The notes: generated from the sequence alone by a model not told the origin. Positions 1 to 41,129 are shown, numbered from the stretch's first letter. The stretch is DNA of 41,129 bases from Vulcanimicrobiota bacterium (GCA_003161555.1 PMOG01000264.1:1-41129); one strand, 5' to 3'. Numbers and translations are program-made.

Positions 1-692
1 GCGGCGACCGCCATGTTGAGCGCCAGCGACGTCTTGCCCATTGCGGGCCGCGCCGCGACGATGATCAAGTTGCCGGGCTGCCAGCCCGCCGTGTAGTCGT
101 CGATGTCGCGGAAGCCGGCCGTGACTCCGGTGCGGTCGCCCTTCTGTTCGTGGCGGCGTTCCAGTTCCTGAAACACGTTGAACAGCAGCGACGGGACCGT
201 GGCGAAGGCATTGTGCTCGCTGCGATTGCCGACTTCGTAGACGACCTGTTCGGCGCGGTCGAGCGCACCGGGAACGTCGTCCTCCGATTCGAACCCGAGC
301 CGCGTCACCAGCGTGCCGGCTCGGATCAACCCGCGCAGGCTGGCCTTCTCGCGCACGATGCGAGCGTAGTATTCCGCCGACGCCGCGGTCGGCACCGTGT
401 CCATCAGCGAGTTGAGGTACGCCATCCCGCCGATCTTGTCGAGCATGCCTTGGTTCTTGAGTTCTTCGGCAAGCGCGACTTTGTCGAGCGGCTGGCCGCG
501 CTCGTAGAGCGCGAAGAGGGCCAGGAAGATCGTCTCGTGCAGCGGCGCGTGAAAGTCGGCCGGCGCAACGATGTCGATCACGGTCGCCATCATCTCTTTG
601 TCGACCAGCACCGAGCCGAGGAGTGCCATCTCCGCCTCGATGTTGTTGGGCGGAATCCGGTCGACGCTGGAAACGAACGGGGCGACGTTCAC
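1..692 (-). CDS. dnaB: Replicative DNA helicase DnaB, N-terminal part through Walker A; truncated by the left window edge
   Basis: Reverse-strand reading from GTG at 692 gives [31 protein letters not shown]...[39 protein letters not shown]. Not in the ORF track because it is open at the edge. GTGA overlap with the upstream protease stop. Confidence 0.93.
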   Translation of the reverse strand, partial: [230 protein letters not shown]

Positions 693-2599
693 CGGGTGAC
701 CTTCGTACGGCGTGTGCGGGGCGGAGGCGGAGCGGGGATGCGGAGATCGAGCGCGGCCAGGGCTTCGACGACGGTCGCGACGACGATCACCTCGATACCC
801 TCTGGTGCCGCCTCGATATCGCGCGCATTCTCGCGCGGGATGACGATCGCCCGCATCCCCGCCTGCCGCGCCGCATAGAGTTTCTCGACCACGCCGCCGA
901 CTCCGCGTACGGCGCCCGCCAGCGACACTTCCCCGGTCACGGCAACGTCTTGCGGCAGCGCAATGCGGTCCAGCGCACTATACAACGCCAGGAAAAACGC
1001 GAGGCCTGCCGACGGGCCGTCGATGTTCCCGCCGCCGACCACGTTGACGTGCAGGTCCCAATCGGCCGGATCGACGCCGGTCACGGCGCGTATGACCGAG
1101 GCGGCATTGAAAACGGCGTCGCGTGCCATCGAACCGGCCGTGTCGTTGAAGCGAACGCTGCCCTTGTGCGTTTCGCGCGCCGGAAATGCGGCGGCTTCGA
1201 TCTCGATGATCGAGCCGACGTACTGCAGCACGCCCAGACCATGCGCCTTGCCGATCACTTTGCGCCGCCGCGCGCGCGCCGGCGTGTGCTGGACGATGCG
1301 GCCGGCCTGGACGACTTCGAGCACGTCTTCCTCGCGCACGCTCGCCGCGCGCTGCGAACCGGCGCGCTCGAGCGCGTGCCCGTAGGCGTCGGCCAGGACC
1401 TGCACCGCCTTGCGGCCCTCGATCGTATACGACGCGATCAGCTCCGGCACGCGCCGCGTCACCTTCGCGCCCAGCCGCTGCGCCGCTTCGCGGACGATGC
1501 GGGCCACCTGCACGTGGGTCAGCGGCTCGAAATAGACCGCGGCGCAGCGCGAGCGGATTGCGGCGTCGATCGCCTCGGGGTCGCGCGTGGTCGCGCCGAT
1601 CAGGACGAAATCCGCCGGCGCGCCGTCGCGGAAGAGCTTCTTCACATAGGCCGGGACGTTCGGATCGTGCTCGTCGTAGTACGACGACTCGAAGCTCACG
1701 CGCTTGTCCTCGAGGACTTTGAGCAGCCGGGTCTGCATCGCCGGATCCATCTCGCCGATCTCGTCGATGAACAGCACGCCCCCGTGGGCTTTGGTGACCA
1801 GGCCCAGCTTGGGCTCGGGAACGCCGCCGTCGGCGAAGTCGCGCCGGGCACCCTGGTAGATCGGATCGTGGACGCTGCCGAGCAGAGGGTTCGTCGTTTC
1901 GCGATTGTCCCAGCGCAGCGTCGGTCCGGCTGCCTCCACGAACGGGGCGTCGGGGGCGAACGGCGCGTGCGCGCGCGACTTCGCGCGTTCGAGCGCCAAG
2001 CGGGCGACCGTCGTTTTCCCGACCCCGGGCGGCCCGTAGAGGATCACGTGCTGGGGGTACGGCGAGGCGAGCTTCGCGATCAGCGCTTTGATCGCGGGCT
2101 CCTGCCCGACGACTTGGCCGAGCGATTTCGGACGCAGTACGTCGAGCGCGGCGCGCGCCAGCCCGCGCCGGTCGAGTGCGGTCAGATCGTGCAGACGCTT
2201 CTCGGTCGCCGGCGTCTCCGGCCCGGTCGCTTCGCGCAACGCTTCGAGCCGCAGCTCGCGCAAGTACTCATTGTGCCGCGCGACCATCTTCGCGCTGACC
2301 TTCGCTTCGAGCTGATCGCCGACGGTGCGTTGGGCGAGCAGGTATGCCAGGCGGTCCTCGATCTCCGCGATGACCTGCTTATACTGCGCCTTCGCGGGGC
2401 GCGTCTCGAGCGTCGGATCCTCGAAGACCAGGCGCTGCAGCGCGAGCAGCCGCTCGGGGATGGCGGACGAGCGCATCTCCTTGAGCGTGCCGAGCTTCCC
2501 CGCCCGCATGACGACCTTTTCGGTCCCCAATGCCTCGCCGAGGACGTCGTAGAGTGCGGCGATCTCGCGGCGAAGTTTCTCGTCCGTGCTTAGGCGCAC
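689..2599 (-). CDS. ATP-dependent Lon-family protease, LonB/LonC type
   Basis: Walker A GPPGVGKT, Walker B VLFIDEIGEMD, C-terminal protease Ser motif GGGNIDGPSAGLAFF and Lys region TGEVSLAGAVRGVGGVVEKLYAAR. Confidence 0.9.
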   Translation of the reverse strand: MRLSTDEKLRREIAALYDVLGEALGTEKVVMRAGKLGTLKEMRSSAIPERLLALQRLVFEDPTLETRPAKAQYKQVIAEIEDRLAYLLAQRTVGDQLEAKVSAKMVARHNEYLRELRLEALREATGPETPATEKRLHDLTALDRRGLARAALDVLRPKSLGQVVGQEPAIKALIAKLASPYPQHVILYGPPGVGKTTVARLALERAKSRAHAPFAPDAPFVEAAGPTLRWDNRETTNPLLGSVHDPIYQGARRDFADGGVPEPKLGLVTKAHGGVLFIDEIGEMDPAMQTRLLKVLEDKRVSFESSYYDEHDPNVPAYVKKLFRDGAPADFVLIGATTRDPEAIDAAIRSRCAAVYFEPLTHVQVARIVREAAQRLGAKVTRRVPELIASYTIEGRKAVQVLADAYGHALERAGSQRAASVREEDVLEVVQAGRIVQHTPARARRRKVIGKAHGLGVLQYVGSIIEIEAAAFPARETHKGSVRFNDTAGSMARDAVFNAASVIRAVTGVDPADWDLHVNVVGGGNIDGPSAGLAFFLALYSALDRIALPQDVAVTGEVSLAGAVRGVGGVVEKLYAARQAGMRAIVIPRENARDIEAAPEGIEVIVVATVVEALAALDLRIPAPPPPRTRRTKVTR

Positions 2600-2600
2600 G

Positions 2601-3050
2601 CTACTTTAGCGCGACGACCTGTACGGCGGACTTCGCAATGACGTTGTTGCCGAGCCGAATCTCGACCGGATACGTCCCCAGCGCCTTGATGCCGTCCTTC
2701 AGCTCGATCTTGTGCCGATCGATGGCTACACCGATCTGCTGGTGCAGAGCGTCGGCGACTTGGGCGTTGGTTACGGTACCGAACAGACGCCCGTTGCCGC
2801 CGGCCTTGGCCATGACCCGGATCGTCGTTTCCTCGAGCTGCGTGGCGACGTCCTGAGCGTTGGCGACCTCTTCGGCCTGTTTGCGCTTCTTCGCGCTCTG
2901 CTGCTGTTCGAGCTGTTTCATCGCGCCGGGCGTCGCGGCAACGGCCAGACGATTGGGCAGCAGGTAGTTATTGGCGTAGCCGTCTTTGACGTCGACGAGC
3001 GTCCCGCGCCCGCCGAGCGGCTTGACATCGCTGGTGAGGATGACCTTCAT
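2601..3050 (-). CDS. rplI: 50S ribosomal protein L9
   Basis: MKVILTSDVKPLGGRGTLVDVKDGYANNYLLPNRLAVAAT is the classic L9 N-terminus; gene order next to rpsR. Confidence 0.97.
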   Translation of the reverse strand: MKVILTSDVKPLGGRGTLVDVKDGYANNYLLPNRLAVAATPGAMKQLEQQQSAKKRKQAEEVANAQDVATQLEETTIRVMAKAGGNGRLFGTVTNAQVADALHQQIGVAIDRHKIELKDGIKALGTYPVEIRLGNNVIAKSAVQVVALK

Positions 3051-3059
3051 GACGGCCTC

Positions 3060-3314
3060 CTACTGAACCACGAACGGCAGCAGCGCGATGATGCGCGCGC
3101 GCTTCACGGCTCGCGTGAGCGCTCGCTGATGCGAGGCGCAATTCCCGGAGATGCGGCGCGGCAGAATCTTCCCGCGTTCGCTGATGTACTTGCGCAGGCG
3201 CGTCGTGTCCTTATAGTCCAGATCGTGCAGTTTTTCGGCGCAGAAATTACAGACTTTGCGCTTGGGGCGGCGATCTTTCTTCGCAGCCGCACGCTTGCTC
3301 TTGGGAGGAGCCAT
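3060..3314 (-). CDS. rpsR: 30S ribosomal protein S18
   Basis: [60 protein letters not shown] is diagnostic of S18. Confidence 0.97.
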
Positions 3315-3348
3315 GTGGGGTAACCTCGTGGTGATGTAGGTGGAAAAT

Positions 3349-3394
3349 GGTCCGGCTGGCGGACCCTACACACGTGGCGTCCGAAGACGCCACG
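3349..3394 (-). promoter_or_regulatory. Candidate rpsR-operon leader structure: two adjacent hairpins
   Basis: 3373-3394 CGTGGCGTC-CGAA-GACGCCACG (minus-strand RNA: 9-bp stem with C(UUCG)G loop) and 3349-3365 GGTCCG-GCTGG-CGGACC. Both are perfect stems upstream of rpsR. Confidence 0.5.
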
Positions 3395-3484
3395 ACCCCG
3401 GACGCTCGAAAAACGGCCGGCGCCGCCCGGAGGCAGCAACGGCTATGGTACCACCTCGGGCTGCCGGTGCCAATCCCCGGCCGG

Positions 3485-4372
3485 ATGCCCGCGCCACGGC
3501 AATCCCTCGCCGGCGGCGAAGGGCGGCGGGTGGACTACCGTAAGAAGTTCGTGGTCGAGCCGGACAGCAAGGTCGACCTGGCCCGCGTCGACCCGAAGTT
3601 TACCGGGAAGCTTTCCAGCGAAGCCGACGCCAAGGCGGAATTGGACGCGCACTGCGAGCGCTTCACGAAACTGCAGTATCTGCTCTATGCCGACGGAACG
3701 CAGTCGCTGCTGGTCGTGCTCCAAGGCATGGACGCCAGCGGCAAAGACGGCACCGTCCGGCACGTGTTCCGCGACATCGACCCCCAAGGTATCACGGTCC
3801 GCTCGTTCAAGGTGCCGACGCCCGAGGAACTCGCGCACGACTTTCTCTGGCGCGTCCACGCTGCCGCACCGCGGCGCGGGTCGGTCGCGATCTTCAATCG
3901 TTCCCACTACGAGGACGTGCTGGTGGCCCGCGTGCACGAGCTCGTGCCCAAAGAGGTCTGGTCGAAGCGCTACGGGCGCATCGTCGACTTCGAGAAGAAC
4001 CTCGTCCAGAGCGACACGCACATCCTAAAGTTCTTCCTCCACATCAGCCCCGAGGAGCAGCTGCGACGATTCAAGCAGCGTCTGGAGGACCCGGCGCGGC
4101 AGTGGAAGATCTCCGAGAGCGACTACACCGAACGCGATTACTGGGACGACTACGTCCGCGCCTACGAAGCGGCGCTCGAGAAGACGAGCACCGAGCGCGC
4201 GCCCTGGTTCATCATCCCCAGCGACCACAAGTGGTTTCGCGATTTGGTCGTGTCGACGATCATCGTGGACACGCTCGAGGACCTGCACATGCGCCTGCCG
4301 CAGCCGCACGTCAACCTCGCCGACATCGCCCGCAAGTATCACGCGGCCGACGCGAAGGGTTCGCTCGGTTAG
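3485..4372 (+). CDS. ppk2: Polyphosphate kinase 2 family protein (PPK2)
   Basis: LVVLQGMDASGKDGTVRHVFRDIDPQGITVRSFKVPTPEELAHDFLWRVH...IAIFNRSHYEDVLVARVHEL-type PPK2 motifs. Start uncertain (ATG 3485 or GTG 3530); the ORF-track start at 3347 is probably too early. Confidence 0.92.
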   Translation: MPAPRQSLAGGEGRRVDYRKKFVVEPDSKVDLARVDPKFTGKLSSEADAKAELDAHCERFTKLQYLLYADGTQSLLVVLQGMDASGKDGTVRHVFRDIDPQGITVRSFKVPTPEELAHDFLWRVHAAAPRRGSVAIFNRSHYEDVLVARVHELVPKEVWSKRYGRIVDFEKNLVQSDTHILKFFLHISPEEQLRRFKQRLEDPARQWKISESDYTERDYWDDYVRAYEAALEKTSTERAPWFIIPSDHKWFRDLVVSTIIVDTLEDLHMRLPQPHVNLADIARKYHAADAKGSLG

Positions 4373-5220
4373 GGGAGGCGCATCGAGCGGCGCACCGCGC
4401 GGTCGCGCAGCGAAGCGGGCAGAACGGCGAGAAGTGCGCCGGCGCGCCCCCGCGCGCCGAGCAAGTAGTTTGCGCGCGGCTTCGATGCCGTCAGCGCGTG
4501 GGCGATCGCGTCGCTGACGAGCTCGACCGGCATCCCGCCGCGCTCCTCACCCTCGGTGGCAGCATAGACGGACTCGATCTGGTCGCCGTACGCGTCGAGC
4601 GCCTCGGGCGGGAGCGCGGCGAGCAGCTCCGCCTTCGAATCGCGGCCCTTCTGCCAAATCGGCGTCTTGACCGAACTCGGCTCGATCAGCGCCACCGCGA
4701 TTCCCGCCTGCCGCAGCTCGATGCGCAGCGCGTCGGCGGCGGCACGCAGCGCGAACTTCGAGGTGCTGTACGGCGCGATGAACGGCACCGCGAGGCGGCC
4801 CGAAATCGAGCCCACGAAGACGATGCGGCCGCGCGCCGGACGCAGCAGCGGCAGAAACGCCTGCGTCACCGCCAACGTGCCGAAAAAGTTGACCTCGAAT
4901 TGCCGGCGCAGCAAGTCCAACGGAAGAAACTCGAGCGGCCCCGCGACCGCGATCCCCGCATTGTTGACGAGTCCCCGCAACGGAACGTTCGCGCCGGCGA
5001 CGGTCGTCGCTGCCGCAGCGACTGACGCCGGGTCGGTGACGTCGAGCCGGAGGCTGCGCACGTTGGGATGCAGGGCCTCTACGCTCGCCGCATCGGCGTC
5101 CGAACGCACCCCCGCAAACACCGCAAAACCGTCGCGGGCGAGACGCTCGGCAGCGGAGGCTCCGATTCCGGTCGATGCGCCGGTGACGACGACGGCGCCG
5201 CGCGAGGCAGCGCTTGTCAT
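4369..5220 (-). CDS. Short-chain dehydrogenase/reductase (SDR)
   Basis: TGASTGIG cofactor motif, NNAGIAVAG, SISG...YSTSKFALR catalytic Ser/Tyr-Lys. Confidence 0.88.
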   Translation of the reverse strand: MTSAASRGAVVVTGASTGIGASAAERLARDGFAVFAGVRSDADAASVEALHPNVRSLRLDVTDPASVAAAATTVAGANVPLRGLVNNAGIAVAGPLEFLPLDLLRRQFEVNFFGTLAVTQAFLPLLRPARGRIVFVGSISGRLAVPFIAPYSTSKFALRAAADALRIELRQAGIAVALIEPSSVKTPIWQKGRDSKAELLAALPPEALDAYGDQIESVYAATEGEERGGMPVELVSDAIAHALTASKPRANYLLGARGRAGALLAVLPASLRDRAVRRSMRLP

Positions 5221-6011
5221 GACGATTCGCCGGCGGAGCGGGCGGCCCGCGCGTCGCGGTTCAAACGCGCCTGGATGCGCGCGTCGCCGAACACGCGATC
5301 GACCAGACCCGGAAACGCCTTGATCAGCGCGACCGGGAGCCGGTAATTGGCCGGCACGATCAGCGCGCGGCGCGGCCGGCGGATCGCCTCCACGATGGCG
5401 TCGGCGACGATCTCCGGCCCCGGGAGTCCTTCCATCGCCGCGTTCATCGGCGAACGCACGAAGCCGGGCTCGATCAGGGTCACGCCGATGTTCTCGCTGC
5501 GCACCTCGCGGCGCACCGAATCGGTGAGTCCGCGCAGGCCGAATTTCGAACCCGAATACATCCCCATCACTCCCGCTTCGCCGGCGATCGAGCCGACGTT
5601 CACGATCGAACCGCGGCGCTGGGCCTTCATGATCGGCAGAACGGCGTGCATCATCCGCGCGGCGCCGAGCAGGTTCACGGCCAGGACCCGCTCGAGTTCC
5701 TCATCGGTGCTGTCGCAGAACGACGGCGACGAGCCGACTCCGGCCACGTTCGCGAGCACGTCGAGCCGCCCGAATGTAACCAGCGTCCGCGCCACCAGCA
5801 CATCGACGTCGCGGCGGTTCGTGATGTCGGTAGCGACGACCAACGTGCGCGGTCCGAGGGGCGCAACTTCGCGCGCGATCGCGTCCAAGTGCTCGTCCTG
5901 CGGCGCTGCGAGAACGACCGACATCCCGCTGCGTAAAAAAGCTCGGACGGTCGCGGCGCCGATTCCACCCGACGCGCCGGCGATGACACCAACGCTGCCG
6001 GCAGGTTCCAT
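5217..6011 (-). CDS. Short-chain dehydrogenase/reductase (SDR)
   Basis: IAGASGGIGAA, NVAGVG, VGSIAGEAGVMGMYSGSKFGLRG. 4-bp overlap with the next SDR start. Confidence 0.87.
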   Translation of the reverse strand: MEPAGSVGVIAGASGGIGAATVRAFLRSGMSVVLAAPQDEHLDAIAREVAPLGPRTLVVATDITNRRDVDVLVARTLVTFGRLDVLANVAGVGSSPSFCDSTDEELERVLAVNLLGAARMMHAVLPIMKAQRRGSIVNVGSIAGEAGVMGMYSGSKFGLRGLTDSVRREVRSENIGVTLIEPGFVRSPMNAAMEGLPGPEIVADAIVEAIRRPRRALIVPANYRLPVALIKAFPGLVDRVFGDARIQARLNRDARAARSAGESS

Positions 6012-6056
6012 GCGTCACGCTTATCGGAGCGGGTGACGCGCTCCTGGCGCGAAGTC

Positions 6057-6644
6057 CTACGTCAGGTCGAACAGCGGCGGAACGCGGTGCAGGTAAAAAC
6101 AGCGGGGACACTGCTGGATGTAGCGCGTCGACCCCTCGATCGCGATCTGCTCGCCTTCGGTGATGCGCCGTCCTTCATCGTCGATCCGAACGTTCATCGC
6201 CGCCTTCTTGCCGCAGGCGCAGATCGTCTTGATCTCCTCGAGGCTGTCGGCCAAGGTGAGCAGGAACGCCGCACCCGGGAAGGGGTCGCCGCGGAAATCA
6301 CTGCGGATGCCGTAGGCGATGACCGGGACGCCCAGGAGGTGCGCGGCGCGGTGCAACTGACGGACCTGGTCGGGGGTGAGAAACTGCGCCTCGTCGACGA
6401 GCACGCATGAGAGCCCCTCGGCCGCTGCCAAGCGTTCGTAGAAATCGAGCGCGGCATCGAACGTGAACGCTTCGCGCTGCGGGCCCAGCCGCGAGGTCAC
6501 CGCGCCCGCACCGTACCGGTCGTCCAGCGCCGAGGTGAAGATCCAGACCTTGCGGCCGTGCTCTTCGTAGTTGTGCGCGACTTGCAGCAGCGCGGTCGAC
6601 TTGCCGGCGTTCATCGCAGAGTATCGGAAGTACAGCTTCGCCAT
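6057..6644 (-). CDS. tdk: Thymidine kinase
   Basis: MAKLYFRYSAMNAGKSTALLQVAHNYEEHG, VDEAQFLTPDQV, DFRGDPFPGA, zinc motif CACGKKAAMN...QCPRCF. Start moved in from the ORF at 6773. Confidence 0.94.
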   Translation of the reverse strand: MAKLYFRYSAMNAGKSTALLQVAHNYEEHGRKVWIFTSALDDRYGAGAVTSRLGPQREAFTFDAALDFYERLAAAEGLSCVLVDEAQFLTPDQVRQLHRAAHLLGVPVIAYGIRSDFRGDPFPGAAFLLTLADSLEEIKTICACGKKAAMNVRIDDEGRRITEGEQIAIEGSTRYIQQCPRCFYLHRVPPLFDLT

Positions 6645-6752
6645 CGCTGGACCACGCGCTTTCGCGCTCGTCGCGGAACACCCCCGGGCGGCCGCGAAGG
6701 AAGCACACGAGCGACGCCGCAGACGGTCTGGGGCTCGCAGGAGGATTGCGCG

Positions 6753-7304
6753 ATGGTGCAAGTCGGTGACCAAGTGCCGGCTCTGGGGGCGGATTTTTCG
6801 TGGCTATGGGCGAGCCGGCCCGCGCTCGTCGTGTGGCTGCGGCACTTCGGCTGCCGATTCTATCCGGAAATGCTGACCGAACTGCGCGACGCGCTGCCGC
6901 AGTTCGACGAGTTCGGCGTGAACGTGCGCGCCGTTGTGCAAGGGGATAAGGCCGAAGCCAAGCAGTTCTGCGGTGCGCTCGGCGCCGAAACGCTGTGCAT
7001 CGCCGATCCCCTGCGCCGGTCGTACAACATGATGGGGTTCGAACGCGCGCCGCTGACCAGCGTGCTCTTTCCAAGCAAGGAACTCAAGGAACGGGGGCGC
7101 GAGGTGCGCACGAAAGGCTTCAAACAGGACTGGAAAAACACGTTCCGACGCAACGGCGACGCGTTGCAGCTCCCGGGCGCAGCGCTGATCGATAAGCGCG
7201 GGATCGTGCGCTGGCTCTACCGCGGCGGCCACGCCGGCGACCTGCCGCCCGTCACGACGCTGCTCAGCATCGCCAAGCATCACGGCGCGCGCGCGCACTC
7301 GTAA
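6753..7304 (+). CDS. Peroxiredoxin-like (AhpC/TSA-type) protein
   Basis: VQVGDQVPALGADF...LVVWLRHFGCRFYPEMLTELRDALPQF resembles peroxiredoxin-like 2 proteins; strong AGGAGG upstream of ATG 6753. Confidence 0.75.
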   Translation: MVQVGDQVPALGADFSWLWASRPALVVWLRHFGCRFYPEMLTELRDALPQFDEFGVNVRAVVQGDKAEAKQFCGALGAETLCIADPLRRSYNMMGFERAPLTSVLFPSKELKERGREVRTKGFKQDWKNTFRRNGDALQLPGAALIDKRGIVRWLYRGGHAGDLPPVTTLLSIAKHHGARAHS

Positions 7305-8102
7305 ATGCTCGATCTCGACCTCCACGGACGCACGGCCGTCGTAACCGGCTCGACGGCCGGAATCGGGCAGGCCATCGCGGCCGGTTTGGCCGCGCAAGGC
7401 GCGCACGTCGTCGTCACGGGCCGCACCCAAGCGCGCGTCGATGCGGCGCTCGCCGCGATCGTCCAGCGTGATCCCGCCGCGCGGCTCTCCGGTTTTGCCG
7501 CCGATCTGGCGACGGCCGACGGTGCGCGGGCGCTGGTCGCGGCCTTCCCCAGCGCAGACATCCTCGTCAACAATCTTGGAATCTTCGCGCCGGTACCGTT
7601 CCTCGAGATCGAGGACGCCGAGTGGATGCGGTTCTTCGAAACCAACGTGCTCAGCGGCGTTCGTTTGACCCGCGCCTACCTGCCGGGAATGCGCGAACGG
7701 GGATGGGGCCGCGTGGTCTTCATCTCGAGCGAGTCGGGACTGCAGATTCCGGTCGAGATGATCCATTACGGTGTCACCAAGACGGCGCAGATCGCGCTGG
7801 CCCGGGGCATCGCGGAGAGCGTCGCGAGAACCGGCATCACCGTGAACAGCGTCCTGCCGGGACCGACGAAATCGGAAGGCGTCGGCGATTTCGTGACGCG
7901 CCTGGCCGCCCAGCGGAACATCAGCTTTGCGGACATGGAGAAAGAGTTCTTCGAGACCGCCCGGCCGACGTCGCTGATCAAACGCTTCGCGACCAACGAA
8001 GAAGTCGCGAACATGGTGGTCTACGTCTGCTCGCCGGCCGCCTCGGCGACTACGGGCGCCGCGCTGCGCGTCGACGGCGGCGTCGTGCGCGCGATCCCGT
8101 AG
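7305..8102 (+). CDS. SDR family oxidoreductase
   Basis: VVTGSTAGIGQAIA, NNLGIF, ISSESGLQIPVEMIHYGVTKTAQIAL, C-terminal ATTGAALRVDGGVVRAIP. Confidence 0.9.
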   Translation: MLDLDLHGRTAVVTGSTAGIGQAIAAGLAAQGAHVVVTGRTQARVDAALAAIVQRDPAARLSGFAADLATADGARALVAAFPSADILVNNLGIFAPVPFLEIEDAEWMRFFETNVLSGVRLTRAYLPGMRERGWGRVVFISSESGLQIPVEMIHYGVTKTAQIALARGIAESVARTGITVNSVLPGPTKSEGVGDFVTRLAAQRNISFADMEKEFFETARPTSLIKRFATNEEVANMVVYVCSPAASATTGAALRVDGGVVRAIP

Positions 8103-8111
8103 GGTCGCAGC

Positions 8112-8672
8112 TCAGGCTTTGGCCAGCTCCGCTTCGATCACTTCGATCAGCATCGGGTCATCCGGCGTGACGTCCGGGGCGAAGCGGGCGACGACGTCGC
8201 CGTTGCGATCGACGACGAATTTCTCGAAGTTCCATAGGATCTCGTCGGCGCCGCGATCGGGCGAGATGCGTCCGCGCTCTTCGAGCCGCGCTTTCAGCGT
8301 GCCATCGGGTTTCTCGCGCGCCTGGGGCTGCGCTTCGGTGAGCGCCTTGTAGAGCGGGTGCTGCCCGGGTCCCTTGACGACGATCTTTTCGAACAGCGGG
8401 AACTGCACCGCGAACTGCGTCTCGCAGAACTGGGCGATCTCTTCGTTCGTCCCCGGCTCTTGCGCACCGAATTCGTTGGCGGGAAACCCGAGCACGACGA
8501 AACCGCGATCGCGGTACCGCTCGTACAACGATTCCAGCCCCGCGTACTGCGGCGTCAGCCCGCACTGCGAGGCGACGTTCACGACCAGGGAAACGGTGCC
8601 GCCGGCCTCGCCGAGGTTCGTTTGCGTCCCATCGATACGTTTGACCGGAATCTCCGTAATACGCTCAGTCAT
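8112..8672 (-). CDS. Glutathione peroxidase-type thiol peroxidase (Cys form)
   Basis: [55 protein letters not shown] and [20 protein letters not shown]. Confidence 0.93.
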
Positions 8673-9694
8673 GTCCAGTGTTTCCCCGCCGGCACCGCGG
8701 AACCCGGCTCAGCTGAGGCCCGGATTTCGGCCACGATTTCGAACGAGCGCAGGCGCGCCGCGTGGTCGAAGACCTGTGCCGTGGCGAGAAACTCGTCGGC
8801 GCCCGTCAGCGCGATAAAGCGCTCGATGCCGGCCCGCACCGTGTCTCGCGAACCGACCACCGCTTGTGCGAGCGCGGTCTCGAGCCCCATCCGCTCCGCT
8901 AGCGAGATGCTCGCCCCAAAATCTTCGACCGGCGCCGGAAGCAGCCCGGGGCGGCCGCGCCGCAGGTTCACGAACGATTGCTGCAACGAGGTGAACAAGT
9001 GCGCCGCTTCCCCATCGGTGTCGGCGGCGACCACCGAAGCCGCGACCATGACGTACGGCCGGTCGAGAAAGGCCGACGGCCGAAAGCGGGTGCGGTACTC
9101 CTCGAGCGCCTCGATCAGGTACTGCGGTGCGAAGTGCGAGGCGAACGCGAACGGCAGCCCGAGCGCGGCGGCGAGCTGCGCGCTGTACAGGCTCGAACCG
9201 AGCAGCCAGATCGGCACGTTGAGGCCCGCGCCCGGTACGGCGCGGACGGCCTGCTCCGCGGCGTCGGCCTGAAAATAGCGCAGCAGTTCGACGACGTCGT
9301 GCGGGAAGTTGTCGGCGCCGTCGAGATCGCGACGCAGCGCCCGCACGGTCAGCGCATCGGTCCCCGGCGCGCGACCGAGCCCGAGATCGATGCGCCCCGG
9401 AAACAAGGCTTCGAGCGTGCCGAATTGTTCGGCGATCACCAGCGGCGCGTGGTTGGGGAGCATCACCCCGCCCGCGCCGACCCGAATGGTCGACGTTCCC
9501 GCCGCAACGTGACCGATCACCACCGCCGTCGCTGCGCTTGCGATTCCCGGCATGTTGTGATGCTCGGCGAGCCAGTACCGGCGGAAACCCCAGCGCTCGG
9601 CGTGCTGCGCGAGATCGAGCGTGTTGCGAAGCGCCGTGCTTGCGTCGGCCCCGGCCGGCACGGGCGCTAAGTCGAGGACCGAAAACGGAATCAT
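8669..9694 (-). CDS. LLM-class flavin-dependent oxidoreductase (luciferase-like)
   Basis: [12 protein letters not shown]...[80 protein letters not shown]. Confidence 0.92.
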
Positions 9695-9739
9695 AACTGC
9701 TCGACCTTGGACGGCCGAGCGGACCGGAAAGGTTGCGCC

Positions 9740-10531
9740 CTAGCCGCCGCTGCGGTCGAGGAGTTCGCCCAGCGCGACGGCGGCCGCAAGCGGCGCTTCC
9801 AGCGGAATCGAATGGCCGATACCTTCGAGTACGACCAGAGTCGCGCCGGCGACTCCGTCGGCGACCGCGCGCGATGCTTCGAGCGGGATCAGCGCATCGA
9901 GTTCGCCCACGACGACCAGCGCCGGTACGGCGATGTCGGCAAAGAGATCGGCCGAATCGAGACGCGCCTTCATGCCGCGCAGCAGTTGACCGGCACCGCG
10001 CGGATTCTGCCGCGCCATCAGCGCGATGAGCTCGTCCAGCACGCCGCTCTGGGCGGCCGACGGAGCCGCGAGCCGCGGCGCATACCAAGCAACGATCGCG
10101 TCCATGTTTCCGTCGCGCTCGGCCGCCTGCGCGAGCGACTCGCGCCAGGCAGCGGCCTCCGGCGTATCGCTGCGGGCGTGGCTCGCGACGAACCCCAGCC
10201 CGGCGCAGCGTTCGGCGTACATGCGAAAAAACGCGAAGGTCACATACCCGCCGAGCGAGTGCCCGGCGACCACGGCGCGCTCGACTTGGAGCACGTCGAG
10301 CAGTGCGGCGAGGTCGCCGGCCAGCACTTCCATCAGCGCCGGCCCGTCCCCGGGCTCCGATTCGCCGCAACCGCGCAGATCGGGCCGGATCACCCGATGC
10401 CCGGAGAGCCCCGCGACGATGGGATCCCACACGGTACGGTCGCAGCCGAACCCGTGCACCAGGACGAGCGGGAGGCCCGGTGCGGCGGTATCGTCGTAGC
10501 CCAGCACACGCCCGTCGAGCGAAATCTGCAC
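9740..10531 (-). CDS. Alpha/beta hydrolase
   Basis: LVLVHGFGCDRTVWDPI, nucleophile elbow VAGHSLGGYV, GIGHSIPLEAP. Confidence 0.88.
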   Translation of the reverse strand: MQISLDGRVLGYDDTAAPGLPLVLVHGFGCDRTVWDPIVAGLSGHRVIRPDLRGCGESEPGDGPALMEVLAGDLAALLDVLQVERAVVAGHSLGGYVTFAFFRMYAERCAGLGFVASHARSDTPEAAAWRESLAQAAERDGNMDAIVAWYAPRLAAPSAAQSGVLDELIALMARQNPRGAGQLLRGMKARLDSADLFADIAVPALVVVGELDALIPLEASRAVADGVAGATLVVLEGIGHSIPLEAPLAAAVALGELLDRSGG

Positions 10532-10628
10532 GCCCGACGGTACTCGGAGCGGCGGACGAGCCCTGCCTCGCCGGGCAGGAATGGTTGTGAAACGATGGCC
10601 GCGGTTTTCATGATCGGCGCCCGTGGAT

Positions 10629-11549
10629 TCAGGGCTCCGATGAATACGAGGAGTGAGCGTCGCCGATCGCGTGCAGCAGGGTCAGCAGCGTGCGGTTGAG
10701 CGGCGTCGGAAGATCGAGGCGGTCGCCGGCCGCGACGATCGCGCCGGTCAGCGCGTCGACCTCGAACGGGCGGCCCGCGAGGCGATCGAAGTACATTGAC
10801 GTGCCGGCTTCCGGCGGATAGGTGAGCAGCAGCGACAGCATCTGCTCGGGCTCATCGGGAGCCAAGTGCGCGCCGTCGGCGCGTCCGACCGCCGCCGCCT
10901 CACGGAGAACCGCCAGACACAGTTCTTGGATGTCGTCGCGCCGGAATACCGCCTGACGCTGAAGCGTCAGCGCCGTGATCGGGTTCGCGACGGAATTGAT
11001 CAGCAGCTTACGCCAAGCCAAGGTTGCGAAGTCGTCGCTGAAGAGCAGCCGCATCGGCGTGCCGGCGAGCAGCTGCGCGAACGCGCGGCCGTCCGGATCG
11101 TCGCGCACTGCGATATCGTATGGACCGGCCTGGCGGAAACGGACGCGATCCGCGGCCAGCCGCTCCCCGTTGTAGTACACGATCGTCGGGACGACCGTCG
11201 CCGGGCCGATCAGCGGTTTGAGTCGGGCTTCATGATCGATACCGTTCTGCAGCACGGCGACGCGAGTCGCCGGTCCGCACAACTGCGCCAGCCATGGCGC
11301 GGTCGACGGCGTCTGGTGCGCCTTCGTGCACAGCAGGACCCAATCGACGGGCGCGGCGCCGGCGGGATCGGTCAGCGCGCGGATCGGCACTTCAATCGTG
11401 TCGCTGGGCCGTTCGACGATCAGCCGTTCGAGCGGCTGCCGCACGCACACGACGACGTCGTGCCGCCCGGCGCCGACGAGCGACCCCGCAACGACGCCGC
11501 CGATGCTGCCAAAGCCGACGACGGCAATCGTCGAGTCCGCTTTCTCCAT
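10629..11549 (-). CDS. 2-dehydropantoate 2-reductase-like protein
   Basis: VVGFGSIGGVVAGSLVGAGRHDVVVCVR, LLCTKAHQT, VLQNGIDHE, LAWRKLLINSVANPITALT. Confidence 0.82.
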   Translation of the reverse strand: MEKADSTIAVVGFGSIGGVVAGSLVGAGRHDVVVCVRQPLERLIVERPSDTIEVPIRALTDPAGAAPVDWVLLCTKAHQTPSTAPWLAQLCGPATRVAVLQNGIDHEARLKPLIGPATVVPTIVYYNGERLAADRVRFRQAGPYDIAVRDDPDGRAFAQLLAGTPMRLLFSDDFATLAWRKLLINSVANPITALTLQRQAVFRRDDIQELCLAVLREAAAVGRADGAHLAPDEPEQMLSLLLTYPPEAGTSMYFDRLAGRPFEVDALTGAIVAAGDRLDLPTPLNRTLLTLLHAIGDAHSSYSSEP

Positions 11550-11573
11550 CGAGGCTCGACGACTAGGGGCAGG

Positions 11574-11849
11574 TCAGTTACGTGAAGCCCGCGCGACGAC
11601 GGTCGTCTGGTCGATCTGGATCAGACCGCCATTGGGGAGATTCGGCTCCCCGCGGCCGGTCTTCAGCCGGACCCAATTCCGGTCAACCCGCTGGAGCAAT
11701 CCGATGCGGTGCGTTCCATCGATCATCGTCAGATCGACGATGTTGCCGTTCCAGGGTTCGAGATGTTCTACGGTGAGGGCCGGCGCGACGTCCATACCCT
11801 GCGGTTCAGCAGGAGACTCCTTCTTCCCTGCCCGGCTCGCGTCGACCAT
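11574..11849 (-). CDS. Hypothetical small protein
   Basis: 91-aa ORF in a coding gap. VEHLEPWNGNIVDLTMIDGTHRIGLLQRVDRNWVRLKTGRGEPNLPNGGLIQIDQTTVV reads like a small beta-barrel. Confidence 0.55.
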   Translation of the reverse strand: MVDASRAGKKESPAEPQGMDVAPALTVEHLEPWNGNIVDLTMIDGTHRIGLLQRVDRNWVRLKTGRGEPNLPNGGLIQIDQTTVVARASRN

Positions 11850-11856
11850 CGTGCGC

Positions 11857-12336
11857 TTACTCTTCGCCGTCGAAATAATCGAGCGGCTCCGAGCGGATGA
11901 TCCGGCGTTCCGGCGAGCGGACTGCCCATTTCCGGCTGTCGGGATAGTAGGTGGACTCGCCGATTGGATTATCGGCCACGACGAACACCACCAGATCGAC
12001 GTCGCCGTCGTTCGTCATCGTGTGCGCCTGGCCGGGTTCGAACAGAAACGCGTCGCCGGCTTCGATCCGGGTCATGCCGTCCGCGTCGCGCACCTGCCCA
12101 GTCCCGGAGAGCACGTAGTAGAACTCCCACTGCGCGCTGTGCGAATGGTAGGGGTACGGCGTCTTCCCGGGCGCAAAGCGCGCCAGTTCGACGTCGAACG
12201 GGTGCCGTTCGCGCAGGTCCGTCGAGGTGGGCTTGCGGCCCAGGGCCTCGGAGATCTGCTTCCCGCTCCCGGCAAACGTACCGCCGGGTGACGACCACTC
12301 CACCGCTTCGAGTTCGTTCACGTTCACCTTGCGCAT
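11857..12336 (-). CDS. Cupin domain protein
   Basis: PYPYHSHSAQWEFYYVLSGTGQVRDADGMTRIEAGDAFLFEPGQAHTMTNDGDVDLVVFVVAD. Start refined to ATG 12336. Confidence 0.87.
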   Translation of the reverse strand: MRKVNVNELEAVEWSSPGGTFAGSGKQISEALGRKPTSTDLRERHPFDVELARFAPGKTPYPYHSHSAQWEFYYVLSGTGQVRDADGMTRIEAGDAFLFEPGQAHTMTNDGDVDLVVFVVADNPIGESTYYPDSRKWAVRSPERRIIRSEPLDYFDGEE

Positions 12337-12412
12337 GGAACCCCTCGTTCGACGAGCCGGTTCGATTACCGAGCGCAACCCGCCGCCGCTCCGCGCTCAT
12401 TGAATCAAGCGC

Positions 12413-13594
12413 GTGGTTACCTCCGAGAATCCGGCCGCCGGCCGTTATCCGATCGCTGCCGTCGCGCTCGCGCTGATGCTGGCCGGGACGCTCTTGCCGA
12501 CGCCGCTCTTCGAACTCTACCGCCACACCTGGAACCTGACGCCGGGCTCGATCAGCCTCGTCTTCGCGGTGTACGCCGCGTCGCTGATTCCGTCGCTGAT
12601 CTTTTTGGGCGGCCTCTCCGACAGCATCGGCCGCCGGCGCACGATCCTGCTGGCGTTTGCGCTCTTGGCGGCGGGATCGCTGATCTTCGCTTTTGCGCAA
12701 GGTCTGGCGTGGCTGATCGCAGCGCGCGTCGTGCAAGGCGTCGGCATGGGACTCGGTACCGGGGCGGCCGCCGCGGCGATTCGCGAATGGATGCCGGACA
12801 ACGCGCGCGCACGCGCCGGGATGGTGACCGTGATCGCGGTCGCCGCGGGCTCCGCGCTGGGCGCGCTCCTGGGCGGCATTCTCGCAGAATATGCGCCTCA
12901 TCCGCTCTCGCTGGCCTACTTCGTCCACGTCGGCTTGGTAGCGGTAGCGGCCGTGGCGGTCGCACGCGTTCCCAAGTGTCCGCACCCGCGTCCGTCGGCG
13001 CATACGGTCATCCCGACGATTCCGGGTCCGATTCGCCGGCCGTTCTTCATCGCGTCGGCGCAGGCGTTCATCGGCTGGGGTTCGTTCGCGATCTTCGTCG
13101 GGCTCGTGCCGGCGTTTCTCGCCAACGTCCTGAATCTCCATAACTTGCTGACCGGCGCCTTCGTCATCACCGGGATTCAAATCGGATCCGTGACGGCATC
13201 GATCTTCGCTCAACGCTTGACGACGCGCCGGGCGATCATTTCGGCGCTGCTGACGCTCGGTGCCGGAATGTGGCTGCTGCTGCTGGGCGTCGCCGTGCAC
13301 GCCTACGTGCTCGTCGGCATCGCGACGCTCGTGACCGGTGCAGGGGGCGGGCTCTCCTACCTGGTCGGACTCAACATCGTGGCGGGCATCTCACCGCCCG
13401 ATCACCGCGGCGAGATGCTCTCGGCCTTCCTCGTCTCCTGCTATCTGGGTTTCAGCGTGCCGGCACTGGCGCTGGGGATTGCCGCGAACGAGTTTGGCCT
13501 TTTCGCCGCGTTCATCGGCGCGGCGATCGTGCTCGGCGCGATCGCGACCACGATCATCGCGCTGACCTCGGAGCGAAACCTGCGCGTCGCCTAG
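12413..13594 (+). CDS. Major facilitator superfamily transporter
   Basis: About 12 hydrophobic segments; GGLSDSIGRRRTILLAF loop, AARVVQGVGMGLGTGAAAAAIREW. Confidence 0.88.
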   Translation: MVTSENPAAGRYPIAAVALALMLAGTLLPTPLFELYRHTWNLTPGSISLVFAVYAASLIPSLIFLGGLSDSIGRRRTILLAFALLAAGSLIFAFAQGLAWLIAARVVQGVGMGLGTGAAAAAIREWMPDNARARAGMVTVIAVAAGSALGALLGGILAEYAPHPLSLAYFVHVGLVAVAAVAVARVPKCPHPRPSAHTVIPTIPGPIRRPFFIASAQAFIGWGSFAIFVGLVPAFLANVLNLHNLLTGAFVITGIQIGSVTASIFAQRLTTRRAIISALLTLGAGMWLLLLGVAVHAYVLVGIATLVTGAGGGLSYLVGLNIVAGISPPDHRGEMLSAFLVSCYLGFSVPALALGIAANEFGLFAAFIGAAIVLGAIATTIIALTSERNLRVA

Positions 13595-13596
13595 CG

Positions 13597-13941
13597 TTAT
13601 TTCCGCCGGTGGAGCACCAGTTTGTTGCCCTCGGTATCTTCGGCAAACGACATGTAGCAGACGGGCGATTCTCCGGGCTCCTCCGCCGTGCCGCCCAGCT
13701 TGCGCACGAGTTCCGCGGCAGCGGGGACGTCGGGCACCGCAAACATGACCATCGTGCCGGCCTGCCACGGAAAGTTTTCGTGCTTGCCGATCGCAAACGC
13801 CGATCCGTCGGCGAACTCAAACTCCGCCCAGGTGCCCGGCATGCTCGTCCCCGGCTCACGCTCGAAAAGCGCGCGATAGAACGCCAGGGCACGATCGAAA
13901 TCCTTCACCGTGTAGACGTGCGTATCGATTCCCGTTACCAC
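13597..13941 (-). CDS. VOC/glyoxalase family protein
   Basis: IDTHVYTVKDFDRALAFYRALF...FAVPDVPAAAELVRKLGG...SFAEDTEGNKLVLHR. Confidence 0.87.
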   Translation of the reverse strand: MVTGIDTHVYTVKDFDRALAFYRALFEREPGTSMPGTWAEFEFADGSAFAIGKHENFPWQAGTMVMFAVPDVPAAAELVRKLGGTAEEPGESPVCYMSFAEDTEGNKLVLHRRK

Positions 13942-13994
13942 CCGTACCTCCTAAACGAACGTGCGAACCGGTGGCCCCGTTCGACGCGGCGATT

Positions 13995-14774
13995 TCAGTG
14001 CCCGCGCGTCACGACCACCCAGATCGAACTCGCCTTCGTGTACCCCGCCGGAACCTTGAAACGCGAGAGGGGCGGGAGACCGCGGGTCAGCTCGTCGACG
14101 GCGTAGGTCAGGTTCGCCTTGTTCGGAGATCCCTCGCGCTCGACGGAGACGTTGAGGTTCATCGGAACACCGGCCGAGGCGTCGACGATCTGCGCATCCG
14201 CCAGGACGTGCACCGGTGCGGCGTCCCCCTTCTTCGCGACCTCGAGGTCGAACGACAAGCCGGTCGTGGGCACGCCGTTGGTCATCGTGTGACCGGTCAT
14301 TTTGATCGTCACCGAGAGCACATCGAGGTTGGCGAACGGCGACATCGCTTGGGGCGGCACGCTCGCACTGGGCGTCGGAGTCGGTCGCGGCGACGCGCCG
14401 GGCGATGCCTGCGGCAGAAACGGCTGGACGTAGTAGTTCTTGGTGAGGTCGTTCCAGACGGTGAGCGTGTTGGCACGCCGATCGACGACCGCAGTGACGC
14501 GAATCGGTGGAATCGGCATCGCGTCGGTCTTCACCGCGAGGAGGTCGATGCGGACCAGCCCCGGGCGCTCCGCCATACCGAGCTGAAGGCTTCCGGTGAT
14601 GGTGCGACCCTGCGTCACGATCGTACCGTCGGCGTGCGCGGTCGCGCTGAAGCCGGCCGGAGTCGCCACCGGGACCGGAGCCGGCGTTTGAGCCGCGGCC
14701 GGCCGCATCAGCGCAGCGACTGCCGCCGCGCACGCGATGATGTATCGGGCACGCCGGCCGAGCCGTATCGCCAT
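13995..14774 (-). CDS. Putative secreted hypothetical protein
   Basis: Signal peptide-like MAIRLGRRARYIIACAAAVAALMRPAAAQ; Pro-rich linker SPRPTPTPSASVPP. Confidence 0.6.
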   Translation of the reverse strand: MAIRLGRRARYIIACAAAVAALMRPAAAQTPAPVPVATPAGFSATAHADGTIVTQGRTITGSLQLGMAERPGLVRIDLLAVKTDAMPIPPIRVTAVVDRRANTLTVWNDLTKNYYVQPFLPQASPGASPRPTPTPSASVPPQAMSPFANLDVLSVTIKMTGHTMTNGVPTTGLSFDLEVAKKGDAAPVHVLADAQIVDASAGVPMNLNVSVEREGSPNKANLTYAVDELTRGLPPLSRFKVPAGYTKASSIWVVVTRGH

Positions 14775-14898
14775 CCCTGCTAGGCTTGGCTGCCTGCGCG
14801 CGCGGACCTGGCCGGTTGCAGCGCGCGCATCCGACGGGAACCGGCGCGCGGCGGTCCAAAGGGAGTCGGTCACGCGTCATTCGCTTGAGGGGGACTTG

Positions 14899-15684
14899 AT
14901 GACGGTCAACATTGCCACCGGCCGGTGGCTTCGATTCGAACACGATGGGCGGCCGGCGTTCGGCATGCTGGACGGCGACACCATTACCGAGTTCGAAGGC
15001 GATATGTTCGGCAGACCGACGTCGACGAACCGGACCTACGCGGCGGCCGGTGTGCGGCTCCTCACGCCGACGCAGCCGACGAAAATGATCGGGCTCTGGA
15101 ACAACTTCGGCGCTTTGGGCAAGAAGCTCGAACTCGCCATTCCTCCCGAGCCGTTGTACTTCATCAAAGGTTCGAACGCGTTCATCGCCGCCGGCGATAC
15201 GATCCGCAAGCCGCCCTTCTACGACGGCCGGGTGCTCTTCGAAGCCGAGCTGGGCATCGTGATCGGGAGACGCTGCGCCGGGATCGACGAGGCGAACGCG
15301 GACGACTACATCTTCGGTTATACGTGCGTCAACGACGTCACCGCGTTCGACGTGCTCAACGCGGACCCGTCGTTCGCGCAGTGGGCCCGTGCCAAGAGTT
15401 TCGATACGTTCGGCGTCTTCGGTCCGGTCATCGCGACCGGTCTCGATCCCGAGACGCTGACCATTCGCGCCGTGCTCGACGGCGAGGAGCGGCAGAACTA
15501 TCCCGTCAGCGACATGCTGATGAAGCCCAAGCGTCTGGTGAGCGCGATCTCACGCGACATGACGCTGATGCCCGGTGACGTGATCGCCTGCGGAACCTCG
15601 ATCGGTGCCGGCAAGATGAAACCCGGCAGTACGATCGAGGTCGTGATCGACGGCATCGGCACGCTGACCAACCGCTTCGAATAG
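14899..15684 (+). CDS. Fumarylacetoacetate hydrolase family protein
   Basis: TKMIGLWNNFGALGKK...FIKGSNAFIAAGDTI...LFEAELGIVIGRRC...DYIFGYTCVNDVTAFD...FDTFGVFGPVIATG. Start refined to ATG 14899. Confidence 0.92.
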   Translation: MTVNIATGRWLRFEHDGRPAFGMLDGDTITEFEGDMFGRPTSTNRTYAAAGVRLLTPTQPTKMIGLWNNFGALGKKLELAIPPEPLYFIKGSNAFIAAGDTIRKPPFYDGRVLFEAELGIVIGRRCAGIDEANADDYIFGYTCVNDVTAFDVLNADPSFAQWARAKSFDTFGVFGPVIATGLDPETLTIRAVLDGEERQNYPVSDMLMKPKRLVSAISRDMTLMPGDVIACGTSIGAGKMKPGSTIEVVIDGIGTLTNRFE

Positions 15685-15692
15685 GGGACACG

Positions 15693-16670
15693 GTGCGAAT
15701 CGCAATCATCGGCGCAGGCGCGATCGGCGGCGTGCTCGGTGCACGGCTGGCTCTCGCGGGCGAAACGGTCACGTTCATCGAGGCGAACCCCGCCCATGCG
15801 GACGCCATCCGCAGCCAGGGCATCCGCGTGCAGTCCGAAGGCGACGACATCGTCGCGCGGGACGTGAAGGTGACGGCGACGTTCGATGACGCCGGGCCGC
15901 AAGATCTCGTCATCATCGCCGTCAAGGCGCATCAGATCGCGCGGCTGGTTCCGGGCATCCGCAAGCTCTTCGGGCCGGAGACGATCGTCATGACCGTGCA
16001 GAATGGCGTGCCGTGGTGGTACTTCTTCCGCAACGGCGGGCCGCACGAGGGCCGCACGATCGCGGCAGTCGATCCCGACGGCACGATCGACGCGGCGATC
16101 GAACGCGAACGGATTATCGGCTGCATCGTGTACCCCGCCGGCGAGGTCGTCGCGCCGGGCGTCGTGCGCGTCGTCGACGGCAACCGTTTCTCGGTCGGCG
16201 AACTGGACGGTTCGCACAGCGAACGGGTCGAGGCGCTGGCGGCGATGCTGAACCGCGCGGGGTTCAAGTCGTACGTACTCGACGACATCCGCGCCGAGAT
16301 CTGGTTGAAACTCTGGGGCAACCTCTCGTTCAACCCGATCAGCGCCTTGACGCACGGGACGTTGGCCGGAATCTGCCGCAACCCGCAAACCCGTGCCCTC
16401 GCTGCGGCAATGATGGGCGAGGCTCAGCAGATCGGCGAGAAGCTCGGCATCGTCTTCCGGCACACGATCGAGAAGCGCATCGCCGGTGCCGAAGGCGTCG
16501 GCGAGCACAAGACCTCCATGCTGCAGGACGTCGAGGCGGGCCGGCCGCTCGAAATCGATGCGCTGGTCGGCGCGGTGATCGAGTTAGGGCGGCTGACCGA
16601 GACGCCGACCCCGCACATCGATTCCGTGTATGCCTGCGTGACGCTGCTCAACGAGTCGCTGGCCCGGTGA
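15693..16670 (+). CDS. 2-dehydropantoate 2-reductase family protein
   Basis: IAIIGAGAIGGVLGARLALAGETVTFIE, VIIAVKAHQI, VQNGVPWWYF, EIWLKLWGNLSFNPISALTHGTL. Confidence 0.9.
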   Translation: MRIAIIGAGAIGGVLGARLALAGETVTFIEANPAHADAIRSQGIRVQSEGDDIVARDVKVTATFDDAGPQDLVIIAVKAHQIARLVPGIRKLFGPETIVMTVQNGVPWWYFFRNGGPHEGRTIAAVDPDGTIDAAIERERIIGCIVYPAGEVVAPGVVRVVDGNRFSVGELDGSHSERVEALAAMLNRAGFKSYVLDDIRAEIWLKLWGNLSFNPISALTHGTLAGICRNPQTRALAAAMMGEAQQIGEKLGIVFRHTIEKRIAGAEGVGEHKTSMLQDVEAGRPLEIDALVGAVIELGRLTETPTPHIDSVYACVTLLNESLAR

Positions 16671-16688
16671 GCATGCTGCCGCGCGCCC

Positions 16689-18617
16689 TTGCTCCATGAC
16701 ATCGGAGATCCGGTCGCGGCCGGCCCCGAGCCGGCGCAGGCGAAGCTCGCCCTGATCCGATCAGCCGGCGTCGCGGCGACGTGCGCCGTCGCTGCTCTCG
16801 CGGCTGCGGTCGCGATGGCCGGCTTTGCGCGCGGCGCGATCGTTCCGGTAGCCACGATTCAGGGAAGCGTTGCAGCTCTCACGTTGACAGCTGCGATAAC
16901 GCCGTTGAGCGCGCCGTTCTGTGCGCTTCTCGCGATCCTAGCAGTGGCCGTGGCCCTGTGGTGCGCGCGCCGAGGCGCGGCGCAGGACCCGCTGCTCATC
17001 GCTGCGTTCACGGCTGCGATGCTGTTGGTGCTTATCGCCCGCAGCGTGGCCCTGTTCTTGTTCGCGTGGGAGGCGATGTCGCTGATTTCGGCCTTCCTGG
17101 TCGCCGCTCATCACGAACGCCGCGGCGTGCGTCGCGCGACTTTTACGTACTTGGTCGTCGCCCAGAGCGGTGCCCTCTGCGTGCTCGTCGCGCTCACCCT
17201 GCTGGCAGTCGCCGCGGGGGGCACGTCGTTTGATGCAATCGCCGCGCACGCGCCGCTCCTGTCACCGGCAGTCCGCGACACCGTCTTCGTTTTCGCACTG
17301 CTCGGCTTCGGTTCGAAAGCGGGCTTGATACCATTGCACTTCTGGCTGCCGCGCGCTCATCCGGTGGCTCCGCCGAGCGCGTCCGCAATGCTCTCCGGCG
17401 CAATGCTCAAAGTCGCCCTGTTCGGGTTGCTCGTCGTGACGCTCGAACTCGCCGCGCCGGGCGCCCCGTGGTGGGGCATCGTGCTGGTCGGGCTCGGCAC
17501 GCTCAGCGCCATCGGCGGCGTCCTGTACGCACTCGTCGATCACGACCTCAAACGGTTGCTCGCCTATCACTCGGTCGAAAACGTCGGCATCATCGTGATC
17601 GGTATCGGCGTCGCTCTCGCGGCACGATCCGGTGGGAACTCGGTGCTCGCGGGCCTGGCGCTGCTCGCGGCGCTCTTCCATACCATCAACCATGGGCTGT
17701 TCAAGGCGCTGCTGTTCTTGGGCGCCGGGGCGGTCAACGACGCGGAGGGTACGGTCGATCTCGAGCGACTGGGTGGTCTCTGGGGCCAGCTCGTGTGGAC
17801 GGCGCCGCTCTTTCTTATCGGATGTGCCGCGATCGTCGGTCTGCCGCCGTTCAACGGTTTTGCCTCGGAGTGGCTGACTTTTCAGAGTCTCATCGGCGGA
17901 ATGGTTGGCAACGGTCTGACCATGACGGTCGCGTTCGTTGCCGCAATCGCAGGCCTGGCGCTCACCGGAGGGCTCGCGGCCGCCTGTTTCGTCAAGGTCT
18001 TCGGCATGGTATTCTTGGGCGGGTCGCGACGCCCCAGCGCACGGGCCGCGGTGCGCGAGCGGCCCGACGCATCGACGATCGGCATGGGATTGCTGGCCGC
18101 TCTCTGCATCCTGTTCGGCGTCGTCCCAGCGCTTGCCGTCGTGCCGCTGGCCGCCGTCGTCGGAGAAACGCTCCACGTGCCGGCACGGATTCCGCCAGCT
18201 CTGCCGGCTTTGCCGCTCACCGTGGCGCTGCTGCCGCTCGCCGGCGCTCTGTTCTGCGTCATGCTTGCGGGCCGCCGCGGCGTGCGCAGCGTGCCGACCT
18301 GGACCTGCGGATCGCCGGTCACTCCGGCCGCGCAGTATACCGCGACGGCATTCTCCAAGCCCCTCCGCACGATCTTCGCCTTCGTGCTGTTCCCGGACCG
18401 TCAGCGTCGATACGAGGTGGGATCGTCGCCTTGGTTCCCGTCGCTGATCTCGTATCGGACCCGCAGCCGCTACATCGTCGATGAGGCGGCGCGAGGCTTT
18501 GCGGCGGCGGTCCTGCGGTTCGCACGCGGTTCACGTCTGGTCCAAAGCGGCAGTTTGCGGCTCTATGTCGCCTATGCCGTCGCCGCGCTGATCGTCACGG
18601 TCGCGCTCGCGCGGTGA
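16689..18617 (+). CDS. hyfB: Hydrogenase-4 subunit HyfB-like antiporter protein (NuoL/M/N family)
   Basis: FAWEAMSLISAFLVAAHH, GFGSKAGLIPLHFWLPRAHPVAPPSASAMLSG, YALVDHDLKRLLAYHSVENVGII, FHTINHGLFKALLFLGAGAV. Start (TTG) uncertain. Confidence 0.9.
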   Translation: MLHDIGDPVAAGPEPAQAKLALIRSAGVAATCAVAALAAAVAMAGFARGAIVPVATIQGSVAALTLTAAITPLSAPFCALLAILAVAVALWCARRGAAQDPLLIAAFTAAMLLVLIARSVALFLFAWEAMSLISAFLVAAHHERRGVRRATFTYLVVAQSGALCVLVALTLLAVAAGGTSFDAIAAHAPLLSPAVRDTVFVFALLGFGSKAGLIPLHFWLPRAHPVAPPSASAMLSGAMLKVALFGLLVVTLELAAPGAPWWGIVLVGLGTLSAIGGVLYALVDHDLKRLLAYHSVENVGIIVIGIGVALAARSGGNSVLAGLALLAALFHTINHGLFKALLFLGAGAVNDAEGTVDLERLGGLWGQLVWTAPLFLIGCAAIVGLPPFNGFASEWLTFQSLIGGMVGNGLTMTVAFVAAIAGLALTGGLAAACFVKVFGMVFLGGSRRPSARAAVRERPDASTIGMGLLAALCILFGVVPALAVVPLAAVVGETLHVPARIPPALPALPLTVALLPLAGALFCVMLAGRRGVRSVPTWTCGSPVTPAAQYTATAFSKPLRTIFAFVLFPDRQRRYEVGSSPWFPSLISYRTRSRYIVDEAARGFAAAVLRFARGSRLVQSGSLRLYVAYAVAALIVTVALAR

Positions 18618-19489
18618 TCCTGCTCGCTCAGGTCCTGGCGATCGCCGGGCTCGCGCCCTTGGTGCAGGGCGTGATGAAGCGGCTGCGGGCAAACCTCCAA
18701 GGCCGCCCCGGCCCGTCACCGCTGCAGCCGTATCGCGATCTGGCAAAGCTCGCTAACAAGGAAGTGCTGCTTCCCAACGGCGTCTCGCCGATTCCGTTGA
18801 TCGCGCCCGGTATCGCTCTCGGCGTCGCCGTGACGTTCGCAGCGCTCCTGCCGATCGTCGTGCCGAATGCACTCGGCAGCATCGTCGACATCATCGCATT
18901 AGTGTTCCTCCTGGGCCTCGGCCGTTTCGTCCTGACGCTGGCAGCACTCGATAGCCGAAGCGCCTTCGCCGGGATGGCGGCCAGTCGCGAGATGACCTTC
19001 GGCAGCCTCGTCGAGCCGGCACTGCTCTTGGCGCTCCTCGGGGGAGCCGTCGTCGGCAAGGGGACGCACCTCTGGTCCGTGATGGACGTGCCCTTCGGCC
19101 TCGCCGGAACGCTGGCGTTCGCGGCGTTTTTCTTGGTGCTGCTCGCCGAGACCGCACGCGTTCCGATCGACAACCAGGAGACGCACTACGAACTCACGAT
19201 GATTCACGAAGGGCTGGTCCTGGAGTACTCGGGCTGGCAGCTGGCGATGCTGCAGCTGGCCGGTTTCATTCGTCAGCTTTGCTTCTTCGTGCTGGCGTCG
19301 ATGCTGCTTCCCGGCGGCGCCGAGGGCTGGCGCCACCTGCCGTGGGTCCTCGCCATCATCTGTATGGTCCCCGCGGTCGAAACACTTTTCGCGAAGCTCA
19401 GGCTGTTCGAAGTCCCGCAACTCTTCGCGACCGCGCTCATCTTGGCCGCGACCAGCATCGGATTGCGCGTGTTCGGCGTGCTCGTATGA
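18614..19489 (+). CDS. hyfC: Hydrogenase-4 subunit HyfC/HycD-like (NuoH family)
   Basis: LVQGVMKRLRANLQGRPGPSPLQPYRDLAKLANKE; ETARVPIDNQETHYELTMIHEGLVLEYSGWQLAML. GTGA overlap with hyfB. Confidence 0.92.
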   Translation: MILLAQVLAIAGLAPLVQGVMKRLRANLQGRPGPSPLQPYRDLAKLANKEVLLPNGVSPIPLIAPGIALGVAVTFAALLPIVVPNALGSIVDIIALVFLLGLGRFVLTLAALDSRSAFAGMAASREMTFGSLVEPALLLALLGGAVVGKGTHLWSVMDVPFGLAGTLAFAAFFLVLLAETARVPIDNQETHYELTMIHEGLVLEYSGWQLAMLQLAGFIRQLCFFVLASMLLPGGAEGWRHLPWVLAIICMVPAVETLFAKLRLFEVPQLFATALILAATSIGLRVFGVLV

Positions 19490-20097
19490 CGACGAGCCTG
19501 ATCGTTCTCGTTGCGGGTGCCGTCCTGATCCTCAGTGGGCGTGCCGTCGGGGTGTTGATCGCTTACGTCGTGCTCGCCCTGATGGTGGCCGCGCTCGGCG
19601 CAGGCGCGGCCCTCGCGTCGCCCGCAACCTTTGCGCTGTTCGGCGTTGCAACGCTGCTCAAGGTTGTACTTGCACCGCTCGCGATCGGACTGTTCGTGCG
19701 CGTCAATCCGGCCGCCGAGGATTTGCGGCCGTCGGTTCCCGTGCCGGTGCGTCTCTTGCTCGTGATCGCTTTTGCGCTGGCGGCCGAATTGGCGTCCGGT
19801 ATGGCGGCGCTCGCGGCGGTGCCGATGCTGAACCTGGTTGCGTTCATCGTCTTGTGCGGCGTCGGCATGCTCATCGTCCACCGAAACCTGCTCGCGCACA
19901 TGATCGGCTTGCTCGTGCTCGGAATCGGGATCGGGTTCGCCGGTTCGATGCTGGCTCCGGGGCTGCCTGAGCCGATCGAGCTTGGCACCGCCTTCGACGC
20001 GCTGGTCGCAACCTTCATCGGCCTTGCACTCGTGAGGGCAATCATCGTGCACGATCCTCTGCTCGATGTCGAGTCGCTACGGAGACTCCGCGGATGA
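19486..20097 (+). CDS. hyfE: Hydrogenase-4 subunit HyfE-like membrane protein
   Basis: Polytopic 203-aa protein with HyfE-like C-terminus (GTAFDALVATFIGLALVRAIIVHDPLLDVESLRRLRG). Start moved from ORF 19279 to the ATGA overlap at 19486. Confidence 0.85.
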   Translation: MTTSLIVLVAGAVLILSGRAVGVLIAYVVLALMVAALGAGAALASPATFALFGVATLLKVVLAPLAIGLFVRVNPAAEDLRPSVPVPVRLLLVIAFALAAELASGMAALAAVPMLNLVAFIVLCGVGMLIVHRNLLAHMIGLLVLGIGIGFAGSMLAPGLPEPIELGTAFDALVATFIGLALVRAIIVHDPLLDVESLRRLRG

Positions 20098-21512
20098 TCG
20101 CCTGGGTTGTCGCCGCGCCGCTGCTCGCGGCGATCGTAACGACGGCGTTTCCCGACCTTCGCACGCGGCGGCTCGTGCGCGTCTTCCTTGCCGCGGTCGC
20201 GGCCGTGCTGCCGCTCTCGGTCGCCGGATCGATCGGCTGGTTGTCGCTTACGTTTACCGTCATCGTCTCGGCACTCAGCTTTCTTGCGACCGTCTTCTCC
20301 ACCGGGACGTTCGCACCCGAGTGGGGGGGCAGCGAGACAATCTGGTCTCGAAAGTCGGTGTACTTCGTGCTGCTCGGCGCGTTCTGGAGCGCGATGCTGC
20401 TGGTCGTGCTGGCACAGAACTTCGCCGCACTCTGGCTCGGCATCTCGGCCACGACGCTCGCGACCGCCTTCCTGGTGGGGTTCAGCGGCGAGGCGGCAGC
20501 CCTCGAGGCGGCTTGGAAGTATCTCGTGCTCTGCAGTGTCGGGATCGGTTTTGCGCTGCTCGGGATCGTCGTTTTAGCGCACGTCACCATCGCCGGCGGG
20601 ATCGATTCGCGGCTGGCGTTGTCGTGGACGGCGATCGTGGGTCACGGCTTTGGGGCGCCTCCACCGGCGGCGCGGTTGGCGACGGTCCTCATGCTGATCG
20701 GCTTTGCCACCAAAGCGGGGTTGGTTCCGATGCACGCGTGGCTCCCGGACGCCCATTCCAAGGCGCCAGCACCGATCAGCGCACTGCTCTCGGGGGTCCT
20801 CGTCTCGTGCGCACTCTATGCGATCGTGCGCACGCTCGAGGTCGGTTCGGCCTTGGGTGCGTCGTGGCTTCTTCACGAGATCCTCGTCTGGCTCGGCGCG
20901 GCATCGACAATCGTCGCCGGTGCGCTCATGCTCGCTCAACGTGATCTGAAACGCATGCTGGCGTACTCAACGGTCGAGCACGCCGGAATCGTCGCGCTCG
21001 CCCTCGGCTTCGGTGGGTCGTTGGGCTTTCTGGCGGCGCTCCTGCACATCATCGGCCATGCCTTTGCGAAGTCTGCCGCATTCTTCGCCGCCGGAATGCT
21101 GCAGAACGACTTCGGAACGACGACCATGGCGAAGCTGCGCGGCCTCTGGGGGCGGGGTGGTTCGGGCCGGTTTTTGCTGGCGGCGCTCATCGCGCTCGCA
21201 GGCATGCCGCCGTTTGGACTCTTCGTCAGCGAGCTGCTGTTCGTTTTCGCGGGAGTCGCCGCGCATCAATGGGCTCCCTTGGGGCTGGGTCTCATCGGCA
21301 TCGTGCTCGGGTTTGCCGCCATATCGCGGAATGCGATCGAAATCGAATCGGGAACCTCTGCCGTGCCGCGGCTCGCGGGCCGCCTCCCGACGGTGGCAAG
21401 GGGAACGATCGCCGTTGCCTTGAGCGGCGCGCTCATCGTCGCCGTCATCCCCTGGACTGCGCTGGGTGCATCACTGCAAGGCATCGCCGTCGCAATGGAC
21501 GCCGCGCCGTGA
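20094..21512 (+). CDS. hyfF: Hydrogenase-4 subunit HyfF-like antiporter protein
   Basis: IGFATKAGLVPMHAWLPDAHSKAPAPISALLSGVLVSCALYAIVRT; MLAQRDLKRMLAYSTVEHAGIVALALGFGG. ATGA overlap. Confidence 0.92.
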   Translation: MIAWVVAAPLLAAIVTTAFPDLRTRRLVRVFLAAVAAVLPLSVAGSIGWLSLTFTVIVSALSFLATVFSTGTFAPEWGGSETIWSRKSVYFVLLGAFWSAMLLVVLAQNFAALWLGISATTLATAFLVGFSGEAAALEAAWKYLVLCSVGIGFALLGIVVLAHVTIAGGIDSRLALSWTAIVGHGFGAPPPAARLATVLMLIGFATKAGLVPMHAWLPDAHSKAPAPISALLSGVLVSCALYAIVRTLEVGSALGASWLLHEILVWLGAASTIVAGALMLAQRDLKRMLAYSTVEHAGIVALALGFGGSLGFLAALLHIIGHAFAKSAAFFAAGMLQNDFGTTTMAKLRGLWGRGGSGRFLLAALIALAGMPPFGLFVSELLFVFAGVAAHQWAPLGLGLIGIVLGFAAISRNAIEIESGTSAVPRLAGRLPTVARGTIAVALSGALIVAVIPWTALGASLQGIAVAMDAAP

Positions 21513-22912
21513 GGGCCGCCCTGCGCGGCCGCGACCTGATCGAATTCGAGCGCCGCATCCGCGCCGAATGCGAAAGCGGCGTCCCGCTTGGCGCCTACGC
21601 CTCGTCGCACGGCGTCCATTATGTTTTCCTTGGGGAGCGCGGTGCTTTTTCGCTCGAGCGCCCGCACGCTGAGGATCGCGCGGCGTCGGCTTTCTCCACA
21701 GCGTTTCCGGGATTCTCCTGGGACGAGCGGGAGATGCGCGACGCGTGGGACGTGCGCTTCGCCGACCTTCCCGATCCGCGTCCCCTGGGGTCGAACGGAG
21801 GCAGCATGCCCGCGGCGGTCGTTGCGACCGGCGCCGGCCTCATGCACATGGTCGTCGGTCCCGTGCACGCCGGGATCATCGAACCCGGGCGTTTTACGTT
21901 CAGCTCGGGCGGCGAAACGGTCGTGCATCTCGACGCCCAGCTCGCGTATTCACACCGCGGCGTCGAGCAGCACCTCGTCGCGAGGGATCCGCTCGCCGCC
22001 GCGCCCTACCTGGCTCGCGTCTGCGGCAGCTGCAGCGCTTCACGCTCTCTCGCCTACGCGCAAGCGCTCGAGCAGCTCGCCGGCACCGCTATCGATTTCC
22101 GCGTCGAGCTCGTGCGGCTGGTCGTCGCCGAACTCGAACGGATCTACAACCATCTCGCCGATCTGGCCGCTTCTGCCGCCGGCGCCGGTTGGGGGCCCGG
22201 CTTCGCCCGAGGGATGGCGCTCAAGGAACGCGCCATGCGTGCGTGTCAACGTGCAACCGGCCACCGCCTGCTCTTCGATGCGATCGTTCCCGGCGGTGTC
22301 GCGCCGCAGACGCTGCTCGAGCCCGGAGAACTTCGGAGGTCGCTTCAAGCGCTGCAGAGCTCCGTCGAACGCTACCTCGAGTCGCTCTTTGGGAATCCAT
22401 CGGTCGTTGCCCGCTGGGAGCGCGCGGGGGCCGTTTCCCGCAAGGCTGCTCGCGCATTCGGCGCAGTTGGGCCCACGCATCGCGCCTCCGGCGGGAAGAT
22501 CGACGTGCGGGCCTTTGCTCCGTACGGCGCATATCGCCGGATTCGCACCTCGGTCGCGTCGGCCTCAACCGGAGACGCCTTTGCGCGCTGCGCCATCAAG
22601 CGCGATGAATTGCGCGAGTCGTTTCGCCTGATCGGCGCGGCATTGGCGAACGTTGGCGATGCCCGTCCGAAGGCAGCGGCGACGATGCGCGTGGAACCGG
22701 GCGCCGCGACCGGCGTTGTCGAGGGCCCGCGCGGTGCGGAGATCGTCGCGGTGCACGTAGACGAAACCGGACGTCTGAGCCGCGTGCACGTCATCTCGGC
22801 CTCCTATCGCAACTGGCCGCTCGTCGCCCGCGCGATGGATGGCAACATCGTTCCGGATTTTCCACTGGTGAACAAAAGCTTCAACCTGTGTTATGCGTGT
22901 GCCGATCGATGA
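21509..22912 (+). CDS. hyfG: Hydrogenase-4/FHL-type large subunit HyfG/HycE-like, with N-terminal NuoC-like domain
   Basis: N-terminal FPGFSWDEREMRDAWDVRFADLPDPRPL (NuoC-like), L1 ARVCGSCSASRSLAYAQALE, EGPRGAEIVAVHVD, L2 C-terminus NKSFNLCYACADR-stop. GTG start at 21509 overlaps the hyfF stop. Confidence 0.9.
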   Translation: MRAALRGRDLIEFERRIRAECESGVPLGAYASSHGVHYVFLGERGAFSLERPHAEDRAASAFSTAFPGFSWDEREMRDAWDVRFADLPDPRPLGSNGGSMPAAVVATGAGLMHMVVGPVHAGIIEPGRFTFSSGGETVVHLDAQLAYSHRGVEQHLVARDPLAAAPYLARVCGSCSASRSLAYAQALEQLAGTAIDFRVELVRLVVAELERIYNHLADLAASAAGAGWGPGFARGMALKERAMRACQRATGHRLLFDAIVPGGVAPQTLLEPGELRRSLQALQSSVERYLESLFGNPSVVARWERAGAVSRKAARAFGAVGPTHRASGGKIDVRAFAPYGAYRRIRTSVASASTGDAFARCAIKRDELRESFRLIGAALANVGDARPKAAATMRVEPGAATGVVEGPRGAEIVAVHVDETGRLSRVHVISASYRNWPLVARAMDGNIVPDFPLVNKSFNLCYACADR

Positions 22913-23394
22913 TGAAGCCGAGTTTTCGTGGATCGCTCGGTATTCGCCACCTCGTGTGCGGAAGCTGCAATGGCTGCGAGCACGAGATGAACGCGTTGAA
23001 CAACGCCTACTACGATATCACGCGGGACGGCTGGGATATCGTCGCCTCACCCCGACACGCCGATGTCATCACCGTCACCGGTCCGATGACCGGGGCGATG
23101 CGAGCACCGGCGGATCAGACCGTTGAAGCCGTCCCGCGCCCGCGAGTCGTCGTGGCTGTCGGCGACTGTGCCGCCGGCGTCGGTCCTTGGGCCGGTGCCC
23201 CCGAGGCCGGCGAGGGAGCCGGGGTTGTACTGAACGCGAGCGTCTTCGTCTATGGCTGCCCGCCGACGCCGGATGCAATCCGTTCCGGGCTCGAGGCAGC
23301 CGCCGAGCTTCTCTCGCGCGAGGACGTTTCGGAAGCGAGCGTGAGTCCCGCGCGCATCGGTGTCGCCGTGTGGTCCGCACCGGTCGACGACTGA
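22909..23394 (+). CDS. hyfI: Hydrogenase small subunit HyfI/NuoB-like
   Basis: HLVCGSCNGCEHEMNAL, HADVITVTGPMTGAM, VVVAVGDCA, VYGCPPTPDAI: all four proximal [4Fe-4S] ligand Cys. ATGATGA overlap with hyfG stop. Confidence 0.9.
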   Translation: MMKPSFRGSLGIRHLVCGSCNGCEHEMNALNNAYYDITRDGWDIVASPRHADVITVTGPMTGAMRAPADQTVEAVPRPRVVVAVGDCAAGVGPWAGAPEAGEGAGVVLNASVFVYGCPPTPDAIRSGLEAAAELLSREDVSEASVSPARIGVAVWSAPVDD

Positions 23395-23480
23395 TCGATA
23401 TGCTGCTGCGGGGACGGTGATCCGCGGGCCCTTCCCGCTCGCGGGAGGCATTCTGCGGACGGTCTCCAAGGGGCGGGTCC

Positions 23481-24047
23481 ATGGAAAACGACCGGCCGCG
23501 ACGCCGCACGAGGGGACATGGCTGGCTCTTCTCGGGCAGCGCCGCGATCGTGCTGCTGCTGAGCCTCATGTCGTGGGCAGCGGCTGCGACGAGCCGTCCC
23601 GACGATATCGGCAAGATCGGGGTGTATGCCGGCGCGTGGAAATCGCGCATCGTGCACTACCGCACGACCTACACGAAGGCGCGCATCGAAAACCTCGCCG
23701 TGCGCAACGATTGCTGGCGCAGCAGCTCGTACTACGTGTGCGACCAGTTCGTCAACGGCAAGTCCGCGGCGTTCATCGTCTACACGTACAACGCGTCTCA
23801 GCGCCTGTACCATCTGCAAGTGATTTCCAAGGATGGAAACCCGCCGGTGTCAGGAGTGCTGACGATCGAGGGGAACACCTGGACATTCCCCTGGCAGTAC
23901 GAAGACAAGGGGAAAGTCGTGTTCATTCGCATCGTCAACGTGTTTCCAAACCGCGACACGATCGATTTTCACGAGGGCTTTTCGTTCGACAAGGTCCACT
24001 GGACCGCCACCGCGGACGGCGTCGAACGCCGCGCCCCTTCGCACTAG
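23481..24047 (+). CDS. Putative exported/membrane-anchored hypothetical protein
   Basis: N-terminal GWLFSGSAAIVLLLSLMSWAAAATS hydrophobic segment, then soluble beta-rich domain. Confidence 0.65.
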   Translation: MENDRPRRRTRGHGWLFSGSAAIVLLLSLMSWAAAATSRPDDIGKIGVYAGAWKSRIVHYRTTYTKARIENLAVRNDCWRSSSYYVCDQFVNGKSAAFIVYTYNASQRLYHLQVISKDGNPPVSGVLTIEGNTWTFPWQYEDKGKVVFIRIVNVFPNRDTIDFHEGFSFDKVHWTATADGVERRAPSH

Positions 24048-24051
24048 GCGC

Positions 24052-24603
24052 TCAAGCCTCGCGCATCAGCGGCAAGGCGTCGATCCACGCCAGGACCGTG
24101 CGCTCGTAACGAATGCCGAATTCGAGCGCGAGCGCCGGATAGGCAGCCTCGGCACGCGCTTGGGGCAGTTGCGCCTCGTAGGTCGCAAGCCGCTCGGCAT
24201 GGAGGCGGCGGTGTACGATGCAGACGTCGCGCAGCTTCTCCGGCGGAACCGCATCCCCGAAAAAGACCGTCAACAGCAACGGAAACCGGATCTGCTCGGG
24301 TCCGGGCATCCGCGCGATCCACGCCGCGAAGGTTTGCCGCCCGAGCGGCGTGATCGTGCACGAGCGCCGGTCGCGCACGCCCGAAGCACCCATCTCGATC
24401 AGGCCGCGCTCCGCGAGCGCGCGCAGTTCGCGATAGACCTGGCTGCGCGTGATGCTCCAAAAATTGCCGATCGTGTCCTCGAACGTGGCGTAGAGCTCCC
24501 AGCCCGTCATCGGCCGGCCGGAGAGCAAGCCAAGCAGCGAGGCCGCAGTCGCGTTCAGGTCACTTGACAGTCCAATGTGGTCTATTGTAGGCTCGGATGA
24601 CAT
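24052..24603 (-). CDS. PadR family transcriptional regulator
   Basis: ATAASLLGLLSGRPMTGWELYATFEDTIGNFWSITRSQVYRELRALAERGLIEMGASGVRDRRSCTITPLGRQTFAAWI winged-helix signature. Confidence 0.9.
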   Translation of the reverse strand: MSSEPTIDHIGLSSDLNATAASLLGLLSGRPMTGWELYATFEDTIGNFWSITRSQVYRELRALAERGLIEMGASGVRDRRSCTITPLGRQTFAAWIARMPGPEQIRFPLLLTVFFGDAVPPEKLRDVCIVHRRLHAERLATYEAQLPQARAEAAYPALALEFGIRYERTVLAWIDALPLMREA

Positions 24604-24612
24604 TCTACATTG
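24564..24612. promoter_or_regulatory. Candidate PadR operator / carotenoid oxygenase promoter region
   Basis: AT-rich island with inverted repeat CAATGTGG (24573-24580) ... CTACATTG (24605-24612), 7 of 8 matched, and TTGACA at 24564-24569 on the + strand. Confidence 0.4.
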
Positions 24613-24627
24613 TTATGTGAGGGCGTC

Positions 24628-26049
24628 ATGCAAACCACCTTGGGCGCGCCGGTCGCCGCGTATCATCTCGGATTCACCAGCCTGGATCGCGAGCTCAGCG
24701 TCGACGCGCTTCCCGTCAGCGGCACGCTTCCGCCGTGGCTCTCAGGGTCGCTGCTGCGCAACGGGCCGGCGCGGTTCGAAGTCGGCGCTGACCGCTACCA
24801 CCACTGGTTCGACGGATTGGCGATGCTGCACCGGTTCACGGTCGCGGACGGACGCGTCTCGTATGCCAACCGGTTCCTACGCTCGCCGGCGTTCGTCGAG
24901 GCTGAGCGGCTGCATCGCATCGCGTACGCGGAATTCGGGACCACCCCGCATCGCTCACCGCTCGGCCGCGTCGCGGCGTTGTTCCGGCCGGCCACCGGCG
25001 ACAACGCCAACGTCAACGTCGTGCCGTACGCCGACGGATACTTGGCACTGACCGAAACGCCGAATCCCGTCGCCGTCGACGGCGTAAGCCTGGAAACCCG
25101 CGGCGTTCTGCACTACGACGACGCCGTTGCGGGTCAGATCACCACCGCCCACACCCACCACGACCGCAGCCGTCGCGCCACCTTCAACATCCTCATCGAA
25201 CTCGGGCGCACCTGCACGTACAAGGTCGTCCGCATCGAAGACGGGACGCTTCGGCGTACCGTGATTGCCGAGCTCGCGGTTGACGAGGCCGCGTATATGC
25301 ACGCGTTCGCGACGACCGCGCGCTACGTGATCATCGCGGAGTACCCGCTCGTGGTCCGGCCGCTCGACCTGCTGCTGCAGCGCAAGCCCTTCATCGAAAA
25401 CTACCGCTGGGTCCCCGGCCGCGGGACGCGCTTCCACGTCTTCCACAAGGACGGCGGCGCCGCCGCCGGCAGCTTCGAGGGGGACGCCTTCTTCGCGTTC
25501 CATCACATCAACGCGTTCGAGGAAGGTGACGCCATCGTGCTCGACATCGCGGCCTATGACGACGCGCGCATCATCGGCGACTTCGCCCTAGATCGCGTGC
25601 GCGATCCGCACAGCGAAGTCGCGTGGCCGGCGTTCCGGCGCTTCCGGCTCGTTCCCGGCCACAGCGCCGCGGAGATCGAAAGCCTCGCACCGCAAACGAT
25701 CGAGCTGCCGCGCGTTGCCGGCCGGCATGAGGCAACGGCCTACCGTTACGCGTACGGCGTCGATACGGATGGCTCATGTGGGATCTACAATCGGCTCGTA
25801 AAAGTCGATTTGACCGAACGCAGCACCGTCGCGTGGACGGCACCGCGCGCCTATCCGGGCGAGCCCGTGTTCGTCGCGCGGCCGGGCGGTTCCGACGAGG
25901 ACGACGGCGTTGTCCTCTCCGTTGTGCTCGACGCCGAGGCCGCGGCATCGTACCTGGTCGTGCTCGACGCGCGCGACTTCACCGAACTCGCGCGGGTCCA
26001 CGTGCCGCACCACATCCCGTTCGGATTCCACGGCACATTCAGCAGTTAG
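24628..26049 (+). CDS. Carotenoid oxygenase family protein (RPE65/BCO-type)
   Basis: LPPWLSGSLLRNGPARFEVGADRYHHWFDGLAMLHRFTV...AYMHAFATTARYVIIAEYPLV...FAFHHINAFEEGDAIVLDIAAYDD...HIPFGFHGTF. Start refined to ATG 24628. Confidence 0.93.
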   Translation: MQTTLGAPVAAYHLGFTSLDRELSVDALPVSGTLPPWLSGSLLRNGPARFEVGADRYHHWFDGLAMLHRFTVADGRVSYANRFLRSPAFVEAERLHRIAYAEFGTTPHRSPLGRVAALFRPATGDNANVNVVPYADGYLALTETPNPVAVDGVSLETRGVLHYDDAVAGQITTAHTHHDRSRRATFNILIELGRTCTYKVVRIEDGTLRRTVIAELAVDEAAYMHAFATTARYVIIAEYPLVVRPLDLLLQRKPFIENYRWVPGRGTRFHVFHKDGGAAAGSFEGDAFFAFHHINAFEEGDAIVLDIAAYDDARIIGDFALDRVRDPHSEVAWPAFRRFRLVPGHSAAEIESLAPQTIELPRVAGRHEATAYRYAYGVDTDGSCGIYNRLVKVDLTERSTVAWTAPRAYPGEPVFVARPGGSDEDDGVVLSVVLDAEAAASYLVVLDARDFTELARVHVPHHIPFGFHGTFSS

Positions 26050-27044
26050 CCTCGGGCTTCGAGCACCATCGTGTAGAGCTGCTTGCCGTTGGGAACCGCG
26101 TCTTCGAACTTCTGGTGCACGTCTTTGGTCGCGATCTTCCAATCCCGCAGATCCGGCCGGATCACCTCGATGCCGGCGGTCTGCATCTTTGCCAGACCGG
26201 CTTTGTAGTCGGCAGCGTAGACCTGGTGATTGTACGGCGTCGCGACCTTCCCGGCGTTGACGAACGCGTCTTTCGTATTCGTGTCCAGCGTGTCCCAAAA
26301 CGTTTTGCCGACGTACATGCCGGCCGGCAAGTAATGGACGTGGGTCAGGTGATAGTACTTGCTCAGCTCTGAGAATTTGTCCATGAAGAACTGGTCGGGC
26401 GAGGTATCGGCGCCGTCGACGACCTTTTCTTTCAAAGCGAGGTACAGCTGGTTGTACGCCATCGGCGTCGGGTTTGCGCCGAGCGCGCGGTACGCCTCGA
26501 CGTAGCCCGGCGATTGGATGATGCGCAGCTTAAGGCCCTGCATATCCGCCAGCGTGCGCACCGGCTTCGAGGTGGTGAAGATGTTGCGCTCCTGGACCGA
26601 GCCCCAGCCCAGGCTGATCATGCCGGCATCGCGCGCGATGATGTCGTTGAACGTCTGGCCGACCTTGCCGGCCATCACGCGGTTGCCCTGATCGATGCTG
26701 TCGAAGAGAAACGGGGTCGAGAAGACCTCGAGCGATTTCACCGTCGCTTCGAGCGCAGGCTGTGAGGTGATCAGCATTTCCTGCGTCCCGGCGCGTACCG
26801 CTTGGATCATTTGGATCTCGCCGCCGAGCTGTGAGGTGTTGTAGATCTCGAGCACGTAGCGGCCGTTGGTATTTTTCGTGAGTGCCTCGCCGAAACGCTG
26901 ACACCATTTCTGATATTCGCTTTCGGGCGCGAGCGTGTGACCGATCTTGATCTTCACGGCATCGGCGCGAGCGGCCACCGGCAAGAGGGTCGCGCCTGCC
27001 GCGGCGCCGGTCAATCGAACCATCTGGCGGCGAGTGAGCTGCAT
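26046..27044 (-). CDS. dctP: TRAP transporter substrate-binding protein, DctP family
   Basis: Tat-like TRRQMVRLTGAAAGATLLPVAARA; KIKIGHTLAPESEYQKWCQRFGEALTKNTNGRYVLEIYNTSQLGGEIQMIQAVRAGTQEM. Confidence 0.93.
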   Translation of the reverse strand: MQLTRRQMVRLTGAAAGATLLPVAARADAVKIKIGHTLAPESEYQKWCQRFGEALTKNTNGRYVLEIYNTSQLGGEIQMIQAVRAGTQEMLITSQPALEATVKSLEVFSTPFLFDSIDQGNRVMAGKVGQTFNDIIARDAGMISLGWGSVQERNIFTTSKPVRTLADMQGLKLRIIQSPGYVEAYRALGANPTPMAYNQLYLALKEKVVDGADTSPDQFFMDKFSELSKYYHLTHVHYLPAGMYVGKTFWDTLDTNTKDAFVNAGKVATPYNHQVYAADYKAGLAKMQTAGIEVIRPDLRDWKIATKDVHQKFEDAVPNGKQLYTMVLEARG

Positions 27045-27067
27045 GCCAAGGTCCTCCGTTTACGCAT

Positions 27068-27125
27068 GGAGACATCGGGTGTCTCCCTGAGGTCGGACTA
27101 TACTCTCCGCCTCGGAGGAGGTCAA
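27068..27125 (-). promoter_or_regulatory. Sigma70-type promoter of dctP with operator-like palindrome
   Basis: On minus strand TTGACC (27120-27125), 17-nt spacer, TATAGT (27097-27102), followed by palindrome GGAGACA-CCCGA-TGTCTCC (27068-27086). Confidence 0.7.
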
Positions 27126-27155
27126 GGTTCGCCTATCCAAGGCGCCAGAGATCCG

Positions 27156-27893
27156 ATGACTGCGGCCACCTCGTTCGCCAAAGGGACCCTCGGCGCGAAG
27201 CGCGCACCCGCCCGTCTGACCGACCTTGCCATCGAGCGCATCAAAGACATGATCGTGGCCGGCAAACTCGTCGCCGGTCAGCGGCTGCCTCGCGAGCAGG
27301 ATCTCGCGCACGAACTGGGTCTCTCGCGAAACTCGCTGCGCGAGGCCGTGCGCGCGCTGACCCTGATCAACGTGCTCGAGGCGCGCCAGGGCGACGGCAC
27401 CTACGTCACGAGCCTCGAGCCGCGGCTGCTGCTCGACGCGGTGGCATTCGCGACCCATCTCATGCGCGACCATCAGCTGCTCGAAGTGTGGGAAGTGCGC
27501 CGGCTGCTCGAGCCGTCCGCCGCGGCGCTGGCGGCCGCACGCATGACCGACGGCCAACACATCGAGCTGCGGGAACGTTTGGACCGGCTCCGATCGGCGT
27601 CCGATCTCGGCGAGCTCATGCGCGCCGACGCCGAGTTCCACCGCTTCATCAGCCGCTGCGCCGGAAACTCGGTGCTCGAGTCGATGCTCGAGACGCTCTC
27701 GAGCCAGACCCTGCGGGCGCGCGCGCTGCGCAAAGCGACCGACGAGCAGCACCGGCAGGCCGTCTACGACGAACATCTGCCGATCTACGAGGCGATCGCG
27801 GCGCGCGATCCCGAACTCGCGCGCGCCGCGTCCGCCGTCCACGTCGCCGACGGTGAGTCGTGGCTGCGGCGTTCGATGTCCCTCTCCGGCTGA
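27156..27893 (+). CDS. GntR/FadR family transcriptional regulator
   Basis: RLTDLAIERIKDMIVAGKLVAGQRLPREQDLAHELGLSRNSLREAVRALTLINVLEARQGDGTYV plus FCD-like C-terminal domain. Start refined to ATG 27156. Confidence 0.93.
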   Translation: MTAATSFAKGTLGAKRAPARLTDLAIERIKDMIVAGKLVAGQRLPREQDLAHELGLSRNSLREAVRALTLINVLEARQGDGTYVTSLEPRLLLDAVAFATHLMRDHQLLEVWEVRRLLEPSAAALAAARMTDGQHIELRERLDRLRSASDLGELMRADAEFHRFISRCAGNSVLESMLETLSSQTLRARALRKATDEQHRQAVYDEHLPIYEAIAARDPELARAASAVHVADGESWLRRSMSLSG

Positions 27894-27909
27894 AAGCGGG
27901 CAAGTCGAG

Positions 27910-28674
27910 ATGATCGATGATCTCAAGGGCAAAGTCGTTCTCATCACCGGATCCAGCACCGGGATCGGCGCTGCGGCGGCCCGCGCGTTCGCGGCGAACG
28001 GGGCGCGGGTCGCGATTCACTACAACCGCAGCGCGACCGAAGCGCAGGCGGTGCTGGCGGCGATCGAAGCGGACGGCGGGACGGCAATGCTCGTGCACGG
28101 GGACGTCACCGATCGCGCCGCCATCGACGACATCGTTGCCGCGACGAGCGACGGCTTCGGGCGCATCGACATCCTGATCAACAATGCGGGCGGCCTGGTG
28201 CAGCGCGCTCCGATTGCGGAGATTTCCGACGAGCTGTTCGACGAGGTGGTACGGCTGAATGCGTGGTCGGTGATCGCGGCGTGCCGCGCGGTTGTCCCGC
28301 ATTTTCGCCGCCAGGGCGGCGGCAACATCATCAACGTGACCTCGATTGCGGCCCGCACCGGCGGCGGTCCCGGCGCCTCGGTGTACGCGGGGTCGAAGGG
28401 CTTCGTCAGCACCGTGACGCGCGCGCTCGCGAGAGAACTGGCCTCCGAGCACATCCGCGTCAACGCGCTCTCACCGGGGATCATCCTTACGCCCTTTCAC
28501 GACCGCTACACGACGCCCGCCCAGCTCGCCGCGATGACGGCAGCGATTCCGGTCGGACGCGCCGGAGAGGCCGACGAATGCTCGGGGACCCTGCTGTATC
28601 TTGCCTCGGACGCGCTCAGCGGCTATGTCACCGGACAGATTGTGGAGGTGAACGGTGGCCAATACATGCCCTGA
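27910..28674 (+). CDS. SDR family oxidoreductase
   Basis: VLITGSSTGIGAAAARAF, NNAGGLVQ, TSIAARTGGGPGASVYAGSKGFV, VTGQIVEVNGGQYMP. Confidence 0.92.
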   Translation: MIDDLKGKVVLITGSSTGIGAAAARAFAANGARVAIHYNRSATEAQAVLAAIEADGGTAMLVHGDVTDRAAIDDIVAATSDGFGRIDILINNAGGLVQRAPIAEISDELFDEVVRLNAWSVIAACRAVVPHFRRQGGGNIINVTSIAARTGGGPGASVYAGSKGFVSTVTRALARELASEHIRVNALSPGIILTPFHDRYTTPAQLAAMTAAIPVGRAGEADECSGTLLYLASDALSGYVTGQIVEVNGGQYMP

Positions 28675-28683
28675 CGGCTGCTG

Positions 28684-29196
28684 ATGAGCCTACTCGCCAA
28701 AGTGTTGAACCGCGTCGCGTTGGCAGTCGCCGGCCGCCTCTTGGTGACGTTCGCCCAAGCATTGAATAGCCTCGCGCTCGCGATTGCGAGCTTGCTGGTG
28801 GTGCTGATCTTCGTCGTTGCCGGGCTGGGCGTCATCTTTCGGTACGTCCTCCAGCACTCGCTGCCATGGGCCGACGAGGCGGCGGCGTATTTGTTCATCT
28901 GGCTGATATTTCTGGGCGCCGCGTCGGAGGTATGGACCGACGGCCATCCAGCGATGCACCTGTTCGAAGATCGCTTGCCGCCGCGCTTACGGCGTACCGC
29001 GCGGATCGTCGCGATGCTGACCATCGCCGTCTGGGGCGGGGTCTTGCTCTTCTCCGGTATCAAAGCGGTGATTCTCGAGGCGCCCGAGAGCATGTCGTCG
29101 CTGCCGGGCGTTTCACTCCAGCTTCCGTATGCGGCGATCCCGGTCTGCGGCGCGCTGATCATCATCTTTGCGCTGGCGAAGCTGCGGACCCGATGA
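28684..29196 (+). CDS. dctQ: TRAP transporter small permease, DctQ family
   Basis: Four hydrophobic segments; RYVLQHSLPWADEAAAYLFIWLIFLGAASEVWTDGHPAMHLF. Confidence 0.9.
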   Translation: MSLLAKVLNRVALAVAGRLLVTFAQALNSLALAIASLLVVLIFVVAGLGVIFRYVLQHSLPWADEAAAYLFIWLIFLGAASEVWTDGHPAMHLFEDRLPPRLRRTARIVAMLTIAVWGGVLLFSGIKAVILEAPESMSSLPGVSLQLPYAAIPVCGALIIIFALAKLRTR

Positions 29197-30470
29197 TCGT
29201 CTGGCTGCCGCTGATCCTGACCATCGTCTTGCTGCTGCTGGGCGTCCCGGTCGCCTTCGCGCTCGGCGTCGGTGCTGCGGCGGCGCTCTTGGAATCGCAC
29301 ACGTCGCTGATCATCGTCGGACAGCAGCTTTTCAACGGGCTCAACTCGACCGTGCTGCTAGCGATTCCGTTTTACATGTTCACCGGTGCCGCCATGGAAG
29401 GCAGCGGCCTCGCCGACCGTTTGATCGAACTCGCCAAAGCGCTTGTAGGTTCGTTCCGCGGCGGACTCGGCATGGTCGACGTGGTGGCGAGCATGTTCTT
29501 CGCCGACATCTCGGGCTCGGCGACGGCCGACACGGCGGCGATCGGGTCGGTCATGATGCCGGGACTGCGCAAGGCCGGTTACAGCGGACCGTTCGCCGCC
29601 GCGCTGCAGTCGGCTTCGGGATCGCTCGGACTGCTGTTCCCGCCGTCGATCAGTCAAATCGTGTACGCGTACGTCGCGCAGGTGTCGCCGGCAAAGCTGT
29701 TCGCGGCCTCGCTCGTACCGGGCTTTCTGGTGGCCATCTCGTTCATGCTGGTGAACTACTTGGCTGCGCTTCGTTATAACTATCCCCGCGGCGAGAGCTT
29801 CAGTTTTGCGAACCTCGGGCGCGCGCTGCGGCACTCGTTCTGGGCATTGCTGACGCCGGTGCTCATCCTGGGCGGGATCTTCTCGGGGATCGTGACGCCC
29901 ACCGAGGCCGGCGTCGTCGCCGGCGTCTACGTCACGCTGGTCGGGTTCTTCATCTACCGCAGCCTGCATCTGCGCGACATGCCGGCGATTCTCCGCAAGA
30001 CCGTTCGAAACACCGCCCGGGTGATGTTTCTGCTCGGCTCGGCGCTGATTCTCGGACTGTATCTGACCCGCGAACAGGTCCCGCAGGCGATCGCGAGCCA
30101 CCTGGCCGGCGTCGCGCATAATCCGCTCTTACTGCTGCTGCTGATCAACGTGCTGCTGCTGGTGGCACACACGATGCTCGAAACGATCGCCAGCATCATC
30201 GTCATCGTCCCGGTGCTGCTGCCGCTCTTTCAGATCGCCGGCATCGACCTCGTCTACTTCGGCATCATCCTGCTGGTCAACTCGGCGATCGGCATCAACT
30301 TTCCACCGGTCGGATTTTGCCTCTACATCGGCGCGAGCATCGCCGAGGTCCCGATCGAAGCCGCCGCACGCGCGATCCTGCCGTTCATCGCCATGCTCGT
30401 CGTCGACTTAGTGCTGGTCACGCTGATCCCGAAGCTCTCGCTCTGGCTGCCGAGCATCGTCCACCAATAG
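29193..30470 (+). CDS. dctM: TRAP transporter large permease, DctM family
   Basis: LLAIPFYMFTGAAMEGSGLADRLIELAKALVGSFRGGLGMVDVVASMFFADISGSATADTAAIGSVMMPGLRKAGY; ATGA overlap with dctQ. Confidence 0.95.
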   Translation: MIVWLPLILTIVLLLLGVPVAFALGVGAAAALLESHTSLIIVGQQLFNGLNSTVLLAIPFYMFTGAAMEGSGLADRLIELAKALVGSFRGGLGMVDVVASMFFADISGSATADTAAIGSVMMPGLRKAGYSGPFAAALQSASGSLGLLFPPSISQIVYAYVAQVSPAKLFAASLVPGFLVAISFMLVNYLAALRYNYPRGESFSFANLGRALRHSFWALLTPVLILGGIFSGIVTPTEAGVVAGVYVTLVGFFIYRSLHLRDMPAILRKTVRNTARVMFLLGSALILGLYLTREQVPQAIASHLAGVAHNPLLLLLLINVLLLVAHTMLETIASIIVIVPVLLPLFQIAGIDLVYFGIILLVNSAIGINFPPVGFCLYIGASIAEVPIEAAARAILPFIAMLVVDLVLVTLIPKLSLWLPSIVHQ

Positions 30471-30717
30471 GGCGCCCGAGGTGAGCGCTCGGAGGGGGGC
30501 CGCGTCCCTCTCGCGACCTTGAACTGCCGAGTAACGGAGTCGCATATCGTTTCCTCGTTCTGGTGGACGACGCTAGTACGAAGAACATCGCGCGCACCTT
30601 CCGGCGCTTCGCTTTCGAGTAGACTCGAGCCGCATGCTAAGACGGGATGAGAATTCGGGGTACAAGTGTTCGGGGAACGTCGATCCTCAGGCTTTCTAAG
30701 ATTGTGCGGACTACACT

Positions 30718-31404
30718 ATGAGCATGACCATCCGACTTCTCGCCGCGCTCGGTGCGGCGAACATTGCACTGATTCTCCCGCTGGCGGCTCTGGCGCAAGA
30801 CGACCCGACCTACGCCCAGCCAGCCGATGGGCAGTACGCTCAAGCCGGCGTCCCGAGCTATGCCACGCAGGATCAGCAGATCCACGGGCGAGTCGTCGGT
30901 TTTGACGGGGGCTACAACCTCCAGGTCCGTGACGACAAGGGTTACGTCGACAACGTGCGCTTGCATCAGGGAACCGTCATCAATCCCACCGGGCTGACGC
31001 TGGCGGCGGGCATGGTCGTTTCCGTCAACGGCTACAGCCAAGGTTCGTACTTCGCCGCCAACGAGATCGACACGCCGTATCAGCTGTACGGACCCGTCCC
31101 GTACTATGGCGGCCATCCGTGGTTCTACTACGGTTCGGGCGTCTCGCTGGGCTTCTTCTTCGGAAGCGCCGGCTGGTGGCACGGCGGGTACTACGGTAAC
31201 CCGGTGTATTGGAACCGCGGCTACCGCGGCTACGGCGTCGCGGCTCCCTATCGAGGCGGCGCCTGGCGCGGCCGCGCCTACGTGGCGGCCCCGGAGCACG
31301 GCGGATACGTCCCGGGACGGCGGGCTCCGCAGGGCGGCCAGCACGGGAGTTCCGGCGGCCCCCACGGCAACGCGAACCATGGCGGCGGCGACAACCACCA
31401 CTGA
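30718..31404 (+). CDS. Putative secreted Gly/Tyr-rich protein
   Basis: Signal peptide MTIRLLAALGAANIALILPLAALAQ; beta domain IHGRVVGFDGGYNLQVRDDKGYVDNVRLHQGTVINPTG; C-terminal Gly/Tyr/His-rich tail. Confidence 0.7.
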   Translation: MSMTIRLLAALGAANIALILPLAALAQDDPTYAQPADGQYAQAGVPSYATQDQQIHGRVVGFDGGYNLQVRDDKGYVDNVRLHQGTVINPTGLTLAAGMVVSVNGYSQGSYFAANEIDTPYQLYGPVPYYGGHPWFYYGSGVSLGFFFGSAGWWHGGYYGNPVYWNRGYRGYGVAAPYRGGAWRGRAYVAAPEHGGYVPGRRAPQGGQHGSSGGPHGNANHGGGDNHH

Positions 31405-31426
31405 TCGCGCGAACGCGACCGGATCG

Positions 31427-31453
31427 AGCCCGCCCGACCGGCGGGCTTTTTTT
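31427..31453 (+). terminator. Rho-independent terminator
   Basis: AGCCCGCC-CGACC-GGCGGGCT 8-bp perfect stem followed by a run of T, 22 bp after the 30718-31404 CDS. Confidence 0.88.
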
Positions 31454-31482
31454 CCCCATCCGTTTTTATGAACGCCCGATGA

Positions 31483-32784
31483 TCAGCGGGGGCTCAGAAG
31501 GTCGCTGCTCAGAAGGTAGAGGCCGCCTGAAAAGCGGTCGCAGGCGTAGACGATGCCGCGGTCGTCGACGAACACGTCGTTGATCTGCGGCGCGTTCTTC
31601 GGCGAGCCGGGCGGTGTCGCCGGGACGTAATACGCCGCTTCAACGGGGTGCTGAGGGTCGGCGAGATCGAATATCCGCACGCCGCCGCCGAACCAGCTGG
31701 TGATCATGTAGCGGTCCGACTTGAAGGTTGGACCGTACGGCTTGTCTTCGTAAATGTTGTGCGGACCGTAGCGTCCGCCACGTTTGCAGAGCTCGGGACT
31801 GTTCGCCGCATACGGCACGACCGAGATCAGCCGCGGCTTGGTCTCGTCCGCAATATCCCAGACCGCCATGTGCTTCGGCCCGTCGGCGCAGGCGTCTTCG
31901 ACCGCTTCCTCGCTGACGAACGCGAGATTGCGTGCGAAGATGGGAAACACGGTGTGCGTGAAGGGGCCCACGTAGCGCACGATCGAGATCGCGTGCGGGT
32001 GCCCGAGGTCGCTGATGTCGAGGATCACGATGCCACCGTCGATGTAGCCGACGTAGGCACGGTTCGGGTGGCCGGGGAACACGTCGACGTTGTGCGGGCG
32101 CACCCCTTGGTTCGCGTCATCGGGCAGGGGGATATTGTTCGGCGGCGGCTCGGCGTCGCCGACACGTTGGCCAGGATACCACCAGCGTCCGATCTCTTTT
32201 GGATGCGCCGGGTCGCTGATATCGACGATGCGATAGAACTGATCGTCGGACTTGCGATTCGGCACGAAATCGGCGGCGCCGCCGGTGATATGCGCCACCC
32301 TGTCACTCGCGAGCCACACGTGATGTACTCCCCGTGAATGGGGACCTGACGCGTCGAACGTTCCGACCAGGCGCGGCGCGGACGGATCATCGAGCGCGTA
32401 GAGGCTGAACCCGCCGCCAGGCTGCCCTTGCTGCTTGGTCTCCGCCGCGACCGCCAGGATGTTCCCGCTCACGTCGAGCGAATTGCAGCGCACGTCCGCG
32501 GAGTTCGTGTCCACAACCCGCACCGTCATTGGCGCAATAGGGTCAGTGACGTCGAAGATCGTGAAGCAGTGCGGACCGGACTCATGCGCCACGTACAGGA
32601 GCCGCCGCCCGCCGGAGGTGAGCTTCATCGCAAAGCCCTCGCCCCCGCTGGACATCTCGGCGTGGCCGATCAGCGTCATGTGAAACGCGGCTGCGGGCAC
32701 TTGCGCTGCCGCGCACGGTGTCACGGCGGCGACCCCCACCAGCGCGAGCGTGAAGCGAAACACGAACGGCAGAAATCGATTCAT
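31483..32784 (-). CDS. Secreted LVIVD-repeat-like beta-propeller protein
   Basis: Signal peptide; repeated phrases FDVTDPIAPM, VDISDPAHPKEIG, LDISDLGHPHAISI, WDIADETKPRLIS, FDLADPQHPVEAAYY. Confidence 0.8.
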   Translation of the reverse strand: MNRFLPFVFRFTLALVGVAAVTPCAAAQVPAAAFHMTLIGHAEMSSGGEGFAMKLTSGGRRLLYVAHESGPHCFTIFDVTDPIAPMTVRVVDTNSADVRCNSLDVSGNILAVAAETKQQGQPGGGFSLYALDDPSAPRLVGTFDASGPHSRGVHHVWLASDRVAHITGGAADFVPNRKSDDQFYRIVDISDPAHPKEIGRWWYPGQRVGDAEPPPNNIPLPDDANQGVRPHNVDVFPGHPNRAYVGYIDGGIVILDISDLGHPHAISIVRYVGPFTHTVFPIFARNLAFVSEEAVEDACADGPKHMAVWDIADETKPRLISVVPYAANSPELCKRGGRYGPHNIYEDKPYGPTFKSDRYMITSWFGGGVRIFDLADPQHPVEAAYYVPATPPGSPKNAPQINDVFVDDRGIVYACDRFSGGLYLLSSDLLSPR

Positions 32785-33092
32785 AGGGTCCCCTTTGAAC
32801 CGGGCTTACCCCGAAACCGCTCTCGCCCGCACTATCCGGGCGGCCACAGCGCGGCAGCCGGCAGCGGCCGGATATCCGGTTCGCGCCAGCATGCGCGCGC
32901 GGCGTCGCCGAACAGCCGCTCCCGTGAGTAGTATCGAAGCAGCAAGGCTTGTCGAGAAGCTCACGGTTCTGGTCGATGAATGCATGAAACGGTTCCGAGC
33001 AGCCGCCCACGCAGTGCGCCGCAACGAAACGCGCCCACGCAATCGTCAGCGTGAGGTGGAATTTTGCGCGTTAGTCCGTCCGGGAGCGGACG

Positions 33093-33479
33093 CTACCGCG
33101 AAGGGCAGCAGATGGTGACGGCGCCGCCCTTGATCGTCGTTTGGGCGCCTTCCACGTCGGTCACTCCGGCGGAGATCAACGATAATCCGCCACCGCTTTC
33201 GACCTTCGCCGGGCCTCCGGAAACCAGCTGCATCGAAGCGCCTGCCTTGATGGCGACGCTCGTCCCGGTGATGCTGATGTTCGAACCCGCGATGGTCACG
33301 TTGCCGCCGGCATCGACCTTAACGACGCGGATCAGGCTCGTCAGCACGGGATCATATTGAACCGGGGTCGGGTTGGCGGCCAGGGCGGGACGTCCGGCCA
33401 CGATCGCGCCGGTCAACCCGCCGCCGAAGCCGGCGGCGACGACGCTGGCGAGCCAGAGACCCTTGGTGGAAGCATTCAT
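33093..33479 (-). CDS. Hypothetical exported protein with spike-like beta-repeat domain
   Basis: N-terminal hydrophobic segment; alternating beta sequence VKVDAGGNVTIAGSNISITGTSVAIKAGASMQLVSGGPAKVESGGGLSLISAG. ATGA overlap with the dioxygenase. Confidence 0.6.
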   Translation of the reverse strand: MNASTKGLWLASVVAAGFGGGLTGAIVAGRPALAANPTPVQYDPVLTSLIRVVKVDAGGNVTIAGSNISITGTSVAIKAGASMQLVSGGPAKVESGGGLSLISAGVTDVEGAQTTIKGGAVTICCPSR

Positions 33480-34375
33480 GACGGCAACCTCTTTCTTGCG
33501 GCGCTCTCGCCGCGGGGAACCTCGGACAGCAGAAAATCGCGCTCCAACGTTGCGCGGCCGGTCACTTCGTCGCGGGGAAACGCTTCGATGAGCGACGCGC
33601 GTACGCCGAACACGGCGTCGGACGACAAATAAGGATCGCCGGCGGCATAGATCGCGGTGGTCAGCGGCACAAAGCCCTCGGCGCTGATACGAAAGTGCAG
33701 GTGGGCCGGGCGAAACGTGTGCCTTCCCAACCGCTGGAGCAGCGCGCCCACGGGGCCGTCGGTCGGAATCGAATAGCTTTGCGGAAGCACGGTGCGAAGC
33801 GCGAAGCCGCCGTCGGGCGCCGTCCGGATCCGTCCGCGGCAGTCGATGGGATGGCTGTCATGTTGCGAATCGTACAGGCCTTCGCCGTCGGTACCCCAGA
33901 TGTCCACGACCGCGCCCCCGATCCCAACCCCTCGGTTGTCGCGAACGCGGCCGCGCACGTCGAGGGGCACGCCGTTCCCGGACGCGGCGATGCTCTCGCC
34001 TTGCGCGATCTCCGGCGGGTTCTCGGTGTAAAACGGTCCCAGCACGGAGGATTCGGTCGCGTCGCCTTTCGCGCGATGCGCGATCTCATCGACCAGCGAG
34101 GTCACCCCGAGCGTGTCGGAGAGTAGCATGAACTCCTGCCGGTAGTCATCGCACATGTGCCCCGTTGCGGTGAGGAATTGGATTCCCGCCAGCCACTCTT
34201 CCGGCGTGAGGTCGACCTCGTCGACGAACGCGTGCAGATGGCGCACCAGGCACCGGAACACGCTGCGCAAGCGCGCGTCGTCGCACGCGGATGCGCTCGC
34301 GATCGCCTTCGCGGTCACGCTCGAGGGCTCAGTGACGGAGTTACCTCCGGTCTCTCCGGAGGGACGGATCGGCAT
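33476..34375 (-). CDS. Intradiol ring-cleavage dioxygenase (hydroxyquinol/catechol 1,2-dioxygenase-like)
   Basis: SSVLGPFYTENPPEIAQGESIA...GAVVDIWGTDGEGLYDSQ...GGFALRTVLPQSYSIPTDGPVGALLQRLGRHTFRPAHLHFRISAEGF. Start refined to ATG 34375. Confidence 0.9.
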   Translation of the reverse strand: MPIRPSGETGGNSVTEPSSVTAKAIASASACDDARLRSVFRCLVRHLHAFVDEVDLTPEEWLAGIQFLTATGHMCDDYRQEFMLLSDTLGVTSLVDEIAHRAKGDATESSVLGPFYTENPPEIAQGESIAASGNGVPLDVRGRVRDNRGVGIGGAVVDIWGTDGEGLYDSQHDSHPIDCRGRIRTAPDGGFALRTVLPQSYSIPTDGPVGALLQRLGRHTFRPAHLHFRISAEGFVPLTTAIYAAGDPYLSSDAVFGVRASLIEAFPRDEVTGRATLERDFLLSEVPRGESAARKRLPS

Positions 34376-34505
34376 GCGGAGACGCTCTGTTTCGACGCAG
34401 TTGAGGTACGGCCGACTATACCGCGCACAAACGCGACTCCCTTGCGCGCCGTCGCTCCTCTTAGATGCAGGGACGCTTCGGGGCGATGCAAACCTGTGCA
34501 CCCTC

Positions 34506-35111
34506 GTGCCGCTGCAGAATCGGGTCACCCCGTTTGGTGAATTGGTTGCCGTGCCCGGTCGCGGACTGATGATGGGAAATCGCGGCGTGCTGCACGACGA
34601 CGCTCGCCGGATCGTGCGGCCGTGGCAGCTTCGGCGCTGGATCGCCTGCGTCACCGGGTTCCGCGGACGGCACCGCGAGGTGATGCAGCCGCGCCGGTAC
34701 ACCGAGCTGTTCTTTCTCGACGAGGCGACGGCTCTGTCCGCCGGTCACCGCCCGTGCGCGGAATGCCGGTCCGCCGACTACAAGCGCTTTCGGGACCTGT
34801 GGATTTCCGTTCGCGGGGAGCCGGCGAACGCCGATTCGATGGACCGCGTGCTGCACACCGAGCGTCTCGACGGCAAGCAGAAGCGAACGTACCGCGCGCA
34901 GATTGCGACGCTTCCGGACGGTACCTACGTCGTTGTCGGCGACGTCGCGCATCTGCTCTGGCACCAGCAACTCTACGCCTGGAGCGATAGCGGCTACGGA
35001 AAGCCCCGCCCGCTGCGGCCCCCAGGCGAAATCGACGTCCTCACCCCACCGTCGATCGTTGCCCTGCTGCGAGCCGGCCTCCCGGTGTCGGTCCACCCGA
35101 CTGCCGGCTGA
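34506..35111 (+). CDS. Conserved hypothetical protein
   Basis: VPLQNRVTPFGELVAVPGRGLMMGNRGVLHDDARRIVRPWQLRRWIACVTGFRGRHREVMQPRRYTELFFLDEATALSAGHRPCAECR. I recall this as a conserved uncharacterised family; GTG 34506 start. Confidence 0.75.
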   Translation: MPLQNRVTPFGELVAVPGRGLMMGNRGVLHDDARRIVRPWQLRRWIACVTGFRGRHREVMQPRRYTELFFLDEATALSAGHRPCAECRSADYKRFRDLWISVRGEPANADSMDRVLHTERLDGKQKRTYRAQIATLPDGTYVVVGDVAHLLWHQQLYAWSDSGYGKPRPLRPPGEIDVLTPPSIVALLRAGLPVSVHPTAG

Positions 35112-35154
35112 CGCGTTACGGGAAATCGGTAGGGTGCCGTCGGAGAGCGGCTTC

Positions 35155-35937
35155 ATGATACGACCCCGCTTTCTGCTTGGGACGCTGGCCGCGTTGGCTG
35201 CCGCGGGACGTCCCGTTTCGGCAGCCGAAACGCATACGATGACGCCCGACGAACTGAGCCTCGCAAATCGCATCCTCGCGCACGAAAACGTCGTCGATGG
35301 GTTCGGCCACGTAAGCGTGCGCGACCCGCACGACGCGGCACGCTATCTGCTGGCGCGCAGCATGGCGCCCGCGCTCGTGACGAGCGCCGACATCCTTACC
35401 TACAGCATTGCCACCGATGAGCCGTTCGATCCACAGGGCCGCGTCAGCTATCTCGAGCGCTTCATTCACGGCGGAATCTATCGCGCGCGGCCCGACGTCA
35501 ACTCGATCGTGCACAGTCACACCCAGAGCGTCATTCCGTTCGGCGTGTCGCAAGTTCCACTGCGGCCAATTTTCCACATGGCGGCGTTCCTCGGCGGCGG
35601 CAACGTGCCGATCTTCGAGATTCGCGAGGTCGCCGGTGACGCCACGAACCTGCTGGTTAGTTCACAACCGCTGGGAGACGCGCTCGCCCGAACGCTTGGT
35701 GCGGCGAACGTCGCGCTGATGCGGGGGCACGGTATGGTGGCCGTCGCGGGAACGCTGCACGAAGCAGTCTTCCGCGCATACTACACCGGACGCGACGCCG
35801 AGATCGAGAGCGAAGCGCTGCGGCTCGGAAACCCGACCTTCCTCAGTCCCGGCGAAGCGAAGGCGGCCGCAGCGACGCAGGGGGGCCTCGTCGACCGCAG
35901 CTGGGCGCTTTGGAAGACCAACGTCACGCCGAACTGA
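35155..35937 (+). CDS. Class II aldolase/adducin family protein with apparent signal peptide
   Basis: ANRILAHENVVDGFGHVSVRDP, VHSHTQSVIPFG, LMRGHGMVAVAG metal-binding His; N-terminus MIRPRFLLGTLAALAAAGRPVSAAE. Confidence 0.9.
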   Translation: MIRPRFLLGTLAALAAAGRPVSAAETHTMTPDELSLANRILAHENVVDGFGHVSVRDPHDAARYLLARSMAPALVTSADILTYSIATDEPFDPQGRVSYLERFIHGGIYRARPDVNSIVHSHTQSVIPFGVSQVPLRPIFHMAAFLGGGNVPIFEIREVAGDATNLLVSSQPLGDALARTLGAANVALMRGHGMVAVAGTLHEAVFRAYYTGRDAEIESEALRLGNPTFLSPGEAKAAAATQGGLVDRSWALWKTNVTPN

Positions 35938-36610
35938 ACGACAATGCGTCGACGATCGCAGGCAGGCCGCGCAGATCTCGCAGCACCCATTCGGGCGTCG
36001 GGCCGAACGTCTCCGCCGGCACACCGCCGCGGTTACACCACGCGACGCGCATACCGAACAGCGCGGCGCCGGTCGCATCCCAGCCGTTTGAGGATACGAA
36101 CACGACGTGCTCGGCCGGCATATGATAGTGCGCGGTAACGAGTTCATAGACGCGGCGATCCGGTTTGAACACGCCTGCCGACTCGACGCTCAGCGTCGCG
36201 TCCAGAAGGTCGGCAATCCCGGCGTGCGCGATCGCCGCTTTCGCCGTTGACGGGGTCCCATTGGTAAGGACGGCGCAGCGCACGCCGCGTTCGCGCAGGT
36301 CGCGCAGCGTCGAGACGACGTCATCGTACGCACGAACGTTCTCCCATGCCGCGACCAGCCATTTTCGTTTCTGCTCATCCAGCGCGACACCATGCTTCTC
36401 GGCCGCGTACCGAAGCCCGTAATCGGTCATGGCGTCAAAGTCCTCGTGAACGCTCATGATCGCGCTCGCAAACGCATAGCCGATCTGTTTCTCGCGCCAG
36501 GTGGCGACGAATGCATCCGGCTCGCTGACGAGGGGAGCGGCGGCATCGCGCAGCGACGCAATATTCAGCAAGGTCCCGAAGAGATCGAACACGACCACGG
36601 CGGGTTTCAT
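35924..36610 (-). CDS. HAD-type haloacid dehalogenase, type II
   Basis: VVVFDLFGTLLNI, CAVLTNGTPSTAKAAIAHAGIADLLDATLSVESAGVFKPDRRVYELV, FVSSNGWDATGAALFGMRVAWCNRGG. Confidence 0.92.
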   Translation of the reverse strand: MKPAVVVFDLFGTLLNIASLRDAAAPLVSEPDAFVATWREKQIGYAFASAIMSVHEDFDAMTDYGLRYAAEKHGVALDEQKRKWLVAAWENVRAYDDVVSTLRDLRERGVRCAVLTNGTPSTAKAAIAHAGIADLLDATLSVESAGVFKPDRRVYELVTAHYHMPAEHVVFVSSNGWDATGAALFGMRVAWCNRGGVPAETFGPTPEWVLRDLRGLPAIVDALSFSSA

Positions 36611-36714
36611 CCTTCGCCCTTCGGCCCTTCATTGCGGCGCACCCGGCCCCGACCGGCGCCCGCTCCCAGCCGCAGTTGAACACTCTGGGGCCAAGCGCTG
36701 GTTACAGATGATGT

Positions 36715-38070
36715 ATGGCCGATCGGCGTACCCGGGTCGAGCGCGCGCTCGAAGCGCTATCCGCACTTCAGGTCGGGGACCCCGGCGCACGAGAACACGT
36801 GCGCACGATTTGCGCGTTCGCAACGGCGCCCGTCGCCGACGATACCCTGTGGCTGCTTCACCGACTCGATGACTTAGGCGTCGACGAATCGCGGATCGCG
36901 CTCGAGATCGATCGCCTAACCAATGCGACCGGAGGCGACAGGAGGCATGCGTTTGGGCTGCTTCGGGATGCTCTCGAACCGCGGCGTTCGGCGGTGCTGC
37001 GGCACCTTACGACCGCGCCCGGCGACTTGCGTATCGTCGTCGACCTGCGCGCAGCGTTGCTGAGTTCCCTCGCCCAGGGCGAAAACGCAGACCTGACGCC
37101 GCTGGGCGATGACCTTCGGTCGTTCCTCGCGACACGCGTCGAGGTCGGTTCGCTCGAACTTCGTCGCTTGACGTGGCGAGACTCAGCCGCGCTTTTGGAA
37201 CGGCTGGCGAACCTCGAAGCGGTTCACGCTGTGCGCGGCTGGTTCGATCTGAAAGACCGGCTGGACGACGACCGCCGCTGCTATGCATTCTTTCACCCCG
37301 CGTTACCCGATACGCCGCTCGTCTTTATCGAGGTCGCGCTCACTGCGGAGACGCCGTCGTCCATCCGCGCCATTCTCAACCGCGACGCAGCCCCCGGCAA
37401 TGCCGCGATCGCGCGTAGTGCGACCTTCTACTCGATCTCGAATTGCGAACCGGGTCTGAGCGGGATTCCATTCGGAAACGCACTCATCAAGCGTGCCACG
37501 GACGCACTCCGCGCGGAACTTCCGCAGCTGCGGGTTTTTGCGACCCTCTCGCCGATCCCAGGCTTTGCTCAGTGGGTGCACGCCCTGCGCGAAAAGATCG
37601 ACCCCTCGGTACGCGAGAGGCTTGCGGTGCCGGGCTGGCATCGCGATGCGGCTACCGCAGGGTTCCTGCTCGAGCCGTTGCTGCGACTCGCTGCGCGCTA
37701 TTTGCTCGAAGTGAAACGCACGGACGGCGCCCCGCTCGATCCCGTAGCGCGTTTTCATCTCGGCAACGGCGCCACCGTCGAGCGTCTCGACTGGCTTGCC
37801 GACCCAACGCCGCGCGGGCTGGCCAACTCGTTCGGCGTGATGGTCAATTATCGATACGCAGTCGAACGGCTCGCGAATAACCAACTCGCGTATGCACGCG
37901 CCTTCGCCGTCGATGCGGCACCCGTGGTCCGTGCGCTTGCAGCCGCCGAAACCACGCCCATCGGCGAAACGCGGCCGCAAGCACGGCGGCGCCGTTCGAT
38001 ATGGACGGCGATTCCGGACGTCGGTTCATGGGCACTGCGGCTTCTCGGGCGCCCTTCGTCGAATGTCTGA
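36715..38070 (+). CDS. Malonyl-CoA decarboxylase family protein
   Basis: VHAVRGWFDLKDRLDDDRRCYAFFHPALPDTPLVFIEVALT...ATFYSISNCEPGLSGIPFGNALIKR...FATLSPIPGFAQWV. Confidence 0.93.
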   Translation: MADRRTRVERALEALSALQVGDPGAREHVRTICAFATAPVADDTLWLLHRLDDLGVDESRIALEIDRLTNATGGDRRHAFGLLRDALEPRRSAVLRHLTTAPGDLRIVVDLRAALLSSLAQGENADLTPLGDDLRSFLATRVEVGSLELRRLTWRDSAALLERLANLEAVHAVRGWFDLKDRLDDDRRCYAFFHPALPDTPLVFIEVALTAETPSSIRAILNRDAAPGNAAIARSATFYSISNCEPGLSGIPFGNALIKRATDALRAELPQLRVFATLSPIPGFAQWVHALREKIDPSVRERLAVPGWHRDAATAGFLLEPLLRLAARYLLEVKRTDGAPLDPVARFHLGNGATVERLDWLADPTPRGLANSFGVMVNYRYAVERLANNQLAYARAFAVDAAPVVRALAAAETTPIGETRPQARRRRSIWTAIPDVGSWALRLLGRPSSNV

Positions 38071-38166
38071 GCCGCCGCAGCGCGGCGGAACCGAACACGC
38101 TCCTCGGCGCGCGAAGACGCTGCGCTTTTCGAGGGGGACGATATCCCGCGCCCCGGCGGTTCCCGC

Positions 38167-38313
38167 ATGACGCCGTCGCGGACCGCAAAGCTCTGGCAGC
38201 GGAGCTCGCCGACGGAAGTCCTCGCCGAAGCGATCCGCGCGCTCGAGCACTCAAATCGCTTGATCGCCGCCGAGGTGCACTCGCTCTCGGAACGACTGCC
38301 CAACTCACCCTAG
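38167..38313 (+). CDS. Small ORF, possible 48-aa protein
   Basis: MTPSRTAKLWQRSSPTEVLAEAIRALEHSNRLIAAEVHSLSERLPNSP; helical, fills an otherwise non-coding gap. Confidence 0.3.
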   Translation: MTPSRTAKLWQRSSPTEVLAEAIRALEHSNRLIAAEVHSLSERLPNSP

Positions 38314-38378
38314 CCGCGAGCGCGTTTTCCGGGTACAGGCTTCATGATCTCTTCACGAAGTCTGGGAAGGTTGCCGGC

Positions 38379-38804
38379 ATGGCCGTGCTCACCGACCGCG
38401 CCACACGGCGCGAACAACGTTTTGTCCTTACCTCGGCGGTCGTCGTCGCGGTGGCAGCCGTCATCCTGAGTGTGGCCGCCATCGTCGGCGTCTACGATCT
38501 GCACCTGATGACCGTCCAACTGGACACCGTCGGGCAACGGCTTGGCACGCTCGACGAGATGAACCGCAAGCTCGACGGGGTGACGAAGATGGAGGCGCGC
38601 CTCGATTCGGCCGACGGGCGATTGATTGCGATGGAAACCATTCTCGAGCGCACCAACGGCAAGCTCGACAGCATGGACGCGCAGCTGCGCGGACTCACGG
38701 GCGATATGCGGGGACTGGACGCCGACCTGCGCAGTATGCGAAACGATGTCCACACCGTCGCGCACAAGATCGACGGCTCGTTCCTGTTTCGCTCGGTAAA
38801 GTAG
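38379..38804 (+). CDS. Hypothetical single-TM protein with coiled-coil repeats
   Basis: TM VVVAVAAVILSVAAIVGVYDL, then quasi-heptad LDTVGQRLGTLDEMNRKLDGVTKMEARLDSADGRL...MDAQLRGLTGDMRGLDADLRSM. Confidence 0.65.
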   Translation: MAVLTDRATRREQRFVLTSAVVVAVAAVILSVAAIVGVYDLHLMTVQLDTVGQRLGTLDEMNRKLDGVTKMEARLDSADGRLIAMETILERTNGKLDSMDAQLRGLTGDMRGLDADLRSMRNDVHTVAHKIDGSFLFRSVK

Positions 38805-38883
38805 GGCGCGACCAGGGGCTCTCAACGAGCGAACCGGTCGGTTCTCCGGCGGCGTATCCCCTGCGGTGCACCGTTTCAGGAGA

Positions 38884-39099
38884 ATGTTCGTGAAGTCACT
38901 CATCCAAGCAGCTACCGCGTGTGCGACGTTGACCACACTCGGAGCACAAGTTCCCGCGCTCGGCGTGCAAGCGAATCCGCACATCGAGCGCACGTTCCAC
39001 CCCGACTTCTCCCACGCGCTATCCGTCGATCAGATGGTGCACGCGTGGCAGGCCGAGCTGGATCGCATCAACCCGCCGATCGTCACGGGTGGGGGTTAA
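38884..39099 (+). CDS. Small hypothetical secreted protein
   Basis: Signal-like MFVKSLIQAATACATLTTLGAQVPALGVQA plus short mature region. Confidence 0.45.
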   Translation: MFVKSLIQAATACATLTTLGAQVPALGVQANPHIERTFHPDFSHALSVDQMVHAWQAELDRINPPIVTGGG

Positions 39100-39103
39100 A
39101 GAA

Positions 39104-39355
39104 ATGCTCCCCTTCTTCGGTATGTCGGCAATCGTGATCGCCGCGCTCATGGCCCCTTCCGCGCCGGCCCCGGCCGACGCCGTGAATGCCGCGCCGGTAC
39201 CCGTACCGGTCGCCGCCGTTGCGCCGGCGGAACAGCGCCGCGTGGATCAACAGGCCGTCACCATCAAACGGCCGGCTACGGTAAGCGAGGACCCGCGCCA
39301 GCAGCAGTTGGACTTGCGCTTCGTCTTCCCGGCGCTCAGCGGCGACGGCGGCTAG
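39104..39355 (+). CDS. Small hypothetical secreted, Ala/Pro/Val-rich protein
   Basis: MLPFFGMSAIVIAALMAPSAPAPADAVNAAPVPVPVAAV...; starts 4 bp after the previous stop. Confidence 0.45.
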   Translation: MLPFFGMSAIVIAALMAPSAPAPADAVNAAPVPVPVAAVAPAEQRRVDQQAVTIKRPATVSEDPRQQQLDLRFVFPALSGDGG

Positions 39356-39367
39356 GGCCCCGCGTGA

Positions 39368-39397
39368 TCTTCGGCGCGGCTCAGGCCGCGCCGAAGA
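39368..39397. promoter_or_regulatory. Perfect 13-bp stem-loop without T-tract
   Basis: TCTTCGGCGCGGC-TCAG-GCCGCGCCGAAGA, in the gap between the 39104-39355 ORF and the hydratase. Confidence 0.6.
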
Positions 39398-39449
39398 CGC
39401 ACACCGCAGGAAGCGGATCGCAGCTGCGCGTGGAACGCGCACCAATGCG

Positions 39450-40214
39450 ATGGCTTTGACCGTGGCGGAACAATTGGACCAAGCGCGGGCACAAGCGTCC
39501 GCCATCGATGTACCGGCGGCATTGCGAAACTTGTCGCTGAGCGATGCCTACGACGTGCAGGACCACCTGGTCGCACGTCGGTTAGCTGCGGGTGCGCGCC
39601 AATCGGGTTGGAAACTCGGGATCACGAGCCCGATCAAACAGCGCGTGATGGGCATTACCCATCCGCTTTTCGGCCGAACCTTCGTCGAGGGTGAATACCC
39701 CACGTGTCGGGTCGTCGCGCATGCCGGATTCATCGCGCCCCGCACCGAGCCGGAGTTGGCCTTTGGGTTGGCATCGACGATCGACGCGTCGATGGAGACG
39801 GACGCGCTTCTGGCAGCGATCGCCTTCATCGCGCCGGCGCTCGAGATCACCGATAGCCGGTATCGCGGCGGAAACCGCACGGCGGTTGAACTCGTCGCCG
39901 ACAACACGTCCTCGTCCGCGTACGTGATCGGCCCGCGGACCCGACCGCATGACGCGGGCTTCTTCGGCGCGCTCACGACCGAACTGCTCCGTAACGGCAG
40001 CGTCGTTGCGTCCGCGTCGACCGCGGACGTTCTGGGAGATCCGCTCAACGCGCTCAAGGCACTGGCCGCGCACCTCGCCTGGCGCGGACTGCGCGCCGAG
40101 CAGGGCGAGATCGTGCTGAGCGGCGCGATCACCGATGCGATACCCGTGTCCGACGGCGACATCGTCGAAGCGCGCATCGCCGGTCTGGGTGCCGCGACCG
40201 TGGAGTTCGCCTAG
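39450..40214 (+). CDS. 2-keto-4-pentenoate hydratase / 2-oxohept-3-ene-1,7-dioate hydratase family
   Basis: SDAYDVQDHLVARRLAAGARQSGWKLGITSPIKQRVMGITHPLFGRTF...PRTEPELAFGL...FIAPALEITDSRY. Confidence 0.9.
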   Translation: MALTVAEQLDQARAQASAIDVPAALRNLSLSDAYDVQDHLVARRLAAGARQSGWKLGITSPIKQRVMGITHPLFGRTFVEGEYPTCRVVAHAGFIAPRTEPELAFGLASTIDASMETDALLAAIAFIAPALEITDSRYRGGNRTAVELVADNTSSSAYVIGPRTRPHDAGFFGALTTELLRNGSVVASASTADVLGDPLNALKALAAHLAWRGLRAEQGEIVLSGAITDAIPVSDGDIVEARIAGLGAATVEFA

Positions 40215-40228
40215 CGCCGAACGGTCAG

Positions 40229-41129
40229 CTATTTCGGCAAAAACGACGTATTGATGAAGGCGGCGTAATCCGGAAGCTGGGAAATCTCTTTGAGTGCCAT
40301 CATCTGCGCGCCGTAATACTTCGCGCGGCCGATGTACTCCGGATCGATCTCGTAATCGAAGTTGATGTTGTTCATGGCCAGGTCAAGGATCTCTTTGCTC
40401 GGCCCTAGAATCTTGGTCGTCATCGCTTCGAATTCGGCGCGGTTCCCCGATTTCGACGCCCAACGGCACGCGGCGACATGCGTCTTCACCACGTCGCGGA
40501 CGTAGTCGGGCTCTTTGGTGACCAGCTCGCGGCGCGTCGCGAACACGACGTTGATCGAACCGACCGGCGTATTGTACGGGTAGAGCAGAACGCGTCCCTT
40601 ACCGGAGAGCGTGCTGATCGAAGGGCCGGGCTCCGAACCAACGTAGGCGTCGACGTCCCCACGCGCGAGCGCGTTCGCCATGTCTCCGAAGCTCAGCCGC
40701 ACGAGCTGCACGTCCGACGGCGTGAGCGCGCTCATCTTCATCAGTTCGCGCAGCACGACTTCCTGCGTCGAGCCGGGCTGATACGCGATCTTCTTCCCCT
40801 TCAAATCGGCGAACGTTTTGGCCGTGCTCGACGCCGCCACGACGACGGCCATCGCTTTACCGCCCGCTGCGGCAATCACGGTGACCGGTTGCCCGGCGGC
40901 TGCGCCCAGGGTCGCCGCCGCAAGGCCGAAAATCCCGAAATCGACGCTGCCGCTCACGACCGCATCCTTACCGTCGGGAGGCGTGTCGAAAACGATGACT
41001 TGATACGTCGTGCCCGGCGAAGCGAACTTCTGATAGAACTGCATCACGACGGTATTGACCGTCTTGAGCATCCCGACTTTGATCGTGCGCGCGTCGGCCG
41101 CCCGGACGAAGGACGGCACGGCACCGGCG
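40229..41129 (-). CDS. ABC transporter substrate-binding protein, NMT1/SsuA/TauA-like; N-terminus beyond the right edge
   Basis: KVGMLKTVNTVVMQFYQKFASPGTTYQVIVFDTPPDGKDAVVSGSVDFGIFGLAAATLGAAAGQPVTVIAAAGGKAMAVVVAASSTAKTFADLKGKKIAYQPGSTQEVVL. Confidence 0.88.
   Translation of the reverse strand, partial: AGAVPSFVRAADARTIKVGMLKTVNTVVMQFYQKFASPGTTYQVIVFDTPPDGKDAVVSGSVDFGIFGLAAATLGAAAGQPVTVIAAAGGKAMAVVVAASSTAKTFADLKGKKIAYQPGSTQEVVLRELMKMSALTPSDVQLVRLSFGDMANALARGDVDAYVGSEPGPSISTLSGKGRVLLYPYNTPVGSINVVFATRRELVTKEPDYVRDVVKTHVAACRWASKSGNRAEFEAMTTKILGPSKEILDLAMNNINFDYEIDPEYIGRAKYYGAQMMALKEISQLPDYAAFINTSFLPK

Follow-up and report, generated by a model that had tools for sequence, protein, structure and literature searches.

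The window analyzed here is an entire 41-kb contig of a 2.93-Mb MAG (73.5% complete) from a soil bacterium of Ca. Eremiobacterota (WPS-2). It carries a Hyf-type operon, hyfB-C-E-F-G-I, at positions 16689-23394 of the plus strand (Table 1). An ORF check found the six reading frames to be tightly packed, with neighboring genes overlapping or abutting by a few bases, as expected for a single operon. Profile searches against Pfam and NCBIfam back the family identities of all six ORFs; the NuoK-like region of HyfE scores under the Pfam cut-off (1.3e-4), and the HyfE model of NCBIfam provides its match. An earlier note on this DNA had recognized the six ORFs, their order and their subunit families, and three of its start positions are corrected here: HyfE from 19279 to an ATG at 19486, HyfG from 21269 to a GTG at 21509, and HyfI from 22888 to an ATG at 22909/22912.

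Table 1. Genes of the Hyf-type operon and a nearby gene pair in the window
Feature	Position	Strand	Assignment	Evidence and remarks
hyfB	16689..18617	+	NuoL/HyfB antiporter-like subunit	PF00361 7.5e-44; PRK06521 hydrogenase 4 subunit B 2.5e-153
hyfC	18614..19489	+	NuoH/HycD-like subunit	PF00146 8.9e-35; 4-base overlap with hyfB
hyfE	19486..20097	+	HyfE/NuoK-like small membrane subunit	PRK11492 hydrogenase 4 membrane subunit 1.1e-6; ATGA overlap with hyfC
hyfF	20094..21512	+	Second antiporter-like subunit	PF00361 1.9e-49; hydrogenase 4 subunit F 7.1e-90
hyfG	21509..22912	+	HycE/NuoCD-like large subunit	phmmer best match 7z0s_E (E. coli HycE) 1.6e-46
hyfI	22912..23394	+	NuoB/HycG-like small subunit, 160 aa	PF01058 2.3e-22; best PDB match 6cfw_J 3.4e-24
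PadR regulator / carotenoid oxygenase	24052..26049		Divergent gene pair	Same pair near the related operon in L046

Within the window we saw no HyfA, HyfD, HyfH or HyfJ, no NuoE/F/G/I, no formate dehydrogenase gene and no hyp genes, in line with the earlier description of a locus that lacks HyfA/D/H, formate dehydrogenase and maturation genes. The complex is also not accompanied by the polyferredoxin subunit (HyfH/HycF type) expected of a group 4 hydrogenase. Targeted family searches for a donor across the genome returned a single HyfH-like match, weak and partial, on contig C185, where it adjoins a partial NuoG-like molybdopterin match on the same strand. We infer that this match is NuoI, and beyond it no separate HyfH, the presence of which the earlier note had said would, along with a hyp operon, point to an ordinary complex, was found elsewhere in the genome. 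NuoI-like and other nuo-like genes occur on other contigs. Formate dehydrogenase was considered as a partner and set aside, as molybdopterin-family matches occur in 38 of 38 genomes, with or without the complex, and so do not discriminate.

Conserved neighbors were sought by clustering the flanking ORFs of related loci, with 58 named loci compared. The FAH, PanE and exported-protein genes of the window are not conserved beside the operon in these 58 loci, which bears out the earlier claim that the flanks hold no obvious donor. The only flanking genes shared with the window are those of the PadR and carotenoid oxygenase pair, found near the complex in L046, and the only widely recurring neighbor of the complex is a gene for an ArsR-type regulator.

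The large subunit retains the hallmarks of a [NiFe] active site. HyfG residues C172/C175/C461/C464 align with the Ni-ligand cysteines C241/C244/C531/C534 of HycE, so that all four cysteines of the L1 and L2 motifs of group 4 [NiFe] hydrogenases are present, and R and E residues near them are also kept. An AF2 model of HyfG (pLDDT 92.5) has HycE of the E. coli formate hydrogenlyase (7z0s_E) as its best Foldseek match (TMq 0.90), and the nearest characterized relatives by both sequence and fold are HycE and MbhL. The HyfG motif CGxC occupies the position of the quinone-site ‘DY’ of NuoD, which distinguishes the protein from its complex I counterpart. HyfI keeps four proximal-cluster cysteines and has no ferredoxin (HycF/HyfH-like) domain. 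All eight cysteines, four in each protein, are invariant in 28 of 28 sequences of the Eremiobacterota subclade. Two features depart from E. coli: the L2 motif is NLCYAC instead of DPCYSC, with NLC in place of DPC, and HyfG has its stop codon right at the mature C-terminus (...CYACADR-stop), with nothing corresponding to the 32-residue extension of E. coli HycE and HyfG.

Maturation proteins are mostly missing from the genomes that encode this site. Their absence was judged by three families, HypD, HypF and HypA, none of which was found in the window's own genome at its stated completeness; the hyp operon whose presence elsewhere in the genome would, by the earlier note, have marked a normal complex is thus not seen there. 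HypD is absent from 10 of the 13 relatives holding a close HyfG orthologue and from 41 of the 48 genomes with a four-cysteine HyfG (present in 7/48). By group, the HypD-less genomes comprise 26/32 Eremiobacterota, 12/12 of the Melainabacteria type, 3/3 Eisenbacteria and 0/1 for the L062 genome; among the further four-cysteine genomes, HypD was found in 3/18 Eremiobacterota, 0/12 of the Melainabacteria type, 0/3 Eisenbacteria, and the L062 genome. The HypF search among relatives agrees with that for HypD, as does HypA in the subset of genomes searched. Ten relatives have the complex with neither HypD nor HypF, and of these seven have a completeness of 95-98% and one of 91%. In the Hyp-positive relatives G028 and G029, the hyp genes adjoin another NiFe large subunit, which has a DPCxxC motif.

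The Hyp proteins that accompany group 4 [NiFe] hydrogenases are therefore not found in the window's genome or in most relatives with the complex. As one report describes the Hyp proteins as necessary for NiFe(CN)2CO assembly (PMC12134894), the standard cofactor is improbable in Hyp-less members. The absence of HypD from 41 of 48 genomes, together with a stop at the mature C-terminus, likewise makes a normal NiFe(CN)2CO site in these members unlikely. The four Ni-ligand and four proximal-cluster cysteines are nonetheless kept in 28 of 28 Eremiobacterota sequences, although most genomes with a four-cysteine HyfG have no HypD, which is a new observation. The earlier note had assigned both subunit types correctly but had overlooked that the four Ni ligands persist in mostly Hyp-less genomes.

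The gene order B-C-E-F-G-I is found again in most Eremiobacterota loci of sufficient length and, in more divergent form, in Melainabacteria, Eisenbacteria and Proteobacteria, where HyfE is mostly too divergent for tblastn and was inferred from the gap. On a Rhizobium plasmid, the existing annotation places exactly this set of six behind the gene for an HTH regulator. Such recurrence across groups is not a matter of chance. In a tree of 68 large subunits, the complex forms a clade of 58 rows (SH-aLRT 100) that is sister to E. coli Hyc/Hyf, and the Eremiobacterota type forms one subclade within it (SH-aLRT 100). The tree also separates HyfG of the window from NuoD; it is a quick tree with SH-aLRT support only, in which L101, L103 and L123 are long branches of unsure exact placement. 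The phylogeny that the earlier note had asked for thus puts HyfG in a clade of its own beside Hyc/Hyf, not inside them or another well-characterized group 4 clade. Compared with E. coli hydrogenases-3 and -4 (group 4a), the nearest characterized clade, the window has homologous B, C, E, F, G and I subunits and the same four-cysteine motif, but it lacks the HyfA, D, H and J subunits, hyp genes and HyfG extension and has a different L2 motif, as described above. Ehr complexes are likewise complex-I-like, with unknown function, and are defined by absent Ni/Fe-coordinating residues (PMC6349859, PMC10284858), whereas the complex in the window keeps its four cysteines.

An ArsR-type gene lies directly upstream of the complex in 26 loci (25 by motif and L049 by clustering) of Eremiobacterota and Melainabacteria. 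Two of these regulators were searched against the PDB, and the best match of both was Rv0081 of Mycobacterium tuberculosis (E 4.5e-17 and 2.2e-14). In the M. tuberculosis hyc locus, Rv0081-Rv0087, we take Rv0082 and Rv0083 to be HycG- and HyfB-like subunits, and the gene order is presumably permuted relative to that of the window's operon. According to its gene list, this locus, a ‘putative formate hydrogenlyase’, has the same six-subunit set, and Rv0081 is the regulator of Rv0082-Rv0087 (PMC6901956). The gene list and the PDB matches together uphold the kinship with Rv0082-Rv0087 that the earlier note had pointed to. The window shares with this locus a single cluster limited to B, C, E, F, G and I, but, in contrast to M. 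tuberculosis, no ArsR gene was found upstream of its operon or of those of its nearest relatives (L036-L039).

Across the clade, the redox ligands vary far more than the ion path. Large and small subunits each have four ligand cysteines in the Eremiobacterota type. The Melainabacteria keep the four large-subunit cysteines and have lost the small-subunit cluster ligands; in Melainabacteria-type L063, L065, L066, L068, L071-L074, L077, L079 and L083, these are replaced by NAEEAE, GDG and GDPP/GNPP. The reverse is seen in Paraburkholderia, Cupriavidus, Rhizobium and other Proteobacteria, as well as in L103, L115-L117 and L123, in which the large-subunit NiFe cysteines are lost and the small-subunit ligands are kept. 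Both sets are lost in L108-L114 of the fluoride subclade, in Mycobacterium branderi L101 and in Meiothermus L102. A HycF-like ferredoxin domain fused to HyfI is intact in L103 and L123 and degenerate in L101 and L108-L114. The redox ligands are thus dispensable within the clade.

The ion-path residues hardly vary in any group, even in those that have lost the redox ligands: Glu of TM5, Lys of TM7, His, Lys and Glu of TM12 in HyfB, the Lys/His/Glu set of HyfF, and most acidic residues of HyfC. In the window, HyfB has the TM5 Glu, TM7 Lys, His/Lys and TM12 Glu, and by alignment HyfC has acidic residues at all of the NuoH E157, D213, E216, E220 and E228 positions. There are three exceptions. The NuoH E216 position is variable outside the Eremiobacterota and Melainabacteria types, most of the fluoride group has Glu at the D213 position, and the TM5 Glu of HyfF is lost in 27 of 27 readable Eremiobacterota-type sequences. 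This last residue is Ser in the window and Ser, Thr or Ala across the Eremiobacterota type, in contrast to Glu in other clade members, and this antiporter-like unit may be impaired. That the clade loses its redox ligands in every combination while nearly all ion-path residues are conserved is, with the retention of the eight cysteines, the second new observation.

Several Eremiobacterota genomes have another, cysteine-poor form of the complex, sometimes alongside the type in the window. A fluoride riboswitch (RF01734) precedes the first gene on the operon strand in nine loci (L108-L116), at a distance of ~60-160 bases in seven and ~600 bases in L108 and L111 as judged from tblastn boundaries; several of these matches are below the Rfam cut-off, and that of L116 comes from a model built here (E 0.0005). 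This model, made from 21 riboswitches, has matches in 2 of 67 sources, both of them fluoride-type loci (L116 and L117). The plasmid-borne loci of B. cenocepacia (L103) and M. branderi (L101) are each part of an island that has several fluoride riboswitches and CrcB, pyrophosphatase or enolase genes, and the M. branderi copy groups with the fluoride subclade in the tree. DUF190-annotated genes occur beside the complex in these islands (L101, 14698-15777; L103, 4940-5308).

A ‘formate hydrogen lyase’ is listed among fluoride-riboswitch genes in the literature (PMC2864571, PMC11139923), with fermentation as the interpretation in one review (PMC11139923). It belongs to the same clade as the complex in the window, and its Eremiobacterota, M. 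branderi and B. cenocepacia examples make up the fluoride subclade. Riboswitch control, loss of the NiFe cysteines and, mostly, loss of the cluster ligands set it apart from the window's type, which has no riboswitch. Because their ligands are lost, the fluoride-subclade copies analyzed here would not be expected to work as hydrogenases. A fluoride link was also considered for the window's type and dropped, with 0 Rfam matches in the window.

From the anatomy of the complex, its phylogeny and the absence of Hyp proteins, we tentatively favor a six-subunit Hyf-type ion-translocating complex that would be neither a hydrogenase nor a formate hydrogenlyase, and for which ion transport, a Hyp-independent center and donor-free working are predictions. 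Ligand loss in every combination with retention of the ion path makes this family more likely an ion mover than a hydrogen maker, and the clade's electron path is best read as discarded, not merely overlooked. We hypothesize that the four-cysteine site of HyfG holds either a metal that needs no Hyp proteins or a dithiol pair in place of NiFe(CN)2CO, and that the G-I arm mainly serves the membrane module of B, C, E and F as a scaffold and as a regulatory or redox sensor. This module might move H+, or exchange H+ for another cation, when the cell is stressed by acid, low oxygen or the like. Its driving force would not be electrons fed in by a dedicated donor, and this would account for the lack of a conserved donor module. 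Three findings argue against such a complex: the eight cysteines invariant in the window's subclade, which imply some cofactor chemistry there and are the strongest counter-argument, the intact ferredoxin-like domain fused to HyfI in L103 and L123, and the lost TM5 Glu of HyfF.

Because these eight cysteines are invariant, we keep a redox-driven pump as a near-equal, only slightly less probable rival. A soluble ferredoxin- or flavodoxin-like donor would dock at an exposed proximal [4Fe-4S] cluster of HyfI, electrons would move on to the four-cysteine site, where a substrate or metal would take them up, and the resulting energy would power ion pumping. The fold match of HyfG to HycE is consistent with this mechanism, as is the short HyfI, whose cluster may be exposed for want of a HycF-like domain. 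It fits less well with the Melainabacteria, where no proximal cluster feeds the four-cysteine site, with the lack of any widely conserved neighbor other than the ArsR gene, and with clade members that have the same ion path without redox ligands. The electron partner of unknown identity proposed in the earlier note is less well supported for the same reason, as the proximal cluster, the NiFe cysteines or both are gone from relatives in which the ion path is kept, and it survives in the form of this rival.

Other accounts are much less probable. The arm might borrow complex I parts (NuoI, or NuoEFG with NuoI) and so become part of a hybrid complex driven by NADH or ferredoxin, an arrangement suggested by the nuo-like genes on other contigs and by the homology of HyfI to NuoB; we consider it improbable, since those genes are not co-localized with the operon and the arrangement would not work in relatives that lack FeS ligands. 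A genuine group 4 [NiFe] hydrogenase or formate hydrogenlyase, with parts encoded elsewhere or lost from the assembly, is slightly less probable still. Its nearest characterized relatives and its four Ni ligands with the nearby R and E residues speak for it, but eight of the ten relatives lacking both HypD and HypF are 91-98% complete, HyfG has no C-terminal extension and has NLC for DPC, the one HyfH-like protein is read as NuoI, and the window has no formate dehydrogenase gene. Least credible is a hydrogenase operon in decay, since none of the six genes is broken, key residues hardly vary across the clade and the operon is retained in many genera, even though maturation genes and donor subunits are gone, the TM5 Glu of HyfF is lost and the relative G029 has a broken second HyfG copy.

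In the complex I superfamily, energy conversion is taken to be driven by redox reactions, and a clade with stepwise loss of redox ligands and an intact ion path would offer a direct test of whether the membrane module works alone. A broader proposal, which we regard as doubtful, is that every member of the clade, the M. tuberculosis hyc locus and the fluoride-riboswitch ‘formate hydrogenlyases’ among them, is an ex-hydrogenase turned donor-free ion transporter, a complex-I-family machine without redox coupling. The window's type would then be an intermediate that has every ligand and a new, Hyp-independent four-cysteine center. The annotation of the hyc locus, with its hypoxia regulator Rv0081, as a formate hydrogenlyase may be wrong, as may that of the fluoride-riboswitch ‘formate hydrogen lyase’, which the review cited above read as fermentation (PMC11139923). 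The retention of a four-cysteine hydrogenase site without Hyp proteins is a bioinorganic question in its own right.

Additional copies of parts of the complex were seen in two related loci. L042 has a further, divergent set of B, C, E and F (153-4709, minus strand) head to head with an intact operon, with the ArsR gene between them, and L049 (G029:C19) has a second, broken partial HyfG copy at 13053-13847, ~2 kb downstream of an intact operon.
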